A stretch of DNA of 64,000 nt, taken from the NCBI RefSeq assembly GCF_009707365.1, contig NZ_CP046122.1, forward strand, positions 1,550,001-1,614,000. The letters run 5' to 3'. This document shows positions 1 through 64,000 of the stretch, piece by piece. Source of the stretch: Microlunatus sp. Gsoil 973 (lineage in GTDB: Bacteria; Actinomycetota; Actinomycetes; Propionibacteriales; Propionibacteriaceae). The notes under the pieces were generated by a model. The model ran no database searches. It was given only the letters and a program-made list of their open reading frames with translations, and was not told the DNA's origin. The first letter of the stretch is position 1; each line of letters starts with the position of its first letter. The position numbers and the translations under genes were made by a program.

Positions 1-21
1 CCGGGATTGTCGCAGTTGCCG

Positions 22-630
22 TCAACTGGCGGGGTGATCGTTTCCTATGGCCCATCGCTGGAGCCAACGCAGCAGCAGGAGTTTCTCCGCGGCCTGGACA
101 CGGTCTCGAAGTGTCGCAACATCGTCGTGCGCTCTGACCGGCACCCGCTGCTGATCAAGAATGGGTCCTTCGTCGTAATCTTCGGTCACCAGATGGAGCG
201 TTGCGCCGGTCTCCTTCACACCGGCCGCGAGAACTGCAGCATGGACCCGGTCCCCGTACATCCCGGTCGATCCGAACGCGGGTAGCAGCGCCGGATGGGT
301 GTTGATCATGCGTCCGCTGTAGGCGACCAGGACATCGGGCCCGACCTTCTTGGCGTATCCGGCGAGGACGACCAGATCGATGCGGGCCGCCGTCAGTGCG
401 TCCACCATCGCGGCGTCTCGCACGGCATCGTCTGGATGGGTGACCGTGCTCAGGTGGCTGCTCGGGATGCCGTGACGCGCGGCGACTCCAAAGATGCCGG
501 ACCGGCTGTTGTTGCCCACGATCAGGCCGACGTCTGCTGCCAGGTCACCGGCGTGGCTCGCCTTCACAATCATTTCGGCTGTCGTCCCGGCACCGGATCC
601 GATCACTGCGAGCCGCTTCAGAGGAGACAC
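22..630 (-). CDS. purN: Phosphoribosylglycinamide formyltransferase
   Basis: PurN transfers a formyl group from 10-formyltetrahydrofolate to glycinamide ribonucleotide (third step of purine synthesis, cytoplasmic). The 202-aa product matches the family length of about 190-215. An N-terminal GSGAGTT motif (residues 11-17) corresponds to the phosphate-binding loop. The catalytic Asn and His are visible in NTHPALLP, and the Asp in EDYDEGP matches the loop acid. The usual loop reads GSGxGSN, so GAGTT is a mild variant. The gene reads leftward with only 21 bases of window beyond its stop, so downstream partners are not visible. A PurU-type or other formyltransferase is less likely because no ACT domain is present. 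Confidence 0.88.
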   Translation of the reverse strand: MSPLKRLAVIGSGAGTTAEMIVKASHAGDLAADVGLIVGNNSRSGIFGVAARHGIPSSHLSTVTHPDDAVRDAAMVDALTAARIDLVVLAGYAKKVGPDVLVAYSGRMINTHPALLPAFGSTGMYGDRVHAAVLAAGVKETGATLHLVTEDYDEGPILDQQRVPVRAHDDVATLRDRVQAAEKLLLLRWLQRWAIGNDHPAS

Positions 631-761
631 ACCTGAAACCTATCGGCACACTCCTCCGGCCGACGCACACTCCGAGCCTCGGCGTTCAACCGTCGGCCGA
701 AGCGGGTGAGTACTTCTGCCGTCCCCACGGGGTCGGAGCCCCACAGAGCGCGGAAACAGCC

Positions 762-1741
762 GTGTTCACACGGCCGGAATCCACGGTTCCCGCCGACTCA
801 GCTCCGGCTCGGCCCGCAGTAAGGTCCACCGACATGGCTGCACTGCGTGACCTGGTGGCAACCGCCTTCGGCCTCGGGTCGCCGACCAGTGACCTGATAC
901 CCGTCCAGGTCGGTTCCTACGAATCCTGGCGCTTGCACACCTCCGACGGCTCGTTCATGATCAAGCGGTTGTGGGCGCGGACCAGATCCCACCTGGCTGA
1001 TGGAATACGCAACCTCGATGGAGTTGGAACGCCGAGCGCTGCTCGCCGGCCTCTCGATCGCGATCCCCGTCGATCCGGTCACACCACACTTCGGCTGGGC
1101 AACGCGCATCCAAGACCGCGGAGTGTGGCGAGCCTACGAGTGGCTCGACCATACGGCGCCCACCGCCGATAGCATCGATCCAGGTTGGTTCGGCAGCACC
1201 TTGGCAGCGCTCCATACGCTCTTTCCGCTGAACGACTGGCCCGAATCCGAATGGCGATGGCTGGGTGTCAGGCGATCACCGGCCACATCCGCAGGTTGTA
1301 CGAGGAGTCGACCGACCGCATCGTTTCTCACCGTGATGTCGGCCCGTGGAACGTTCTTGAGACGCCCGACCGTTCGGTGCTCATCGATTGGGAGAACGCC
1401 GGCCCGACAACCGCCACGGTCGAGCCGGGACGTGCGCTGATGTCTTTCGGTTGCGACCGTCCAGCCAGAATGCAGCAACTCATGGAGGCCTACCGCGCAG
1501 CCGGCGGAGGGATCGCCGGAATCCCCCAGCACTTGTTCAACTGGCAACTGACCCAACACCTGTCCCGGATCACCGAACGCATCAAGATCAGCGTCGGAGA
1601 CCTCGGACCCGAGGACGACCCCAACCGGTCTGGATGGATCCATCCGCCATTGACGACGACGTCGCCGCCGCGACTGTCTCCCTGCGCCCAGAAGCCGAGC
1701 GACTCGCGGCGTACGGCTCCCGATTGTTCCGTGCCGGCTGA
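762..1741 (+). pseudogene. Aminoglycoside phosphotransferase-family pseudogene
   Basis: Pieces of one APH/choline-kinase-like protein lie in three reading frames. The N-lobe segment ends near SFMIKRLW. A middle segment runs from LMEYATSMELERRAL to LFPLNDWPESEW. The catalytic segment contains VSHRDVGPWNVL (Brenner motif HxDxxxxN) and VLIDWENAG (metal-binding Asp). A last piece ends in EAERLAAYGSRLFRAG. Frame changes fall near 995-1000, 1240-1262 and 1625-1650, and the linker before the catalytic loop looks shorter than usual. The catalytic residues survive, so decay is recent or part of the damage is sequence error. No substrate can be assigned. The start at 762 is a GTG; an ATG at 834 is an alternative. 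Confidence 0.7.
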
Positions 1742-1850
1742 GCCTCCCGTCGGCGCCGGTTTCTCGTGGCGCGACACGAATCATCCGCCGTCATCCGGGT
1801 ACAGAGACCTCACCAACACACAAACAAACCAAGGATGAAGGAGTGTCCCG

Positions 1851-2300
1851 ATGGGCGCAGCCGAAGAAACAATTGAGGTAAACGTTCCGGTCCGCACGGC
1901 GTACAACCAGTGGACCCAGTTCGAGTCGTTCCCGCAGTTCATGAGCGGCGTCGAAGAAGTACGCCAGCTCGACGACAAGCACCTGCACTGGAAGGTCAAG
2001 GTCGCCGGTGTCAGTCGCGAGTACGACGCGGAGATCACCGAACAGACCCCCGACAAGGTGATCGCCTGGCAGGCGGTCGGTGACACGGACAACGCAGGCA
2101 CCGTACGCTTCGAGGCACTCGACAACGTCACCACTCGGGTCAGCGCCTCGATCGGGTACCAGACCGAAGGCGCCACCGAGAAGGTCGGCGACGCGCTGAA
2201 CGTTCCGGAGCGTCAGTTGAAGAGCGATCTGGCGAAGTTCAAGGAATTCATCGAATCCCGCGGCGACGAGACCGGCGCCTGGCGGGAAGAGATCCACTGA
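1851..2300 (+). CDS. SRPBCC-family (cyclase/dehydrase-like) protein
   Basis: The 149-aa protein has the START/SRPBCC pattern of actinobacterial proteins with a hydrophobic ligand pocket. The opening strand is TIEVNVPVRTAYNQWTQFE, followed by a FPQFMSGVEEVRQLD segment, later strands with LHWKVKVAG and a long C-terminal helix. AAGGAG lies about 8 bases before the ATG. The final 15 residues are acidic and probably disordered. The ligand is unknown. The downstream small membrane protein resembles a domain often found N-terminal to such SRPBCC domains, so the pair may act together at the membrane (inference). Confidence 0.8.
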   Translation: MGAAEETIEVNVPVRTAYNQWTQFESFPQFMSGVEEVRQLDDKHLHWKVKVAGVSREYDAEITEQTPDKVIAWQAVGDTDNAGTVRFEALDNVTTRVSASIGYQTEGATEKVGDALNVPERQLKSDLAKFKEFIESRGDETGAWREEIH

Positions 2301-2314
2301 GCCACCTTCCGTAA

Positions 2315-2740
2315 TTGGATCACCGGGCGGGTACGCCGCAGGTCAGGGACAACGATCCGGCCGAACGGCTGCCCTCGCCGGTGATCCATCTGATCACTTG
2401 GCCGAGCCTCGCGCTCGGAGTGGTGGCTCTGGCCTGTCCGACGGATACGGCCACAGCGATCGGGCTGAAATCCAGAATCGGAAGCCGCGTCATCCGGATC
2501 GCCGGATGGCGCGAACTTGTCGTGTTGGGCGCATTCCTGCTCCGGCCGACACGACGATCCCTGTGGGCGTTTGTCGCCCAGGATCTCTGCGACATCACTG
2601 CAGCGACGATTGCACTGTCCACCCGCTCGGACGTGATCTTGTCCCCGCGCCGCCTCCGAGCGGCCCTGACAGGCTATGGCCTGCTCGCAGTCGCGGACCT
2701 GTACACCGCAGTGCGCCACGGAAGAGTCGCCCCCGTTTGA
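2315..2740 (+). CDS. Small membrane protein, DUF4267-like
   Basis: This hypothetical 141-aa protein begins at a TTG 14 bases after the preceding gene. Hydrophobic segments lie at about residues 24-45, 63-80 and 85-102. The pattern of an LGVVALACPTDTA segment followed by IAGWRELVVLGAFLL and a second pair of helices resembles the small helical domain that accompanies SRPBCC domains in other actinobacteria. No catalytic motif is visible. The start is uncertain: there is no strong ribosome binding site, and translational coupling to the SRPBCC gene is plausible. Confidence 0.5.
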   Translation: MDHRAGTPQVRDNDPAERLPSPVIHLITWPSLALGVVALACPTDTATAIGLKSRIGSRVIRIAGWRELVVLGAFLLRPTRRSLWAFVAQDLCDITAATIALSTRSDVILSPRRLRAALTGYGLLAVADLYTAVRHGRVAPV

Positions 2741-2786
2741 CGTTGGAGCCACTACCATCCCGGTGAACGCCTGCGAGAATACCGTG

Positions 2787-3272
2787 ATGTCTCGATACGG
2801 CGGGATGAGTAGCGACGAGGTCGTGCACATCGTCGACTGGATCGCTACTCGAGGATTCTGTTACCAGGTCAATGGCGGCTGGGCTGTCGACGCGCTCGTC
2901 GGCCGACAAACCCGTGCCCATAGAGATCTCGATCTCTTCGTCGATGCTGCCGGAGTGCCCGACCTGCTGAGCTGGCTTCTCTCCCGGGGGTATGTCGAAG
3001 ACGTCAACGAGATGCCTTCTCGGGTGGAAATGAGACGTGATGAGCTACGCGTGGACGTTCATCCGATGACGGTCGACTCGGCAAACAACGGCACCCAGTG
3101 GAATGCCGCCGGAGAGGCCATCTTCCTGCATCCTGCTGACAGGCGCACGTCCGGCCGGATCGACGGGCATGTGGTTTGCGTGGCAACCGCGGCACGGCTG
3201 CGCGAACTTCGCAAGGGTTACCCGCCTCGCGACGAAGATCAACACGACCTTCAGTTGCTCCGCCGCCTGTAG
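2787..3272 (+). CDS. Nucleotidyltransferase, lincosamide/aminoglycoside adenylyltransferase-like
   Basis: The protein carries the polymerase-beta-like nucleotidyltransferase signature GGWAVDALVG followed by RAHRDLDLFVD, where the two Asp residues bind catalytic metal. A later VDVHPM supplies the third acid. This arrangement is seen in LinA/LnuA-type lincosamide and ANT(2'')-type enzymes. The start is placed at the ATG at 2787 (161 aa), giving family-like length and avoiding overlap with the upstream gene; a GTG is one codon upstream and another ATG lies at 2805. Whether it confers antibiotic resistance cannot be told, as most chromosomal members of this family are uncharacterised. Confidence 0.7.
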   Translation: MSRYGGMSSDEVVHIVDWIATRGFCYQVNGGWAVDALVGRQTRAHRDLDLFVDAAGVPDLLSWLLSRGYVEDVNEMPSRVEMRRDELRVDVHPMTVDSANNGTQWNAAGEAIFLHPADRRTSGRIDGHVVCVATAARLRELRKGYPPRDEDQHDLQLLRRL

Positions 3273-3476
3273 CCGCGCGCGACCCGCGAATTGATCAACT
3301 TCTGAATGTGCTCCGCCAGACCCGGATCCTCCTGTGCGATGGCCTCGGCTGAATCGGCCAGTGCTGGCGCGGACTGGTGAAGGCTCCGTCGGGGAGGCAA
3401 CCGGTGCGGGTCGCGCCGCCGCTGGTGCCCCGCCCGCGCGTCGGGTCGGCTGCTCAAGGTCACTTCGTGCCTGGGA

Positions 3477-4115
3477 TCATTCCGTCTCGCGACGCCGGTT
3501 GGGGCGGAACCCGTGCTCGATGCCCCAAAGCACCGCGTTGGTCCGAGTACTCACCCCGATGCGCCGGTAGCAACTGCGGATGTAGGTCTTCACCGAGTTG
3601 ATCGACAAGTGGGTGTGCTCCGCGACCTCCTGGTTGCTCAGACCTTGGGTGATCAGTGCGAGAATCTCGGCCTCCCGCGCGGTGAGACCCTCCTCACGAC
3701 CCGGCCAGTCCCCTCCGATGACCGCCGCTACCCGTCCCTCCGACCCGTCCGGCCGCACCTGTTCACCCCGGTGAACGGCGATCAATGCGGCCACGAGGTC
3801 CTTGGCCGGCAGCGCCTTCGACAAGTAGCCGCTGGCGCCGTTGGCCAGGGCATCCGCGACGACGTTCGGATCCAGGTTCCAGGAGTAGACGACGACCTTG
3901 CCCACTCTGGGATTCGCGCTCAGGGCGCGGATCTCCTCCCCGTCCCCGCGAAAGTTGGCGAACGTGTCGTACATCGCAATGTCGACGTTGGTTCCGACGG
4001 TGCTGCCGGCGTCCAGCTCGACGACCTGGACGGCGTTCTGGTAGTTGCGCAGCATCGTGTCCAGCCCGTGAACGACGACCTCGTAGTCGTTGACCAACGC
4101 CACCCGAATCACCAT
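3477..4115 (-). CDS. NarL/FixJ-type response regulator
   Basis: A receiver domain (about 1-118) is followed by a LuxR-type helix-turn-helix (about 143-208). The acidic residues Asp10 and Glu12, a phosphoacceptor candidate Asp50 in VDIAMYD, and Lys100 in YLSKAL are present. The conserved Thr is replaced by Ser in VVYSW. The DNA-binding part reads LTAREAEILALITQGLSNQE with the recognition helix in SINSVKTYIRSCYRRIGV. No histidine kinase is adjacent, so it is an orphan regulator here. It is divergent from the ANTAR gene across 265 bases, which suggests shared control (inference). Confidence 0.85.
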   Translation of the reverse strand: MVIRVALVNDYEVVVHGLDTMLRNYQNAVQVVELDAGSTVGTNVDIAMYDTFANFRGDGEEIRALSANPRVGKVVVYSWNLDPNVVADALANGASGYLSKALPAKDLVAALIAVHRGEQVRPDGSEGRVAAVIGGDWPGREEGLTAREAEILALITQGLSNQEVAEHTHLSINSVKTYIRSCYRRIGVSTRTNAVLWGIEHGFRPNRRRETE

Positions 4116-4267
4116 TCGCCCACCATAGGGCCTGAACCTTCACCCCTGCGGGTGATGTTGGCAATCTCGTTCCGACCTAGTCTTGCTGATGCCGCGCAGC
4201 AGGCGCGCCTGGTTTCTGCACGGCAATATTGCACGGCACGTCTGGTGTGTGTCAGGCGTTGCCCGCA

Positions 4268-4313
4268 AGGAATCGGTCTTCGCGGACTCCGCTGTCCGTG
4301 AAGACCGATTCTT
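4268..4313 (+). promoter_or_regulatory. Long hexaloop hairpin in ANTAR gene leader
   Basis: An inverted repeat, GAATCGGTCTTCGCGGAC and GTCCGTGAAGACCGATTC, pairs 17 of 18 bases (the exception is a G-U in RNA) around a six-base loop TCCGCT, with two weaker pairs outside. It lies 68 bases before the ANTAR start codon. ANTAR proteins are known to bind paired hairpins with hexanucleotide loops in nascent RNA. This loop has G at position 4, as expected, but not A at position 1. There is no U-tract typical of an intrinsic terminator. Confidence 0.6.
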
Positions 4314-4380
4314 GTCCGGCATCGGCCGGTGCAGGCGGCGCAACACCCGTGACCGGGGACAGCGGAAGAGGAGTTCTGGA

Positions 4381-4644
4381 GTGGCCGTCAGCGACCAGGA
4401 TGCCCTGATCAGGGCACAGGAGGAGATCGTCACCCTTGGCGAGGCCGTTCAGAGCAATCGGGTCATCGGCATCGCTCTGGGAATTCTCGTCGAACGCTAC
4501 GGCATCGCCCCGGATGTGGCCTTCACCTACCTCAGGCGACTGAGCCAGGACAACAACCGCAAGCTGCGGGAGTTGGCCGCCGAGCTGGTTGAGACCGGCA
4601 GGCTGCTCGATCAGGTCCCGCGACCGCCGGCACCACAGGATTGA
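4381..4644 (+). CDS. Small ANTAR-domain protein
   Basis: ANTAR domains are RNA-binding antiterminators. This 87-aa product is almost only an ANTAR domain (about residues 22-75). It has QSNRVIGIALGILVERYGI, then VAFTYLRRLSQDNNRKLRELA, the three-helix pattern of the family. The GTG at 4381 is chosen because GAAGAGGAG precedes it by about 8 bases; an open frame extends upstream but is not domain-like and would contain the leader hairpin. There is no receiver or GAF sensor domain, so the signal may come from a partner such as the divergent NarL-type regulator (inference). Confidence 0.8.
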   Translation: MAVSDQDALIRAQEEIVTLGEAVQSNRVIGIALGILVERYGIAPDVAFTYLRRLSQDNNRKLRELAAELVETGRLLDQVPRPPAPQD

Positions 4645-4688
4645 GCCGGACCAATCCGGGCTCGGCGGTCTCTGCCACCGCGGGGCGT

Positions 4689-4991
4689 TCAGCTCCTCGG
4701 CAGCCGGTTGGCAATAATGATCGCGTAGGTGAGCAACAACAATCCGGCACTGGTCAGAACGCTTTCCAGCACAGTCTGTCCGGCCAGGATGGTGATCAGT
4801 TCGGCATCAGACATCCGGCCGAGGTGCGGATCGAGGAATCGCCGGTACGCCACCCCGCTCAACAGGCTGAGCAGAAGCAGCACCGTTCCGACGATCCCCG
4901 CGACCCGACACCGCCCGCGAGTTCCGGTGATCAACAACCACACCGCGACCAGCAGCCCGGCCAGCACGAGGACGACCATCGCGGTCTGCAT
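4689..4991 (-). CDS. Small membrane protein, three TM segments
   Basis: This 100-aa hypothetical protein has hydrophobic stretches at about 4-22, 30-47 and 76-94. The stretches are separated by a loop containing RRFLDPHLGRMSDAEL. Its ATG overlaps the stop of the preceding gene by one base (ATGA), so the two small membrane proteins are probably translated together. I do not recognise the family. Confidence 0.6.
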   Translation of the reverse strand: MQTAMVVLVLAGLLVAVWLLITGTRGRCRVAGIVGTVLLLLSLLSGVAYRRFLDPHLGRMSDAELITILAGQTVLESVLTSAGLLLLTYAIIIANRLPRS

Positions 4992-5332
4992 CAGCGACCA
5001 CCGCGATAGCGATAGCTCATCGATCGTCGGGCGGCGACGGCCGCAAGCACCAGCAGCACCACGCCGCCGACATCGATGATCGCGACGACGACCGAGCCCA
5101 CGCCGTAAACGTCAACGCTCGAACGCCAGGCACTGGTCAGATACGGTCCCAACGATCCGTTGAGTGCGCCGAGGATCGTGCCCAGCATCAGTACGACAAC
5201 ACCCACCACGCCGAGCACCCGTGCCCTGCCTTCGGCCCGCGCGTTGACCACGACCACCGCGACGACGTAACACACTCCCAGCACCGCTGCAGAGAGCACG
5301 TTCGCCATCGGAATCCGATACTCGATCATCAC
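4991..5332 (-). CDS. Small membrane protein, three TM segments
   Basis: This 113-aa hypothetical protein has hydrophobic stretches at about 10-30, 38-58 and 78-99 and a basic C-terminus. It is the upstream member of an overlapping pair with the similar-sized membrane protein downstream. Both have a layout of three helices with an extracytoplasmic loop before the last helix, which suggests an old duplication or two subunits of one complex (inference). The start is a GTG immediately followed by ATG at 5329. Confidence 0.6.
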   Translation of the reverse strand: MMIEYRIPMANVLSAAVLGVCYVVAVVVVNARAEGRARVLGVVGVVVLMLGTILGALNGSLGPYLTSAWRSSVDVYGVGSVVVAIIDVGGVVLLVLAAVAARRSMSYRYRGGR

Positions 5333-5344
5333 TGTCGACGATAG

Positions 5345-5857
5345 TCACTCCAGGCCGATATCACCCTCGAATGGTGGATCGGCCGGCGCCAGGCGGAACA
5401 CCGGAATCACCCTGCTCGTCCGGCGCTCGTACAGTCGGTAATTGGGCCAGACCTGACTCATCACGTCCCACGCCCGGTCCCGCTCGTCACCCGAGAGTTC
5501 GTCCACGGTGACCCGGTACGTTCGGCCACGGAATGTCACCTGGGCCCGTTCTGCGGCGCGCAGGTTGTGTGCCCAGGCAGGTGTCCTCGGCCCGCCGAAG
5601 GCCGATCCGGCGACGAGCCAGCCGTCACGCTGGGGCACACACAACAAAGGGGTGGCGTGTTCGATCCCGCTGGTCCGCCCGGGAACGATGAGCATCAGGT
5701 TCGGGAGCCCGGCGAGTGTGAGCAGGCTCAGCCGGCCCTGGCTCGCCCTCTGTAGCCACCTGTCCACGGCGGTGATCTGCGGCAACAGTCCGGGCAGCCA
5801 GCCGATCGCCCCGATCCGGCGTGCCAGCGGGGTCAACACCCCCATGAACCTGATCAT
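5345..5857 (-). CDS. F420-type nitroreductase-family (Ddn-like) protein
   Basis: The 170-aa protein fits the deazaflavin-dependent nitroreductase family (DUF385), a split beta-barrel that binds F420 or related cofactors. Family features are LMLIVPGRTSG (TxGRxSG-like phosphate-binding segment), TPLLCVPQRDGWLVAGSAFG, and PAWAHNLRAAERAQVTFRGR, where the W-x-H/Y-N-L stretch is typical. The C-terminal Y-x-x-Y-E-R region is also typical of the family. The substrate is unknown. No ribosome binding site is evident before the ATG. Confidence 0.8.
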   Translation of the reverse strand: MIRFMGVLTPLARRIGAIGWLPGLLPQITAVDRWLQRASQGRLSLLTLAGLPNLMLIVPGRTSGIEHATPLLCVPQRDGWLVAGSAFGGPRTPAWAHNLRAAERAQVTFRGRTYRVTVDELSGDERDRAWDVMSQVWPNYRLYERRTSRVIPVFRLAPADPPFEGDIGLE

Positions 5858-5873
5858 AGGTGGCGGATCCTGC

Positions 5874-6890
5874 TCAGCGGTGCGCCTCCGCCGCAGCGAG
5901 ATCAGCCAGATACGACGCCTTGAGATCCTCCCCGGCGAACGACGCTTTGATCGCGTTGCGCAGCAGCGCGGGAATCTGTCGCGACCCGACGAGTCCGGCG
6001 GCGATCTGCAACTCCCGGGTCAGCGTGGTCCCGAACATCGGCGGATCGTCGGAGTTGATCGACACCGGGACTCCGGCCGTCATCAGTGCCGGCAGCGGGT
6101 GCTTTTCCAGCGACGCGACCACACGCGTTCGGAGGTTGCTGGTCAGACTGACCTCGAGATGGATGCCGGCTTCGGCCAGGCCGGCCAGCAGCTCCGGATC
6201 CTCCACGGCGCGGATGCCGTGCCCGATCCGGTCGGCTCTGAGCAGTTCGACGGCGGCCCGGACGCTCTCGGGTCCCGCCGCCTCACCGGCGTGCGGAACT
6301 GAGCCGAGGCCGAGGGTACGCGCCCTGGCGAAGTACGGCGCGAAGGGCGGGCGCGGCGTTTCGGGCCCGCCCAGTCCCAGCGCCACCAGACCGTCCGGCG
6401 GACGTCGTTCGCACAGGTCAAGTACCACCTCTGCGGTTTCACCGGTGAATCCGGGAATGTCCAGGATCCAGTTGACCGTCATCGCCCACTCTCGGGCAGC
6501 GTGCTCCCGGGCCGCGTTGAGCGCCTCGACCAGTCCGTCACGGGTCACGCCCGCAGTCAGGATCGGATTGGGTGTCACCGTCACCTCGACGTACCGAACG
6601 TTCTGGGCGGCTGATTCGGCCAGGTTGCCGATCGTCAGGTGCAGAACGTCCTCGGGGGTCGACAGCAGCCGGGAGATCGCTGCATAGACGCGGAGGAAGT
6701 GATCGAAGTCGGTGAACTCGTAGAACGCCTGGAGTGCTTGCGGATCGGTCGGTACGCCGGCATCAGGATGCCGCGCTGCAAGATCAGCCAGCGTGTCGGC
6801 GGAGGTGGCGCCGATGTGGTGGACATGCAGCTCGACCTTGGGCACGGCCGAGATCCACGCGTCGGAATAGGTTGGCGCTGCTAGCCCCAC
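5874..6890 (-). CDS. add: Adenosine deaminase
   Basis: This zinc hydrolase converts adenosine and deoxyadenosine to inosine forms in purine salvage. The GTG at 6890 is chosen because GAGGAGG lies six bases upstream, giving 338 aa, the usual size. Motifs in order are KVELHVHHIGA (zinc-binding HxH), HAGE (catalytic Glu), RIGHG, SLTSN and SINSDDPPMF (zinc and catalytic Asp). The usual HLDG after the HxH is HHIG here, so exact substrate preference could differ from classical adenosine deaminase. It is divergent from the glycosyltransferase gene with 121 bases between the start codons. Confidence 0.85.
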   Translation of the reverse strand: MGLAAPTYSDAWISAVPKVELHVHHIGATSADTLADLAARHPDAGVPTDPQALQAFYEFTDFDHFLRVYAAISRLLSTPEDVLHLTIGNLAESAAQNVRYVEVTVTPNPILTAGVTRDGLVEALNAAREHAAREWAMTVNWILDIPGFTGETAEVVLDLCERRPPDGLVALGLGGPETPRPPFAPYFARARTLGLGSVPHAGEAAGPESVRAAVELLRADRIGHGIRAVEDPELLAGLAEAGIHLEVSLTSNLRTRVVASLEKHPLPALMTAGVPVSINSDDPPMFGTTLTRELQIAAGLVGSRQIPALLRNAIKASFAGEDLKASYLADLAAAEAHR

Positions 6891-6925
6891 GGCGGGCCTC
6901 CTCGATGAAGCTGGCGGACTGGTCG

Positions 6926-6939
6926 TCTTGACATCAAGA
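6926..6939. promoter_or_regulatory. Palindrome between divergent add and glycosyltransferase genes
   Basis: TCTTGACATCAAGA is a dyad with six-base arms (TCTTGA/TCAAGA) around CA. It lies between two divergent start codons, where an operator serving both directions would be placed. The binding protein is unknown and a chance palindrome is possible. Confidence 0.3.
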
Positions 6940-7011
6940 TACTGATGACCAAGAGAACGGCAACGTGTTTCGGCACCCTGTGGTGGCAAGATCACTCCGC
7001 GGGAGGAAAAC

Positions 7012-8277
7012 ATGAAGATTGTCGCCGTCACGTACGGCACTGAAGGAGACACCAGGCCGCTGGCAGCCCTCTGTCGTGGTCTGCAGGAATCCGGCGACGA
7101 AACACTGCTGCTGGCCGACGCGGGCACCCTGGCCGGGGTTCGTGATCTTGGCGTTCCGTCCTCCGCACTGGCCGGAGACATCCGCAGCGCGCTCGCCCCA
7201 TCGGGCGCCGCGGAACCGGTTCGTACGCCCCGAGGGCTTGATGCCACGGCAACCACCCTTGCCCGACTCGCTCAGCAGAACGCCGACACCTGGATGCGCC
7301 AGATCCTGGATGCCGCCGTCGGCGCCGACGGCTTGCTCATCGCCGGACTCGCCACCTACATCGGATTCGCCGCCGCCGAGAAGGCGGGCATCCAACCCAT
7401 CGCGGCGAGCCTGATCCCGCTCACCCCGACAGCGGAGTTCCCCTCACCGTTCCTGCCACCGCGCCCGATGCCCCGCTTCCTCAACCGGCGGAGCTACTCC
7501 CTGGTCTCTGGGGCGCTGTGGCGGGCGTTCCGAGGATCGACCAACGCCGCCCGTTCCGGCGTAGGCCTGCCGCCCGGTCACCGTCTCTCGGCGGACCACC
7601 CGATGATCTACGGGATCTCGCCCACAGTGCTGCCGCGGCCGGCGGACTGGCCCGCGCGGACCTGGCTGTGTGGTCAGTGGGTCCAGCCGGTGCACGACTG
7701 GCCCCTACCCCAGCATGTCGAGGAGTTCCTCGCTTCAGGTGAGCCCCCGATCTACGTGGGGTTCGGCAGCATGGCAGGGCTAGATCACGGCGACCTGATG
7801 GATGCTGTGGTGACCGCCGTCGCCGGCCGTCGGGCCGTCTTCTATCCCGGCTGGGGCCGCGGCGCTGGGTCGCTGCAGCTGCCCGACAATTTCCTGGTCA
7901 TCGGCGAGGCACCGCACGACTGGTTGTTCCCGCGGATGTCGGTGATCATCCACCACGGCGGCTCCGGGACCACACACTCCGCCGCACGCGCCGGTGTGCC
8001 GTCGATCGCTCTGCCCTTTGCGGCCGACCAGTTCTTCTGGGCCCGCCGTCTGCAGCAACTGGGCATTGCGCCGGCGATCGGTGGAGCGCGGCGGGTCACC
8101 GCAGGTGAACTCTCGGCCGCAATCACAGCGGCCGGGTCCGAAACGATGCGCGCGCGTGCGGCAGACGTCGGCGCCAGGATGCGTACCGAAGACGGTGTGG
8201 CCACGGCGGTAGACCGGATCCACCGCATCCTGGGTCACGTCGAGACGACCGCGCACCGGAACCGGTCAGATCGGTGA
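7012..8277 (+). CDS. GT1-family glycosyltransferase (MGT/UGT-like)
   Basis: This 421-aa two-Rossmann-domain enzyme transfers a sugar from a nucleotide donor to a small lipophilic acceptor. It begins MKIVAVTYGTEGDTRPLAALC, the acceptor-side motif of macrolide/sterol-type transferases. The donor-binding region has YVGFGSMAG and the C-terminal signature HHGGSGTTHSAARAGVPSIALPF with ADQFFWARRL. GGGAGGAAAAC precedes the ATG. It opens a plus-strand run with an NAD(P)-binding protein and two AhpD-like genes. The acceptor is unknown; sterol, rhamnolipid or antibiotic acceptors are all possible. Confidence 0.85.
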   Translation: MKIVAVTYGTEGDTRPLAALCRGLQESGDETLLLADAGTLAGVRDLGVPSSALAGDIRSALAPSGAAEPVRTPRGLDATATTLARLAQQNADTWMRQILDAAVGADGLLIAGLATYIGFAAAEKAGIQPIAASLIPLTPTAEFPSPFLPPRPMPRFLNRRSYSLVSGALWRAFRGSTNAARSGVGLPPGHRLSADHPMIYGISPTVLPRPADWPARTWLCGQWVQPVHDWPLPQHVEEFLASGEPPIYVGFGSMAGLDHGDLMDAVVTAVAGRRAVFYPGWGRGAGSLQLPDNFLVIGEAPHDWLFPRMSVIIHHGGSGTTHSAARAGVPSIALPFAADQFFWARRLQQLGIAPAIGGARRVTAGELSAAITAAGSETMRARAADVGARMRTEDGVATAVDRIHRILGHVETTAHRNRSDR

Positions 8278-8347
8278 TGTCACACCGACGCCGTGCCGAT
8301 CGTCATGAGGGGCGGAACGGTTCCACCGAAAGCAGGAGGACTCTTTG

Positions 8348-9160
8348 ATGACGGACAAGATCTTGATCACCGGCGCAACCGGGACACTCGGTCGCGCGCT
8401 GGTGCGCCAGTTGCAACAGGCCGGCGCCGACCTGCGGCTGTTGAGCCGCTCCGAACACCGACCGGACGACAATGTCGAATGGGTACGCGGTGACGTATCC
8501 ACCGGCAGCGGTCTGGATGCGGCGGTCCGCGGCGTCCATACCGTGGTTCACTGCGCCGGCAGCCAGCGCGATGACGGCGACAAGGCGAGGAATCTGCTCG
8601 CCGCAGCCGTGGACGCGGGCGTGGAGCACATCATTCACGTATCGGTGGTCGGGGCGGACACCGTGCCGGTGGTCAGTGCCGTCGACCGCGCGATGTTCGG
8701 CTACTTCGCGTCGAAGCGTGCGGCCGAAGACGTGATCACCCACTCCCCGATTCCGTGGACCATGCTCCGCCCGACCCAGTTCCACGACTTCGTGACCACG
8801 ATCATGGACCAGTTGGTCAGGCTTCCGGTCCTACCCCTGTGGCGCGGCGTCAGGTTCCAGCCGGTCGACACCGATGATGTCGCCCGGCGGCTGGCCGAAC
8901 TGGTTCGTGGCGAGCCCGCCGGGATCGTGCCGGCGTTGGGCGGGCCGAGGGTCTACTCGATGGAGCAACTCGCCCGTGACTACCTGCGAGCTGTCGGCAA
9001 ACGTCGGGCGATCGCCAACCTACCGATCCCTGGTCGTGCCGCGGCAGCATTCCGAGCCGGGGCGAATCTGGCAGCTGATCACGCAGACGGGACGACAAGC
9101 TGGGAGGACTTCCTGGCAGCGAAGTTCCCCGACCGCGCCTTTGTGACAGCACCCAAGTGA
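8348..9160 (+). CDS. NmrA/atypical-SDR NAD(P)-binding protein
   Basis: The 270-aa protein has an N-terminal dinucleotide-binding motif ILITGATGTLGRALVRQL. A conserved VHTVVHCAG and HIIHVSVVGAD segment follows, as in NAD(P)-binding atypical short-chain dehydrogenases (NmrA/TMR-like). A Y-x-x-x-K-like YFASKRAAE is present, so catalysis is possible. The ATG at 8348 is chosen because AGGAGG lies eight bases upstream; a TTG is one codon earlier. It sits between the glycosyltransferase and the AhpD-like genes. Confidence 0.75.
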   Translation: MTDKILITGATGTLGRALVRQLQQAGADLRLLSRSEHRPDDNVEWVRGDVSTGSGLDAAVRGVHTVVHCAGSQRDDGDKARNLLAAAVDAGVEHIIHVSVVGADTVPVVSAVDRAMFGYFASKRAAEDVITHSPIPWTMLRPTQFHDFVTTIMDQLVRLPVLPLWRGVRFQPVDTDDVARRLAELVRGEPAGIVPALGGPRVYSMEQLARDYLRAVGKRRAIANLPIPGRAAAAFRAGANLAADHADGTTSWEDFLAAKFPDRAFVTAPK

Positions 9161-9216
9161 CAACACCCGAGTGACAACACCCCCAGCGACATCCCTCAGC
9201 AACGAAAGGAGCAGCC

Positions 9217-9537
9217 GTGCATGACGATCTCTCCCGCCCGATCCATGACGATCTCGTGGAACGGATCCTGAACGGGGACGGCCAGGCACCACCTGACTGG
9301 CGGCGAGCGGCCTTCGACGGTTCGGGCCCCGCCGAGGAAGCCGTCCGCACGCTGGTGAACAAGGTTGCGTCCGATCCCACCCACATCGCCGATGCAGACT
9401 TCCGCACAGCGAGCCGGGCTGGGCTCACCGATGATCAGATCTGGGAGCTGATCATCTGCGCCGCGGTTGGCCAGTCGGCCCGGCAGTACGACGGCGCCAT
9501 CGCCGCACTGGCCACGGTCATGGAGCAGGAGTCGTGA
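9217..9537 (+). CDS. Small carboxymuconolactone-decarboxylase-like protein
   Basis: This 106-aa helical protein ends in AGLTDDQIWELIICAAVGQSARQYDGAI, the second half of an AhpD/CMD fold. The catalytic Cys pair is absent, so it may be structural or a partner subunit. GAAAGGAG precedes the GTG start. Its TGA overlaps the GTG of the next gene (GTGA), indicating coupled translation with the larger CMD-like protein. Confidence 0.6.
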   Translation: MHDDLSRPIHDDLVERILNGDGQAPPDWRRAAFDGSGPAEEAVRTLVNKVASDPTHIADADFRTASRAGLTDDQIWELIICAAVGQSARQYDGAIAALATVMEQES

Positions 9538-10115
9538 GACCCGACGTGCTCAACAGCGGCTATCCGTTGTCCGCCCGGGTGCTGTTCGGGATGATCAGGA
9601 TGTTCACTCGTCAACCGTTGCCCGATGCAGCCAAGATCAACTTCTATCGTCCCGACTTCTACGGTGATCCGATGAAGAGGCTCACCCACGCGGCGATGCG
9701 TGGCCCGTCCTCGTGGTCGGTCGGTGAGCGGGAACTGATGGCCGCCTACGTCTCACGGACCAACGGATCGGTCTTCTGCGTCGGCGCTCACACCGCAACC
9801 GCCGCCGGCGCGCTGGGCACGCAAGCGGTGGTCGACCAGACGTTGCACGACCTGGAGACGGCACCCATCAGTGAACCGCTGCGAGCCACCCTGCGGCTGC
9901 TGGGAAGAGTCACCGGTCAGTCCACGATCACGCCCGACGACATCCGCGACGTGTTGCGGGCCGGCGCCTCCGCAGAGCAGGTCAAGGATGCGCTGGCGGT
10001 GTGCTTCGCCTTCAACGTGATCAACAGACTTGCCGACGCGTTCGACTACGCCCGGCTTACGCCCGAGGGATACGCCGGTGGGGCACGCTATTTGCTCAAG
10101 CGGGGATACCAGTGA
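9534..10115 (+). CDS. Carboxymuconolactone decarboxylase / AhpD-like protein
   Basis: The 193-aa all-helical protein contains SVGERELMAAYVSRTNGSVFCVGAHTATA, matching the AhpD-like E...CxxxH pattern. Only one Cys is present, because the first position of the CxxC is Ser. Classical alkylhydroperoxidase activity is therefore doubtful and a decarboxylase-like or thiol-sensing role is possible. It overlaps the upstream small CMD gene and converges on an OhrR-like MarR gene, a context that hints at peroxide or organic-radical stress (inference). Confidence 0.7.
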   Translation: MRPDVLNSGYPLSARVLFGMIRMFTRQPLPDAAKINFYRPDFYGDPMKRLTHAAMRGPSSWSVGERELMAAYVSRTNGSVFCVGAHTATAAGALGTQAVVDQTLHDLETAPISEPLRATLRLLGRVTGQSTITPDDIRDVLRAGASAEQVKDALAVCFAFNVINRLADAFDYARLTPEGYAGGARYLLKRGYQ

Positions 10116-10130
10116 GGATCCCGGCACTGC

Positions 10131-10589
10131 TCAGGAAGCGTCGGTCGCGCGTTTGATCAGGTCGGTCAGCCGCTGGTGCAGTTCCTGCACCTCTTCGACA
10201 TCCATCTGCAGTTTGGCCATCATGGCCGGCGGGATCTCGACCGCCCGGTCCCGCAGCTCTCTGCCCTCCGGGGTGAGGGCGACCTGCAGGGCCCGCTCGT
10301 CGTCGGGGCGCCGCGGCCGCGTCAGGTAGCCGATCGCCTCCAGGCGTTTCAGCAGCGGGGACAGCGTCGCCGATTCCAGCGACAGCAGGTCCGCGAGTTC
10401 GCGGACCGTCAGTGGTTCGTGCTGCCAGAGTGCGAGCATCACCAGATACTGAGGGTGAGTCAGCCCCATCGGCTCCAGCAGCGGCCGGTACAACCCGATC
10501 ACGCGACGAGAGGCCACCGCAAGCGCGAAGCAGACCTGGCTCTCCAGTGCGAGCAGATCCGGGGCACTCGTCGTTTGTCGTTCGGTCAC
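10131..10589 (-). CDS. MarR-family regulator, OhrR-like
   Basis: This 152-aa winged-helix repressor has the DNA-binding segment LTVRELADLLSLESATLSPLLKRLE and a wing RPRRPDDERALQVALT. Cys20 in ESQVCFALAVASR corresponds to the reactive Cys of OhrR proteins, whose oxidation by organic hydroperoxide releases DNA. The gene converges on the AhpD-like genes and is divergent from a membrane protein. The -10-like TATACT ends six bases before the ATG, so the transcript may be leaderless, and a palindrome sits between the -35 and -10 region, as expected for autorepression. Confidence 0.8.
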   Translation of the reverse strand: MTERQTTSAPDLLALESQVCFALAVASRRVIGLYRPLLEPMGLTHPQYLVMLALWQHEPLTVRELADLLSLESATLSPLLKRLEAIGYLTRPRRPDDERALQVALTPEGRELRDRAVEIPPAMMAKLQMDVEEVQELHQRLTDLIKRATDAS

Positions 10590-10595
10590 CAGCCC

Positions 10596-10621
10596 AGTAT
10601 ACTTTGGGCACTAACAATTAG
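10596..10621 (-). promoter_or_regulatory. marR promoter with operator-like dyad
   Basis: On the minus strand TATACT lies at 10601-10596, six bases before the MarR ATG. Upstream of it, CTAATTGTTAG (10621-10611) forms a dyad with CTAA/TTAG arms. A copy of GTTAGT lies on each side of that region. A repressor bound here would block the -10/-35 region of its own gene and affect the divergent membrane gene only 44 bases away. Confidence 0.45.
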
Positions 10622-10633
10622 CCTACTAACGGG

Positions 10634-10999
10634 ATGGTCCCTGTGGTCGATCGCGATCGCCGGACGAGCCAACGCTCGACCAGCGGCATGACTGATGAGA
10701 TGACGCCACGCAGCAAGGCTGAGGCGATCAGCCTCGACCGGGTGCAGCGGGTTCTGGCCTCGGTGCTGATCGTGTTCGTGATGGGCATCATCTCCGCTGT
10801 GCTGGCTGCCTACCTTGTGTTCAGCGGCCGGCACCACATGGCGCATTCCGACGTCGTCGGCCTGTGGGGACTGACCGGGCTGATCGGCCTGCTCAGCGCC
10901 GGGATGATCTTGATGCTGAACCGGCGCCGGCCGTACAACCCGCTGGTGCTGGTCGGGCTGATCCCGATGGCTGCCTCCTGGTACTGGATCTTTCACTGA
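10634..10999 (+). CDS. Small membrane protein, divergent from marR
   Basis: This hypothetical protein of up to 121 aa has hydrophobic segments at about 41-63, 73-93 and 101-118. A polar N-terminus precedes them; an ATG at 10688 would give 103 aa. It starts 44 bases from the divergent OhrR-like gene and is the most likely second target of that regulator. I do not recognise the family. Confidence 0.5.
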   Translation: MVPVVDRDRRTSQRSTSGMTDEMTPRSKAEAISLDRVQRVLASVLIVFVMGIISAVLAAYLVFSGRHHMAHSDVVGLWGLTGLIGLLSAGMILMLNRRRPYNPLVLVGLIPMAASWYWIFH

Positions 11000-11087
11000 G
11001 CTGTGTACGCGACGATATTCATTCGCCGTTCGGTGACGTGGTCTGCTATTTCTTGTCTGCCGTGATCAACAAGAGGAGGTGATACCC

Positions 11088-11141
11088 GTGAATTCGGTTA
11101 TTCGCTGGGTGCTCCTTCGAACCCCACGGTCGAGCGGCTGA
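11088..11141 (+). CDS. Possible 17-residue peptide with ideal SD
   Basis: AGGAGGTGATACCC leads into a GTG and an open frame of 17 codons, MNSVIRWVLLRTPRSSG, ending in TGA. The AGGAGGTGAT sequence is a near-complete complement of the 16S rRNA 3' end, the strongest ribosome binding site seen in the window. The peptide ends 55 bases before the alpha/beta hydrolase start. It could be a small amphipathic peptide or an upstream ORF controlling the hydrolase. It may also be chance. Confidence 0.35.
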   Translation: MNSVIRWVLLRTPRSSG

Positions 11142-11196
11142 CGTCCTCGTCGCCCGGAGCGCCGGCAATTCGGCACTCTGTGAAAGGCGATCAGCC

Positions 11197-11937
11197 ATGA
11201 AATTCCTCAGTTGTACCTCATCGGACGACATCGTCGAGCGCACCTTCGACCTTGACGGCATTCCGGGCGTCCTGTGGACTCCGCCCATCGGTTCCGAGGG
11301 TGCTCCGTTGATCTTGATCGGTCATCCGGGCGGGCAGCACAAGCTGGCTCCCGGTCCGGTGGCTCGGGCCAGGCACTACGTGACGCGCTACGGCTTCAAT
11401 GCCGCCGCAATCGACGCACCCGGCCACGGGGACCGCCGGCGCAGCGCCGAGGATCAGCGCTGGGTCGACGCGATGATGGCTGCCCGACAAGCGGGAGAAT
11501 CGCTCGCGCCCAGCATCACCGCACTGAACGTGTCGCTGGCCGAGCGGGCCGTCCCCGAGTGGCGGGCCACCATCGACGCGCTGTCGGGCCTGTCCGAGAT
11601 CGGCGACGTGACCATCGGGTACGGCGGGCTGACCCTCGGCTCTGCGATCGGTATCCCGCTCGCCGCTGTCGAACCCAGGATCCGGGCGGCCGTGTTCGGG
11701 GGTGTGTTCACCTATCCCGAACTGTTCGACGCAGCCCGGCAGGTCACCATCCCCGTTCAGGTCCTGCTGCCCTGGGACGACCGCGAGATCGACCGCCAGA
11801 CCGGTTTGGAGCTCTTCGATGCGTTGGCTTCACCGGAAAAGACGATGCACGTCACCACCGGCGGACACCATCAGGTGCCGGCGTTCGAGACCGACGATTC
11901 CGCACGGTTCTATGTCCGGCACCTGCGCCGGCGATGA
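11197..11937 (+). CDS. Alpha/beta hydrolase with Thr at nucleophile elbow
   Basis: The 246-aa protein has the alpha/beta hydrolase layout: PLILIGHPGGQHK (oxyanion region), AAAIDAPGHGDRR, the nucleophile elbow, LPWDDREI (acid) and TGGHHQVP (His). The elbow reads GYGGLTLGSAIG where relatives have G-x-S-x-G, so Ser is replaced by Thr. The enzyme may be weak, use Thr, or be inactive as a hydrolase. It overlaps the convergent DAHP synthase gene by 28 bases at the 3' end. Confidence 0.7.
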   Translation: MKFLSCTSSDDIVERTFDLDGIPGVLWTPPIGSEGAPLILIGHPGGQHKLAPGPVARARHYVTRYGFNAAAIDAPGHGDRRRSAEDQRWVDAMMAARQAGESLAPSITALNVSLAERAVPEWRATIDALSGLSEIGDVTIGYGGLTLGSAIGIPLAAVEPRIRAAVFGGVFTYPELFDAARQVTIPVQVLLPWDDREIDRQTGLELFDALASPEKTMHVTTGGHHQVPAFETDDSARFYVRHLRRR

Positions 11938-12998
11938 CTCGCCCGCGCCAATGAGCCCATCAGCTCCGCTGTGGTCTCCCAGGAGAGACAGGCGTCGGTG
12001 ACGCTCTGTCCGTAAACGAGTCGGTGGCGCACCGGCACCTCCAAGGGCTGGGCGCCACCGACCAGGAAGCTTTCCATCATCACTCCGGCGATGACGGATT
12101 CACCAGCCGCGATCCGGTCGGCGATGTCGCGCACGACCCGAGCCTGGCGATCATGGTCCTTGCCGGAATTGGCGTGGCTGGCGTCGACGACCAGCAATGG
12201 CGGAAGGCCAGACCGCGTCGCCAGTTGAGCGGCGTCCGCGACCTGCGCGGCCGAGTAGTTGGGCCCGCTCCTGCCACCCCGCAACACGATGTGCGTGTCG
12301 GGGTTGCCGGTTGTGGTTGCCAACGCTGCCCGACCCTGCCCGTCGATGCCAAGGAAGCTCTGTGGGTTTCGCGCGGCCAGCGCACCGTCGACAGCCACCT
12401 GGACGTTTCCGTCCGTGCCGTTCTTGAAGCCCACCGGCATGGACAGGCCGGACGCCAGCTGGCGGTGGATCTGGCTCTCGGTCGTCCGCGCACCGATCGC
12501 GGCCCAACTGATCAACTCGGCGATGTACTGCGGCGTGATCGGTTCCAGGAGTTCGGTCGCCGTTGGCAGCCCGATCGCTGCGATGTCGATCAGGAATCGG
12601 CGTGCGATCTCCAGTCCGGCCTGGATGTCGTGACTTCCGTCAAGGCGCGGATCGTTGATCAGCCCCTTCCACCCGACCGTCGTCCGCGGCTTCTCGAAGT
12701 AGGTACGCATCACCACGACGAGGTCGTCGGCGTAGGCATCGGCAACCGTCCGAAGTCGCCGCCCGTAGTCCAGCGCCGCGACCGGGTCGTGCACCGAACA
12801 CGGTCCGGTGATCACCAGCAGCCGGTCGTCGGCGCCGGACAACACCGCCGAGATGTCGGCTCGTCCGCGGCTGACGACCTCGGCCGAACTGTCCGACACC
12901 GGCAAACGACGCCGCAGGCTGTCCGGCGAGGCAAGACTCTGGAACTCCACAACACGGGTGTCGGTGATCCGACTCCCATCCTGGACGATCGTGGACAT
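11910..12998 (-). CDS. aroF: 3-deoxy-7-phosphoheptulonate synthase (DAHP synthase, class I)
   Basis: This enzyme condenses phosphoenolpyruvate and erythrose 4-phosphate, the committed step of the shikimate pathway. The 362-aa product (start ATG 12998 after GGAGAGG) matches AroF/G/H-type enzymes. Signatures are LLVITGPCSVHDP (metal-binding Cys), MRTYFEKPRTTVGWKGLINDP, FKNGTDGNVQVAVD, HIVLRGG and VVDASHANSGK. The upstream leader encodes an aromatic-rich peptide and several alternative hairpins, so expression is probably set by aromatic aminoacyl-tRNA supply. Which AroF/G/H isozyme it resembles is uncertain, and the symbol is given in that sense. Confidence 0.9.
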   Translation of the reverse strand: MSTIVQDGSRITDTRVVEFQSLASPDSLRRRLPVSDSSAEVVSRGRADISAVLSGADDRLLVITGPCSVHDPVAALDYGRRLRTVADAYADDLVVVMRTYFEKPRTTVGWKGLINDPRLDGSHDIQAGLEIARRFLIDIAAIGLPTATELLEPITPQYIAELISWAAIGARTTESQIHRQLASGLSMPVGFKNGTDGNVQVAVDGALAARNPQSFLGIDGQGRAALATTTGNPDTHIVLRGGRSGPNYSAAQVADAAQLATRSGLPPLLVVDASHANSGKDHDRQARVVRDIADRIAAGESVIAGVMMESFLVGGAQPLEVPVRHRLVYGQSVTDACLSWETTAELMGSLARASHRRRRCRT

Positions 12999-13000
12999 CG

Positions 13001-13136
13001 GTGGTCCTCTCCGGCGGACCACTCCTCCGAGCCCGCCTGATACGACGAAGGACCAGGAATTCTCCTGGTCCGTTGGCTCTGGAAGATCGCAGTGAGGTCG
13101 TCAGCTACTCCGACGTGGGCCCCTCCAGAGCCAACG
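13001..13136 (-). promoter_or_regulatory. Candidate attenuator leader of DAHP synthase
   Basis: Reading the minus strand: arm A, CGTTGGCTCTGGA (13136-13124), overlaps the leader peptide codons just after the aromatic run. It is perfectly complementary over 13 bases to arm B (13083-13071). Arm B adjoins a hairpin GGACCAGGA-N4-TCCTGGTCC (13071-13050). Then GTGGTCC-N8-GGACCAC (13022-13001) encloses the GGAGAGG ribosome binding site of aroF. The GGACCA/TGGTCC segments can also pair crosswise, giving mutually exclusive folds. No U-tract follows the middle hairpin. Confidence 0.65.
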
Positions 13137-13164
13137 CGTAATAGCAAAACCAACGACCGAACAT
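13105..13164 (-). CDS. Aromatic-rich leader peptide of DAHP synthase
   Basis: The 19-residue peptide MFGRWFCYYALALEGPTSE contains Phe, Trp, Phe, Tyr and Tyr within its first nine residues and ends at TAG. Stalling at these codons when charged tRNA is short would change the pairing of the hairpins between it and aroF. On the minus strand TATGGT (13177-13172) lies seven bases before the ATG, the spacing of a leaderless transcript, and no ribosome binding site is needed. An in-frame ATG four codons upstream is an alternative. Confidence 0.7.
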   Translation of the reverse strand: MFGRWFCYYALALEGPTSE

Positions 13165-13251
13165 GCGCAGCACCATACACCACGGGCAGCGTGGGCCGAC
13201 CTGCGTTCCGCAGCGCGGCTATTGCGCGGTCAGGATGGCGAGGCCCAGGCA

Positions 13252-13479
13252 TCACTCGGACTGGTCGAGGTCGCCGGTCTGCCGGGTCCGGACGAAGTCG
13301 AGGAGGTCAGGCGCGTCCGAGATCAGCCGGTCGACCTCTTCCGACTCGTCGTCGCAGCGGCACAACGCGATCGAGACGGTCCCCTTCCGGTCCGAAAGCA
13401 CCCGCCAGGTGGCTCCGGAGTCCTGCCAGCGGACCAGCCGCTGCAGATCGTACGACTGCTCCTCGGCGTTCATGATCAT
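13252..13479 (-). CDS. Small conserved actinobacterial hypothetical protein
   Basis: This 75-aa product starts at the ATG after GAGGAAGCTGGG. It contains YDLQRLVRWQDSGATWRVL and TVSIALCRCD with EEVDRLISDAPDLLDFVRTR, a compact mixed alpha/beta pattern that I associate with a small conserved actinobacterial family of unknown role. Two Cys in CRC could bind metal, but no other ligands are evident. It follows the SDR gene by 43 bases in the same direction. Confidence 0.6.
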   Translation of the reverse strand: MIMNAEEQSYDLQRLVRWQDSGATWRVLSDRKGTVSIALCRCDDESEEVDRLISDAPDLLDFVRTRQTGDLDQSE

Positions 13480-13522
13480 CCCAGCTTCCTCGCTCCGGTC
13501 GTGTTCTCCATCCTGCCAGGGA

Positions 13523-14290
13523 TCAGAACAGCGTGAAACCTCCATCGATCTTGATGATCGACCCGGTCATGAAGCTCGACGCGGCGCTGGCCAGAAAGAC
13601 CACCGCGCCGCCGAGCTCATGGGGTTCGCCGCCGCGTTTCATCGGCGCCGGGTCGACGCACCACGGCTTGTACTCCGGCTCGTAGATCGGGGATTGATCG
13701 GTGTGGAAGTAGCCGGGTGCGATGGCGTTGACCCGGATCCCATAGGGCGCCCACTCCGCGGCGAGTCCTTCGGTCATGTGATGCACAGCCGCCTTGGACG
13801 TCAGATAGGAGATCTGCCATCGGGGTTGGTTGACGATCCAGGCCGACATCGATCCGATGTTGATGATCACCCCACCGCCGCGGGTGGCCATCCGCCTGGC
13901 GACGGCCCGCGAGCAGTACCACACGCCGTCGACGTTGACGCTCAGCACGTCGCGCCAGGTGTCCTCCGAGGCCTCGAAGGCAGCGGCTCCGACGCCGATG
14001 CCGGCATTGTTGACCAGCACGTCGATCTCACCGAACTGCTCGGAGACGGTCGTCACGGCATCGTCGACCGCCCCACGATCGGCGACGTCCAGCTGCACGC
14101 CGTAGGCATTGATGCCGAGCTCCTGGAGCTCCCCGGCCGCTCGCTGCGCGGCGTGGAGTGTCGTGGCAGACAACGCCACCGCTGCTCCGGCCTCGCCGAG
14201 CGCCTGTGCCATCGCCCGGCCGAGTCCCCGGCTGCCGCCGGTGAGGAACGCCGTCTTGCCGGCCAGGGAGAAGGAGTCCAGTACGGTCAT
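13523..14290 (-). CDS. Short-chain dehydrogenase/reductase, gluconate 5-dehydrogenase-like
   Basis: The 255-aa classical SDR oxidises or reduces a hydroxyl/keto group with NAD(P). Motifs are TGGSRGLGRAMA (cofactor), DVLVNNAGIG (NNAG), the catalytic Ser in NIGSMSAW, Tyr-x-x-x-Lys in YLTSKAA, and IRVNAIAPGYF. The C-terminus ends in ITGG-like KIDGGFTLF. The start at 14290 gives the family length. The nearest resemblance by pattern is to gluconate 5-dehydrogenase or 3-oxoacyl-type SDRs. A hydratase gene lies 94 bases upstream in the same direction, suggesting a small catabolic operon (inference). Confidence 0.8.
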   Translation of the reverse strand: MTVLDSFSLAGKTAFLTGGSRGLGRAMAQALGEAGAAVALSATTLHAAQRAAGELQELGINAYGVQLDVADRGAVDDAVTTVSEQFGEIDVLVNNAGIGVGAAAFEASEDTWRDVLSVNVDGVWYCSRAVARRMATRGGGVIINIGSMSAWIVNQPRWQISYLTSKAAVHHMTEGLAAEWAPYGIRVNAIAPGYFHTDQSPIYEPEYKPWCVDPAPMKRGGEPHELGGAVVFLASAASSFMTGSIIKIDGGFTLF

Positions 14291-14384
14291 CGGCGCATCC
14301 TGTGAGGTTGTCGGGGGACGTCTTGTCGTCCGGGTGTCGGATGGCCACGATGCTAGCGACCGCCGGCTGTGCCCGGTGCCGGGA

Positions 14385-15170
14385 TCAGGAAGTCGGACCC
14401 GCTGCAACCAGCCGACAGCGCATCGGTTCAAGATCAGCGAAGGTGATCACCGCCGATGTTCCGACCTGGCAGGCGTGCACGCCGGTGGTTGCCCCGGTGG
14501 CGATGAAGGTGCCGGCGGGAACCGATCGATGCCGCCGCCCGAGGATGGTCAGCGTCTGTGCCACCGCTGTCGCCAGGCCGCCGGGCACTGTGGCACCACT
14601 GCCCTCACCTGCGACGTCGTCGTCGATCAGGGTTCGCACCGTGATCATCGACGGATCGACATCGGGCGGCAGCTGCGGCCCGATGATCATTCCACCGTTG
14701 TTGCCGAAGTCGGATGCGGTTACCGCGGGACCAAGATCGTTGATCTTGGGGAATGGGCTGCTCGCTATCTCGATACCGGCGAAGAGCGTCTGCGGCAGTT
14801 CGGCGGCGTCGGCGGCAGTCCAGCTACCGGCTGCAGCGTCGACGTCCAGCCGGACGACGAATTCCGCCTCGATCGCGGCGAATCCGCCGTCGAAGACCGG
14901 CATCTCGATCTGGTGCGATCCGCTGTCCCGGATCGCGTGCTGCCAGATCGGACCGATCAATCGTTCGTCCCCGCCAGGTTGGCGACGCTCGGGTGCGATC
15001 AATCCGGCTTTCCAGCCCGCAGGTTCCTCGCCCCACAGCGCGATCGCCGCATCCTGGACGGCGTAGGCCTCCGCCAGATCGGCAGGTAGCTCGCGACCCG
15101 GGTACTGATCAACAGCTGTGCCCGCCCGTCTGGCGGCCACGAAGGTCTGGGCAACGCTGCTCACGTCCAC
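14385..15170 (-). CDS. 2-keto-4-pentenoate hydratase-like enzyme
   Basis: The 261-aa product fits the MhpD/fumarylacetoacetate-hydrolase fold of metal-dependent enzymes that hydrate 2-oxopent-4-enoate or decarboxylate 4-oxalocrotonate. Typical features are AEAYAVQDAAIALWG near the N-terminus and GWKAGLIAPER. The metal-binding IEAEFVVRLDVD segment and the C-terminal GTFIATGATTGVH, a variant of the usual TGT motif, are also present. Paired with a downstream SDR, it may act in degradation of a sugar acid or aromatic ring product (inference). Confidence 0.8.
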   Translation of the reverse strand: MDVSSVAQTFVAARRAGTAVDQYPGRELPADLAEAYAVQDAAIALWGEEPAGWKAGLIAPERRQPGGDERLIGPIWQHAIRDSGSHQIEMPVFDGGFAAIEAEFVVRLDVDAAAGSWTAADAAELPQTLFAGIEIASSPFPKINDLGPAVTASDFGNNGGMIIGPQLPPDVDPSMITVRTLIDDDVAGEGSGATVPGGLATAVAQTLTILGRRHRSVPAGTFIATGATTGVHACQVGTSAVITFADLEPMRCRLVAAGPTS

Positions 15171-15241
15171 CGCAGCACCCTATCGTCGGTGCTCGGCGGC
15201 CGGGTCAACCGGCGCCGGCGGCGAGCCAGGTCGGCCCGGCC

Positions 15242-16006
15242 TCAGCGCAGGCCGATGCGGGAGCTGCAGGCGGGCCAGGCACCCCAGCCCTGCGAGCGCT
15301 GCACCCGTTGGGCGACCGCGATCTGCTCGCTCCGGGAGTGCTTGTTCGGCATGCCGGAGCCGCCGTACGCGTGCCAGGTGGACAGCGTGAACTGCAGTCC
15401 GCCGTAGAAACCGTTGCCGGTGTTGATGTGCCAGCGTCCGCCGGATTCGCAGCGGGCCAACTTGTCCCAGACCGAGTTCGCCGGAGCCGATTGCGCCTTG
15501 CGGCCCGAACTCCTGAGGTAGGGCTTGATCGAGGGGCTGGACACTCGCCGGCCGTCGCTGAGCAGCACGTGCCAGACGCCAGAACCCACGACGCCGGTGG
15601 CGCGCCAACCGTGTTGGCGCTGGATCTTCTTGACCCGTTTCTTGGTCGCCTTGCCGAAGTGACCGGTGGCCGCGACGTTCTTGCCGTGGGCGGACAGTTC
15701 GCGTTGAAGCCGGACGACCAGGCTGTTGTGATCGCCCTTGTGCAACTTGGGCAGCCGGTGGCTGATGCTCGCCGCCGAGGCGGGCTCCGGGTTCGCCATG
15801 GCCAGACCGCTGACGACGGCGATCCCGGCGATGGCGCCGGCCACTCGTCGTCCGACTCGGCCCGACCGCTCGGCCCGTGCCGCAACCGCAGCCCGGCGTG
15901 GCTGGACAACGCGGCGCTGGAACGCGGAGTTTGCTCCGGCCGTGCGCGTCAGGTCAGCCCGACGTGCCAGTGGCTGACGGCCCGGAACGGACACGGCTGC
16001 AAACAT
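15242..16006 (-). CDS. Resuscitation-promoting-factor-like peptidoglycan lytic protein
   Basis: The 254-aa secreted protein cuts peptidoglycan and in relatives supports regrowth from dormancy. The ATG at 16006 follows GAGGGG. A basic N-terminus leads to a signal/transmembrane segment (VAGAIAGIAVVSGLAMA) and an ASA-type cleavage site. A peptidoglycan-binding domain follows (LHKGDHNSLVVRLQRELSAHG through GVWHVLL). The C-terminal Rpf domain (about 175-245) has KLARCESGGRW with the catalytic Glu, GNGFYGGLQFTLSTW and a closing Cys. Its 273-base leader contains alternative pairings. Confidence 0.85.
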   Translation of the reverse strand: MFAAVSVPGRQPLARRADLTRTAGANSAFQRRVVQPRRAAVAARAERSGRVGRRVAGAIAGIAVVSGLAMANPEPASAASISHRLPKLHKGDHNSLVVRLQRELSAHGKNVAATGHFGKATKKRVKKIQRQHGWRATGVVGSGVWHVLLSDGRRVSSPSIKPYLRSSGRKAQSAPANSVWDKLARCESGGRWHINTGNGFYGGLQFTLSTWHAYGGSGMPNKHSRSEQIAVAQRVQRSQGWGAWPACSSRIGLR

Positions 16007-16132
16007 TGATGTTGTCCCCTCGTACGTGGCGTCGACCCGACTTCCGGCCGACATGCCCGCGTCCCGACACGAGCACGGACGAGGACGTTATCTTTCCGAG
16101 ACATTTGCGACAACCGCCGGCGTCCCGATCCT

Positions 16133-16193
16133 GGCCACCTTGAGGGTTGCTAAAGGTGCCGGAACAGGCATATCCGCAAGCCGGCGCCACCTT
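16133..16193 (-). promoter_or_regulatory. Switch-like leader upstream of rpf gene
   Basis: On the minus strand AAGGTGGCGCCGG (16193-16181) can pair with CCGGCACCTT (16162-16153). The same CACCTT can instead pair with a second AAGGTG (16141-16136) 11 bases later. The two folds exclude each other. Rpf genes of actinobacteria are known targets of the c-di-AMP (ydaO-type) riboswitch, but I cannot confirm its consensus here. Confidence 0.4.
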
Positions 16194-16279
16194 CGATCCT
16201 GAACGCATGGATTTCGGAAGGTTTCCGTCAGCCCGTTCGAGACCCGCCTGTGACCTCGTTGTGAGGTGACCGGGACAGG

Positions 16280-16720
16280 TCAGCCCGCGTGTTTCTGCAG
16301 CACCGCACCGATCCGCGGCAGTGCCGCTCGGACGTGCTCGACCGCCTTGCCGCGGAGCGGCTTGTACGCCCGCCGGAGCGCCTCGCGGGACGTTGTGGCC
16401 ACCTTGGCGTCGGTCACCGCAAGCAACGACTGGGCCGCCTCGGGGCCGCGGCCCGCCAGGTACTGGCCGAAATCGCCCTCGCCCGCCGCCTGGAAGTCCT
16501 CCCAGTACGGATCGACCGCGACCGCGAAATCGGGCAGCAGCCTCGTCACGGCGCGCTCGGCCAGGTTGGGCATCACCTTCCTGCCGGCGGCGTATCCCGC
16601 CTTCACCGCCGTACCGGAGAAGCCGGACTTGTCACCGACCTCCTGGTCGACGACGTGGACCAGATCGGCGATGACCTGCGTACGCACCGGTTCGGCGAGC
16701 AGTTTCTCCGACAGGGACAT
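16280..16720 (-). CDS. Conserved actinobacterial protein, probably DUF6918
   Basis: The 146-aa product starts MSLSEKLLAEPVRTQVIADL and continues HVVDQEVGDKSGFSGTAVKAGY and then a helical C-terminus. I believe this is the DUF6918 pattern, a widespread actinobacterial family of unknown function. GAGGAG precedes the ATG by four bases. No signal peptide or catalytic motif is seen. It lies between the rpf gene and a HAD hydrolase, all leftward. Confidence 0.6.
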   Translation of the reverse strand: MSLSEKLLAEPVRTQVIADLVHVVDQEVGDKSGFSGTAVKAGYAAGRKVMPNLAERAVTRLLPDFAVAVDPYWEDFQAAGEGDFGQYLAGRGPEAAQSLLAVTDAKVATTSREALRRAYKPLRGKAVEHVRAALPRIGAVLQKHAG

Positions 16721-16807
16721 CAGACTCCTCATCTTTCGCGCGGGACCGGAGCAAGACTCTAGCGGCCCGCACCAGGTCCCCGACGCCGCGACCTTTTACT
16801 CACCCAC

Positions 16808-16827
16808 GCACCGGTTGCAGCCGGTGC
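16808..16827 (-). terminator. Hairpin upstream of DUF6918 gene
   Basis: GCACCGG-TTGCAG-CCGGTGC is a perfect seven-base-pair stem with a six-base loop. It lies 88 bases upstream of the DUF6918 start and 64 bases after the HAD stop. It lacks a U-tract, so termination is inferred only from position. Confidence 0.35.
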
Positions 16828-16844
16828 GGCGCCGAGCAGTTGGT

Positions 16845-16876
16845 GCGTGATCGTTGGCGGCGGGAGCTGATCACGC
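16845..16876 (-). terminator. Hairpin after HAD hydrolase gene
   Basis: GCGTGATC and GATCACGC pair perfectly over eight bases around a 16-base loop, beginning 15 bases after the HAD stop on the minus strand. It has the position of a terminator but no U-tract. Confidence 0.4.
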
Positions 16877-16890
16877 TGCGCCGCCAGGTC

Positions 16891-17529
16891 TCAGGCCTGG
16901 ACTGCGCGGGTGCCGGATATCCAGGAGTTGATCATCGCGATCGTCGCCTGGTTATCGGCATGCACCACGGCCTGCATGCCCAGTCGCCGCGCGGCTTCGA
17001 CGTTCTCCGGCCGGTTATCGATGAAAAGCACCTGCTCGGCCTGGGCGCCCATCGCGTCGAGAGTTCTCCGGTACACCCGCGGGTCCGGCTTGTTCACGCC
17101 GATCTCATGGCTGTAGCAGATCGGGTCGAAGATCGCCGAGAAGCCGTATCGCCGCTCCTCCTGCTCCCGGGCGCCGTCGGCGGAGTTCGACAGGATCGCA
17201 AGACCTGCCCGGCCGACCAATGACCGGGCGCAGTCGATCAGCTCGACGTTGGCGGTGCCGCAGTACGCGTCCCAGAAGTCCTCCCGCATGACGCTGAGCA
17301 CGTCCTGCCCGGCACCGACCGCCGAGCCCAGCACCCGCCAGAAATCATCCTCAACACCGCTGCGGGTGCCGGCGTCAGGAAGCTGCGTCGTCGCCAGTCT
17401 TGACTCGAACTCCTCGACGGTGATGCTGAGCCGATCCGCACACCGTGCCACGTAGGCCACGGGCCAGGTCACATCGTCGACCAGTTCGAGGACGCCACCG
17501 ACGTCGAACAGGATCCAGGAGGCAGGCAC
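16891..17529 (-). CDS. HAD-superfamily hydrolase, subclass IA
   Basis: This 212-aa haloacid-dehalogenase-like phosphatase has motif I FDVGGVLE, with Asp nucleophile and Gly in place of the second Asp as in the DxGGV subgroup. Motif II is ILSNSADG, motif III lies in GVNKPDPRVYRR and motif IV in FIDNRPENVEAAR. The substrate is unknown. DVGGV members include dehalogenase-like and epoxide-hydrolase N-terminal-like phosphatases. The start is fixed by the protein fold. It is divergent from the peptide transporter gene. Confidence 0.8.
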   Translation of the reverse strand: MPASWILFDVGGVLELVDDVTWPVAYVARCADRLSITVEEFESRLATTQLPDAGTRSGVEDDFWRVLGSAVGAGQDVLSVMREDFWDAYCGTANVELIDCARSLVGRAGLAILSNSADGAREQEERRYGFSAIFDPICYSHEIGVNKPDPRVYRRTLDAMGAQAEQVLFIDNRPENVEAARRLGMQAVVHADNQATIAMINSWISGTRAVQA

Positions 17530-17621
17530 CGGGTGAGCCTATGACACAGCCACCGCTGCACCACCGTTCGTCCGGCAGGGGGTGCTCGGCACAGCGCCGA
17601 TCTGAGAGTACGGTCAAAAAG

Positions 17622-19094
17622 ATGGCTACCACACACCAGGAGACTGAGCCCGAAGAGCATCACCGAACGTTCTTCGGCCACCCGTGGGGGTTGGCCAACC
17701 TGTTCGGGCTGGAGATCTGGGAACGCTTCTCGTTCTACGGAATGCAGGCGATCCTGACTTACTACCTGTACTTCAGCGTGCGTGAGGGCGGCCTCGGACT
17801 GCCGCAGGCCAGCGCGACCAGCCTGGTCGGGGCGTACGGCGGTCTGGTCTACCTGGCGACGGTGCTCGGCGCCTGGGTCGCCGACCGCTTGCTGGGTTCG
17901 GAACGGACCCTGTTCTACAGCGGTGTGCTGATCATGATCGGGCACATCTGTCTCGCCCTGGTGCCGGGACTAGGCGGTGTCGCACTCGGTCTGGCCTGCG
18001 TCGGCCTCGGCAGCGGGGCTTTGAAGGCGAACACGACGGCACTGCTGGGCGCGCTCTACCGCCCGAACGATCCGCGGCGCGACGCCGGCTTCTCGATCTT
18101 CTACATGGGGATCAACATCGGCGCACTCGTCGGACCACTGTTGACCGGTGCCCTGCAGAACTGGAAGGGCTTCCATTACGGCTTCGGGCTGGCTGCCGTC
18201 GGCATGGCGATCGGGCTCGTGCAGTACACACTGGGGCGCCGGAATCTTGCGGCGGCCGCCGGGCGTGAGGTGCCGAATCCGTTGCCGCGTTCCCATGCCG
18301 GCCGGACGATCATCGTCGCTGTGATCGGCCTGGCGGTGATCGTCGGCGCCTTCCTGTCCGGGCTGGTCAAGCTGAGCAACCTGGCAACCGTCGTAACCGG
18401 GGTGATCGTGCTCGCCGCCATCGTGCTGTTCGCGGCGATCGTGCGCAGCTCCAAGACCACCGAAGTCGAACGCGGACGGGTCTTCGCCTTCATCCCGCTG
18501 TTCGTGGCGAGCTTCGCCTTCTTCGCCCTCTTCCAGCAGATCTTCACGGTGATCGCGATCTACGCCGAGGAACGGGTTGATCTGACGATCGGCGGCTTCT
18601 CCATCCCACCTGCCTGGGCACAGTCGGTCGATCCGATCGGCATCCTGATCTTTGCGCCGATCATGGCCGCGCTGTGGACAAAGCTCGGCTCTCGCCAACC
18701 GTCGACACCGACCAAGTTCGCACTCGGGCTGGCCGGGATGGGCCTGTGCTTCCTGCTCTTCCTTCCGATGGCCGGCGGTCACGGCAAAACCAGTCCGGCG
18801 CTGGCCGTTGGCGGGATCCTGTTGCTGTTCAGTGTCGCCGAACTGCTTCTCTCTCCGATCGGGCTGTCGGTCTCCACCAAGCTGGCGCCGGGCGCCTTCC
18901 GCACCCAGATGGTTGCCCTGAACTTCCTCTCGGTTTCGGCAGGAACAGCCGCTGCAGGCGCGCTGGCCGGCCTGTACTCCCCCGCCGTCGAGGCGCGGTA
19001 CTTCGGCATCACCGGCGGCGTGGCGGTGGTCATCGCCGGGCTGCTGGCCCTGCTCAGGCCCTGGATCCGGCGAATGATGGCCGGCGTCGACTGA
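17622..19094 (+). CDS. Proton-coupled di/tripeptide transporter (POT/PTR2 family)
   Basis: The 490-aa integral membrane symporter imports small peptides with protons. The ExxER motif appears in LEIWERFSFYGMQAIL on helix 1. The PTR2 signature region is LKANTTALLGALY with DAGFSIFYMGINIGALVGPLL. About 14 hydrophobic segments are spread through the sequence. The ATG at 17622 gives the usual N-terminus; a longer open frame upstream is not protein-like. Peptide import may complement the ABC transporter at 44125-49392, whose genes are frameshifted (inference). Confidence 0.88.
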   Translation: MATTHQETEPEEHHRTFFGHPWGLANLFGLEIWERFSFYGMQAILTYYLYFSVREGGLGLPQASATSLVGAYGGLVYLATVLGAWVADRLLGSERTLFYSGVLIMIGHICLALVPGLGGVALGLACVGLGSGALKANTTALLGALYRPNDPRRDAGFSIFYMGINIGALVGPLLTGALQNWKGFHYGFGLAAVGMAIGLVQYTLGRRNLAAAAGREVPNPLPRSHAGRTIIVAVIGLAVIVGAFLSGLVKLSNLATVVTGVIVLAAIVLFAAIVRSSKTTEVERGRVFAFIPLFVASFAFFALFQQIFTVIAIYAEERVDLTIGGFSIPPAWAQSVDPIGILIFAPIMAALWTKLGSRQPSTPTKFALGLAGMGLCFLLFLPMAGGHGKTSPALAVGGILLLFSVAELLLSPIGLSVSTKLAPGAFRTQMVALNFLSVSAGTAAAGALAGLYSPAVEARYFGITGGVAVVIAGLLALLRPWIRRMMAGVD

Positions 19095-19123
19095 GACCGG
19101 CCCGGCCGGGTACCGGCTTCGAC

Positions 19124-19246
19124 ATGAGTTCGCCCGCAGCGCCTCCTGACGCATCGGCGCCGCTGTACCACGAACCGTTCTCTACCGACGGCTGGATCCA
19201 CGATCGCCAGCTCGACGGCGAGTTCAGGAGACTCGATGTTGCGTAG
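19124..19246 (+). CDS. Possible 40-residue ORF overlapping ligD start
   Basis: An ATG opens a 40-codon frame with coding-like codon choice, containing PLYHEPFSTDGWIHDRQLDG, and ends in TAG 11 bases inside the next gene. The overlap would couple translation to the LigD-type gene. There is no clear ribosome binding site and I do not recognise the peptide. Confidence 0.25.
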   Translation: MSSPAAPPDASAPLYHEPFSTDGWIHDRQLDGEFRRLDVA

Positions 19247-20171
19247 CCAGAGCGCTGCTCGTCACCGTTCTGGTCCTCACCGGCAGGACGTTCGGGCGAT
19301 CGGCGGTGTACTTGTCTCCCGGCCCGACAAGATCATGTATCCCGATCAAGGAATCACCAAGGCCGAGGTCGCGGTCTACTACCACGACGTGGCCGACGTC
19401 ATGCTGCCGCATCTGACCGATCGGCCGATCACCATGCAGCGATGGCCGAACGGCGTTGACGGGCAGAGCTTCTATGAGAAAAGGGTGCCGAACCACTTCC
19501 CGGACTGGAGCGCGACCGCCACCGTAGGCACCTCCGACGGCCCCCAGCGTCAGCTGATGGTCCAGGACATCCGGACACTGACCTACCTTGCCGACCAGGC
19601 CTGCCTGACCCCGCACACCTGGCTGAGCCGCGTCGACGATCTTGACCGTCCTGACCAACTGATCATCGATCTTGATCCAAGCTCTGACGATCTTGCCGCC
19701 GTCCGTCACGCGACGATGATCGTCGGCGAGGCTCTCGATGATCTCGGGCTGGTCCCGTTCCTGAAGACGACCGGTTCCCGCGGATACCACGTCCTGACGC
19801 CGATCAAGCCCGCCTTGGGCTTCGCCGACGTACGGAAGTTCGCCCGGTCATTGGCCGACACCCTCGCCGGCCGACATCCGGACCTGCTGACGACCGAACA
19901 GCGCAAGGACCGTCGGGACGACCGGGTCTTCGTCGACGTCTTGCGCAACGGGTACGGGCAGACGGCCGCGCCCCCTTATGCACTGCGAGGTAGACCGGGC
20001 GCACCGGTCGCCACACCGTTGGATTGGGAGGAACTGCCACGGACCGCACCCGACCGATTCGACATCAGTTCAGTGCGGCGACGACTCCAGCAACGCGACT
20101 GTCCGTGGCGCAACCTCCGCCGCCATGCCCGGACACTCGGCCGGGTGATCGACAGGCTCGACCGTCGTTGA
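19236..20171 (+). CDS. Stand-alone LigD-type primase-polymerase domain
   Basis: The 311-aa protein is the polymerase domain of LigD-like end-joining enzymes, an archaeo-eukaryotic-primase fold that adds nucleotides at DNA breaks. Features are RPDKIMYPDQGITKAEVAVYY, ITMQRWPNGVDGQSFYEKRVP, and the metal-binding LIIDLDPSS. TGSRGYHVLTPI and a second acid in RVFVDVLRNGYGQT follow. CAGGAG lies five bases before the ATG. No ligase, nuclease or Ku gene is adjacent, so it is either a split NHEJ component or a free polymerase. Confidence 0.88.
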   Translation: MLRSQSAARHRSGPHRQDVRAIGGVLVSRPDKIMYPDQGITKAEVAVYYHDVADVMLPHLTDRPITMQRWPNGVDGQSFYEKRVPNHFPDWSATATVGTSDGPQRQLMVQDIRTLTYLADQACLTPHTWLSRVDDLDRPDQLIIDLDPSSDDLAAVRHATMIVGEALDDLGLVPFLKTTGSRGYHVLTPIKPALGFADVRKFARSLADTLAGRHPDLLTTEQRKDRRDDRVFVDVLRNGYGQTAAPPYALRGRPGAPVATPLDWEELPRTAPDRFDISSVRRRLQQRDCPWRNLRRHARTLGRVIDRLDRR

Positions 20172-20188
20172 TCATCTAGGGTTCAAGT

Positions 20189-20857
20189 ATGGCGACGACT
20201 CCCCGTTATGACAGCCAGGCCGACTGGTATCTGGACTACACCCGGAACTGGGGCGCGATACTGAGTGATCATCTTCCGCAATCGCTGACCGGCCGTCGGG
20301 TCCTGGACCTGTGCTGCGGCTACGGGACATTGAGCCGCACCCTTGCCGAACGCGGCGCCGATGTCGTCGGGGTGGATCTCTCGATCCGGCTGATCGAGAG
20401 GGCACGCCAACTACAGGAGTCCGCACCGGCGGTGATCAGTTATCTGGTCGGCGACGCCGCGACCACGGACTGGTGGGACGGTCGACCATTCGATCTCGTG
20501 ATCAGCAACATGGCCCTGATGGACGTCGATGATCTTGACGGTGTGCTGACCTCTGTGCGCCGGGTCCTGGCTCCGTCAGGACGGTTCACCTTTGTCCTCT
20601 TCCATCCCTGCTTCCCGGGCGACGGCCGCGCCCGGCCCAGCTGGCCGGACGGCGGCTACTCCCAGGAGGGCTGGTGGACAACCGGCGAGGAGGGCGTACG
20701 CGGCCATGTCGGCGCACATCACCGGATGCTGTCGACCTATCTCAACGCTGTGACCGGCGCCGGTCTCACGATCGACAGGGTCACCGAGCCACCGGCACCC
20801 GTCCCGACCCTGCTGATCGCCGATTGTCGACCGGATCGGTCCGAACCGGTCGGCTAG
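20189..20857 (+). CDS. Class I SAM-dependent methyltransferase
   Basis: The 222-aa protein has the SAM-binding motif VLDLCCGYGTLSRTLAERGA and the acidic loop VVGVDLSIRLI. The DLVISNMALMDVDDLDG strand and a C-terminal hydrophobic strand complete the fold. Sequences of this type methylate small molecules and resemble UbiE/Methyltransf_11 members, but the substrate is unknown. It begins 17 bases after the LigD-type gene, so the two may be cotranscribed. Its 3' end overlaps the convergent YtxH-like gene by four bases. Confidence 0.8.
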   Translation: MATTPRYDSQADWYLDYTRNWGAILSDHLPQSLTGRRVLDLCCGYGTLSRTLAERGADVVGVDLSIRLIERARQLQESAPAVISYLVGDAATTDWWDGRPFDLVISNMALMDVDDLDGVLTSVRRVLAPSGRFTFVLFHPCFPGDGRARPSWPDGGYSQEGWWTTGEEGVRGHVGAHHRMLSTYLNAVTGAGLTIDRVTEPPAPVPTLLIADCRPDRSEPVG

Positions 20858-21144
20858 GCGCTGGGTGATTCCGGCGCCTCACCGTTGTGGCCGGCTCGAC
20901 TGGTTGCCTGCTTCGCCTTGTCGATGGTCTGGTTGGCGATGTTCTGCACCGAATGCGGCAGGTTGCCGGTGCGCTGCTTGGCCTTGTCCGCGAGATCGGC
21001 GGTCTTCGCCTGGACCTCAGGCCGACCGAGGAACCGGCTGCCGGCGTCCTTCAACTGGGCAAGCTTCTCCCGGCCAGACTCGGTGTTGAGGGCGTAGCCG
21101 ATCGCCGCGCCGGCGGCGAGGATCCCGACTGTCCTGATCTTCAT
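20854..21144 (-). CDS. YtxH-like small protein
   Basis: The 96-aa product has an N-terminal hydrophobic stretch (TVGILAAGAAIGYAL) followed by NTESGREKLAQLKD and a long hydrophilic helical tail with repeated Lys/Ala. This is the layout of YtxH-type general-stress proteins. CAGGAGC precedes the ATG by about five bases. The biochemical role of the family is unknown. It may be membrane anchored with the tail in the cytoplasm. Confidence 0.6.
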   Translation of the reverse strand: MKIRTVGILAAGAAIGYALNTESGREKLAQLKDAGSRFLGRPEVQAKTADLADKAKQRTGNLPHSVQNIANQTIDKAKQATSRAGHNGEAPESPSA

Positions 21145-21311
21145 GGCTGCTCCTGTCTGTGGGGCGCCAACGCGCCGTGACACAGCACGCTGCGTTCTGT
21201 CCTCGACAATACCCACGAATGCCGCCCACCAGACAAGCCCGACCGACCAGCCCGTCAACCGGCCGGTGCCGATTACGCTGTCCGGTCGCGCGGATCCGAC
21301 ACACTGGACCC

Positions 21312-21809
21312 ATGACCGATCCAGAGGCGACGGACGACGGCCGCCACGAGACGACCCTGGAACGCTATGACCGCAACTGGCATGACATCCAGCAGGAACT
21401 CCGGATCACCCAGACCGGGACCCAACTGTTGGCCGGCTTCCTGTTGACGCTGCCGTTCCAGAGCCGGTTCACCACCCTGACCGACGATCAGATCGCGGCC
21501 TACCTGACGCTGGTGGTGCTTGCCGCGGCCGTCTCGATCCTCGCCCTGGCGCCCGTCAGCGCCCACCGGATGCTGTTTCGCAAGCACCGGATCGGCGATC
21601 TCGTCACGGTGTCCAACCGGATCCTGATGATCTGCCTGATCGCCTCGTCGATCCTGTTCTCCGGCACCGTCCTGCTGATCTTCGACGTCGTGCTGGGGCG
21701 CTCGTTCGGGCTGGCTTCCGGCACCGTCCTGTTCGTCGCCACCGGCGCCCTGTGGGTCGGCGTTCCGCTTCGCCTGAGATCGCAGTCCAGGACCAGCCCG
21801 CGGGGCTGA
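21312..21809 (+). CDS. DUF6328-type membrane protein
   Basis: The 165-aa protein has an N-terminal ETTLERYDRNWHDIQQELRI segment leading into QTGTQLLAGFLLTLPFQ. Four hydrophobic segments lie at about 36-52, 62-82, 101-122 and 129-148. This matches the actinobacterial DUF6328 family as I know it. A Glu/Arg-rich helix before the first membrane segment is characteristic. The function is unknown. The start at 21312 is the first ATG giving the family N-terminus. Confidence 0.7.
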   Translation: MTDPEATDDGRHETTLERYDRNWHDIQQELRITQTGTQLLAGFLLTLPFQSRFTTLTDDQIAAYLTLVVLAAAVSILALAPVSAHRMLFRKHRIGDLVTVSNRILMICLIASSILFSGTVLLIFDVVLGRSFGLASGTVLFVATGALWVGVPLRLRSQSRTSPRG

Positions 21810-21961
21810 CAACCCGGGCGACCCTGACCGGTCGCGGCATGCTGGCAGAATGCCGACGGTGACCGCCTCCTCCCCGCCCGAGCAGCGGTCCCAGTCGTTG
21901 ATCCCGTCATCCATCCCGTCGCCTACGCGGTCCCCCGCAGGCTCCGGAACCGTTCCAGGTT

Positions 21962-22894
21962 GTGGTGATGGACGACTATCAACAGGTCATCGCCGGGTAC
22001 GCCGACTGGGAGTCGCTAGGACCGGCGGCGCAGGTGACCTTCTTGCAAGATCATCTGGAGGGCGAGGAATTGATCACCGGGCTTGCCGACGCCCAGGTCG
22101 TTGTCGCCGTCCGGGAACGGACGGCGCTCCCCGACGCCGTGTTGCAGCAGCTGCCGCAGCTCCGGCTGATTGTCACCGCCGGAATGTGGAACGCCGCGAT
22201 CGACGTCGACGCCGCACGCGGTCTCGGCATCGAGGTCTGTGGCACGGGCGGCGTCCCGCACTCCGCGGCCGAGCTCACCTGGGCGTTGATCCTGGCCTGT
22301 GCCCGCCAGCTTCCCGCCGAGGATGCCCTGATCCGGGCCGGCGGATGGCAGGCGACCGTCGGAATGGATCTCGAAGGACACACTCTCGGGGTCATCGGCC
22401 TTGGCCGGCTGGGCAGCCGGGTCGCGACCGTGGGGATGGCGTTCGGCATGCGCGTCGTCGCGTGGTCGACTCATCTTGATCACGATCACGCCGGGTCACT
22501 CGGCGTCAGGCCGGTGACCAAGGAGGAACTGCTGCGCGGCTCCGACATCGTCTCGCTGCATCTGAAGCTGTCGGAGCGCTCACGGAACACCCTCACCGCG
22601 TCCGACCTGTGCTTGATGAAGCCGACCGCGTACCTGATCAACACCTCACGCGGCCCGTTGGTGGACGAGTCCGCCCTGCTCCGGGCGCTGCGGGAAGGAT
22701 GGATTGCCGGAGCCGGCCTCGATGTGTACGACGTCGAGCCGCTTCCCCGTGATCATCCGCTGCGGACGGTCCGGAACGCCGTCCTCTCGCCCCACCTCGG
22801 GTATGTCACCGCCGACACCTATCGGCGGTTCTTCGCCGACGCGGTCGACGACATCATGGCCTGGCGGTCGGGATCACCGGTTCGGCGGCTGTGA
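21962..22894 (+). CDS. D-2-hydroxyacid dehydrogenase
   Basis: This 310-aa NAD-dependent dehydrogenase belongs to the phosphoglycerate/2-hydroxyacid dehydrogenase superfamily. The NAD-binding motif is VIGLGRLGSRVA. The catalytic Arg lies in INTSRGPLVDE, the Glu in DVYDVEPLP, and the His in LSPHLGYVT. The N-terminal half forms the substrate domain, with MWNAAIDVDAARGLG. The start is a GTG; GTG and ATG codons follow directly, and no strong ribosome binding site is seen. The substrate is unknown. It overlaps the convergent PrsW gene by 21 bases. Confidence 0.85.
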   Translation: MVMDDYQQVIAGYADWESLGPAAQVTFLQDHLEGEELITGLADAQVVVAVRERTALPDAVLQQLPQLRLIVTAGMWNAAIDVDAARGLGIEVCGTGGVPHSAAELTWALILACARQLPAEDALIRAGGWQATVGMDLEGHTLGVIGLGRLGSRVATVGMAFGMRVVAWSTHLDHDHAGSLGVRPVTKEELLRGSDIVSLHLKLSERSRNTLTASDLCLMKPTAYLINTSRGPLVDESALLRALREGWIAGAGLDVYDVEPLPRDHPLRTVRNAVLSPHLGYVTADTYRRFFADAVDDIMAWRSGSPVRRL

Positions 22895-24091
22895 CGGGCC
22901 GGGCAGGCTGCCCGGAGGACCCGGCCTCGGCGCGGGACCGTGGACCTGGGTTTGCGGCGGGTACGGCGGCGGGATGAACACCTGTCTGGCCTGCCCCATC
23001 AGCCAGGTCAAGCCCTGCTGTCGGAAGGCGAAACGCTGCGGCGTCACCGTCCGGCTGCTTGCGCTGGCGTGCAGCAGGGCCAGTTCCGTCGCTGCCAACT
23101 GGTAGTCCGACATCGCCCGGGCAGCCTGGGCACCGAGCCGACCACGGACCGCTCGGCGCGCCTCGCGCCGGGTTCGCAGGCTGCTCAGCATGGCGATGTC
23201 GACCGGGGTGACGATCCCGGTCGGAATGTACTGCGGCAGGAAGTGCTGGATCGTTCCGATCAACCGGCGCCGATCGATCACCATCAGCACGATGAGGATG
23301 GCGATCCAGGTCAGGATGAACACCAGGCTGATGCCGAGCCCGATCAGCCCGAACTGGCTTCCGAGATTCCACGACATGTGCAGGAAGACCGCGACGCACC
23401 AGCCGCCGACCACGGCCAGCACACCCTTGACGCCACGCCGGCCGGTCGCCGCGTACGCTATCCCGACCCCGGTCGCGGCAGTGAACGCCGGGTGCCCGAT
23501 CGGCCCGAAGATCGTCCGCACCACCCAGGTGACCACCGCCGCCTCACCCGACTTCCCCAGCGCCTGGGCGAAGTAGTTGATGTCCTCGATCACCGCGAAG
23601 CCCATGGCCACCATGCCGGCGTACAGGACGCAGTCGGTGACGCCGTTGATCTCATCACGCCGCCGCCAGAGCAGGATCAACAGCACCGAGCCCTTGAGCG
23701 ACTCCTCGACGATCGGCGCCAGGAACGAGCTGCCGAGGACCAGACCGCTCCTCACGCCGATTTCCGAACTCAACAAGGCGATGCCGAGCGTGTTGACCAC
23801 CAGCGCGATCAACGCCGCGACCCCACAACCCCAGAGGAACGCGAACAGCAGCTTCAGCGGCGGTTCCGGTTCGAACCGATCCAGCCACAACAAGCCCGCG
23901 ACCACCATTGCGCCGACCGGGAGTGCCATGAACGTCGACACGATGGTGTTGGTAGCACCGTCCAGGACAAAGTAACTGATCATCACCAACAGCGCCCCGC
24001 CGCCGGCCAGGACCAACCCGATGATCAGCGGCACGGCCGGGCGGGACCGGGATCTGCCCTCGATGATGGCCTTCGGAGTAAGCGCTGCCAC
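22874..24091 (-). CDS. PrsW-type intramembrane metalloprotease
   Basis: The 405-aa membrane protein has about eight helices and the PrsW catalytic set. These are the paired Glu in APIVEESLKG, a Glu in GFAVIEDINYF, His in GHPAFTAATG and His in VFLHMSWNLG. In Bacillus, PrsW cleaves an anti-sigma factor; in actinobacteria targets are mostly unknown. A Pro-rich tail of about 30 residues (QVFIPPPYPPQTQVHG) follows the last cytoplasmic helix. No anti-sigma factor is adjacent. Confidence 0.85.
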   Translation of the reverse strand: MAALTPKAIIEGRSRSRPAVPLIIGLVLAGGGALLVMISYFVLDGATNTIVSTFMALPVGAMVVAGLLWLDRFEPEPPLKLLFAFLWGCGVAALIALVVNTLGIALLSSEIGVRSGLVLGSSFLAPIVEESLKGSVLLILLWRRRDEINGVTDCVLYAGMVAMGFAVIEDINYFAQALGKSGEAAVVTWVVRTIFGPIGHPAFTAATGVGIAYAATGRRGVKGVLAVVGGWCVAVFLHMSWNLGSQFGLIGLGISLVFILTWIAILIVLMVIDRRRLIGTIQHFLPQYIPTGIVTPVDIAMLSSLRTRREARRAVRGRLGAQAARAMSDYQLAATELALLHASASSRTVTPQRFAFRQQGLTWLMGQARQVFIPPPYPPQTQVHGPAPRPGPPGSLPGPSQPPNR

Positions 24092-24212
24092 GAAGCTGCT
24101 CCCTTAACGGTTCGGGCCGGTCACCCGGTGTGCGGCCCAGTATCCCGGTCGGAGCTGTGCGGACTCCAGGTGCTTCTCATACCTGGTAGCGGCTTCGCTA
24201 GACTCCAGCATC

Positions 24213-24230
24213 GGTTGAAACCATTCAACC
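24213..24230. promoter_or_regulatory. LacI-type operator-like dyad before GH106 gene
   Basis: GGTTGAA-ACCA-TTCAACC is a perfect 18-bp dyad located 52 bases before the GH106 start codon. TAGACT (24199-24204) just upstream could be a -10 element, which would place the dyad over the early transcribed region. LacI-family sugar regulators often use such TTGAA-type dyads, so sugar-responsive control is plausible. No such regulator is encoded nearby. Confidence 0.5.
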
Positions 24231-24282
24231 CGACCGACCAGCGTCACCAGCACAGTTCGACCAGCCTGATACAGGAGTCCTG

Positions 24283-26835
24283 ATGCCAACCGGTGCCACC
24301 CTCGACTCGCTCCGCGCCGGATGGCACAACCCGCCCCCGGACAGCCGTCCGATGATGCGGTGGTGGTGGTTCGGGCCGAACGTCGACCGGGATGAGCTCG
24401 ACCGGGAGCTCGGGGCGATGGCGGCTGCGGGCATCGGCGGCGTCGAGGTGTCCTACGTGTATCCCCTCGGATCCGAAAGCCCGGAACTGCTTTCGGCGAC
24501 CTTCTGTGGGCAACTGCGGTTTGCCGCCGAGCGGGCCCGGCAGCTCGGCCTCCGGTTCGATCTCACCCTCGGCAGCGGCTGGTCCTTCGGCGGACCGCAC
24601 ATCACCACCGACCTCGCCGCCAAGAAGCTGCACTGGGACCGCCGGGAGATCTCCGCCCCGGCCGTCGACATCCCGATCACGACCGGCTGGCCCGGTGATC
24701 AATTCGTCGCCGCGTTCCTCGCACCGGGCAGCGTCGGTGAACGTGCCGACTTCGTGCCGGTGGAGCTGGATGCCGGCGTGCTGAGGATTCCGGCCGGCAG
24801 CGGACCCCGCCAGTTGATCACAGCCGGCGTCAGGCCGACCGGCCAGGTGGTCAAGCGCGCCGCAGCCGGAGCAGACGGGCCGGTTCTTGATCACTATTCG
24901 GCCGCTGCGGCGCGCGCTCACATCGAACACCTCGCCGAACCACTGTTGCGGGCGGTCCCGGCGGAGCTGATCGGCTCGGTGTTCTGCGACAGTCTCGAGG
25001 TGTACGGCGCCAACTGGACACCGGCGATCGTCGACGAGTTCGCACATCGCCGCGGCTATCCGCTGCTCCCCCGGCTGTACCAGTTGATCATCGACACCTA
25101 CGGCTGCGAGCAGCTGCGGATCGACTACTACCGCACGCTGACCGAGCTGTACGAGGAGAACTTCGTTTCGATCTTCCAGGACTGGGCCGCCGGCCACGGT
25201 GTGCCGTTCCGGATCCAGGGCTACGGGACGCCGCCGGCATCGATCAGCAGCTACCGGTTCGCCGATCTCTACGAGGGTGAGGGATTCGGCTGGAAAGAAC
25301 TCACCCAGACCCGATGGGCCAGCTCGGCCGCCCATCACTACGGGCTGCCGGTGGTGTCATCCGAGACCTGGACCTGGGTCCATTCGCCGTCCTTCCGGGC
25401 GACTCCACTGGATCTCAAGGGCGAGGCGCATGAACACCTGCTGGCCGGGATCAACCAGATCATCGGCCACGGCTGGCCGTACTCGCCCGAAGTGACCGAG
25501 GGACTGGGCTGGTACTTCTACGCGGCCGGCGCGCTCGATGATCGCAACCCATGGTGGCCCGCGATGCCGGCACTGATGGCGTACCTGCAGCGATTGTGTT
25601 GGCTGATGCGCCAGGGCGAGCCCGCAGCCGACGTGCTGATCTATGTGCCCTGCGACGACATCTATCCGCGGCTCGGACACGAGGTCGGCGGCTCTCTCGA
25701 CCTGTGGAAGGAAGCCAGGACACACATCGACCCGGCCATCCCGGCCACCGTTCGGGACAACGGCTGGAACTTCGATCTTGTCGATGACGCCGCCCTGTCG
25801 GCTGTCAAGCCCGCTGCGGTCCCGGTGATCATCCTGCCCTCTGCCCGACGGATCCCGGAACCGACGCAGGCTTGGTTGGCCGACCATCGGACGGCCGGCG
25901 GTGCAGTGATCACCGTCGATCACGACGTAACGACACTTCGCGACGACATCGCCGCCGCCGTCGCACCCGAGTTGCAGATCTTTCCGGCGACAGGTGACAT
26001 CGGATCAGTCCGCCGCCGGATAGACGACGCCGACGTACACCTGGTGATCAACACCGGTCCGCACCCGCGCCGGATCCATGCCGATCCGCGTCAAGCGCGG
26101 ACCGGTTACGAGGTGTGGCACGCCGATACGGGCACGATCACCTCGGCGGGTGAACTTCGCGGACCGATCGCGGTCGACCTTGCTCCCTACCAGGCGGCTG
26201 TCATTGTCCTGCACGACAGCGCTGTTGCGCACCCCGAGGCCGGGACGCCGACGCTGACGCCGGCGGGGCCTGCGCTCGAACTCCGCGACTGGTCGGTGCG
26301 GTTCGGACCCGAATCTTTCGAAGAGGCCGCCGGCCGGGTCACCCTTCCGCACCGCTGGGAGGACGATCCGGCGCGGGCCAACTTCTCGGGCACGATCAAC
26401 TACCTGACCACGGTCGAGCTCGACCAGAGCTTCACCGCCGCCGGCCGCATGATGATCGACTTCGGCGAATCGACGCCGGTCGATGCCGGATCGTCCGAAC
26501 GAGACGGTGTCCGAGGCAACTCCTATCGGGTGCAGGTCACCACGCCGGTCCGCGAGGTGGTCCAGGTGATCGTGAACGGAACGCAGGCCGGAGTGTTGTG
26601 GGCGCCGCCGTACGCTCTCGACCTCACCGACCTGCTGCATCCGGGCGGCAACACGATCGAACTCGTGGTCAGCAACACCGCCGCCAACGCCCTTGCCGCC
26701 GACGCAGCCATCGACCGGCTCGTCCAGCAGAGCCGGGACAGCTATGGTCACCGATTCGTGATGCAGGATCTCGATCGGGCGATGGACTCGGTGAGCTCCG
26801 GCCTGCTCGGCGTTCCGGTGCTGCGCCGGGCCTGA
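24283..26835 (+). CDS. Glycoside hydrolase, GH106-like (alpha-L-rhamnosidase type)
   Basis: The 850-aa protein begins MPTGATLDSLRAGWHNPPPD and then SRPMMRWWWFGPNVDRDEL, the entry motif of GH106-type proteins. DLTLGSGWSFGGPHI and SVFCDSLEVYGANWTPAI (acidic residues at the barrel ends) follow. A GYGTPPASISSYRFADLYEGE segment and ASSAAHHYGLPVVSSETWTW lie downstream. The C-terminal region is a beta-sandwich ending in an N-A-A-N segment. CAGGAG precedes the ATG by five bases. No signal peptide is evident, so it likely acts on imported oligosaccharides. Rhamnoside specificity is inferred from the family only. Confidence 0.8.
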   Translation: MPTGATLDSLRAGWHNPPPDSRPMMRWWWFGPNVDRDELDRELGAMAAAGIGGVEVSYVYPLGSESPELLSATFCGQLRFAAERARQLGLRFDLTLGSGWSFGGPHITTDLAAKKLHWDRREISAPAVDIPITTGWPGDQFVAAFLAPGSVGERADFVPVELDAGVLRIPAGSGPRQLITAGVRPTGQVVKRAAAGADGPVLDHYSAAAARAHIEHLAEPLLRAVPAELIGSVFCDSLEVYGANWTPAIVDEFAHRRGYPLLPRLYQLIIDTYGCEQLRIDYYRTLTELYEENFVSIFQDWAAGHGVPFRIQGYGTPPASISSYRFADLYEGEGFGWKELTQTRWASSAAHHYGLPVVSSETWTWVHSPSFRATPLDLKGEAHEHLLAGINQIIGHGWPYSPEVTEGLGWYFYAAGALDDRNPWWPAMPALMAYLQRLCWLMRQGEPAADVLIYVPCDDIYPRLGHEVGGSLDLWKEARTHIDPAIPATVRDNGWNFDLVDDAALSAVKPAAVPVIILPSARRIPEPTQAWLADHRTAGGAVITVDHDVTTLRDDIAAAVAPELQIFPATGDIGSVRRRIDDADVHLVINTGPHPRRIHADPRQARTGYEVWHADTGTITSAGELRGPIAVDLAPYQAAVIVLHDSAVAHPEAGTPTLTPAGPALELRDWSVRFGPESFEEAAGRVTLPHRWEDDPARANFSGTINYLTTVELDQSFTAAGRMMIDFGESTPVDAGSSERDGVRGNSYRVQVTTPVREVVQVIVNGTQAGVLWAPPYALDLTDLLHPGGNTIELVVSNTAANALAADAAIDRLVQQSRDSYGHRFVMQDLDRAMDSVSSGLLGVPVLRRA

Positions 26836-26839
26836 CCGG

Positions 26840-27559
26840 TCAGGGCATGACGAGCGTGCCCACGTCCTCACCCTTGCAGATCGCAGCCATGGCGCCGGTG
26901 GCGTCGACGTCGAAGACGTGCATCGTCAGTTGATGATCATTGGCCAGGACGAATGCCGAGGTGTCCATGATCTTGATGCCCAACGTCAGCGCCTCCCGGT
27001 AGGTCAGCGTGCCGAAGCGGTGGGCATCGGCGTGTCGATTGGGATCCTTGTCGTAGACGGCGTCGACGCCACGCTTGGCGACGAGCAGGGCATCAGCGTC
27101 CAGTTCGAGGGCCCGCTGAACGGCCGGATAGTCGGTGGTGACGTACGGTTGACCGATCCCGCCGGCGAGGATGACAATGCGGCCGGCCCTCAGGTGCGCA
27201 TCGGCGCGCAGCCGGATGAAAGGCTCGGCGACGCTCTGCACGGGGATAGCCGTCATCACCCGGACGTCGGCGTCGGTCATCGCCGTCAGCGAGCCGCGCA
27301 GCATCAGGCCGTTCATGATCGTTCCGAGGATGCCGATGTTGTCGGCCTCGGCACGGCCGATCCCCCACTCCTCGGCCTCCCGTCCGCGAAAGTAGTTCCC
27401 GCCGCCGACGACGACCGCAACCTCCATGCCCAGCTGGTGGACGGCGAGCACCTCGGTGGCGAGATGCCGCAGCGCCGACGGATCAACACCCCATCCGGAC
27501 GGGCCGGAGATCGCTTCGCCGCTGAGCTTGAGCACCAACCGGCTGTACCGGTATCCCAC
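26840..27559 (-). CDS. pyrH: UMP-kinase-like protein (PyrH paralog)
   Basis: The 239-aa amino-acid-kinase-fold protein would phosphorylate UMP to UDP. The start is the GTG at 27559, preceded by GGAGGTGA. It has LVLKLSGEAISG, VVGGGNYFRGR, VAEPFIRLRADAHLRAGRIVIL and AKRGVDAVYDKDPN. Several usually invariant stretches differ: NIGILGTIMNGLMLRG for MGMLAT-type, and GGIGQPYVTTD for GTGNPFFTTD. In this phylum the housekeeping pyrH lies by tsf/frr, so this copy is probably a paralog. A 10-codon ORF (27596-27564) ends inside its ribosome binding site. It is divergent from the ThrRS paralog. Confidence 0.8.
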   Translation of the reverse strand: MGYRYSRLVLKLSGEAISGPSGWGVDPSALRHLATEVLAVHQLGMEVAVVVGGGNYFRGREAEEWGIGRAEADNIGILGTIMNGLMLRGSLTAMTDADVRVMTAIPVQSVAEPFIRLRADAHLRAGRIVILAGGIGQPYVTTDYPAVQRALELDADALLVAKRGVDAVYDKDPNRHADAHRFGTLTYREALTLGIKIMDTSAFVLANDHQLTMHVFDVDATGAMAAICKGEDVGTLVMP

Positions 27560-27588
27560 AGCGTCACCTCCTGCGCCGCAGATAGGAG

Positions 27589-27618
27589 TTGTGCATCCTG
27601 CACCGCACGGCCTACCGT
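27589..27618 (+). promoter_or_regulatory. Promoter of the Thr leader, with GTGCA/TGCAC dyad
   Basis: TTGTGC (27589-27594) and TACCGT (27613-27618) are spaced by 18 bases. The -10 ends seven bases before the ATG at 27626, consistent with a leaderless transcript starting at that A. GTGCA-TCC-TGCAC (27591-27603) overlaps the -35 region and could be an operator for this and the divergent pyrH-like gene. Confidence 0.5.
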
Positions 27619-27625
27619 AATGGGT

Positions 27626-27682
27626 ATGGCGATCCAGCAACTCACGACGACGCCGGTTACCTCCGGCGCCGCACTGTGCTGA
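27626..27682 (+). CDS. Thr-rich leader peptide of ThrRS paralog
   Basis: The 18-residue peptide MAIQQLTTTPVTSGAALC has three consecutive Thr codons (ACG ACG ACG, 27644-27652), then a fourth (ACC), and stops at TGA. An in-frame ATG two codons upstream (27620) is an alternative start. It lies between a leaderless-type promoter and a terminator-like hairpin, ahead of a threonyl-tRNA synthetase gene. This is the arrangement of ribosome-mediated attenuation by threonyl-tRNA supply. No ribosome binding site is visible, in keeping with leaderless translation. Confidence 0.7.
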   Translation: MAIQQLTTTPVTSGAALC

Positions 27683-27730
27683 GCTGATCAGCCCTCACGC
27701 ATTCGAGCCCCGGAGTCCGACTCCGGGGTT
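27661..27730 (+). terminator. Thr attenuator: terminator and competing antiterminator
   Basis: CCCCGGAGT-CCG-ACTCCGGGG (27708-27728) is a perfect nine-base-pair stem, extended by G-U and A-U to 27706-27730. It is followed by CTGTCGTT. Its left arm CCGGAG (27710-27715) can instead pair with CTCCGG (27661-27666), which overlaps the leader codons just after the Thr run. A ribosome stalled at ACG ACG ACG would leave CTCCGG free to form the antiterminator. A ribosome reaching the TGA would cover it and let the terminator form. Confidence 0.65.
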
Positions 27731-27785
27731 CTGTCGTTCCTGATCGTCACAGCCCCGGGCAGGACTCCCTGATCAGGAGATATCG

Positions 27786-29108
27786 ATGAACGGAAACGTG
27801 ATCAACAAACCCGGTGAAACCAGGGCGCGGAAGTCGATCGACAACCAGCCCCGGCGACCAGGCCGTGATCACCGGGAACTGGGCCGGGACATGCACCTCT
27901 TCGCCGGCAATCCCATCGTCGGCGCCGGCCTGCCGCTGTGGCTTCCAGCCGGCGCGGTGATCCGTCGGGAACTGGAGCAGTACGCCCACGAGATGGCGGT
28001 CCGTACCGGTTGTCAGGGGGTCTACTCCCCGGTATTGGCCAAACGAGAACTCTTCGAACGCTCCGGTCACTGGGCGAAGTTCAGCGACGACATGTTCCCG
28101 GTGATGGAACTGGGCAGCAATGCCGGTGATGATCAGCTGGTGCTCCGGCCGGCCAATTGCCCGCACCACGCGATGATCTACGCCGCCGGCCAGCACAGTT
28201 ACCGTGAGCTGCCGATCCGCTACAACGAATTGGCGCCGATGTTCCGTGCCGAGCGTTCGGGAGTGCTGTCCGGGCTCAGTCGGGTGCGGCAGATCAGTCT
28301 CGACGACACCCACGTGTTCTGCCGCCCTGACCAGTTGGCCACCGAGGTGGCGCTGGCCATGGACGGCGTGTTGGAGTCGTATGACGTGCTCGGTATCGGG
28401 ATCCACCGGCTGCGGTTGTCCCGACGCGGACCCGGCGACGGGTATTTGGGGCCGATCGACCAGTGGAGACACGCTGAAGATCAACTCCGCGACGTGCTGG
28501 ACGCCATCCGAAGCTCCCGCCCCGATCTCGAGGTTCTCGAGGCGCCGGGCGAGGCCGCCTTCTACGGGCCGAAGATCGACGTGCAGGTCGTCGATGCCCG
28601 CGGCCAGGAGGAGACCCTGTCCACCGTTCAATTGGATTTCAACCAGCCGGAACGGTTCGAGCTCGACTACGTCGCGGACGACGGTTCCCGGCAGCGGGTG
28701 ATCATGATCCATCGTGGGCTGCTCAGCTCCATGGAGCGGATGGTGGCGTTTCTGCTGGAGATCACCGATGGCTGGCTCCCGCTGTGGTTGGCTCCCGTTC
28801 AGCTCAGCCTGCTGCCCGTGGCCGCGGCCCACCATGATCACGCGTACGGCCTGGCCGATCGTCTCCGCCGGTCAGGGATCCGGGTGCAGGTGGCCGCCGA
28901 CGGCACCCTGGGCAGCCGGATCCGCGACGCGCGCCGGGAACGCACCACAGTGATCGGCGTCATCGGCGATGCGGAGATGGCGTCGGATTCGCTCGCGGTG
29001 CAGGAACTGCCGACCGGCCCCCGCCAGCAGCTTGCGACCGGGGAGTTGGTCAGCCGGCTGTCCGCTGCTGTCGCCGAACGGGCCCGCGGGCCGTACCTTG
29101 CGGACTGA
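27786..29108 (+). CDS. Threonyl-tRNA synthetase paralog lacking N-terminal editing domains
   Basis: The 440-aa protein charges tRNA-Thr by pattern. It starts at the catalytic core (HLFAGNPIVGAGLPLWLPAG), so the TGS and editing domains of the usual 640-690-aa enzyme are missing. Zinc ligands are present as Cys in RPANCPHH, His in DDTHVFC and His in MIHRGLL. Motif 2 reads RYNELAPMFRAERSGVLSGL. A C-terminal anticodon-binding domain follows from WLPLWLAPVQLSLLP. TCAGGAG precedes the ATG. Expression is probably set by the Thr leader attenuator. A backup or inhibitor-resistant ThrRS induced when the main enzyme fails is a reasonable inference. Confidence 0.88.
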   Translation: MNGNVINKPGETRARKSIDNQPRRPGRDHRELGRDMHLFAGNPIVGAGLPLWLPAGAVIRRELEQYAHEMAVRTGCQGVYSPVLAKRELFERSGHWAKFSDDMFPVMELGSNAGDDQLVLRPANCPHHAMIYAAGQHSYRELPIRYNELAPMFRAERSGVLSGLSRVRQISLDDTHVFCRPDQLATEVALAMDGVLESYDVLGIGIHRLRLSRRGPGDGYLGPIDQWRHAEDQLRDVLDAIRSSRPDLEVLEAPGEAAFYGPKIDVQVVDARGQEETLSTVQLDFNQPERFELDYVADDGSRQRVIMIHRGLLSSMERMVAFLLEITDGWLPLWLAPVQLSLLPVAAAHHDHAYGLADRLRRSGIRVQVAADGTLGSRIRDARRERTTVIGVIGDAEMASDSLAVQELPTGPRQQLATGELVSRLSAAVAERARGPYLAD

Positions 29109-29117
29109 CCCGCCGGG

Positions 29118-29882
29118 TCAGGGCTTGATCCCGACCGGATAGACCCTGAGCTGGGCCACCTTGCCCTGACAGGCCGAGGTCTTGAAGGGCACGTAGGCCG
29201 CGGTGTAGGAGTCCGGTGGGTAGACGCGGAACCCGTCCGACGTCGTTGGCTGGCATTGCTTCGGGTCGAAGTTGCCGGCGTCGGCGATCTGCAGCAGTTC
29301 GGACTTCGTGCTGCCGGACGCCAGCCGTACCGTTGCGGGCGCCCTCGAGCGATCCCGAACGGCCGGTTTGCCGAGTTGGGTACCGTCCTGGTGCCCGACG
29401 AAGGAGACGCCGGCGTAGCCGTAGATGGTGCATGCCTGCGACGACTTGTTGGTGAAGGTGAGCAGGACGTACTGGCTGCCCGCGGCGCCGCCGCCGACCG
29501 GAACGCGAACTCCGATGTTCAGGTCGCCGAGGCCACACTTGGTCACGGCGTTCGCCCCGCCGGAGTCTCCGCGCTCCGACGGACCGCCTCCGGAATTGCC
29601 GGAGCCGGTGTTGTCGTCAGAGCCCGCGCCCTTGCTCTTTCCGGAGCCACTGTCCTTGGTGGACTTGCCGGACGGTGCGGTCTTCTTCGCCGACGGGCTC
29701 GAGGCGGGCGAGTCGGGCTTACTGGGGGTCGCCGAGGTCGGGGACGCGGGAGACACCGCGACCGTACTCGCCGGCGCGGCCGGTCCGCCGACCTCGACGC
29801 CGTTGCCACAGCCGACCAGCCAGGAAGCCGCCGCAGCGCTCACCGCGAGTGCTGCCATCCGGGTACCGGTCGACCTGATCAT
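29118..29882 (-). CDS. DUF4232 lipoprotein
   Basis: The 254-aa secreted lipoprotein starts MIRSTGTRMAALAVSAAAASW and has a lipobox LVGC. A Ser/Pro/Lys/Gly-rich linker (about 30-110) follows, then a DUF4232 domain starting at TKCGLGDLNIGVRV, with LLTFTNKSSQACTIYGYAG. Paired Cys residues suggest disulfides. The domain is common in actinobacterial exported proteins of unknown role. A longer open frame exists upstream, but the start at 29882 fits a signal peptide. It converges on the ThrRS paralog with 9 bases between. Confidence 0.75.
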   Translation of the reverse strand: MIRSTGTRMAALAVSAAAASWLVGCGNGVEVGGPAAPASTVAVSPASPTSATPSKPDSPASSPSAKKTAPSGKSTKDSGSGKSKGAGSDDNTGSGNSGGGPSERGDSGGANAVTKCGLGDLNIGVRVPVGGGAAGSQYVLLTFTNKSSQACTIYGYAGVSFVGHQDGTQLGKPAVRDRSRAPATVRLASGSTKSELLQIADAGNFDPKQCQPTTSDGFRVYPPDSYTAAYVPFKTSACQGKVAQLRVYPVGIKP

Positions 29883-30018
29883 GCTCTGCACGGTACGGGG
29901 CACCGCTCGCGGTGGTGTCTCACCAGTGTCACAGCTTCCTCTCGATCCCCGGTACCTCATCTGTATCAGGTCGTCTTCGTCGTCCCGCGGCCATCCGATG
30001 TCCCGCGTGTCGTCGCGG

Positions 30019-31395
30019 TCAGTCCCAGATCACCGCGTTCTCGGCTGAGGCGGAGCCGGACGACGGTTGGCGCCCCGGTGGTGCGCCGGGCAGGTCGATG
30101 ACGACCTGGGCGCCCCCTCCCGGGGCGTTGCCGAACTGCAGGTTGCCGCCCAGCACGGCGGTCTGGCCCGCAGCGATGATCAGGCCGAGGCCGTGCCCGC
30201 CGCCGCGATTGGCCGATGAACGCTGGAATCGCTGCGGCCCTTTGGCCAGGAATTCGTCGGTGAAACCCGGGCCTGCGTCGGTGACCACCACGCGGCTGCC
30301 GCCGGCCTCGACCGTCACCGGCGGCCTCCCGTGTTGCAGCGCGTTGCGGATCAGATTCGACAGCACCCGTTCCAGGCGCCGCGGATCGGTCAGCACCGGT
30401 TCGCCCTGGTCGTGGGTGGACACCGCGACCGCGTCCTGCGGATACTCGCCCTTGGCGATCCCCCGCTGTACGGCGCGGGTCACGATCGCCGGGATCATCG
30501 CGTACTCCAGTTGCGCGGTCTCCACCCGGCTGTCCAACCGGGCGACCTCGAGCAACTCCTCGACCAGGGTGGTCAGCGCATCCACCCGGTCGCGCACCAT
30601 CTGCGACGGCCGGGAATCGTCCAACAGGGAGGCGGCGGCGTTCAGACCGGTCAGCGGGGTCCGCAGGTCGTGAGCCACATCGGCGGTGAACCGCTGCTCC
30701 GACTGCAGCCGTTCGGCCAGCCGTGCCGCCATGGCGTCGACCGCATCGGCGAGGTCGCCCACCTCGTCGCGGCCCTGGCCGACCGCCTCGCGGAGCGTGC
30801 TGCCGTCGGCCGCGCCCGGTGACGTAGCGGGCCAGGCTCCCGGCGTCGATGCTGCGGTCGCCAATGCGCGGGCGGCGCGGGCGGCCAGTCGCAACCGGCG
30901 CGACAATCGGTTCGCCGACAGGGCGCCGACGGCACTGGCCACCACGGCTGTCGCGATGCCGGCGATCAGCAGGGCCCGGTCCACCGCCCGTACCGACGCG
31001 TCGACGGTCGGGAACCGGCTGTGAATACTCAGGATGTGGCCGGCCACCCGGCCGGCAGCCCAGACGTCACGGATGCTACGCCCGCTCAGGTAGGTGCCGT
31101 GAGTGCCGGACCGGGTAAGCTGCCTGCGCAGTTCGCTCGGAACGCTCGGATCGTCGAGCCGGGCGTCGAAGGTCAACACGCCCTGGTCCTGATAGATCGA
31201 CATCGCCACCTGGACGAGGTTGTCCGCGGCAGCTCGTTGCTGGTTGATCCTGTTCTGCACCACCAGCAGGTGCACCGCGAGGGCCAGGATGACGACCGCC
31301 GCGATCACGATGCAGGCGATTGTCGCGGCGATCCGGACCCGCAGCCCGGGTTCGGGCCGCCGATCGTACGGGCCGACTGTCGATGCGTCGACCAT
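30019..31395 (-). CDS. Sensor histidine kinase
   Basis: The 458-aa membrane kinase has a first transmembrane helix at about 22-45, an extracytoplasmic region to about 140, a second helix at about 141-162 and a HAMP domain. The phosphoacceptor His242 lies in FTADVAHDLRTPLTG. An ATPase domain has N in LSNLIRNALQHG, G1 in VVTDAGPGF and G2 in GGGHGLGLII. The ATG overlaps the TGA of the regulator gene (TGATG), so the two are cotranslated. By layout it resembles CseC/MtrB-like kinases; the signal is unknown. Confidence 0.88.
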   Translation of the reverse strand: MVDASTVGPYDRRPEPGLRVRIAATIACIVIAAVVILALAVHLLVVQNRINQQRAAADNLVQVAMSIYQDQGVLTFDARLDDPSVPSELRRQLTRSGTHGTYLSGRSIRDVWAAGRVAGHILSIHSRFPTVDASVRAVDRALLIAGIATAVVASAVGALSANRLSRRLRLAARAARALATAASTPGAWPATSPGAADGSTLREAVGQGRDEVGDLADAVDAMAARLAERLQSEQRFTADVAHDLRTPLTGLNAAASLLDDSRPSQMVRDRVDALTTLVEELLEVARLDSRVETAQLEYAMIPAIVTRAVQRGIAKGEYPQDAVAVSTHDQGEPVLTDPRRLERVLSNLIRNALQHGRPPVTVEAGGSRVVVTDAGPGFTDEFLAKGPQRFQRSSANRGGGHGLGLIIAAGQTAVLGGNLQFGNAPGGGAQVVIDLPGAPPGRQPSSGSASAENAVIWD

Positions 31396-32108
31396 CAGCG
31401 ACGCAGCTTGTAGCCGAATCCCCGAACTGTCTCGATCCGGTCGTTGCCGATCTTGGCGCGCAACCGCTGGATGTGGACGTTCACCAGATGATCATCTTCC
31501 TCCCACTCCGGGTAGTCCCAGACACGTTGCAGCAGCGCAGCCCGGGACAGCACGACGCCCGGTTCGTCGGCCAACTCCAGCAGGAGCCGCATCTCGGTCG
31601 GAGTGAGATTGATCAACTTCCCGTCCCGGCGCAGTTCCAGTGCCCGGCGGTCCAGGTCAAGGTCGCCGATGGTCAGGTGATCACCGGCGTCCCCGTGCGG
31701 ACCGGATGCCGGGACCTCGACGGGCTGCGGTGACCGCCGGGCCACGCTGCGCAACCTGGCCAGCAGCACCTGGACGTCGAACGGCTTGGTGACGTAGTCG
31801 TCGGCGCCGGCTTCCAGGCCGGACACGATGTCGATCGACTCCGTACGCGCGGAGATCAGCACGACCGGGGTGTTGCCCGCCTCCCGGATCCGGCGGCACA
31901 GGCTGATGCCGTCCAGCCCCGGCAGCATCACGTCGCACAGCACGATCTGGAACGGATCGTCGGCCGATCGCTCGCTGAAGGCGCGCCAGGCGTCCAGGCC
32001 GTCCTGGACCCAGGTCACCCGGTAGTCGTAGCGCTCGAGGTTCAGTTGGGTCGCCTCGCCGATGACCCCGTCGTCCTCGACCAGCAGCAACGTCCCTGCC
32101 GTCGTCAT
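31395..32108 (-). CDS. OmpR/PhoB-family response regulator
   Basis: The 237-aa protein has a receiver domain with acidic EDD at 11-13, phosphoacceptor Asp59 in VLCDVMLPGLDG and Lys108 in YVTKPFD. A winged-helix DNA-binding domain follows (about 145-237) with LTPTEMRLLLELADEPGVV and NVHIQRLRAKIG. The start is at 32108 after GGGGGAAGG. It is the partner of the downstream histidine kinase. Its upstream region is largely an 18-bp tandem repeat, which could influence its promoter. Confidence 0.88.
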   Translation of the reverse strand: MTTAGTLLLVEDDGVIGEATQLNLERYDYRVTWVQDGLDAWRAFSERSADDPFQIVLCDVMLPGLDGISLCRRIREAGNTPVVLISARTESIDIVSGLEAGADDYVTKPFDVQVLLARLRSVARRSPQPVEVPASGPHGDAGDHLTIGDLDLDRRALELRRDGKLINLTPTEMRLLLELADEPGVVLSRAALLQRVWDYPEWEEDDHLVNVHIQRLRAKIGNDRIETVRGFGYKLRR

Positions 32109-32230
32109 GTGTTCGCCTTCCCCCTTTCGCCGTACTGGATCACCGTTGCACACTCCCAGCGCCGGATGCCGCAGCACACGGCGTTGCCCATCGGAGCACG
32201 AGCGTCTTCTCAGCCTGTCGGTCGACCAGT

Positions 32231-32353
32231 TCGACCCGCTCAACCGATGGACCAGTCAACCGATCCGACCCAGTCACCGATGCGACCCAGTCAACCGATT
32301 CGACCCAGTCAACCGATTCGACCCAGTCAACCGATCCGACCCAGTCAACCAAT
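32231..32353. repeat. 18-bp tandem repeat, about seven units
   Basis: Units of TCGACCCAGTCAACCGAT run from 32231 to 32353. The copies at 32300-32317 and 32318-32335 are identical. The one at 32282 differs by one base, and outer units have one to three changes or a one- or two-base loss. The array lies between the response regulator start and the end of the methyltransferase gene, overlapping the last codons of the latter. A length multiple of three keeps all frames open, so apparent ORFs through it are not genes. Confidence 0.9.
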
Positions 32354-33031
32354 CCTGCGGGCCAGAATGATGTTGTCCAGCACTGTTCCGGCCTGTCCGT
32401 CGGGGCCGGTCGCCTGCCGTTCGACGCTGTCACAGCGTTCCACCGCCCACTCCTCGGGGGAGAGTGCGAGACTGTCGAACGTTTCGGCGAGCGGCGGCAG
32501 GTCAGGCATCTCGTGCCTGTCCTCGTCCTCGCTTGCATCGCCCTGTTGGTTCTGGTGGTGATGACGCGCCCAGGGCGGCGGTTCCCCGTGGTCGACGATC
32601 AACAACCGTCCGCCGTCGGCGACGGCCGCGGCGGCGTTTCGCAACACGGTCGCCCGGGGGAACTCCACCGGAGAGTGCAAGTACTGGGCCGACACCAGAT
32701 CGAAGCGGCCGGCGGGGAAATCCATGGCGAGGTCGTACCGTTCGAACGTGATCCGGTCGCCGACGCCGGCCCGGTCTGCGGCATCCCGGCCTCGGGACAG
32801 CGCCGTTTCGGAGATGTCGACCGCGGTCACCCGCCAGCCCTTGTCGGCCAGCCAGATGGCATCGGCACCCTCACCCGCACCCAGATCCAGCACGCTGCCA
32901 GGCTCGAGTTCGGCAGCGACCTCGGCGAGCACCTGGTTGACCCGCCCGCTCCAGATGCGGTCCTTCTCGGCATAGCGCCCCTCCCAGAACCGAGTCGCAT
33001 CCTCGGTCGCCGCATCGTGCTCGGTCATCAT
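32345..33031 (-). CDS. Class I SAM-dependent methyltransferase
   Basis: The 228-aa protein opens ATRFWEGRYAEKDRIWSGRVN, a pattern of TehB/thiopurine-type methyltransferases. The SAM motif is VLDLGAGEGADAIWLADKGW with acidic VTAVDIS. A DLVSAQYLHSP strand follows. A His-rich insert (PPWARHHHQNQQGD) is odd for the family. GGAAGGGAG lies before the ATG pair at 33031/33028. The substrate is unknown; detoxification of a small molecule is typical for relatives. Its C-terminal codons enter the 18-bp tandem repeat, which suggests repeat-driven change of the tail. Confidence 0.8.
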   Translation of the reverse strand: MMTEHDAATEDATRFWEGRYAEKDRIWSGRVNQVLAEVAAELEPGSVLDLGAGEGADAIWLADKGWRVTAVDISETALSRGRDAADRAGVGDRITFERYDLAMDFPAGRFDLVSAQYLHSPVEFPRATVLRNAAAAVADGGRLLIVDHGEPPPWARHHHQNQQGDASEDEDRHEMPDLPPLAETFDSLALSPEEWAVERCDSVERQATGPDGQAGTVLDNIILARRIG

Positions 33032-33177
33032 CTGCTCCCTTCCGCCAGAACCGTCGCGTCCCATTCTGTCCGCTGCACGACGACGCTTCCCTCGCCCCTC
33101 GTTCGCCGCCCCGTCATTCACCCCTCCTCCGCAAGGTCAGCCACCCGGTCATCCGCCACGTCATCCACCCGGTCGTC

Positions 33178-33252
33178 CGCAAGGTCAAAGTTTGAGCGAG
33201 GGGTCGCCCGACCCGGCGTGTCGCAGCCACTGGATCAAACTTTGACCTTCGC
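33178..33252. repeat. Palindromic-ended 74-bp repeat, copy 1
   Basis: The element has perfect 15-base inverted ends, AAGGTCAAAGTTTGA and TCAAACTTTGACCTT, flanked by CGC on the left and CGC on the right. The inside contains a further small hairpin, GGTC-GCCC-GACC. It differs from copy 2 at one interior base over its length. AT-rich arms in a high-GC region make it stand out. Confidence 0.85.
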
Positions 33253-33320
33253 AAATGCGACGGGACGTATCGGCTCCGTACGGGAGCCGCGGCCGTCGTG
33301 GACCGCCTCCCCGTCCCGTA

Positions 33321-33394
33321 CGCAAGGTCAAAGTTTGAGCGAGCGGTCGCCCGACCCGGCGTGTCGCAGCCACTGGATCAAACTTTGACCTTCG
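33321..33394. repeat. Palindromic-ended 74-bp repeat, copy 2
   Basis: It has the same 15-base inverted ends as copy 1 and the interior CGGTCGCCCGACCCGG in place of GGGTCGCCCGACCCGG. It is in the same orientation, 143 bases downstream. It ends 45 bases before the dnaE2 stop. Confidence 0.85.
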
Positions 33395-33438
33395 GAGGTC
33401 ACGCCGGAGGCAAGCCGAGTGGGCAGGACCGGGGCAGA

Positions 33439-36400
33439 TCAGCGGAAGTCTCGGGAGAGGTAGCGGCGCGGGATCACGGTGGCCGCCCGGGGAACCACCT
33501 CGACCAACCGCTCGAGCCGATCGGCCGAGAGATTCGTCACCCCGTCGGTGTGCTCGATGGTGCCACGAATGATCATCCCGTTGGTGTTGCGGGCGATCCG
33601 CCGGTAGCGCTTCCACAACACCTCGGTGCAGATGATGTTGAGCATCCCGGTCTCATCCTCGAGATTGAGGAACGTGACACCGCCGGCGGTGCTCGGCCGC
33701 TGCCGATGGGTGATCATCCCGGCCACCTTGACCCGGCGGCGGTCGTAGCTGTGACCGTTGCTGAAGAGTTCCCTGATCGGAACGACACCAAGATCGTCCA
33801 GTTCTCGGCGCAGATGCCCGATCGGGTGATCATCGGGCGAGATCCTGGTCGCCCAGAAGTCGGCGAGGGTGAGTTCGGGGATGCTCATCCCGGGCAACTC
33901 CGGTGGTTGCGCGTCGATCGCCGTACCTTCCAGTTGATCAGCGCTGTCGGAGTATCCGGCATTCCACAACGCCTGTCGCCGGGACAGGCCGAAGCTGTCG
34001 AAGGCGCCCGCGGTCGCCAGCGCCTCGGCCTGTTTGACGGTCAGTCCCGCTCGCCGGACAACATCGTTGATTCCCGTGTACGGCTTCCGCTCGCGTTCGG
34101 CGACGATCCGCTCGGCAATCTCTGTGCCCAACCCCTGCACCGCGGTGAATCCGAGTCGTACGGCGAGAGCACCATCGCGACGATGAGCCGGAGTCGGATC
34201 ATCGACGTTCGGATCGTAGGTACCCACCGGCGGCTGATCATGGTCACAACAACTGTCCAATCCGGTCGGTTCCGCTGTCAGCCGCTTTCTCGCACCACCT
34301 GCTGCATCCCGCACCGTGTGTACGTGGTGCGGCGTGCAACTGCCGGTGCGGGAAGGGGGATCAGCGGCGGGATGAGCGGCGGGATGAGCGGCGGGATGAG
34401 CGGCGGGGTGAGCGGCGGCGAAGGGCTCGAGGCCGGTCTCCACCGCACTGGCCACGATGTCCGGTCGGCGAACCTCGACACCATGTCTGCGGGCATCGGC
34501 GACCAGCGACTGCGGCGAGTAGAAGCCCATCGGCTGGGCGCGCAGCAGACCGGTCAGATAGATCGCCGGATAGTGCAGCTTGAGCCAGGCGGTGGCGTAC
34601 ACGATCAACGCGAAGCTGATCGCGTGGCTCTCGGCGAAACCGAAGTTGGCGAAGGCCTCGATCCGCTCGTAGATGCTCTGGGCAAGATCACCGGTGACGC
34701 CGTTGGCGGCCATCCCGTCGAAGAGTTTCTGCCGCAGCCGCTCGATCTTCTCCACACCGCGTTTGGATCCCATCGCCCGGCGCAGCAGATCGGCATCGTC
34801 ACCGGTGCAGTCGCCGACCGTCATCGCGATCTGCATCAACTGTTCCTGGAAGAGTGGTACGCCCAAGGTCCGGGACAGCACCGGTTCCAACATCGGATGT
34901 GGATAGCTGACCGGTTCCAGTCCGGTGGCCCGGCGGATGTACGGATGCACGGCGCCACCCTGGATCGGACCGGGCCTGATCAGCGCCACCTCGATCACCA
35001 GGTCATAGAACTTCCGCGGCTGCAACCTGGGCAGGGTGCCGACCTGCGCGCGGCTCTCCACCTGGAACAGCCCGATCGAATCGGCCTTGCAGAGCATGTC
35101 GTAGACGGCCTGCTCCTCCTTCGGGATGGTGGCGAACTCCCAGCGTTCACCGAGATGCTCGGCGGCGAGGTTGAAGGTGTGGTTGATCGCGTTCAGGATG
35201 CCCAGGCCGAGGAAGTCGAACTTGACCAGCCCCATCCAGGCGCAACTGTCCTTGTCCCACTGCAGGACGGTGCGGTTCTCCATCCGGGCATGCTCGATCG
35301 GCACCACTTCACCGACAGGTTGCTCGGTCAACACCATCCCCCCGGAATGGATGCCCAGGTGCCGCGGTGCGCCGATCAACTGGTTGGCCAAGGTGATCAC
35401 ACCGGTCGGTATCTCGTGATCATCATCGGTCGGCACCGATGCCCAGTGATCGATCTGTTTGGACCAGGCGTCCTGCTGTCCGGGCGAGTAGCCGAGCGCC
35501 TTGGCCATGTCCCGGACCGCGGACTTGGGTCGATAGCTGATCACGTCGGCGACCTGGGCGGCGTTCCGACGGCCGTATCGCCGGTAGACCTCTTGGATCA
35601 CTTCCTCGCGGCGGTCGGAGTCGAAGTCGACGTCGATGTCCGGCTCCTCCTCGCGGGTGGTCGCCAGGAAGCGTTCGAACGGCAGATCATACTTGATCGG
35701 ATCGACGGCGGTGATCTTGAGCGTGTAGCAAACCACCGAGTTGGCCGCCGATCCCCTGCCCTGGCAGAGAATTCCTCGTTCCCTGGCAAAACTGACCATG
35801 TCGTGCACGATCAGGAAGTAGCCCTCGAAACCCTTCTCCTCGATCACCGCCAATTCTTTGTCCAGCCGTTGTTGCGCCCGTTCGCGGATGTCCGGGTAGA
35901 GCTCGTCGGCACCGCGCCGGGACAGCTCGCGCAGCCAGGACGTCGGCGTGTGACCGTCCGGCACGTTCAGTTTGGGCAGCTTCGGTCTGGCGGCACGAAG
36001 ATCGAAAGCAAGCTGCCGACCAAGATCAGCGGCACGTCGGACCGCACCGGGATAGCGCACGAACCGCTGCTGCATCTCAGCACCAGAACGCAGGTGGGCC
36101 GATGGCGGCGGCAACCAGGCGTCCATCTCGGCAAGACTGCGTCGCGCCCGGACCGCTGCGGTCGCGGTCGCCAGCCGATACCGGTCCGGTGCAGCATAGT
36201 GCGCGTTGCCACTGGCGATCGTCGGCAGATCGTGGTCTGCTGCCAGTACTGCCAGATGATCATTGATCAAGGAGTCGTTCGGCAGCCCGTTGTCGTTCAA
36301 TTCGACAACCACATGATCGAGTCCGAAGAGTGCAGTCAGTCGGTCCAACTCGTTGGCCGCCGCTTCGTGATCGAAACGATCATGCTCAACACCGAGCGCC

Positions 36401-36996
36401 TGTCGTACGGCTCCCTTGCGGCATCCGGTCAGGATCACCCAATGACCTGCCGAGCCGGCCGCCAGTTCCTCCAGGTCGTAGACCGGTCTGCCCTTCTCAC
36501 CGCCCCGCAGGTGCGCTTCGGTCATCGCTCCTGCGAGGCGGCGATATCCCTCGACGCCGTCGGCCAGGACCAGCAAGTGGCTGCCCACGGGATCGGGAAC
36601 ACCGGTCTGTGCGGCGGTCAGCTGCAGCGACAGTTCGGCACCGTAGACGGTGGCCAACCGGTATTCCCTGGCTGCCTCGGCGAACCGGGCCGCCCCGTAG
36701 AAACCGTCATGATCAGTCAGCGCCAGTGCGTCCAGTCCGAGTCGTACGGCTTCCTCGATCAGGTCCTCCGGGTCGCTGGCGCCGTCCAGGAAACTGAAGT
36801 TGGAGTGGGCATGCAGTTCAGCGTAGGGAACGGTGGGGCCGTCCGGAGGCCGGACATCGTCTCTGGCCTGGTACTCCTCGCGGTGGTGCCACCCGGGGCC
36901 GTTGTCACCGTGCGGGTTCTCCCATGGCTTGGGCGTCCGCCCGGACAGTTTGCGCTCCAGCTCCGACCAGGTGATCGGTGGATTGTTGTAGGCCAT
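33439..36996 (-). CDS. dnaE2: Error-prone DNA polymerase III alpha subunit DnaE2
   Basis: This translesion polymerase works with ImuA' and ImuB in SOS mutagenesis. The 1185-aa protein starts MAYNNPPITWSELERKLSGR. The PHP domain follows (VPYAELHAHSNFSFLDGASD). Polymerase motifs include CQGRGSAANSVVCY and the catalytic acids in EPDIDVDFDSDRREEV. QWDKDSCAWMGLVKFDFLGL and FGFAESHAISFA follow. A C-terminal OB fold is present (VKVAGMITHRQRPSTAGG). Between VRRPDIVAS and AVRLGF there is an insertion of roughly 75 residues with an AAHP repeat, absent from usual members. No beta-clamp motif was sought in detail. Confidence 0.92.
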   Translation of the reverse strand: MAYNNPPITWSELERKLSGRTPKPWENPHGDNGPGWHHREEYQARDDVRPPDGPTVPYAELHAHSNFSFLDGASDPEDLIEEAVRLGLDALALTDHDGFYGAARFAEAAREYRLATVYGAELSLQLTAAQTGVPDPVGSHLLVLADGVEGYRRLAGAMTEAHLRGGEKGRPVYDLEELAAGSAGHWVILTGCRKGAVRQALGVEHDRFDHEAAANELDRLTALFGLDHVVVELNDNGLPNDSLINDHLAVLAADHDLPTIASGNAHYAAPDRYRLATATAAVRARRSLAEMDAWLPPPSAHLRSGAEMQQRFVRYPGAVRRAADLGRQLAFDLRAARPKLPKLNVPDGHTPTSWLRELSRRGADELYPDIRERAQQRLDKELAVIEEKGFEGYFLIVHDMVSFARERGILCQGRGSAANSVVCYTLKITAVDPIKYDLPFERFLATTREEEPDIDVDFDSDRREEVIQEVYRRYGRRNAAQVADVISYRPKSAVRDMAKALGYSPGQQDAWSKQIDHWASVPTDDDHEIPTGVITLANQLIGAPRHLGIHSGGMVLTEQPVGEVVPIEHARMENRTVLQWDKDSCAWMGLVKFDFLGLGILNAINHTFNLAAEHLGERWEFATIPKEEQAVYDMLCKADSIGLFQVESRAQVGTLPRLQPRKFYDLVIEVALIRPGPIQGGAVHPYIRRATGLEPVSYPHPMLEPVLSRTLGVPLFQEQLMQIAMTVGDCTGDDADLLRRAMGSKRGVEKIERLRQKLFDGMAANGVTGDLAQSIYERIEAFANFGFAESHAISFALIVYATAWLKLHYPAIYLTGLLRAQPMGFYSPQSLVADARRHGVEVRRPDIVASAVETGLEPFAAAHPAAHPAAHPAAHPAADPPSRTGSCTPHHVHTVRDAAGGARKRLTAEPTGLDSCCDHDQPPVGTYDPNVDDPTPAHRRDGALAVRLGFTAVQGLGTEIAERIVAERERKPYTGINDVVRRAGLTVKQAEALATAGAFDSFGLSRRQALWNAGYSDSADQLEGTAIDAQPPELPGMSIPELTLADFWATRISPDDHPIGHLRRELDDLGVVPIRELFSNGHSYDRRRVKVAGMITHRQRPSTAGGVTFLNLEDETGMLNIICTEVLWKRYRRIARNTNGMIIRGTIEHTDGVTNLSADRLERLVEVVPRAATVIPRRYLSRDFR
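34363..34410. repeat. 12-bp tandem repeat within dnaE2
   Basis: Four copies of AGCGGCGGGATG (the fourth with one change, and a degenerate fifth) encode an AAHP repeat in DnaE2. They lie in the unusual insertion of the protein and keep the frame open. Confidence 0.85.
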
Positions 36997-37053
36997 CAGG
37001 CCAACCCGGCCGGGACACGATCCGCGGATCCACCCGAAGGTGCGTCCGGCGAA

Positions 37054-37073
37054 TTGGTAACACGTGGTACCAA
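37054..37073. promoter_or_regulatory. Near-perfect 20-bp palindrome between imuB and dnaE2
   Basis: TTGGTAACACGTGGTACCAA pairs 9 of 10 positions of its half-sites around a CACGTG-like centre. It lies 58 bases upstream of the dnaE2 start, in a 198-base gap that lacks a LexA box. It has the form of a TetR-type operator. The regulator is unknown. Confidence 0.4.
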
Positions 37074-37194
37074 ATCCATCGAGGACTCCGGGATGATCCG
37101 TGGATTCGGCAATAGGTGGCACGAAATCTGCGCTGGGAGGCGAAGGCACTCGGGCATGATCATCCCTGGCGTGATCAAACCGGCCGTGATCGGA

Positions 37195-38808
37195 TCAGTC
37201 ATAGCGTGCCTCGGTGAACCAGTCGCCCCCGGAGACCATCAGCAACCAGGCGCTGCCGTCGGACGCGACGAGCTGGAAGCGTGCCCGCAGCTGTGTGTCA
37301 GGATCCTCCCACCAGCGTTCGTCGATCGGCCACGGACCGACCCACGCCTCGACCGGGGTGAAGCGATGGTCGGTCGTCGGACGGAACCTTGCCGGCTCCC
37401 CGGTGATCGCGCCGCGGTCGGTGATCTTGATCGGCTGTCCTTCGTGATCAAGGACGATCGCAGGCAACGGTTGGCAGAAGACCCGGGTCGGCGCCGGTGG
37501 CGGCAGGCTTCCGGGCCACGGCAGGCCGGTCGGTCGCAGCCCGGTCGGTTGTTCGCCCCACGGTGTCCCGGCCTGCCGATCGGCCGGCTCCCGGCCGCCC
37601 TGTACCTGCGCGGTGAGGACGCCGTCGAAGCCGATCATCCCTTGCACCCGGGCGATTCCCCGCTGGATCTTCTCGTCCGGAGCACTCCCCCACAGCCCGT
37701 CACCTTGATCACCGATCGACTCGATGTCGACCGGAACCAGCCGCACCGAACTGACCGGGTCGGGCGGCGGATCGGCCTGCAGCTGCCACCGCAACCGGTC
37801 GATGATGTCGGCGGAATCGAACCAGCGTGGATGCGCCCAGCGACGGGACCGGATCCAGCCGTTCTCGGTGCTGATCTCGATGCTGATCGCCGTACATACC
37901 TGGCCGTGCCTGGCAAGACCGGCGACGAATCGGTCTGCGGCCTGCCTGCTGCTGAAGGCGATCGGCTCAATCGTCTCCAGACCAGGTGCGAAGTCGACCT
38001 GCTGTTCGCGTTCGGGTGGCACGAGCCGGCCGCTGGCCTTGCGAACGGACCGTCCGGAGGCAAGTCGATGGGCATTGGCGCCGGACAGTCCGAATCTGGT
38101 CAACACGTCCCGTGCCGACAGCCGGGCGAAATCGCCCAGGGTGGTGATTCCCATCCGCAGCAGGACGCCGACCAGGTCGTCATCGGCCAGAACACCGATC
38201 GGCAATCCGGCGAGGAAGGCCGTGCCCTGGCCGGGCTCGATCACGACGTGGTCCTGGACGGCGGCTGCCCGCGCAGCCTGCTCGGCGGTGAACAGTTCGT
38301 CGGCGATGCCGATCCGGACGTCCCAGACACCTGCCGAGACCAGTTTCTCGGCGAGCAGTGCCGCCGCCTCGGTCTCCCCGCCGTAGTACCTGCTGGGCAC
38401 CGTCAGGGCACAGATCCCCGGCCGGATCGCCTCGACACCTGGACTGAACTCCTCGATCGTGGTCAGTACGGATTCGAACGCCCGGGCATCGAGATCGGGA
38501 TTGTGGTCGATGACCAGCAGTTCCGGACACCGTGCGGCGGCGTCCCGCTTGCGCATCCCGCGGCGTACGCCGTCAGTCCTGGCGGCGACCGAACAGGCGA
38601 AGACCTCGCCCTTGGCGACCACGGCGACCGGCAGGTGGGATGGCAGGTTCTCCGCCTCGAGTGCGGCGATCACCGGCCAGTCCGGGAACCAGACCACCAT
38701 CACCCGTCGCTCGTCCGGTGTCTTCGGCGAGGCAGCCTGCGTCCGCACCGGAGGTGCCGGTCGACTGGATCGGATGGCCAACCCGGATGATGGAAGTGTC
38801 CTGCTCAC
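37195..38808 (-). CDS. imuB: ImuB, catalytically atypical Y-family polymerase-like protein
   Basis: ImuB is the adaptor of the actinobacterial mutasome, linking DnaE2 to the sliding clamp and ImuA'. The 537-aa protein has VMVVWFPDWPVIAALEAE, FACSVAARTDGVRRGMRKRDA and LGDFARLSARDVLTRFGLSG. The catalytic carboxylates of Y-family polymerases are not evident: the usual DxD and SxDE-like sites read WFPDW and EEFSPGVE. A Pro-rich segment precedes the C-terminal domain. The start is a GTG at 38808 directly after GGAGGA, which is very close spacing, so a start within the next 30 codons remains possible. A perfect LexA box lies 10 bases upstream. Confidence 0.88.
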   Translation of the reverse strand: MSRTLPSSGLAIRSSRPAPPVRTQAASPKTPDERRVMVVWFPDWPVIAALEAENLPSHLPVAVVAKGEVFACSVAARTDGVRRGMRKRDAAARCPELLVIDHNPDLDARAFESVLTTIEEFSPGVEAIRPGICALTVPSRYYGGETEAAALLAEKLVSAGVWDVRIGIADELFTAEQAARAAAVQDHVVIEPGQGTAFLAGLPIGVLADDDLVGVLLRMGITTLGDFARLSARDVLTRFGLSGANAHRLASGRSVRKASGRLVPPEREQQVDFAPGLETIEPIAFSSRQAADRFVAGLARHGQVCTAISIEISTENGWIRSRRWAHPRWFDSADIIDRLRWQLQADPPPDPVSSVRLVPVDIESIGDQGDGLWGSAPDEKIQRGIARVQGMIGFDGVLTAQVQGGREPADRQAGTPWGEQPTGLRPTGLPWPGSLPPPAPTRVFCQPLPAIVLDHEGQPIKITDRGAITGEPARFRPTTDHRFTPVEAWVGPWPIDERWWEDPDTQLRARFQLVASDGSAWLLMVSGGDWFTEARYD

Positions 38809-38818
38809 TCCTCCATAT

Positions 38819-38834
38819 TCGAACTTTTGTTCGA
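38819..38834 (-). promoter_or_regulatory. LexA (SOS) box upstream of imuB
   Basis: TCGAACTTTTGTTCGA is a perfect dyad matching the actinobacterial SOS box TCGAAC-N4-GTTCGA. It ends 10 bases before the imuB start and could also affect the flavodoxin gene starting at 38957 on the other strand. Confidence 0.9.
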
Positions 38835-38956
38835 TGTAGTCAACCGGCGCGATGGACTTTGGTCACCAGGATCCCGGGCCGTCCGCAGGGTCCGCGCCGG
38901 CCCGCGCTGGGCCAGTCTGGATCCACAGACTGTGTGTCCACCGACGGGGAGGGACC

Positions 38957-39529
38957 ATGACACAGCAATCGCCGACAACCCTGGTTGTCGTTGAATCAGC
39001 GTTCGGAAACACCCGACGAATCGCCGATGCCATTGCAGCGGGAATCGGCACCAGAACAGCGGTGATCGACATCGACGAGGCACCGTCCACTGTGCCGGCA
39101 GGGATCGATCTCCTGGTCATCGGCGGCCCGACCCACGCGCTCGGCATGAGCCGTCCGCAGAGCCGGCAGGATGCCCAAGGACAAGGCGGCGCGGCATCGA
39201 GCCGTGGGATCCGTGAGTGGATCGCAGAGCTGACACCACAACCCGGCTGCCGTGTTGTCACCTTCGACACCAAGTCCGGCAGCCTGCGTCGGCTGGCAGG
39301 TTCGGCGGCGAACCGAGCAGCCCGCAAGCTGCGAGGCAACGGCTTCGCTCTGGCTGCCCGCCCGATGAGTTTCTACGTCGCCGATCTCAAGGGTCCGCTG
39401 CTGGACGGCGAGATCGAACGTGCCACTGCCTGGGGTCGTGACCTCGCCGCAAAGGTCGGCGTACCACCAGACACACCGGCAGCAGACGCACCGGCACCGA
39501 ATCCGTCGGCAACAAGGAGTGACCGATGA
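38957..39529 (+). CDS. Flavodoxin-like protein
   Basis: The 190-aa protein has the FMN-binding P-loop analogue VVVESAFGNTRRIADAIAAG and a conserved GGPTHALGMSRPQSRQDA loop. A CRVVTFDTKSG strand follows, and the tail is Pro/Ala-rich. GGGGAGGGACC precedes the ATG. FMN-dependent electron transfer is likely; the partner is unknown. Its stop overlaps the next start (ATGA), so it forms an operon with the DUF4389 membrane protein. The block sits between imuB and imuA' on the opposite strand. Confidence 0.8.
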   Translation: MTQQSPTTLVVVESAFGNTRRIADAIAAGIGTRTAVIDIDEAPSTVPAGIDLLVIGGPTHALGMSRPQSRQDAQGQGGAASSRGIREWIAELTPQPGCRVVTFDTKSGSLRRLAGSAANRAARKLRGNGFALAARPMSFYVADLKGPLLDGEIERATAWGRDLAAKVGVPPDTPAADAPAPNPSATRSDR

Positions 39530-40308
39530 CCGACACCGCACATTTCGACAACCCACCGACCACCCATCCGCTGGTTGTTCGTGGCGATCTCGGGACGCCG
39601 CCCGGTCGCTGGCTGTGGCTGGTGAAGTGGGTGCTGGCCATTCCGCACTACATCGTGCTGTTCTTCCTCTGGATCGCCTTCCTGGTCGTCACGGTGATCG
39701 CGTTCTTCGCCATCCTGTTCACCGGAAGGTATCCGCGGTCACTCTTCGACTTTGCAGTCGGCGTGCTGCGGTGGAACTGGCGGGTGAGCTTCTACAGCTA
39801 CGGAGTGTTGGGCACCGACCGCTACCCGCCCTTCACCCTTGGCGACGTGCCCGACTATCCCGCCGGGCTCCAGCTCAGCTATCCCGAGACGTTGTCCCGC
39901 GGACTTGTGTTGGTCAAGTGGTGGCTGCTGGCCATCCCGCACTATCTGGTGCTGGCCGCGTTCTCCGGAGGTGCCTATTTCGCCGTCCGGAGCACCCAGT
40001 ACGACGACCGACCGGACGCGATCGGAGTGATCGGCGCTCTGCTGCTGATCGTCGGTTTCGGCCTGCTGTTCACCGGCAGGTACCTGCCCGGCGTCTTCGA
40101 TTTCGTGATGGGCATCCAGCGCTGGGTCCTCCGGGTGGGTTGCTATACGGCGCTGCTCACCGACGTGTATCCGCCGTTCCGGCTCGATCAGGGCGGATCG
40201 GAGCCGAGCACACCACCGCCTGCACCCAGAGGGCCGGACTTCGTCGCAGCAAGCCAGGAGGCCCAACCTGCGACCGGACCGGAGCCGGGGCGGGAGACAT
40301 TCGGATAG
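39526..40308 (+). CDS. DUF4389 membrane protein
   Basis: The 260-aa protein contains two DUF4389-like repeats. The first is WLVKWVLAIPHYIVLFFLWI...ILFTGRYPRSLFDFAVGVLRW and the second is LVKWWLLAIPHYLVLAAF...LLFTGRYLPGVFDFVMGIQRW. Each has two membrane helices plus an amphipathic FxFxxGxxRW stretch, followed by a YPPF segment. The C-terminal 45 residues are disordered. The function is unknown. It is translationally coupled to the flavodoxin gene. Confidence 0.8.
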   Translation: MTDTAHFDNPPTTHPLVVRGDLGTPPGRWLWLVKWVLAIPHYIVLFFLWIAFLVVTVIAFFAILFTGRYPRSLFDFAVGVLRWNWRVSFYSYGVLGTDRYPPFTLGDVPDYPAGLQLSYPETLSRGLVLVKWWLLAIPHYLVLAAFSGGAYFAVRSTQYDDRPDAIGVIGALLLIVGFGLLFTGRYLPGVFDFVMGIQRWVLRVGCYTALLTDVYPPFRLDQGGSEPSTPPPAPRGPDFVAASQEAQPATGPEPGRETFG

Positions 40309-40362
40309 CACCCACAGGTTCAGCTCATCCGGCAGGCTTCTACATTTCGTAGAATTTCGCGG

Positions 40363-40800
40363 GTGTCGGACCAGTCGAAGTCTCGTGTCCTGGCGATCGG
40401 ACCAGCGATCGCTGCGGTGATCGTCCTCTTCGGCTGCGCGGCACCCGGTCCGCCGAGTTCGCCGGCTCCGACGACATCGGCCGGTCCAAGCACCCAACCG
40501 TCCCAGGCATCACCATCACCGCCTGCGGATTCGTCATCGGCGGCGGCAGCGGGAAGCGTCCGCCGACCGTCGATCAACACCCTGCGTACTGCGCTGGAGT
40601 CGTACTTCCGGGACGACAAGGACCTGCCGGCAGACAAGGCGGAGGTGGCAGCCGACTGCGCTGTCTATCCGACCTACCAGGAGTTGTCTCCCGCGTCGCT
40701 GAAGCTGCTCGTCAACCAGGATGCTGCCGACCTGACAGCAAGTGAGCAGAGCGTGTTCGGCGATGTGGTGACCGAATGCGTCACCTCGGCCGTCGGCTGA
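40363..40800 (+). CDS. Small lipoprotein
   Basis: The 145-aa protein has a GTG start, a hydrophobic signal (AIGPAIAAVIVLFGC) with lipobox Cys, and a Ser/Pro/Thr-rich linker. A helical domain of about 75 residues follows, with LRTALESYFRDDKDLPADKAE and two Cys (DCAVYP, TECVTS) that may form a disulfide. I do not recognise the domain. It converges on imuA' with 5 bases between the stops. Confidence 0.6.
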   Translation: MSDQSKSRVLAIGPAIAAVIVLFGCAAPGPPSSPAPTTSAGPSTQPSQASPSPPADSSSAAAAGSVRRPSINTLRTALESYFRDDKDLPADKAEVAADCAVYPTYQELSPASLKLLVNQDAADLTASEQSVFGDVVTECVTSAVG

Positions 40801-40805
40801 CAGGA

Positions 40806-41507
40806 TCATCCCACCCTGCTGAGCCGGCCTGGCTCCTGCTCGACCACTTGGTCGACCTGGTCGGCAGTCCTCAGTCGGAGATCGTCGGCAGGTAGCCAGA
40901 TCTCCGCGTCGCGGCGCTGTCCGGTGTGCAGGAGAGCGGCGACCCTTGCCCGGTGTCCGGTCACTCTGCCGTGCCCCCGGCCGATCCCGGTCCAGGTCGA
41001 CTCCTCGATCCACAGCCTGCTCTCGGCATGCGGCCAGTCGCCGACAGAGATCAACAGCGCGTCGCGTTGCCGCAGCCGTGACGAGAGCCGGGCAGCCTGG
41101 TGTTGGGTGACCCGCGCCGGCGGACGGACAACGACCACCTGCAGGACGTCGATCAGCGCAGCTGCCACCTCGAGCCAGGCATCCCCCGGCTCCGGAACCA
41201 GTACGGTCCGATCCAGGTCGACGCCGAAGCCTGCCGCCGCCTCCAGCCCGAAATCGGACACACCAACCACGGCCGACCAGGAACCGGCGCCGGACGGTCC
41301 GGCCATCAGCGCCATCGCCAGTCCCGGCCGGTCGACGGCATAGCTCGCACCGGTACGCAGCCGGACCAATCCGTCCAGCACCGGCAGGGTCGGCAACGGA
41401 TGGGAGGTCGCGGTTCCCTGCATCCGGTGCACCCGCTGCCGGAGCTCCTGGATGTTGGCCAGCCGCTCCTCGGCGTTCCGGGCGACCGGCAAGGTGGTAA
41501 CCGTCAT
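40806..41507 (-). CDS. imuA': ImuA' (RecA-like mutasome protein)
   Basis: The 233-aa protein is the third mutasome component, a RecA-like protein that binds ImuB and supports DnaE2-dependent mutagenesis. It has LRTGASYAVDRPGLAMALMAG, WSAVVGVSDFGLEAAAGFGVD, a DLDRTVLVPEPGDAWLEVAAAL segment and VVVVRPPARVTQHQAARLSS. A Walker A motif is replaced by a degenerate AGPSGAGSW. An imperfect LexA box lies 11 bases upstream of the start. The orientation matches imuB and dnaE2, although the plus-strand block of three genes separates them. Confidence 0.8.
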   Translation of the reverse strand: MTVTTLPVARNAEERLANIQELRQRVHRMQGTATSHPLPTLPVLDGLVRLRTGASYAVDRPGLAMALMAGPSGAGSWSAVVGVSDFGLEAAAGFGVDLDRTVLVPEPGDAWLEVAAALIDVLQVVVVRPPARVTQHQAARLSSRLRQRDALLISVGDWPHAESRLWIEESTWTGIGRGHGRVTGHRARVAALLHTGQRRDAEIWLPADDLRLRTADQVDQVVEQEPGRLSRVG

Positions 41508-41517
41508 TCACTAATAT

Positions 41518-41533
41518 TCGAACACCTGTTCCC
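41518..41533 (-). promoter_or_regulatory. LexA (SOS) box upstream of imuA'
   Basis: TCGAACACCTGTTCCC matches the SOS box at TCGAAC-N4-GTTC and deviates at the last two bases. It lies 11 bases upstream of the imuA' start. Confidence 0.75.
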
Positions 41534-41547
41534 CAGAGTCAAGTCAT

Positions 41548-41592
41548 CCGCCGAGGGGTCACAAAATCCCTCATTTGTGCGGCGTGTCGCGG
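41548..41592 (-). repeat. Two-hairpin dispersed repeat, copy C
   Basis: It reads on the minus strand as CCGCGACACGCCGC, then ACAAATGAGGGATTTTGTG, then ACCCCTCGGCGG. It shares nearly all of this with copies at 44098-44143 and 49577-49622. Here the first hairpin is weakened by AC in place of GG. It lies between the thioredoxin stop and the imuA' LexA box, in opposite orientation to the other two. Confidence 0.8.
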
Positions 41593-41604
41593 TCCGGGCG
41601 ACTC

Positions 41605-41958
41605 TTACCCGGCCGCATTACCCGATGACGTGGCCACCTCGCTGCCCAGGTGCGGTTCGAGCTCGGCACGCAGCGCCCGCTTGGAGCGGGCCCCCATGAT
41701 CGATTTCACCGGTTCACCGTGCACGAACAAGATCATCGTCGGCAGGCCGAGCACCCGGTACCGTGCGGAGATCTGCGGGTTCTCGTCGCTGTTGATCTTG
41801 GTGATCAGCAACTCCCCGGTCAACTCATCGGCCAGTTGATCAAGGATCGGTTCCACCAGCCGGCAGGGCGGACACCACTCCGCCCAGAAGTCGACCAGGA
41901 CGGGCCGGTCCGCGGTGCGCAGAAAGTCGTCGAACGTATCATTCGTCAAGGCCTGCAT
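41605..41958 (-). CDS. trxA: Thioredoxin
   Basis: The 117-aa protein is a thiol-disulfide oxidoreductase with VLVDFWAEWCPPCRLVEPIL (WCPPC active site) and the cis-Pro loop in VLGLPTMILF. It reduces cytoplasmic disulfides. CPPC in place of the classical CGPC suggests a somewhat different redox potential. GGAGGAAC precedes the ATG. Its first 20 bases overlap the end of the MerR-type gene, so it is probably expressed only from the MerR-controlled promoter. A different trxA next to trxB is usually the housekeeping copy in actinobacteria. Confidence 0.85.
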   Translation of the reverse strand: MQALTNDTFDDFLRTADRPVLVDFWAEWCPPCRLVEPILDQLADELTGELLITKINSDENPQISARYRVLGLPTMILFVHGEPVKSIMGARSKRALRAELEPHLGSEVATSSGNAAG

Positions 41959-42334
41959 GAAGTTCCTCCGGTGTGGGTGCGCAGCCTGCACAGCTGCGGG
42001 CAAGGTGTTGCGCCAGTTCGGTCCGACGTCGGCCGAGCAGTGCGATCTGGTGATCAAGTTCGGCGAGCTTGCGCTGATACACGACGACCGAGTCGGGACA
42101 GGAGTCCCCGGTTGGTGCCCCGGACTGCAGACATTCGACGAACGGCCTGGTATCCTCGAGGGTGAACCCGATTCCCAGCAGCCGCCTGATCTGATCAACG
42201 ACCTGCAGATCGTCCTCGTCGAACTCGCGATACCCGTTGGACGTACGCCGCGTCGCGAGCAGTCCTTGCTGTTCGTAGTACCGCACCGACCGGACACTCA
42301 CCCCGGTCCGGTCCGCCAATTCACCGATTCGCAT
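41939..42334 (-). CDS. MerR-family regulator of thioredoxin
   Basis: The 131-aa MerR-type activator has MRIGELADRTGVSVRSVRYY and EQQGLLATRRTSNGYREF (winged helix) and a long dimer helix. Cys68, Cys79, Cys115 and Cys118 (the last two in SCAGC) are placed near the metal or redox-sensing Cys of family members such as ZntR. The gene overlaps trxA by 20 bases. Its promoter has the long spacer and dyad of MerR targets, so autoregulation with trxA in response to metal or thiol stress is likely (inference). Confidence 0.85.
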   Translation of the reverse strand: MRIGELADRTGVSVRSVRYYEQQGLLATRRTSNGYREFDEDDLQVVDQIRRLLGIGFTLEDTRPFVECLQSGAPTGDSCPDSVVVYQRKLAELDHQIALLGRRRTELAQHLARSCAGCAPTPEELHAGLDE

Positions 42335-42357
42335 GCCGATGCCTCCCGTCGAGGACG

Positions 42358-42389
42358 ACCGTACGGCCTGACATCGGTGTCAGGGTCAA
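42358..42389 (-). promoter_or_regulatory. MerR-type promoter with dyad in 20-bp spacer
   Basis: On the minus strand TTGACC (42389-42384) and TACGGT (42363-42358) are separated by 20 bases, too long for normal recognition. The dyad CCTGACA-CCGA-TGTCAGG (42384-42367) fills the spacer. This 18-bp dyad in a stretched spacer is the hallmark of MerR/SoxR-activated promoters. The -10 lies 23 bases before the MerR start codon. Confidence 0.8.
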
Positions 42390-42487
42390 GTGTCGTCCGG
42401 ATCTTTCGTGGACAACACCACGACGACAGCGTCGTCTTCCTCGATGTGGCAAACCTGCTCGAACCCGAGCTTCCCGGCGGCCTGCTG

Positions 42488-43099
42488 TCAGGCGGTCATC
42501 CCGACGAAATAGGCGTGCAGCCGGGTATCGCCGGTCACCTCGGGATGGAAGGACGTCGCCAGCAGGTTCTGCTGGCGTACGGCGACGATCGCACCTTCAC
42601 CGGTCGGGTCCGCGCTGTGCGGCACCCGACCCAGGACATTGACATCGGCGCCGGTCTTCTCCACCCACGGCGCACGGATGAATACAGCGTGGAACCCGGT
42701 CCCGTCAACGTCACCCAGGTCAAGATCAAGGTCCGTCTCGAACGAGTCCACCTGCCGGCCGAACGCGTTCCGCCGTACGGTGATGTCCAGTCCGCCGAAG
42801 GTCTGTTGATCATCGATCCCGTCGACGATCCGGTCGGCGAGCAAGATCATCCCGGCACACGAGCCGTACGCCGGAAGTCCGTTCCTGATCTTGTCGATCA
42901 GCGGCTCGCGCACCTCGAAGATGCGGGACAGCTTGTCGATCGTCGTCGACTCACCGCCCGGGATGACGATCCCGTCCAGTTGATCGAGTTCGGACGGTCT
43001 GCGGACCCGGACCACTCGAGCCCCCAGGGATTCCAACGCCCGCAGGTGTTCGACGACATCACCCTGGAGCGCGAGCACGCCGATCCGGGGACTCACCAT
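42488..43099 (-). CDS. pdxT: Pyridoxal 5'-phosphate synthase glutaminase subunit
   Basis: PdxT hydrolyses glutamine and passes ammonia to PdxS for direct synthesis of pyridoxal phosphate. The 203-aa protein has [17 protein letters not shown] and [15 protein letters not shown]. The catalytic Cys lies in [12 protein letters not shown], and the His-x-Glu lies in [11 protein letters not shown]. Its start overlaps the pdxS stop by seven bases, so the two subunits are translated together. Confidence 0.95.
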
Positions 43100-44010
43100 C
43101 CGCGTTCGGCCAACCGGTGCGGCTCGGGGATCTCGTCGACGTTGATACCGACCATCGCCTCACCAAGACCGCGGGAGAACTTGGCGATCACGTCCGGGTC
43201 GTCGTAGAAGGTGGTTGCCTTGACGATCGCCTGGGCCCGCTGGGCGGGGTTGCCGGACTTGAAGATCCCGGAACCGACGAAGACGCCCTCGGCCCCCAGC
43301 TGCATCATCATCGCCGCATCGGCCGGGGTGGCGATGCCGCCGGCCGTGAACAGCACGACCGGCAGCTTGCCGGTGGTCGCGATCTCCTTGACCAGGTCGT
43401 ACGGCGCCTGCAACTCCTTGGCGGCGACGTACAGCTCATCGGGAGACATCGAGCGCAGCCGGTTGATCTCGCCGCGGATCTTGCGCATATGGGTGGTGGC
43501 GTTCGACACGTCGCCGGTGCCGGCCTCGCCCTTGGAGCGGATCATCGCCGCACCCTCGGTGATCCTGCGCAGCGTCTCGCCCAGATTGGTCGCACCACAG
43601 ACGAACGGCACGCGGAACGCCCACTTGTCGATGTGGTTGGTGTAATCGGCAGGGGTCAGCACCTCGGACTCGTCGATGTAGTCCACGCCGAGCGACTGCA
43701 GCACCTGGGCCTCGACGAAGTGCCCGATCCGCGCCTTGGCCATCACCGGGATGGAGACCGCCGAAATGATCCCGTCGATCAGGTCGGGGTCGCTCATCCG
43801 GGCAACGCCTCCCTGGGCGCGGATGTCTGCGGGGACCCGCTCCAGCGCCATCACGGCGACCGCGCCGGCGTCCTCGGCGATCTTGGCCTGGTCGGAGGTG
43901 ACCACGTCCATGATCACGCCACCCTTGAGCATCTCGGCCATGCCGCGCTTGACGGGCGTCGTGCCCAACTGCTGGTCGCCGGAATGCTGGATCTGTGACA
44001 CGTCGCTCAT
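43093..44010 (-). CDS. pdxS: Pyridoxal 5'-phosphate synthase subunit
   Basis: PdxS builds pyridoxal phosphate from ribose 5-phosphate, glyceraldehyde 3-phosphate and ammonia as a (beta/alpha)8 dodecamer. The 305-aa protein has [59 protein letters not shown] and [15 protein letters not shown]. The active-site Lys are in VMAKARIG and near the N-terminus. It heads an operon with pdxT. Confidence 0.95.
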
Positions 44011-44097
44011 GGGTCAATTGTGGGCCGTCACAGCCGATGACTGGATACCAATGAGCAGTCCAATCCGGATCGTGTGGCCACCAATCGCAGTCGGCCG

Positions 44098-44143
44098 CCG
44101 CGACACACCGCGGAAATTGGGGATTTAGTGACCCCTCGGCGGG
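44098..44143 (+). repeat. Two-hairpin dispersed repeat, copy A
   Basis: It carries CCGCG-ACACAC-CGCGG, followed by AAATTGGGGATTTAGTG and ACCCCTCGGCGGG. The second hairpin (GGGGTCACTAAATCCCC on the other strand) keeps its pairing despite base changes relative to copies B and C. It overlaps the 3' end of the ABC ATPase gene, whose stop is at 44125. Confidence 0.8.
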
Positions 44144-44934
44144 GGGAGGGGGACGGTGCGGCGGCCGTCCAGCCGAGGGACGGCGGACAGCAACTGTCGG
44201 GTGTAGTCGTCCTGGGGACCGTCGAACAGGTCGGAGGTGGGCTGCTCCTCGACGATCCGGCCGCGATAGATCACCGAGACGCGGTCGCACAGCGACCGGA
44301 CGACGGCCAGGTCGTGGGCGATGAACAGGATGGCCAGGCCGAGTTCCTGGCGCAGGTCGTCCAGCAGGTTGATCACGCCGGCCTGTACCGAGACGTCGAG
44401 GGCAGCGACCGCCTCGTCGGCGACCAGCACCTCCGGCTTCACCGACAGCGCCCGGGCGATCGCCACCCGCTGCCGCTGGCCACCCGACATCCCGGCCGGC
44501 CTCGCGTCCAACAGTGACGCCGGCAGCTGGACCAGTTCCATCAGTTCCTGGCAGCGGGCCTGCAGGCGATCCCTCGGCAGCAGCCGGTGGACCATGATCA
44601 TCTCCGACAGCGTCTGCCGGATCGTCATCCGCGGATCGAGCGAGGCGTACGGGTCCTGGAAGACCATCTGGATCCGCCGCCGCTGCTCCCGGGTGCGTTT
44701 CGCGGTCAGCAACTGCCCGTCCAGCCGCACCTGGCCGGCGTCATAGGGCTGCAGGCCGCAGATCACCCGGGCCAGGGTCGACTTGCCCGACCCGGACTCA
44801 CCGACCAGTCCGACGATCTCGCCACGCTCGACCTGGGCCGAGACCCGATCCAAGGCATGCACGGTGTGCGCCGTCCGGGCGCGGCCGGTGCGGAACGTCT
44901 GGGAGACCTCGATCGCCTCCAGCATCGGACTCAT
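44125..44934 (-). CDS. Oligopeptide ABC transporter ATPase, second subunit (DppF-like)
   Basis: The 269-aa ATPase has Walker A GLVGESGSGKSTLARVICG, a Q-loop in QMVFQDPYASLDPRM, signature MSGGQRQRVAIARALS and Walker B EVLVADEAVAALDVS. The H-loop is in LFIAHDLAVVRS. The usual C-terminal oligopeptide/dipeptide domain with the Cys cluster is short. Its start overlaps the upstream ATPase stop, so it is the last gene of the transporter operon. Its 3' end runs into a dispersed repeat. Confidence 0.88.
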   Translation of the reverse strand: MSPMLEAIEVSQTFRTGRARTAHTVHALDRVSAQVERGEIVGLVGESGSGKSTLARVICGLQPYDAGQVRLDGQLLTAKRTREQRRRIQMVFQDPYASLDPRMTIRQTLSEMIMVHRLLPRDRLQARCQELMELVQLPASLLDARPAGMSGGQRQRVAIARALSVKPEVLVADEAVAALDVSVQAGVINLLDDLRQELGLAILFIAHDLAVVRSLCDRVSVIYRGRIVEEQPTSDLFDGPQDDYTRQLLSAVPRLDGRRTVPLPPPRGH

Positions 44935-45965
44935 CGCGTCGCCCCGGCGGTCAGCAGCGGATGAAGACAGGCCGAGCGTCGGCCGCGGGCCAGCTCGTCC
45001 AGCGGGATCACGCCCTCGGCACAGTCCTCGGTCGCCCGGTCGCAGCGATCATGGAACGGGCAGCCCGACGGCCGGTCCTGCAGCGCCGGGGCCGTTCCCG
45101 GGATCGCCTGCAACCGAGTGATCGGCCCGTCGATGCGCGGTGTCGCCCCGATCAGCGCGTCGGTGTACGGATGGAACGGCTGGGCGAAGACCGACCGCAG
45201 ATCGTCCCCCTCCTCCATCACCTGGCCGGAGTAGAGGACGGTCACCGAATCACAGAGCTGGGCGACCACGGCAAGATCATGAGTGACGTACAGCAGTCCG
45301 GCCCCGAGTTCGTCGCGCAGGTGGGCGAAGAGCCGCAGGATCTGGTCCTGGACGGTCACGTCGAGGGCGGTGGTCGGCTCGTCGCACAGGATCAGCTCCG
45401 GTTCGCAGGCGACGCCGGCGGCGATCATCACCCGCTGCCGCAGGCCGCCGGACAGCTCGTGCGGATACGCGTTGACCCGGCGGCGGGCATCCCGGATCCC
45501 GACCAGGTCCATCAACCGGATCGCCTGGGCGCGGGCCTCCCGACGGGTCAGTCCGCGATGTTGCACCAGGCCGTCGGAGATCTGCTCACCGACCCGCATC
45601 ACCGGATTCAGCGCGACGGCCGGCTCCTGGAAGATCATCGTGATCCCGCGGCCCCGCACCTGCTGCTGCAACCGCCCGCCGTCGGCGAGCAGATCCCTGC
45701 CCTGGAAGAGGATCCGGCCTCCCGTGACCCGGACGTTGCCGGGCAACAGGCCCATGATCGCCCGCAGGGTCAGGCTCTTGCCGGAACCGGACTCCCCGAC
45801 CAGGCCGCGGGCCTCCCCGGGTGCCAGCGAGAACGAGATCCCGTCGACAGCCGGAACCTCACGTTCACCCAGATCGACCGCGATGCTGAGATCGATCACC
45901 TCAAGGAGGCTTCTCGTATCCCGGTGTTGATCAGTCATCTGCGAGCCGGTCGGTGGCGCCGTCAT
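44931..45965 (-). CDS. Oligopeptide ABC transporter ATPase, first subunit (DppD-like)
   Basis: The 344-aa ATPase has Walker A VGESGSGKSLTLRAIMG, a Q-loop in TMIFQEPAVALNPVMRV, signature LSGGLRQRVMIAAGV and Walker B ELILCDEPTTALDV. The C-terminal oligopeptide_HPY domain has CPFHDRCDRATEDC (Cys cluster that can bind Fe-S in relatives). The start at 45965 overlaps the permease stop. It pairs with the DppF-like ATPase to power import of peptides or nickel-type ligands. Confidence 0.88.
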   Translation of the reverse strand: MTAPPTGSQMTDQHRDTRSLLEVIDLSIAVDLGEREVPAVDGISFSLAPGEARGLVGESGSGKSLTLRAIMGLLPGNVRVTGGRILFQGRDLLADGGRLQQQVRGRGITMIFQEPAVALNPVMRVGEQISDGLVQHRGLTRREARAQAIRLMDLVGIRDARRRVNAYPHELSGGLRQRVMIAAGVACEPELILCDEPTTALDVTVQDQILRLFAHLRDELGAGLLYVTHDLAVVAQLCDSVTVLYSGQVMEEGDDLRSVFAQPFHPYTDALIGATPRIDGPITRLQAIPGTAPALQDRPSGCPFHDRCDRATEDCAEGVIPLDELARGRRSACLHPLLTAGATR

Positions 45966-46879
45966 CGGCTGATCCTCAGTCGATGCGCCAATCCGTCGCC
46001 CAGCAGGGACAGCCCGAGGCTGCTCAACACAACGGCTGCGGCCGGTACCAGGGTGAGCCGGTAGTAGCCGCCGGCCAGGAACTGCTGACCGTCGGCCATC
46101 ATCCGACCCCAGTCGGGGGTCGGCGGAACGATGCCCAGGCCGAAATAGCTCAACGTCACGATCACACCGATGTTCATCACGATGTCGCTCATCGCGTACA
46201 CGATGGCCTGGGTGATCACGTTGGGGATCAGGTGCCGGAAGACGATCCGGCCCCCGCCGATCCCGCCGGCCCGGCACGCCTGCACGAACTCCCGGTCGCG
46301 CAACACCATCGCCTCGGCCCGGACGATCCGGGCGTACGCCACCCAGCTGACCACGCTGATCGCGATGAAGATGCTGCTCCTACCACTGCCGAGCACGAAC
46401 ACCAGCGCGATCACCAGCACGTAGAACGGGAAGGCCGCGACGATGTCGGCGACCCGCATCACGGTCGCGTCCAGCCAGCCTCCGACGTAGCCCGTGATCG
46501 TCCCGAGGACGACTCCGATCATGAACGGTACGACGACCGCGATCGTGGCGATCGACAGATCGGATCGGGCGCCGAAAACCAGCCTGGCCCAGATGTCGCG
46601 GCCGAGATTGTCTGTGCCCAACGGATGTGCCGCGGAGAAGGGCTGCAGGGCCGCCGCGGGATCGGGTTGGACCGGGTCGTGCGAGGTGAGCAGCGGCGCG
46701 AAGATCGCCGCCAGGACCATGATCGTCATGATCCCGCCGCCGACCCAGAGCCCGAGACTCCCGGAGCGCAGGAACCGGGGTCCCCAGAAGCGCAGCGGCG
46801 CCACCTTGACCTCGGCGATCGTGCTTGTCGCCGCCGGACCGATCGCGGTGGCCGGTTCCAGCCGATCCGTTTCGGTCAC
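45962..46879 (-). CDS. Peptide ABC transporter permease, DppC-like
   Basis: The 305-aa inner-membrane permease has an N-terminal helix at about 44-66 and the family signature HPLGTDNLGRDIWARLVFGARS. The BPD_transp loop EAMVLRDREFVQACRAGGIGG contacts the ATPases, and about six helices are present. The start is a GTG whose bases overlap the stop of the DppB-like gene. The protein is intact, unlike its DppB partner. Confidence 0.9.
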   Translation of the reverse strand: MTETDRLEPATAIGPAATSTIAEVKVAPLRFWGPRFLRSGSLGLWVGGGIMTIMVLAAIFAPLLTSHDPVQPDPAAALQPFSAAHPLGTDNLGRDIWARLVFGARSDLSIATIAVVVPFMIGVVLGTITGYVGGWLDATVMRVADIVAAFPFYVLVIALVFVLGSGRSSIFIAISVVSWVAYARIVRAEAMVLRDREFVQACRAGGIGGGRIVFRHLIPNVITQAIVYAMSDIVMNIGVIVTLSYFGLGIVPPTPDWGRMMADGQQFLAGGYYRLTLVPAAAVVLSSLGLSLLGDGLAHRLRISR

Positions 46880-47806
46880 GACAGCCTCACTCTCGGATCA
46901 AGCATCGCGTACACCAGATCGGTCACCAGGTACACGATGACGACCATGATCGCGAAACTCAGGGTGCAGGCCTGCACCACCGGATAGTCGCGGTTCAGGA
47001 TCCCGGTCATCAGCATCGATCCCATGCCGGGCAGAGCGAACACCTGCTCGACCACCAGGGCGCCGCCGCCAGCCCGCCGACCTGGATACCAAGGATGCTG
47101 ATCCCCGAGATGCTGCTGTTGCGCAGCAGGTAGCCCAGGATCAACCGCCTGCCGGCGAGACCCTTGGCGCGACCGAAGGCGATCATCTCGCTGGACAGCA
47201 CCTCGACCATCGAGGCCCGCAGACTCCTGATCAGCAAGGGCGCGATCGCCAGTCCGATGGTCAAGGCAGGCAGGATCAGCGCGTAGAACTTGGTCGCCGG
47301 CGTCTCGCCGTATCCACCGGCCGGGAAGATCCGCAGCCGGAGTCCGAGCAGGACGATCACCATGCTGCCGACGAAGAATGCCGGCATGCCCTGCACCACG
47401 GCGTTGAAGAGTCGGACCGCTTGGGCAGGCAGTCCCGGCCGCGTCGCGCTGAGCAGCGCCAACGGCAACGAGATCACCACGCTGGCGACCGCGCCGAGGA
47501 ACATCAGCGCCAGCGTGACGGGAAGCCGTACGGCGAGAAGTTCGATGATCGGCGTACGGAAGTACACCGAATCACCGAGCCGTCCGGTGACCGTCTGGCC
47601 GAGGAACCGGACGTACTGGCTGCCGAGACTCTGATCAAGTCCCCAGCGGTGCCGCAGTGCCGCGACCGCCTCCGGCGTGGCCTTCTCCCCAGAAAGGTGC
47701 GTGCCGGATCGCCCGGTGTGAGATGCATCAGGAAGAAGGCGATGGTGATCACGCCGAAGATCACGACCAGCAACAGCAGCAGCCGGCGGATCAGATACCG
47801 CGCCAC
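46876..47806 (-). pseudogene. Peptide ABC transporter permease DppB-like, two frameshifts
   Basis: The first segment is MARYLIRRLLLLLVVIFGVI to the GDPARTFLG region. One base is missing near 47687-47690 in a G run; the frame then continues GEKATPEAVAALRHRWGLDQ through the central membrane domain. A second base is missing near 47060-47072 in a GCC repeat. The correct frame then ends VYAMLDPRVRLS, overlapping the dppC start. With both bases restored the protein would be complete at about 310 aa. Both lesions are in GC-rich runs, so sequence error is as likely as decay. Confidence 0.8.
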
Positions 47807-47831
47807 GACAACCTCGCGAGCCGAGTTGGTA

Positions 47832-49392
47832 TCACTTCGACAGCCAGACGTTGACCAGGTCGTAGTTGCCGGTCGGCAGCGTCTTGAAATCGTGCACCGT
47901 GTCCGCGTAGGAGTAGAGCGCCGGGGAGTAGTAGAGCGGCACCATCGGCTGGTCGGCGTTCACTCTCTCCTGGATCTGGTGGTAGATCGCGGTCCGCTTG
48001 CTCTGGTCGGTGATCGTCGAGGCCCGGTTGGCGAGCCTGTCCAGCCTGGGATTCTTGTACTGGCTGTAGAGCGCGTTCGAGCCGCCGCTGTACAGGCCGC
48101 CGAACCGGATGATCTCGTCGGGGTCGATGATGTCGGTGGTGCAGTAGGTGAAGCCCAGTTCGAAGTCGCCGGAGTGCTTGGCCGCCGAGACCGCCGACGG
48201 ATCGAGAGTCTTCAACTGCACCTTGATCCCGATCTTGCCCAGGGCGTTCTGCACCAGCTGTGCAGCCGTCAGCGCGTCGGCGTCACCGCTGCTGATCGTC
48301 ATGGTGGTGCTGAAGCCGTTGGGCACGGAGGATCTCGCCAGGTCGGCCTTGGCCGCGTTCAGGTCGTACGGCAGCGGCTTGATCGAATTGTCGTGTGACC
48401 ACAGCGCGGGCGTCAGATAGGAGCCGGCAGCCTTCCCGGCGCCGAACAGCACGGTCTTGATCAACGCCTGGCGGTCGACGGACTGCGCGATCGCCTTGCG
48501 CACGTTGACGTCGTCGAACGGCTTCTTGGCGTTGTTCATCACCAGGTAGTCCACCCGGCTGGACGGGAACCTGCCGACCTGGACACCGCCCTTGCCCTCG
48601 AGCCCTTGGATGCTCGAATAGGCCGGGAACTCGTTGATCTGCGCCTGCCCGCTCCTGCAGCTGCGTCGCCCGAGTGTTGCTGTCGGTGACGACGGTGAAG
48701 GTCACCGAGTCCAGATACGGCTTGCCCGGCTGCCAGTACTTCGGATTCTTGACCAGCTTGAGTTCCTGGCCCTTGGTCCAGTGGTCGAAGGCGAACGGGC
48801 CGGACCCGACCGGCTTCTTGGCGAAGGCGTCCTCGGTCATCCCGCCGAAGCCCTTCGGCACGATCGAGTTGGCGTACAGCGCCATGTCGGCCGGTAGCGG
48901 CGACCATGGTTCCTTGGTCTTGATCACCACGGTGTGATCGTCCGGTGTGTTCACCGATGCGATCACGTCGTCGATGAAGGCGAACGGGTTGTCCTTCTTC
49001 GCGGCCTGGGCCAGGGAGAACTTCACGTCGGCCGAGGTCAGCGGTTGACCGTTGCTGAAGGTGACGCCGTCGCGCAGCTTGAAGGTCCAGGACAACTTGT
49101 CCGCGGACTGCTTCCAGGAGGTTGCCAGCGACGGCTGCACAGACTTGCCGTCCGGGGACGGCACCAGGAGCGTGTCGTAGATCTCCTCGATGGTCCAGAT
49201 CGAGGCGTTGTCGGTCGGCACCCACGGCACCAGGCTGGTCGGTTCCTCCGCCCGGGCCATCACCAGGTCACCGCCGGCCTGTGGCTTGGTGTTGTCGGCT
49301 GCCGATCCCGTGGCGCTCCCTCCCCCGCATCCGACGAGGGTCAGCGGCAGGGTGATCGCGGCCAACAGCCCGGCGATGATCTTGCGCTTCAT
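47832..49392 (-). pseudogene. Peptide ABC transporter substrate-binding lipoprotein, one frameshift
   Basis: This SBP_bac_5-type protein would bind peptides or similar ligands outside the cell. The N-terminal part (start 49392) has a lipobox LVGCGGG. EPTSLVPWVPTDNASIWTIE and FKLRDGVTFSNGQPLTSADV follow, running to the TDSNTRATQLQ region. One extra base near 48652-48656 breaks the frame. The other frame continues SGQAQINEFPAYSSIQGLEG and VDYLVMNNAKKPFDDVNVRK to VNVWLSK. Removing one G restores a protein of about 520 aa, the family length. Recent mutation or sequence error is likely. Confidence 0.8.
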
Positions 49393-49576
49393 CGGTCTCC
49401 TTCGCGGTGCAGAGTCGTACGGCTACTGCATTCGCGACGTGAACGATCGGCCCGCCGGACGCAGCTTTTGTAACATAGGCACCAGCTGTCACAGTGGCAA
49501 CAACTTTCGGTTACGAACTCGTCTCCGTTACGAAATGACGATTGCCCGGGCGGGGACGTCCAGCGGCGGTCCGGCA

Positions 49577-49622
49577 CCGCGACACGCCGCGGAAATGAGG
49601 GATTTTGTGACCCCTCGGCGGG
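49577..49622 (+). repeat. Two-hairpin dispersed repeat, copy B
   Basis: It carries CCGCG-ACACGC-CGCGG, then AAATGAGGGATTTTGTG and ACCCCTCGGCGGG. The second part can form GAGGGG-TCACAAAA-TCCCTC on the minus strand. It lies just after the hisS stop, between hisS and the ABC binding-protein gene. Confidence 0.8.
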
Positions 49623-49642
49623 ATGGGGGGCTCAGCTGGGGC

Positions 49643-51013
49643 TCAGCTGGCGGGGTCCCAGACGCCGTGGACCCTGGGTGAGAGGTCTTCCTCGTCGGGC
49701 TGCCATCGTGACGGGTCGGCGGGCAACTGCTCGCCGCTGCGAATGTCCTTGACCTCGCCGCCGACCCCGGCGTCTGCCGAGGTGAACCAGACGTACGGGA
49801 TCGACCGGCGGTCGGCGTAACGGATCTGCTTGCCGAACTTGTCGGCCTTGGGCGCGACCTCGGTGGGGATGCCGCGTTTCCGGAGCTTGGCGGCCACCGC
49901 GATCGCCGCACCGCGTCGTTCCTCGGAATCCACTGCGACCAGTACGCAGGTCGGCACCGGCCTGCTGGCGGTCAGATGGCCCTTGCCGAGCAGCGGCACC
50001 AGGGTGCGGGTGACACCGAAGCTGATGCCGACGCCCGGAAAGCTGGTCCGGCCGTCGCTGGCCAGCGAGTCGTAGCGGCCACCCGAGGCGATTGATCCGA
50101 TGGAGCCGAAGCCGACCAGTTCCGTCTCGTAGACGCTGCCGGTGTAGTAGTCCAGCCCGCGGGCGATCTTCAGGTCGGCGACCAGCCGGCCGGGTTGTTG
50201 ATCACCGGCGGCCTCGACCAGGGTCGCGAGTTCGCCGACACCGTCGTCCAGCAGGTCACCGCTGACGCCGAGCGACTTCACCTGGTCGACGAACGAGGCG
50301 TCGGTGGTGTTGATCTCGGCGAGCCTGGTGCAGAGTCCGGCCTGGGACGGGTCGAGTCCGACCTCGTTGACCAACAGCTCCCGGACCGACTCGGGGCCGA
50401 TCTTGTCGTACTTGTCGACGGTCCGCAGCACGCCTGCCACATCGTCGATGCCCAGCGCCGTGTAGAAGCCCTGCGCCAGCTTGCGGTTGTTGACGTGCAT
50501 CAGCACGGGCGGCAGCCCGAGATCGCGGTGCAGGGCCTCCATCGCCTCCAACAGCACCAGGGGCAGTTCGACGTCGTGGTGGGCGGCCAGGTCGCCGTTG
50601 CCGACGATGTCGATGTCGGCCTGGGTGAACTCCCGGTAACGGCCCTCCTGCGGCCGTTCGCCGCGCCACACCTTCTGGATCTGGTAGCGACGGAACGGGA
50701 ACTGCAGGTGTCCGGAGTTCTCCAGCACATAGCGGGCGAAAGGTACGGTCAGGTCGAAGTGCAGGCCAAGTTCGTCGGCGGCCTCGTCACCGGCACTGAG
50801 CCGGCGTACCGCATAGATCTCCTTGTCGATCTCCCCGCCCTTGGCCAGCCGGTCCAGCGGCTCGACGGCCCGGGTCTCGATGGAGGCGAAGCCGTGCAGC
50901 TCGAAGGTCCGTTGCAGCCGACCCAGCACATGCTGTTCCACGATCCGTCCCTCGGGCAGGAACTCGGGAAAGCCGGACAGCGGTTTGGGACGAGCCACGG
51001 TAACGGGCCTCAC
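49643..51013 (-). CDS. hisS: Histidyl-tRNA synthetase
   Basis: This class II synthetase charges tRNA-His. The 456-aa protein has GFPEFLPEGRIVEQHVLGRLQ and motif 2 FRRYQIQKVWRGERPQEGRYREF. The histidine-specific loops are GLDYYTGSVYETEL and IASGGRYDSLAS, with motif 3 in GVGISFGVTRTL. A C-terminal anticodon-binding domain begins near CVLVAVDSEE. The start is GTG at 51013; another GTG five codons on is possible. It follows the MBL-fold gene by 17 bases and is the last gene of the conserved block. Confidence 0.93.
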   Translation of the reverse strand: MRPVTVARPKPLSGFPEFLPEGRIVEQHVLGRLQRTFELHGFASIETRAVEPLDRLAKGGEIDKEIYAVRRLSAGDEAADELGLHFDLTVPFARYVLENSGHLQFPFRRYQIQKVWRGERPQEGRYREFTQADIDIVGNGDLAAHHDVELPLVLLEAMEALHRDLGLPPVLMHVNNRKLAQGFYTALGIDDVAGVLRTVDKYDKIGPESVRELLVNEVGLDPSQAGLCTRLAEINTTDASFVDQVKSLGVSGDLLDDGVGELATLVEAAGDQQPGRLVADLKIARGLDYYTGSVYETELVGFGSIGSIASGGRYDSLASDGRTSFPGVGISFGVTRTLVPLLGKGHLTASRPVPTCVLVAVDSEERRGAAIAVAAKLRKRGIPTEVAPKADKFGKQIRYADRRSIPYVWFTSADAGVGGEVKDIRSGEQLPADPSRWQPDEEDLSPRVHGVWDPAS

Positions 51014-51030
51014 TCTCGTCAGACGCTGCG

Positions 51031-51741
51031 TCAGCCGAGCCGGCGCAGGAAGGGATTGGTGGTGCGCTCCCGGCCGATCGTGGTCCGCCGCCCGTGTCCG
51101 GGCAGGACCACCGTCTCGTCGGCCAGCGACAGCACTGTCGAGGTGAGCGTACGGTTCATGGCGTGCGGATCGCCACCGGGTAGATCGGTGCGGCCGATCG
51201 TCCCCTCAAACAGTACGTCCCCGGTGAAGACCAGGTCGTACTGTGTGCCTGCCTCCGGACAGCTCGTCGTGGGCAGGCTGGTCAGGAACAGGGTCGAACC
51301 CGGGGTGTGCCCGGGCGCGGCGATCAGGTCGAAGGTCAGCCCCGCGGCATGCAGCCGTGACCTGCCGTCCGGCTCCCGTTCGAGCCGGACCAGACGGCGC
51401 GGTTGCATAGCCGGCTCCCCGCGCAGGTAGTCGGTCACCAGCGGCGCCAGGTCCGAAGTCAGCCCGGCGAGTGGATCGGCGAGCAGGGCGCGGTCGCCCG
51501 GCCCGATGTAACAGGCTGCGTCGTACCGGTCGGCGACGGCGGCCGCTGAGGCCACGTGGTCGAAGTGACCGTGGGTCAGCAACACCAGTGACGGGATCAA
51601 ATGGTGTTCGTCGAGCAGCCGATCCAGAGCGGCCACGGCGTCCATCCCGGGATCGATGACGACACAGCTTCGGTCGTCGGCTGCGCTCAGCACGTAACAA
51701 TTCGCGGCCAACGCACCGGCAGCAAAGGAGGCGAGCACCAC
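51031..51741 (-). CDS. MBL-fold metallo-hydrolase (glyoxalase II-like)
   Basis: The 236-aa metallo-beta-lactamase-fold enzyme has the metal site LLTHGHFDHVASAAAV (HxHxDH). AAPGHTPGSTLFL, the bridging Asp in LVFTGDVLFEGTIGRTDLPG and a final His in VVLPGHGRRTT are also present. It resembles the hydroxyacylglutathione-hydrolase-like protein found between relA and hisS in many actinobacteria. Since actinobacteria lack glutathione, the thioester is probably of another thiol (inference). It is divergent from the DUF349 gene across 30 bases. Confidence 0.85.
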   Translation of the reverse strand: MVLASFAAGALAANCYVLSAADDRSCVVIDPGMDAVAALDRLLDEHHLIPSLVLLTHGHFDHVASAAAVADRYDAACYIGPGDRALLADPLAGLTSDLAPLVTDYLRGEPAMQPRRLVRLEREPDGRSRLHAAGLTFDLIAAPGHTPGSTLFLTSLPTTSCPEAGTQYDLVFTGDVLFEGTIGRTDLPGGDPHAMNRTLTSTVLSLADETVVLPGHGRRTTIGRERTTNPFLRRLG

Positions 51742-51771
51742 GCGAGTCAGCGTATCGGGCAGGATTGGCCC

Positions 51772-53052
51772 ATGAGCGAAGACGCAAACGGGGCCGCTGC
51801 GGCGACGCCCGCTCCGTCTGATGGCCCGGCAAGCTTTGGGCGAGTCGACAGCGACGGGACGGTCTACGTCCGGACCAGGGACGGCGAGCGCGCCGTCGGA
51901 CAGGTCCCCGACGTCAGGCCGGAGGAGGCGCTGGAGTTCTTCGTCCGCCGGTACACCGCGCTCGAACTCGAGGTGTCGCTGTTGGAACGCCGCGTCCGGG
52001 GCGGGAACCTGTCCCCCGACGATGCCACAGCATCGATCCGTACGGTGACCGAGACCGTACGCGATGCCAACGCGGTCGGCGATCTCGACGCCCTGCTGGC
52101 CCGGCTGGACGCGCTCAGCCCACTGCTGGACCAGAAGCGTGCCGAACGCCGGGCTGAGCGTGCCCGGCAGCAGCAGGAGACGCTGGCAGCCAAGGAGCGA
52201 TTCGTCGCCGAGGCCGAACGGCTGGCGCAGAGCAACGACTGGCGGGGCGGGGTCAACCGCTTCCGGTCACTGCTGGATCAATGGAAGCAACTTCCCCGCC
52301 TCGACCGGGCGACCGACGACGCGCTGTGGCACCGCTTCTCCAGCGCCCGGACCACCTACACCCGGCGACGCAAGGCGCAGTTCGCCCAGCAGGCCGAACG
52401 CCGGGAGGCGGCGCGCCAGGCCAAGGAGCAGATCATCGCCGAGGCCCAGCAGTTGGCCGATTCGACCGACTGGGGCCCGACCACCGGCATGTTCCGCAAT
52501 CTGATGAGCCGGTGGAAGGCGGCCGGCCCGGCACCGCGTGAGGTCGAGGAGGATCTCTGGCAGCGGTTCCGCGGCATCCAGGACCAGTTCTTCTCGGCCA
52601 AGCAGGCCGCACTGTCGGCCCAGGACTCGGAGTTCCGGGACAATCAACGGGCCAAGGAGTCGCTGCTCGACGAGATCGAGACGGTGCTTCCGGTGACCGA
52701 CGTCGATGCGGCCAAGGCGGCCTTCCGGGACTTCCTTGACCGCTGGTCGCAGATCGGCAAGGTGCCGCGGGAGGCGATGCGTCCGATGGACAGCCGGCTG
52801 CGAGCGGTGGAGACGGCGATCCGCAACGCCGAGGAGGAGCGCTGGCGGCGGACCAATCCCGAGGCCAGGGCGCGGGCGGAGGACACGGCGGCCAAACTCG
52901 AGGCGCAGATCGCCCAACTCGAGGAGCGCGCCGCCAAGGCCGCTGCCCGGGGCGACACCAAGGCTGCCCGGGAGGCGTCGGAGAGCGCGTCGACCTACCG
53001 GCAGTGGCTCACTCAGGCGCAGCAGGCAGCCGACGAGTTCCGTCCGGAGTGA
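51772..53052 (+). CDS. DUF349-domain coiled-coil protein
   Basis: The 426-aa helical protein has several DUF349 repeats of about 75 residues. Examples are AEAERLAQSNDWRGGVNRFR with QWKQLPRLDRATDDALWHRF, then AEAQQLADSTDWGPTTGMFR with RWKAAGPAPREVEEDLWQRF, then RWSQIGKVPREAMRPMD. The C-terminus is a coiled coil (AQIAQLEERAAKAAARGDTK). The function is unknown; the conserved location beside relA in actinobacteria suggests a stress or translation-linked role. It converges on relA with 27 bases between the stops. Confidence 0.85.
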   Translation: MSEDANGAAAATPAPSDGPASFGRVDSDGTVYVRTRDGERAVGQVPDVRPEEALEFFVRRYTALELEVSLLERRVRGGNLSPDDATASIRTVTETVRDANAVGDLDALLARLDALSPLLDQKRAERRAERARQQQETLAAKERFVAEAERLAQSNDWRGGVNRFRSLLDQWKQLPRLDRATDDALWHRFSSARTTYTRRRKAQFAQQAERREAARQAKEQIIAEAQQLADSTDWGPTTGMFRNLMSRWKAAGPAPREVEEDLWQRFRGIQDQFFSAKQAALSAQDSEFRDNQRAKESLLDEIETVLPVTDVDAAKAAFRDFLDRWSQIGKVPREAMRPMDSRLRAVETAIRNAEEERWRRTNPEARARAEDTAAKLEAQIAQLEERAAKAAARGDTKAAREASESASTYRQWLTQAQQAADEFRPE

Positions 53053-53079
53053 GCAGTTCCGAGTGCCGCCCGCGGTTGA

Positions 53080-55473
53080 TCACTGGTTGATGCGGTAGGC
53101 GTCGAAGACGCCGGGGATACCGCGGACCACCTGCAGGACATGATCAAGATGGGTCGGGTCGGCGGTCTCGAAGGTGAACTTGGCCTTGCAGATCCGGTTC
53201 TTCGAGGTGTTCAGCGCGGCCGACAGGATATTGACATGCTGGTCGGACAGCGCGCGGGTGATGTCGGAGAGGAGCCGGTTCCGATCGAGCGCCTCGACCT
53301 GGATCGCCACCAGGTAAGAGCTCTGGGCACCTGGGGCCCAGGTGACATCGACCAGCCGTTCCGGTTGGGCCTGCAGGCTGTCGGCGTTCACACAGTCGGT
53401 CCGGTGCACCGACACCCCGGAGCCTCGGGTCACGAAGCCCATGATCGGATCGCCCGGCACCGGCGTACAGCACTTGGCGAGTTTGACCCACAGATCGGTT
53501 GCGCCGACGACCTCGATGCCGGTCTCGCTGCCGCCACCCTTGTGCCGGCGCCGGCCGGTGGCGACCCGGTCCTCACTGGTCTCGTCGACCGCAGCGTCCT
53601 CGCCACCCTCGACACTGATCAGCCGGTTCACCGCCGCCGCCGCGCCGACGTTACCCTCGCCGATCGCGGCGTACAGGGCGTCGACATCGGCCAGCCGGAA
53701 GTGGTTGGCGACCGCGGTCAGGTGCTCGACGGTCAGCAGCCGCTGCAGCGGCAGGCCGGCCTTGCGCAGATGCTTGGCAAGGATCTCCTTGCCCTGTTCG
53801 ATGGACTCCTCACGCCGTTCCCGGGTGAAGTAATGCCGGATCTTGTTCCTCGCCCGGGCGCTCTTGACGAAGGCCAGCCAGTCCCGGCTCGGTCCGGCGC
53901 CCTCGGCCTTGGAGGTGAACACCTCGACCACATCGCCGTTGGACAGCGCAGACTCCAGCGGCACCAGCCGTCCGTTGACCCGGGCGCCAACGCACCGGTG
54001 GCCGACCTCGGTGTGGATGGAGTAGGCGAAGTCGACCGGCGTGGCGCCCGACGGCAACGCGATCACGTCGCCCTTCGGGGTGAAGCAGAAGACCTCGGAG
54101 GAGTTGATCTCGAAGCGCAGCGAGTCCAGGAACTCACCCGGGTCGGCGGTCTCCCGCTGCCAGTCGAGCAACTGCCGCACCCAGACCAGGTCGTCGGCCG
54201 AACCCTTCGCAGGCGCCGGTACGCCGCCCTTGGCGTCCTGCTTGTACTTCCAGTGCGCCGCGACACCGTACTCGGCCCGACGGTGCATGTCCTCGGTGCG
54301 GATCTGCAACTCGACCGGCTTGCCGCCCGGACCCAGCACTGTGGTGTGCAGGGACTGGTACAGGTTGAACTTGGGCATGGCGATGTAGTCCTTGAACCGC
54401 CCGGGAAGGGGGTTCCAGCGGACATGCATCACGCCGAGCGCCGCGTAACAGTCCCGCGGCGTCTCGACCAGGATGCGCAACCCGACCAGGTCGTAGATCT
54501 CGGAGAAGTCCCGGCCCCGTACCACCATCTTCTGGTAGATCGAGTAGTAGTGCTTCGGCCTGCCCGTGACGGTCGCCTTGATCTTGGCGACCCGCAGGTC
54601 GTCGGTGACCTCGTCGATCACCCGTGCCAGGAACTCGTCGCGTTTCGGTGCGGCCTCGGCGACCAGCCGGACGATCTCGTCGTACACCTTGGGGTGCAGG
54701 GTGGAGAACGCCAGGTCCTCCAGCTCCCACTTGATCCGGTTCATGCCCAACCGGTGGGCCAGCGGGGCGTAGATCTCCAGGGTTTCGGTCGCCTTGCGGC
54801 TCTGCCGGTCCGGCCGCAGATGGTGCAGCGTCCGCATGTTGTGCAGCCGGTCGGCGAGCTTGATCACCAGCACCCGGATGTCGCGGCTCATCGCCACGAT
54901 CATCTTGCGGATGGTCTCCGACTCTGCGGACTCGCCGTACTTGACCCTGTCCAGCTTGGTCACGCCGTCGACCAGCAGCGCGACCTCCTCGCCGAATTCA
55001 CGGCTCAGCTCGGCCAGCGTGTACGGCGTGTCCTCCACCGTGTCGTGCAGCAGGGCGGCACACAGGGTCGGCTCGGTCATGCCCAGTTCGGCGAGGATCT
55101 GAGTGACGGCCAGGGGATGGGTGATGTACGGGTCGCCGCTCTTGCGGAGTTGTCCGGCGTGCAGGCGCTCGGCGGTCCGGTAGGCGCGCTCCAGCAGCGC
55201 GGTGTCGGCCCTCGGATGGTTGGCCCGGACGGTCTTGAACAGTGCGTCGAGCACCGGGGTCTGCGGCTTGCTGTTGCCGAACCGCGCGATCCGCTGGCGC
55301 ATCCGCACCCGCGGCTGTTCCGGTCCGGTCGTCGCGCGGACCGGGGTCGGCGGCGTCGACGGCGCACGACGTTCCCGCGTCCGGCTGTCGTCAGCCGGCC
55401 GCCCGATCGTCCGATCCGGCCCGTTCTGCTCGGCCGAGGTGTCGGAGCCGATGGCGGTTGCAGATTCGTTCAA
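53080..55473 (-). CDS. relA: Bifunctional (p)ppGpp synthetase/hydrolase
   Basis: The 797-aa Rel protein makes and degrades (p)ppGpp in the stringent response. The order is an HD hydrolase ([16 protein letters not shown]), a synthetase ([35 protein letters not shown]), TGS ([20 protein letters not shown]), a zinc-finger region ([20 protein letters not shown]) and ACT (C-terminal 75 residues). HD residues are intact, so both activities are expected. The start is a TTG at 55473 with GAGAGGG a few bases upstream. The N-terminal 60 residues are disordered. Confidence 0.94.
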
Positions 55474-55580
55474 TGCGACCCTCTCAATGCCTGCCGATAT
55501 GGACTCCCGTTATGGAAGGAACAACGCCGACTCGCGCAAGTCTAATTCCCCGGGTGAATGCGGTTCCCGCCGGGCGGGCT

Positions 55581-56675
55581 TCAGCCGGACTTCCGCTCGC
55601 CGGAGGATTTCGGCGCGTGCCGTACCACCACCAGTTGGTCGCCGGTTTCCAACTTCGCGACGGTGGGGTCGCTGAACTGCCGCAGCGTCCGGTTCCGGAC
55701 GACTCCGAGCACCCGCTCGTCGCGGATGTCGGCCGGGCCGTGACCGACCTCCTCGGCCGACACCTGTCGCTCGGCGATCTCCAGACCCTGGTCGGCGGTC
55801 AACAGGTCCTCGATGATGCTGCCCAGGTTCGGGCTGATCGTGCTCAGGCCGACCACCCGACCGACGGCCTCGGAGGAGGTGATCACCGCATCCGCGCCCG
55901 ACTGCCGCAGCAGCGAGGCGTTGTCCTGTTCCCGGACGGCGACGACGATGTGGGCACTGGGATTGAGCTGCCGTACGGTCAGGGTCACCAGGATGGCCGA
56001 ATCGTCCCGGTCCAGCGTGATGATCACGTCATGGGCCTTGCTGATCTCGGCCCGGCGCAGGATCTCCCGGCGGGTGCCGTCGCCGGAGATCCCGGCGAAG
56101 CCCTCGAGGTTGGCCTCGGCGATCACGCCCGGCCGGCCGTCGATGATCACCATCCGTTCCGGGCTGTACTTGGTGTCGATCAGGGTCTGGACCGCACTGC
56201 GGCCCTTGGTCCCGTAGCCGACAACAACGGCGTGATTACGCATCCGTTTCCTCCAGCGGGAGTCAAGGAAGATCCGCCGTCCCTGGGTGGCGAGGACCTC
56301 CAGGGTGGTGCCGACCAGCAGCACCAGGAAGGCGATCCGCAGCGGTGTGACCAGGATGGCGTTGATGATCCTGGCATGGGGCAGGACGGGCGTGATGTCA
56401 CCGTACCCGGTGGTCGTGATCGTGACAGTGGCGTAGTAGATCGCATCGATCAACGAGACCGACCCGTCGTAACTGTCGTTGTAGGCGCCCCGGTCGATGT
56501 AGACGATCCCGACGATCAGCGCCAACAGGCCGAGCGCGACCAGGCCGCGGGCGGCCAGTTGGCGGCCCGGGGAGGACTGGTGGGTCGGCAGGTTGACCAG
56601 CGTCTGGCTGATCCAGCCTCGGCCCTGGTTTCGACCGGCGCGCCGGTCCTCTCCTCGGCGGTAGCTCTCGAACAC
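55581..56675 (-). CDS. Two-helix potassium channel with RCK domain
   Basis: The 364-aa protein has a first helix at about 44-62, the selectivity filter in YATVTITTTGYGDITPV, a pore-lining helix at about 105-130 and a cytoplasmic TrkA-N domain (HAVVVGYGTKGRSAVQTLI). A TrkA-C-like tail follows. This is the MthK/Kch-type layout of a ligand-gated K+ channel. TTGYGD gives potassium selectivity. It sits between apt and relA, which is not universal for this block. Confidence 0.88.
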   Translation of the reverse strand: MFESYRRGEDRRAGRNQGRGWISQTLVNLPTHQSSPGRQLAARGLVALGLLALIVGIVYIDRGAYNDSYDGSVSLIDAIYYATVTITTTGYGDITPVLPHARIINAILVTPLRIAFLVLLVGTTLEVLATQGRRIFLDSRWRKRMRNHAVVVGYGTKGRSAVQTLIDTKYSPERMVIIDGRPGVIAEANLEGFAGISGDGTRREILRRAEISKAHDVIITLDRDDSAILVTLTVRQLNPSAHIVVAVREQDNASLLRQSGADAVITSSEAVGRVVGLSTISPNLGSIIEDLLTADQGLEIAERQVSAEEVGHGPADIRDERVLGVVRNRTLRQFSDPTVAKLETGDQLVVVRHAPKSSGERKSG

Positions 56676-56697
56676 CGGCGGCGCAGGCCCGGTCCGC

Positions 56698-57231
56698 TCA
56701 GCCCTCGACGTGGGTCAGCGCGATGACCTCGTCGATCCCCTGCTCGCTGAGATACTTGCGTCCGTTGAGGAAATCCAGTTCCATCACAACGGCCACGGCA
56801 ACCAGATCCGCGCCGAGTTCCTTGATCAACTTTGCGGTCGCCGCCACGGTGCCGCCGGTGGCCAGGATGTCGTCGACGATCAGTACCCGGGCACCGTCAC
56901 CGACGGCGTCGCGGTGCACGCTGAGGGAGTTGGTGCCGTACTCGAGTTCGTATTCGGTGGTGATCACCTCGCCGGGCAGCTTGCCCGGCTTGCGAACCGG
57001 GACGAAGCCGGTACCCAGCGACAGCGCCACCGGGGCGCCGAAGATGAAGCCGCGGGCCTCCATACCGACGACCACGTCGATGTCGTTGGGGACGTTCGTC
57101 GCCAGTTCGTTGATCACTGCGCCGAAGCCGCCCGGGGACCCGATCAGGGGTGTGATGTCCTTGAACACCACGCCCGGCTCGGGGAAATCGGGAATGTCGC
57201 GGATCAGGTCGATCCAGGTCTGATTGTTCAT
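56698..57231 (-). CDS. apt: Adenine phosphoribosyltransferase
   Basis: This salvage enzyme converts adenine and PRPP to AMP. The 177-aa protein has IRDIPDFPEPGVVFKDITPL, VVGMEARGFIFGAPVALSLG and the PRPP-binding VLIVDDILATGGTVAATAKL. It abuts the secF stop directly, so it belongs to the ruv-yajC-sec operon, as in related actinobacteria. Confidence 0.93.
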   Translation of the reverse strand: MNNQTWIDLIRDIPDFPEPGVVFKDITPLIGSPGGFGAVINELATNVPNDIDVVVGMEARGFIFGAPVALSLGTGFVPVRKPGKLPGEVITTEYELEYGTNSLSVHRDAVGDGARVLIVDDILATGGTVAATAKLIKELGADLVAVAVVMELDFLNGRKYLSEQGIDEVIALTHVEG

Positions 57232-58590
57232 CTACTTCTTCCGTTCACTGCGGGGCTTGCGTTGGGGCTGGGGCCTGCCGGCCGCACGATCGGACAGTCT
57301 GTCACGTCGTGCGTCGGTCTCTCCGCGACCGCCTGTGCCATGGTCCCGCACCGCCAGGGTGATCCGGCCCGGGCTGGGAGCCCGGTCCCCCGGCGCGTCC
57401 TGGTCGGTCAGCCTGTCCTGGGCGCTGCTCCCACTGTCGTCCTCACCGTCGGCCGCGGTCTCGTCGCCCCGGTCATCGGTGCCCTCGGCGGTCAGGGTCG
57501 CCGACCCGGTGCCGGCGGTCGAGGTCGCCGTCCGTCGGGACGGCGTTGCGGTACGCCGCCGGCTGCGCGACGGGGGCTCCTCGCCGCGTTCCCGGGCGGC
57601 GTCGCGGGCGCGTCGGGTGGCGACCCGTTTGGTCTGGCGGATCATGTCCGGCTCGCGTTCCTTCCACAGCGCAAGCAGCGGGGTGGCGATGAAGATCGAG
57701 GAGTACGCGCCGGAGATCATCCCGACGAACAGGGCCAGTGCCAGGTCCTCCAGCGGACCGGTGTGCAGGATGACGCCGCCGGCGAACAGCAGCGCAGCGA
57801 CCGGCAGTACGCCGATCACGGTGGTGTTGATCGACCGGACCAGGGTCTGGTTGACGGCCAGGTTGGCCGCCTCGCTGTAGGTTCTGGTCGCGCTCCCGGT
57901 CAGGTTGCGGGTGTTCTCCCGAACCTTGTCGAAGACGACGACGGTGTCGTACAGCGAGTAGCCGAGGATGGTCAGCATCCCGATCAACGACTCGGGGGTG
58001 AAGCTGAAGCCGACCACGGCGTAAACGCCCAGGGTGATCACCAGGTCGTGCAACAGCGCGACCAGCGCGGCGCCCGACATCTTGGCGTTGCGCATGTAGG
58101 CCCACAGCACCAGGCTGACCACGACCAGGAACACCACCAGGGCGACGATCCCGCGTTCAGTGATCTGACCGCCCCAGGATGCGCCGATCAGGTTGTAGTT
58201 GATCTGGTCGACCGGCGCCCCGGTCGCCTCGGCCAGCGCGTCCTTGACCTGCGGCACCTCGCTGGCGGTGTTCAGCGTCGACGTCTCCACCCGGATGGTG
58301 CTGTTGCCGACCCGGGTGACCTCGGCATCGCCCGCGTGCGGGACGCCGCTGTTGGCCAGCGCGTCCTCGACCTTCTGGATGGTCGCCTGGTCGGTGCTGG
58401 CGGGAATCTGGAACTCGGCGCCCCCGGTGAACTCGATGCCGAGGTTGAGGCCGCGGAGGGCGAACCCCGCGACGACGATCAGGATCGCGACGGCGGAGAT
58501 GATGAACCAGCGGCGCCATCTGCCGACAAAGTCGAAGGACACCTCACCGGTGTAGAGACCGTGGCCGAGGTTGCCGAGACGGGACATCAC
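57232..58590 (-). CDS. secF: Protein-export membrane protein SecF
   Basis: SecF works with SecD and YajC to pull exported proteins across the membrane using the proton gradient. The 452-aa protein has a first helix at about 30-48, the periplasmic FTGGAEFQIPASTD domain and five later helices with GYSLYDTVVVFDKVRENTRN. The C-terminal 110 residues form a long Arg/Thr/Asp-rich disordered tail, much longer than in E. coli. The start overlaps the secD stop. Confidence 0.93.
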   Translation of the reverse strand: MMSRLGNLGHGLYTGEVSFDFVGRWRRWFIISAVAILIVVAGFALRGLNLGIEFTGGAEFQIPASTDQATIQKVEDALANSGVPHAGDAEVTRVGNSTIRVETSTLNTASEVPQVKDALAEATGAPVDQINYNLIGASWGGQITERGIVALVVFLVVVSLVLWAYMRNAKMSGAALVALLHDLVITLGVYAVVGFSFTPESLIGMLTILGYSLYDTVVVFDKVRENTRNLTGSATRTYSEAANLAVNQTLVRSINTTVIGVLPVAALLFAGGVILHTGPLEDLALALFVGMISGAYSSIFIATPLLALWKEREPDMIRQTKRVATRRARDAARERGEEPPSRSRRRTATPSRRTATSTAGTGSATLTAEGTDDRGDETAADGEDDSGSSAQDRLTDQDAPGDRAPSPGRITLAVRDHGTGGRGETDARRDRLSDRAAGRPQPQRKPRSERKK

Positions 58591-60308
58591 GCATCACTCC
58601 CGGTTGAGCGGCCCGCGGTGGCCGATGCCGCCCTGACACGTCGCCGGTTGCCCGGCAGCGCCTGGACGCCGAGATGGCGGGCGTCGAGTCCGGACAGCTT
58701 GTGGCCCCCGCCGAAGAACTTCGTCCGGGACAGCAGGGTGACCAGCGGCTTGGTGAAGAGGAACACCACCACAACGTCGATGATCGTGGTCAACCCGAGG
58801 GTGAACGCGAAGCCGCGCACCGAGCCGATCGCGACAATGAACAGGATCAGCGCCGAGAGGAACGAGACCGCGTCGGCGACCAGAATGGTCTGCCGGGCGC
58901 GCCGCCAGCCGGTCTCGACCGCAGTCCGGATGGTGCGGCCCTCGCCCACCTCGTCGCGTATTCGGGCGAAGTAGATCACGAAGCTGTCGGCGGTGACACC
59001 GATCGCCACGATCGCGCCGGCGATGCCGGCGAGGCTGAGCGCGAAGCCGACGGCCGCACCGAGCAGCACCATGGACGCGTATGTCGTTCCGAAGGCGACG
59101 GCCAGCGAGGCGATGACCACCAGTCCCAGGCCGCGGTAATAGAGGAAGCAGAAGATCAGCACCAGGGCCATGCCGACGGCGCCGGCGATCAGGCCGGCCT
59201 GCAATTGCTCACCGCCGAGGCTCGCTGAGACGGTGTCCACGCTGGAGATCTCGAAGGCCAGCGGCAGTTGGCCGTAGCGCAGCACGTTGGCCAGGTTCTG
59301 CGCCCGCTGCTGGTTCATGTCGCCGCCGCTGATGGTCGCCTGCCCACCCGGGATGGCCTTGTCGACGTACGGCGCGGACACCACGGTGCCGTCCAGCACG
59401 ATGGCGAACTGGTTCTGCGGACTCTGCCGGGTGGCCAGCACACCGGTGACGTTCTGGAACTGGCTGGCCCCCTTGCCGTTGAGGCCGAGGTCCACCTGCC
59501 AGCCGATGGATCCCTGCTGCCCCAGGCCGGCGCTGGCGCTGGTCAGCTCGTTGCCGGAGATGACCGTCGGGCCGAGCAGGTACTTGGTGGTTCCGGCCTC
59601 GTCGCAGGCGAACAGCGGCTTGTCGGCGACATCGGTGTAGGTGTCGGTGTCCCGCGGGCAGGTGAAGCTGGCGAATGCGCTCTGCACGTCACTGCTGGGC
59701 TGCCAGTTGATCGCCTGGTCCGCCGGTACAGCCTTGGTCTTGTCGGTCGGGAACGGCGCCGCGGGTGCCGGCGGCTCGGTCGGCAGTGCCGGCGCGGGAC
59801 GTCCGTTGCCCTTGGACTTCGCAGTCGCCGTCGACCTCGGCGACGGACTCGACGAAGGTTCGGCCGATGCCGTGCCGGAGTCGCTCGGTGAACCCGCCTT
59901 GGAGTTGTCTCCCGGCTTGGAGGTCGGAGTGGTCTGCTGCTGGTCGTAGACGGCACGGAACCGCAGCTCCGCGGTCTGCCCAACCTGCTGGATCAGTTCA
60001 TCGCGCTGCACGTTCGGCGCGCTGACAATGATCTGGTTGCCGCCGGCGGTGGTGACCTGGCTCTCCCCCACGCCGAGCCCGTCGACCCGCTGCTGGATGA
60101 TCGTCCGGGCCTGGTCGAGGCTGGTCGCGCTGACCCCGCCCTTTCCGCTGATGTTCCGCGCGGTCAGCGTGATCGTGGTTCCACCGCTCAGGTCGAGGCC
60201 GAGTCTCGGGGTCCAGCTCTTGGTCACCGCCATCACGCCGTACAACACGGCGATGACGATGAAGCAGGCCACCAGAGTGCGCAGCGGGTGGCCGACCTTG
60301 GATGCCAC
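58587..60308 (-). CDS. secD: Protein-export membrane protein SecD
   Basis: The 573-aa membrane protein has a first helix at about 8-28 and LGLDLSGGTTITLTARN. A P1 head domain follows, and the later helices carry the conserved GVTADSFVIYFARIRDEVGEGR. A Ser/Pro/Ala-rich linker of about 80 residues (starting TSKPGDNSKAGSPSD) interrupts the periplasmic head. It sits between yajC and secF. Confidence 0.93.
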   Translation of the reverse strand: MASKVGHPLRTLVACFIVIAVLYGVMAVTKSWTPRLGLDLSGGTTITLTARNISGKGGVSATSLDQARTIIQQRVDGLGVGESQVTTAGGNQIIVSAPNVQRDELIQQVGQTAELRFRAVYDQQQTTPTSKPGDNSKAGSPSDSGTASAEPSSSPSPRSTATAKSKGNGRPAPALPTEPPAPAAPFPTDKTKAVPADQAINWQPSSDVQSAFASFTCPRDTDTYTDVADKPLFACDEAGTTKYLLGPTVISGNELTSASAGLGQQGSIGWQVDLGLNGKGASQFQNVTGVLATRQSPQNQFAIVLDGTVVSAPYVDKAIPGGQATISGGDMNQQRAQNLANVLRYGQLPLAFEISSVDTVSASLGGEQLQAGLIAGAVGMALVLIFCFLYYRGLGLVVIASLAVAFGTTYASMVLLGAAVGFALSLAGIAGAIVAIGVTADSFVIYFARIRDEVGEGRTIRTAVETGWRRARQTILVADAVSFLSALILFIVAIGSVRGFAFTLGLTTIIDVVVVFLFTKPLVTLLSRTKFFGGGHKLSGLDARHLGVQALPGNRRRVRAASATAGRSTGSDA

Positions 60309-60350
60309 GGTCAGACGGTCCTTCGGGTCGGAATCGGGGGAATCAACGAC

Positions 60351-60968
60351 TCAGCGGTCGGAGTCGTTCCCCTTCTCGGTGTTCTGGTCGGTGTGCCGGC
60401 TCGGGTCGGTCCGCTGCTCGTCCCGGTCGCCGAGGGAGGACTCCCCGAGCACCGAACCCTGCGACGTACCGTACGGCGGCCACGGTGCAGTCTCGTGGTC
60501 GGGCTTTTGTTCCTCGTCGGCCGGCGGGGTGAAGTCCGGGCCGGAACCCGGCGTGTACTCCTGGATCGGGGCGCCGCCGGCCATTCCGCTGGCGAGACCG
60601 GCCGCATCCTGGTCCTCGCCCTGACCGATGCCCTGGTCGAACTCGCCGGCAGGCTGGCCGGGAGTCGGGTTGCCGGCCCGATAAGAGGCCAACGACGCGT
60701 CCTCCTCGCCTTCGCCGACGACGCGGCCGACGGCCTGTTTCAGCATCGTCACCCGGTTGCCGGGTGCGGTCTCCAAGACGATCTGCTTCTCACCGACGGC
60801 GATCACCGTCGCGTAGATACCGGTCGTGGTCACCACCCGCGCACCCGGCGCGATGGCGTTCATCATCTGCACCTGCTGCTGCTGACGCTTGCGCTGCGGG
60901 CGCATGATCAGGAAGTAGAAGGCGATGATCATCACGACGATCAAGACGATCGATCCGTACGATCCCAT
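60351..60968 (-). CDS. yajC: Preprotein translocase subunit YajC
   Basis: YajC is the small partner of SecDF. Of 205 aa, only the first about 95 match the family. One membrane helix, [20 protein letters not shown], is followed by [22 protein letters not shown] and [20 protein letters not shown]. The remaining 110 residues are acidic, Gly/Gln/Pro-rich and disordered, which makes it about twice the usual size. Confidence 0.9.
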
Positions 60969-61111
60969 TGAGTTTCACGTCCTCTTCGATCGGCGCCACA
61001 GGCGCCGTTGTTCGGCGGCAGGCCGCATCCGGGCCCCGACCGCCGTACTCTACCCAGGAACTCAGCGAAACCCAGCTTCGCCGGGCGGCTCCGGCCGGGT
61101 TTCCGCCTCGG

Positions 61112-62262
61112 TCAGCCATCCTCCTCGCCGGCACCGAACAGGTCCGGCTCGACGTCGCTACCCCTACCGGGGACCGGATGAGAGGCGCCCGGGCGGGGGT
61201 GAGCCCGAGGTGCCGCCATCCGGCGTCGGTAGCCACCCGGCCGCGGGGTGTCCGCATCAAGAAGCCCAGCCGGACCAGGAACGGCTCGGCCACCTCCTCC
61301 ACCGTCTCGGTCTCCTCGCCGACCGAGATCGCCAGTGTGCCCAGGCCGACGGGGCCGCCGCCGAACCTGGTGCAGATCGACTCCAGCACCGACCGGTCCA
61401 GCCGGTCAAGCCCCAGCGCGTCCACCTCGTACAGATCCAGGGCGGCCCGAGCGACCGCAGCGGTGATCCGGCCGTCGGCACGCACCTGGGCGTAGTCGCG
61501 GACGCGGCGCAACAACCGGTTGGCGATGCGCGGCGTGCCCCGGGACCGGCCGGCGATCTCAGCGGCCCCGGACGGATCCAGCTCTGCGCTGATCAGCCCC
61601 GCCGAACGGTGCACGATGTGTTCCAGGTCGGCCGGGTCGTAGAAGTCGAGCTGCGCGGTGAAGCCGAACCGGTCGCGCAGCGGGCTGGGCAGCAGGCCGG
61701 CTCGGGTGGTCGCCCCGACCAGGGTGAACCGTGGAATGTCCAACGGGATCGCCGTGGCGCCCGGCCCCTTCCCGACCACGACGTCGACCCGGAAGTCCTC
61801 CATTGCCAGATAGAGCATCTCCTCGGCCGGACGGGACATCCGGTGGATCTCATCGAGGAAGAACACCTCGCCCTCGGTCAACCCGGACAGGATCGCCGCC
61901 AGGTCGCCGGCGTGCTGGATCGCCGGACCGCTGGAGATGCGCAGCGGCGCGCCCATCTCGGCAGCGATGATGCCCGCCAACGTCGTCTTGCCCAGCCCGG
62001 GAGGCCCGGACAGCAGGACGTGGTCGGGCACCGCTCCCCTCGCCCGGGCGGCCTCGAGCACCAGCCCGAGCTGGTCGCTGACCCGGCGCTGGCCCTCGAA
62101 TTCGGCCAACCGGGTCGGCCGCAGTGCCGACTCGGCGGCGGACTCGCCGGGGTCGGCCTGCGGGTCGACAAGATCGATTCCCGGATCGAAGCGGGTCTCG
62201 AAACCGGGATCGTTGCGGAGGTCGTCGGGTTCAGGCATCGCCCCCATCATTCCCGATCCCAT
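61112..62262 (-). CDS. ruvB: Holliday junction ATPase RuvB, C-terminal frameshift
   Basis: RuvB is the branch-migration motor, acting as a hexamer with RuvA. It has [19 protein letters not shown] (Walker A), [20 protein letters not shown] (Walker B), sensor 1 in [20 protein letters not shown] and a C-terminal winged helix ([16 protein letters not shown]). After LTPARA a missing base near 61183-61199 shifts the frame. The uncorrected ORF would run to 60790 across yajC. In the other frame the expected tail [20 protein letters not shown] ends at TGA 61112. This is probably a sequence error. ATG 62262 is chosen; ATG 62238 is an alternative. Confidence 0.88.
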
Positions 62263-62275
62263 CTCAGATCGCCGG

Positions 62276-62890
62276 TCACGGTTTGGCGAGCGTCTGCAGC
62301 GCGGCGCGCATCAGCACCGCGACGCCGACCGACGGGTCGTCCTCGGCAAGATTCTCGACCCGGTCGCAGGCGGCCTCCGCATCCTTGGCCGACCAGCCGA
62401 GTCCCTGCAGACCCTGGCTGACCTGTTCCCGCCATTCCGCGGACTGGGTCGTGGTCGGGCCGTTGCCGGCCGTGGGCTGCTCCGACAGCACGGCGTTGAC
62501 CTTGTCCTTCAGTTCGATGACGATCCGCTGGGCACCCTTCCGGCCGACACCCGGGACCTTGGTCAAGGCGACGAGGTTCTCGGTGGCGATCGCCTGCCGG
62601 AGATCGTCGGGCGTCAGTACGGCCAGGGCGGCCTGGGCGAGTTTCGGGCCGACCCCGGACGCCGTCATCAGCAGCTCGAAGAAGTCGCGCTCCTCGGCGG
62701 TGCCGAAGCCGTACAGGGTGAGCGAATCCTCGCGGACCACGAGGGAGGTGGACAGCGTTGCCTGCTGACCGCGCCGCAGTTCGGCGGTGGTGTTGGGGCC
62801 GCACAGCGTCTTGATCCCGACTCCTCCGACGTCGATCACAGCCCAGGTGGCCCCGACCGCGCTGACGGTCCCGGTCAGTTGCGCGATCAC
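62276..62890 (-). CDS. ruvA: Holliday junction DNA-binding protein RuvA
   Basis: RuvA binds four-way junctions and recruits RuvB. The 204-aa protein has an N-terminal OB fold ([20 protein letters not shown]), two helix-hairpin-helix motifs ([30 protein letters not shown]) and a C-terminal RuvB-binding domain with ALQGLGW-like [18 protein letters not shown]. Its ATG overlaps the ruvC stop. Confidence 0.94.
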
Positions 62891-63483
62891 GCGTGCGTTC
62901 TCCTCGTTCCGTCGGCTTGTGAGGTCTGCTTGCGGGCCTGGGCGTACGCCGCACGCTGCCGGGATGCGAGCCGTGCGGCGCCGTCCGCGGCGCGAGTGAT
63001 CCGATCGGAGGCCGCACCGCGCCAGAGGTGACAGATCGCCAGGGCGAGAGCGTCGGCCGCGTCCGCGGGTTTCGGCGTGGTCTCCAGCCGCAGAATGCGG
63101 GTCACCATCGCGCCGACCTGGGCCTTGTCGGCGCGCCCGGACCCGGTGATGGCCGCCTTGACCTCGCTCGGCGTGTGCAGCGCCACCGGCAGCTGGTGCC
63201 TGGCGGCGACCAACATCGCGACGCCGGCCGCCTGGGCGGTGCCCATCACGGTCTGCACGTTGTGCTGGGAGAACACCCGCTCCACGGCGATGACGTCGGG
63301 CTGGTGTTCAGTGACCCAGTGCTCGAAGGCGGTCTCCAGCCTCAGCAGTCGCTGAGCGACCTCGAGGGTGGTGTCGGTGCGGACCACATCCACCGCAACC
63401 AGGGCAGGATTCCGGCCGACGGACCCGTCGACGACACCGAAACCGCACCGGGTCAGCCCGGGGTCGATGCCCAGGACACGCAC
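62887..63483 (-). CDS. ruvC: Holliday junction resolvase RuvC
   Basis: RuvC cleaves Holliday junctions symmetrically. The 198-aa protein starts at GTG 63483 after AGGAGG and begins [20 protein letters not shown] with catalytic Asp. It has [20 protein letters not shown] (Glu) and the final acids in [19 protein letters not shown] basic tail follows. It heads the ruvCAB operon, and a LexA box lies 22 bases upstream, indicating SOS induction. Confidence 0.94.
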
Positions 63484-63504
63484 GCGACCTCCTGACGACG
63501 CGAT

Positions 63505-63520
63505 CCGAACAGATGTTCGC
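63505..63520 (-). promoter_or_regulatory. LexA (SOS) box upstream of ruvC
   Basis: CCGAACAGATGTTCGC has the perfect CGAAC-N4-GTTCG core of the actinobacterial SOS box. It lies 22-37 bases upstream of the ruvC GTG, in position to control ruvCAB. Confidence 0.85.
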
Positions 63521-63675
63521 ACGCTATCCCAGCCCGGCCCGCCGTCGGCCCCATCCGGCCTCGGCGTGTCGGCGGATGACGGCGCGTGCCGTGCATTCCT
63601 GCCGTCCAGAACGTGCCGAGAGCCCTCGGGGCGTCACCGGCGGTCGTCCGGACGGCCGATGTTCACGTTTTGGGG

Positions 63676-64000
<325 letters not shown>

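Follow-up and report, generated by a model that had tools for sequence, protein, structure and literature searches.

A threonine-codon leader precedes a short ThrRS gene

The locus studied here raises the question of how the gene for a second, short threonyl-tRNA synthetase (ThrRS) is controlled, and for which purpose the enzyme might be kept besides the housekeeping ThrRS of the same genome. The gene lies at positions 27786–29108 of the window, as we call the entire analyzed stretch of 64,000 nt from Microlunatus sp. Gsoil 973, and encodes a protein of 440 amino acids that matches only PF00587 and PF03129 and scores above the cut-off of NCBIfam thrS. A sequence-only reading had interpreted the region directly upstream (27589–27785) as an attenuator that senses threonyl-tRNA. 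This gene and all elements of its leader region are on the forward strand.

For comparison, genomes were scanned for ThrRS relatives, yielding 80 loci. The actinobacterial ones (L004–L053 and L055) are all short ThrRS genes, and the others are mostly full-length ThrRS genes of Bacillota. Together with the window, this gives 52 actinobacterial loci. The nearest named relatives of the window's enzyme belong to Microlunatus parietis and M. speluncae (63–64% identical). An upstream short ORF with two or three threonine codons followed by a proline codon was found in all 52 loci, the motif mostly being TTTPD or TTTPE.

The leader peptide gene of the window follows a predicted −10 hexamer, TACCGT (27613–27618), which lies 7 nt 5′ of the leader ATG and is separated by a spacer of 18 nt from the −35-like hexamer TTGTGC (27589–27594). 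Across the 52 rows, 45 have a TANNNT hexamer whose end lies 5–8 nt ahead of the leader start, with 0.2 expected from the local background, and TTG is present 17–18 nt from the −10 element in 14 of the 52 relatives (1.2 expected). The window's own hexamer fits the second in-frame ATG, at a distance of 7 nt, and use of a second start would also account for several of the other exceptions. Judged from the sequence, the promoter layout is that of leaderless transcripts, as had been proposed. The start of the Streptomyces lividans thrL, too, was mapped as leaderless via RNA-seq (PMC8079986).

The leader ORF (27626–27682), called thrL in the following, has 18 codons and encodes the peptide MAIQQLTTTPVTSGAALC, terminated by a stop codon. 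Its codons read ATG GCG ATC CAG CAA CTC ACG ACG ACG CCG GTT ACC TCC GGC GCC GCA CTG TGC TGA. The three consecutive ACG codons (27644–27652) are the putative regulatory codons, and threonine occupies positions 1, 2 and 3 in 49, 52 and 51 of the 52 relatives, respectively. All elements of the earlier description were located at the positions given there, but the fourth threonine codon included in it (ACC, 27659–27661) is not conserved, which leaves the ACG run as the putative sensor.

Segment 1 (CGCCGGT, 27651–27657) is the partner of segment 2 (CTCCGGCG, 27661–27668), which contains CTCCGG at 27661–27666 and can pair alternatively with segment 3 (GAGCCCCGGAGT, 27705–27716) through CCGGAG at 27710–27715. 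Segment 3 is at the same time the left arm of a terminator-like hairpin, the right arm of which is segment 4 (ACTCCGGGGTTC, 27720–27731). A T-poor tail (TGTCGTTCCTG, 27732–27742) follows this hairpin; in relatives, the tails commonly end TTCGTCGT. The predicted ribosome-binding site of thrS, AGGAG (27775–27779), is situated outside of the terminator. The full layout of leader and hairpins was found before 51 of the 52 actinobacterial short ThrRS genes. These 51 loci have ACG-CCGG...CCGG-CG, followed after 18–38 nt by a hairpin of the form GCCCCGGAG-loop-CTCCGGGGC or a close variant. In the remaining locus, L055, the threonine run is retained and no 3:4 hairpin is recognizable.

Mutually exclusive pairings and covariation

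In the alignment of the 51 leaders, 90% of cells are paired in the structure composed of 1:2 and 3:4, and 7 pairs show two-sided changes. The covariation score is 0.115; shuffled alignments score 0.055 and slid controls no more than 0.062. The 1:2 helix alone is paired in 95.5% of cells. The 3:4 stem covaries, with both-sided changes in 6 of its 12 pairs.

The competing 2:3 pairing (CTCCGG:CCGGAG) is possible in 96.7% of cells and shows compensatory changes, C-G being replaced by U-A in the Nocardia/Rhodococcus group; overall, segments 1 to 3 vary little and few two-sided changes occur there. In divergent families segment 2 reads CCCGG or ACCCG, and segment 3 changes in step to CCGGG or CGGGT. 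When segments were swapped between lineages, the 2:3 complementarity usually fell, though not in every small group. These observations bear out the assertion that CTCCGG can capture the left arm of the terminator. The comparison across relatives that the sequence-only reading had recommended found both the threonine codons conserved and the hairpins covarying.

The pairings 1:2, 2:3 and 3:4 are mutually exclusive, and a ribosome stalled on the threonine codons would mask segment 1 only. The position of the stop codon and the two hairpins, 1:2 and 3:4, are consistent with the classical attenuation scheme. We consider it very probable that thrL is a classical ribosome-mediated transcription attenuator controlling an auxiliary ThrRS without editing domain. 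The transcript would begin at the leader ATG or next to it. When the threonyl-tRNA that reads ACG is scarce, the leading ribosome would stall on ACG ACG ACG and cover segment 1. Segment 2, remaining free, would pair with segment 3, the 3:4 hairpin would form too late, and RNA polymerase would enter thrS. With plentiful threonyl-tRNA, the ribosome would run over segment 2, the 3:4 hairpin would form, and transcription would end before thrS. The parts of the attenuator, their conservation, their covariation and the codon bias described below can be read from the sequence, and from them we infer actual termination, a response to threonyl-tRNA and a kinetic advantage of 2:3 over 3:4.

To model a stalled ribosome, we folded the nascent RNA as far as segment 3 and placed at each codon in turn a footprint that begins 15 nt before the A site and extends 12 nt from it. 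Over 51 loci, the mean predicted probability of the 2:3 pairing was 0.95, 0.94 and 0.85 when the first, second and third threonine codon, respectively, occupied the A site. It was 0.79 one codon before the first threonine codon and about 0.2 further upstream, and it dropped to 0.12 one codon downstream of the run and to at most 0.01 beyond. Together with conservation and covariation, this folding strongly supports ribosome-mediated attenuation at the threonine codons. In the complete RNA at equilibrium, 3:4 is favored in nearly all loci even with a stalled ribosome; antitermination would therefore have to be kinetic.

The putative terminator hairpin is strong and conserved and its tail is T-poor. 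A simple terminator scan does not flag the 3:4 hairpin because the tail (TTCTGTCGTTC) is poor in T. Such tails would suit a different reading, in which the hairpins act on the translation of thrS or on Rho entry instead of intrinsic termination. However, the ribosome-binding site at 27775–27779 lies outside the 3:4 hairpin, at a distance of more than 40 nt downstream, and the tail of the attenuator resembles that of a tuf hairpin in the same genus, which makes an action on translation or Rho unlikely. By analogy with tuf, a GC-rich stem with a T-poor tail may be the usual form of terminators in this genus.

Distribution of the leader

The leader is also present at 14 further short ThrRS loci from the genus and order of the window, so that the threonine-run peptide is kept before 66 of 66 short ThrRS loci. 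To search more widely, a covariance model was trained on 51 homologous leaders, including that of the window. In the genome to which the window belongs, a single contig of 4.9 Mb, it found one strong site (77.7 bits), the next match reaching 24.6 bits. Of the 20 genomes of the genus, 7 have the paralog; all of these gave strong matches (≥46 bits), and the 13 without it gave no such match. Two weak matches (33–34 bits, in G018 and G010) were rejected as leaders, being hairpins after tuf. In these tuf hairpins (L188 and L189), the stem is GC-rich and the tail poor in T (CGTCGTCCCCGG), resembling stem and tail of the attenuator.

In 396 genomes from the phylum, each of the eight best matches, not counting the window's own, precedes a short ThrRS gene; phylum matches below about 33 bits were excluded from the leader count. 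In a streptomycete-like genus, a tight leader pattern was detected in 123 of 296 genomes and the reversed control pattern in none. There, ThrRS sequence adjoins the leader in all 30 loci checked, a few matches being partial. At the level of sequence, the thrL element is conserved across Actinobacteria, and it is present in all sampled branches of the clade of short ThrRSs.

The sequence upstream of the housekeeping ThrRS gene in the window's genome has no threonine-run leader. A T-box or another known RNA family before thrS was considered as well and rejected, as the window has no match in Rfam at the gathering score and a lax search returned only chance matches, with no T-box among these weak ones.

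Upstream of thrL-thrS, a GH106 rhamnosidase gene (24283–26835, +), and downstream, a gene for a DUF4232 protein (29118–29960, −), are kept in the genomes G006, G011 and G012. A second UMP kinase (pyrH-like) gene (26840–27562, −) sits between the GH106 gene and thrL, divergent from the leader, and is 46% identical to the genome's copy at 755743–756447. Of the genus loci checked, only this one and that of G012 (88% identical) have it next to thrL. The short thrS of G012 (L089) is divided between two frames and contains one in-frame TAG, the leader being intact; this gene looks broken, or the assembly contains an error.

The putative sensor codon is largely avoided in short thrS

The threonine codons of the leader are ACG in 32, 47 and 51 of the 52 loci at codons 1, 2 and 3, respectively, and codon 1 uses all four synonyms. 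Codon 3 overlaps the 1:2 stem and codon 2 lies outside of it. The short thrS genes show the reverse: in 44 loci ACG makes up 7.3% of their threonine codons vs 36% in neighboring genes, with a paired p of 6e-11 that can serve as a guide only, as the loci are related. In the same domains of the housekeeping ThrRS, ACG accounts for 31%. The short ThrRSs of these 44 loci are also poor in threonine, with 2.6% of residues compared with 6.1% in the neighbors and 3.7% in the housekeeping ThrRS.

Replication gave the same picture. In the streptomycete-like genus, none of 258 threonine codons in short thrS is ACG (neighbors 36.5%), and in divergent families 2 of 84 are (neighbors 32%).

General avoidance of NNG codons was rejected as the cause, as other amino acids are largely unchanged: the odds ratio of G-ending codons in short thrS vs neighbors is 0.14 for threonine and 0.77–1.16 for alanine, serine, proline, valine, leucine, arginine and glutamate. 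A codon bias linked to expression level is insufficient on its own, considering about 22% ACG in the genome's own 19-kb region with ribosomal protein operons, and the value for the housekeeping ThrRS. In the same comparison of 44 genes, two further amino acids differ mildly, GGG for glycine being commoner (odds ratio 1.44) and AAG for lysine rarer (0.41) in short thrS.

The threonine codons in the leader might also be a by-product of a ACGACGACGCCGG motif conserved at the DNA level, for instance as a protein-binding site. In its favor, ACG is almost invariable at codons 2 and 3, and the third codon overlaps segment 1. Yet the four synonyms at codon 1, the peptide ending in two frames (SGA or LRR) while the frame from start to threonine is kept, and the ACG avoidance of the downstream gene, which a DNA motif would leave unexplained, render this origin highly improbable.

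Under ribosome-mediated attenuation, the codon pattern can be related to tRNA charging. Among the tRNA loci examined, the genome has one tRNA-Thr gene each with the anticodons CGT, TGT and GGT, and selective charging of isoacceptors predicts such a pattern for attenuator codons (PMC1183508). The signature suggests that the leader senses the ACG-reading tRNA-Thr and that short thrS is built for translation when this tRNA is uncharged. The avoidance of ACG would then protect translation of the short enzyme.

The short ThrRS and its possible role

The short ThrRS consists of the class II core and the anticodon-binding domain only, and it aligns to solved bacterial ThrRS over these two domains only. 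The TGS and editing domains are absent. The designation as an editing-deficient paralog thus holds for the domain content, and this absence is what points to a deficiency of the enzyme in editing. The second, housekeeping ThrRS of the genome has 662 amino acids as read and is 37% identical to the short paralog. In the phylogenetic analysis, the short ThrRSs form one clade (support 100/98), apart from those of Bacillota and E. coli and from the actinobacterial housekeeping ThrRSs. In this clade, sequences of distant orders and classes intermingle, suggesting that short thrS and its leader travel together.

The catalytic residues are retained in the short enzymes, which most likely provide an inducible backup when the housekeeping ThrRS fails, be it through an inhibitor or through starvation. 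A substitute for zinc starvation, with the leader as a second layer of control, appears quite improbable: Anabaena is known to have a second ThrRS that is induced when zinc is low (PMC4787780; PMC9437257), but the zinc ligands C334, H385 and H511 are invariant in all 52 short enzymes and the conserved upstream signal is a threonine leader.

A more specific version of the backup role is that of an inhibitor-resistant ThrRS, modeled on the indolmycin-resistant TrpRS1 of Streptomyces coelicolor. An antibiotic targeting ThrRS would starve tRNA-Thr of its amino acid, the attenuator would open and the resistant enzyme would take over. The position of E. coli Y313 is F in 52 of 52 short enzymes and that of M332 is A in 51 and S in one. 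F313 and A332 distinguish the short clade from E. coli, Bacillota and the genome's own housekeeping ThrRS. The human counterparts aligning with these two positions, Y392 and M411, are listed as borrelidin-contact residues (PMC4389257). Changes at L489 make E. coli resistant to borrelidin; 49 of 52 short enzymes have Q at this position, and the distribution of the paralog is patchy (7 of 20 genomes in the genus), also in line with resistance. However, Q489 is common to the own housekeeping ThrRS, the obafluorin-resistance change G463S is absent (G in 52 of 52 short ThrRSs), and there is no antibiotic gene cluster shown at the locus. Resistance is thus possible but rather doubtful, and resistance of the borrelidin type a lead suggested by aligned residues and not a result.

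Taken further, the switch would read one branch of threonine isoacceptors, the ACG-reading tRNAs as the first to lose their charge, and its target would be purged of ACG and poor in threonine. Combined with the altered active site, leader and gene might serve Actinobacteria widely as a self-contained, horizontally spread cassette for emergencies in which ThrRS is inhibited, a proposal we regard as plausible and put forward tentatively.

Comparison with known systems

Droste et al. 2021 listed thrL before thrS in S. lividans TK24 (SLIV_19412/SLIV_19410) and called termination unclear, a doubt with the same cause, the T-poor tail (PMC8079986). The identical peptide, MKRVRPFLETTPGFVPAR, was found in G670, where the leader has the CCCGG version of segments 2–4 and precedes a short ThrRS that is 50% identical to that of the window. 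By this likeness, the window's element is of the same kind as the S. lividans thrL described there and is not unprecedented. The view of the sequence-only reading that such control of a ThrRS gene is unusual was not supported for Actinobacteria, in which leader-peptide attenuators before trpS, leuS, alaS and thrS were already reported (PMC1262725; PMC8079986).

Our literature search, mainly of papers available without subscription, found no earlier report of thrL conservation, its pairings or its codon signature. What appears to be new is that the threonine codons of the leader are almost all ACG while short thrS nearly avoids ACG. With this analysis, the thrL reported from a single strain becomes a regulatory element of the whole phylum, with a mechanism that can be tested and a tie to one clade of editing-less ThrRS paralogs. 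As the sensor codon stands in the leader and is nearly missing from the target, synonymous changes offer a direct test of the theory that tRNAs are charged selectively. Many actinomycetes would hold an inducible reserve against ThrRS inhibitors if the paralogs are resistant to this drug class.

The closest known system is thrL-thrS of S. lividans, which shares the leaderless threonine-codon leader peptide and the hairpin before thrS. In its accessible part, that report covers one strain with two threonine codons and one hairpin, and lacks alternative pairings, conservation, the link to the editing-less clade and the codon avoidance (PMC8079986). The attenuator of trpRS1 in S. coelicolor (Vecchione and Sello 2010, as cited in PMC4787780) likewise controls an auxiliary synthetase by ribosome-mediated attenuation in an actinomycete; there, tryptophan is sensed and indolmycin resistance is established according to that citation, whereas here threonine would be sensed and resistance is only conjectured. 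The trpS and leuS attenuators of Streptomyces (PMC1262725) are also classical attenuators before actinobacterial synthetase genes, serving other amino acids; in the same survey, no conserved RNA structure was reported before threonine operons, and thrS goes unmentioned. A second bacterial ThrRS gene is shared with ObaO, which has the G463S change absent in the short ThrRSs, and with Anabaena, where it is controlled by zinc. The leader of the E. coli thr operon is a threonine-codon attenuator as well, but it controls biosynthesis and favors ACC with eight codons (PMC1183508), whereas thrL favors ACG and precedes a synthetase gene.
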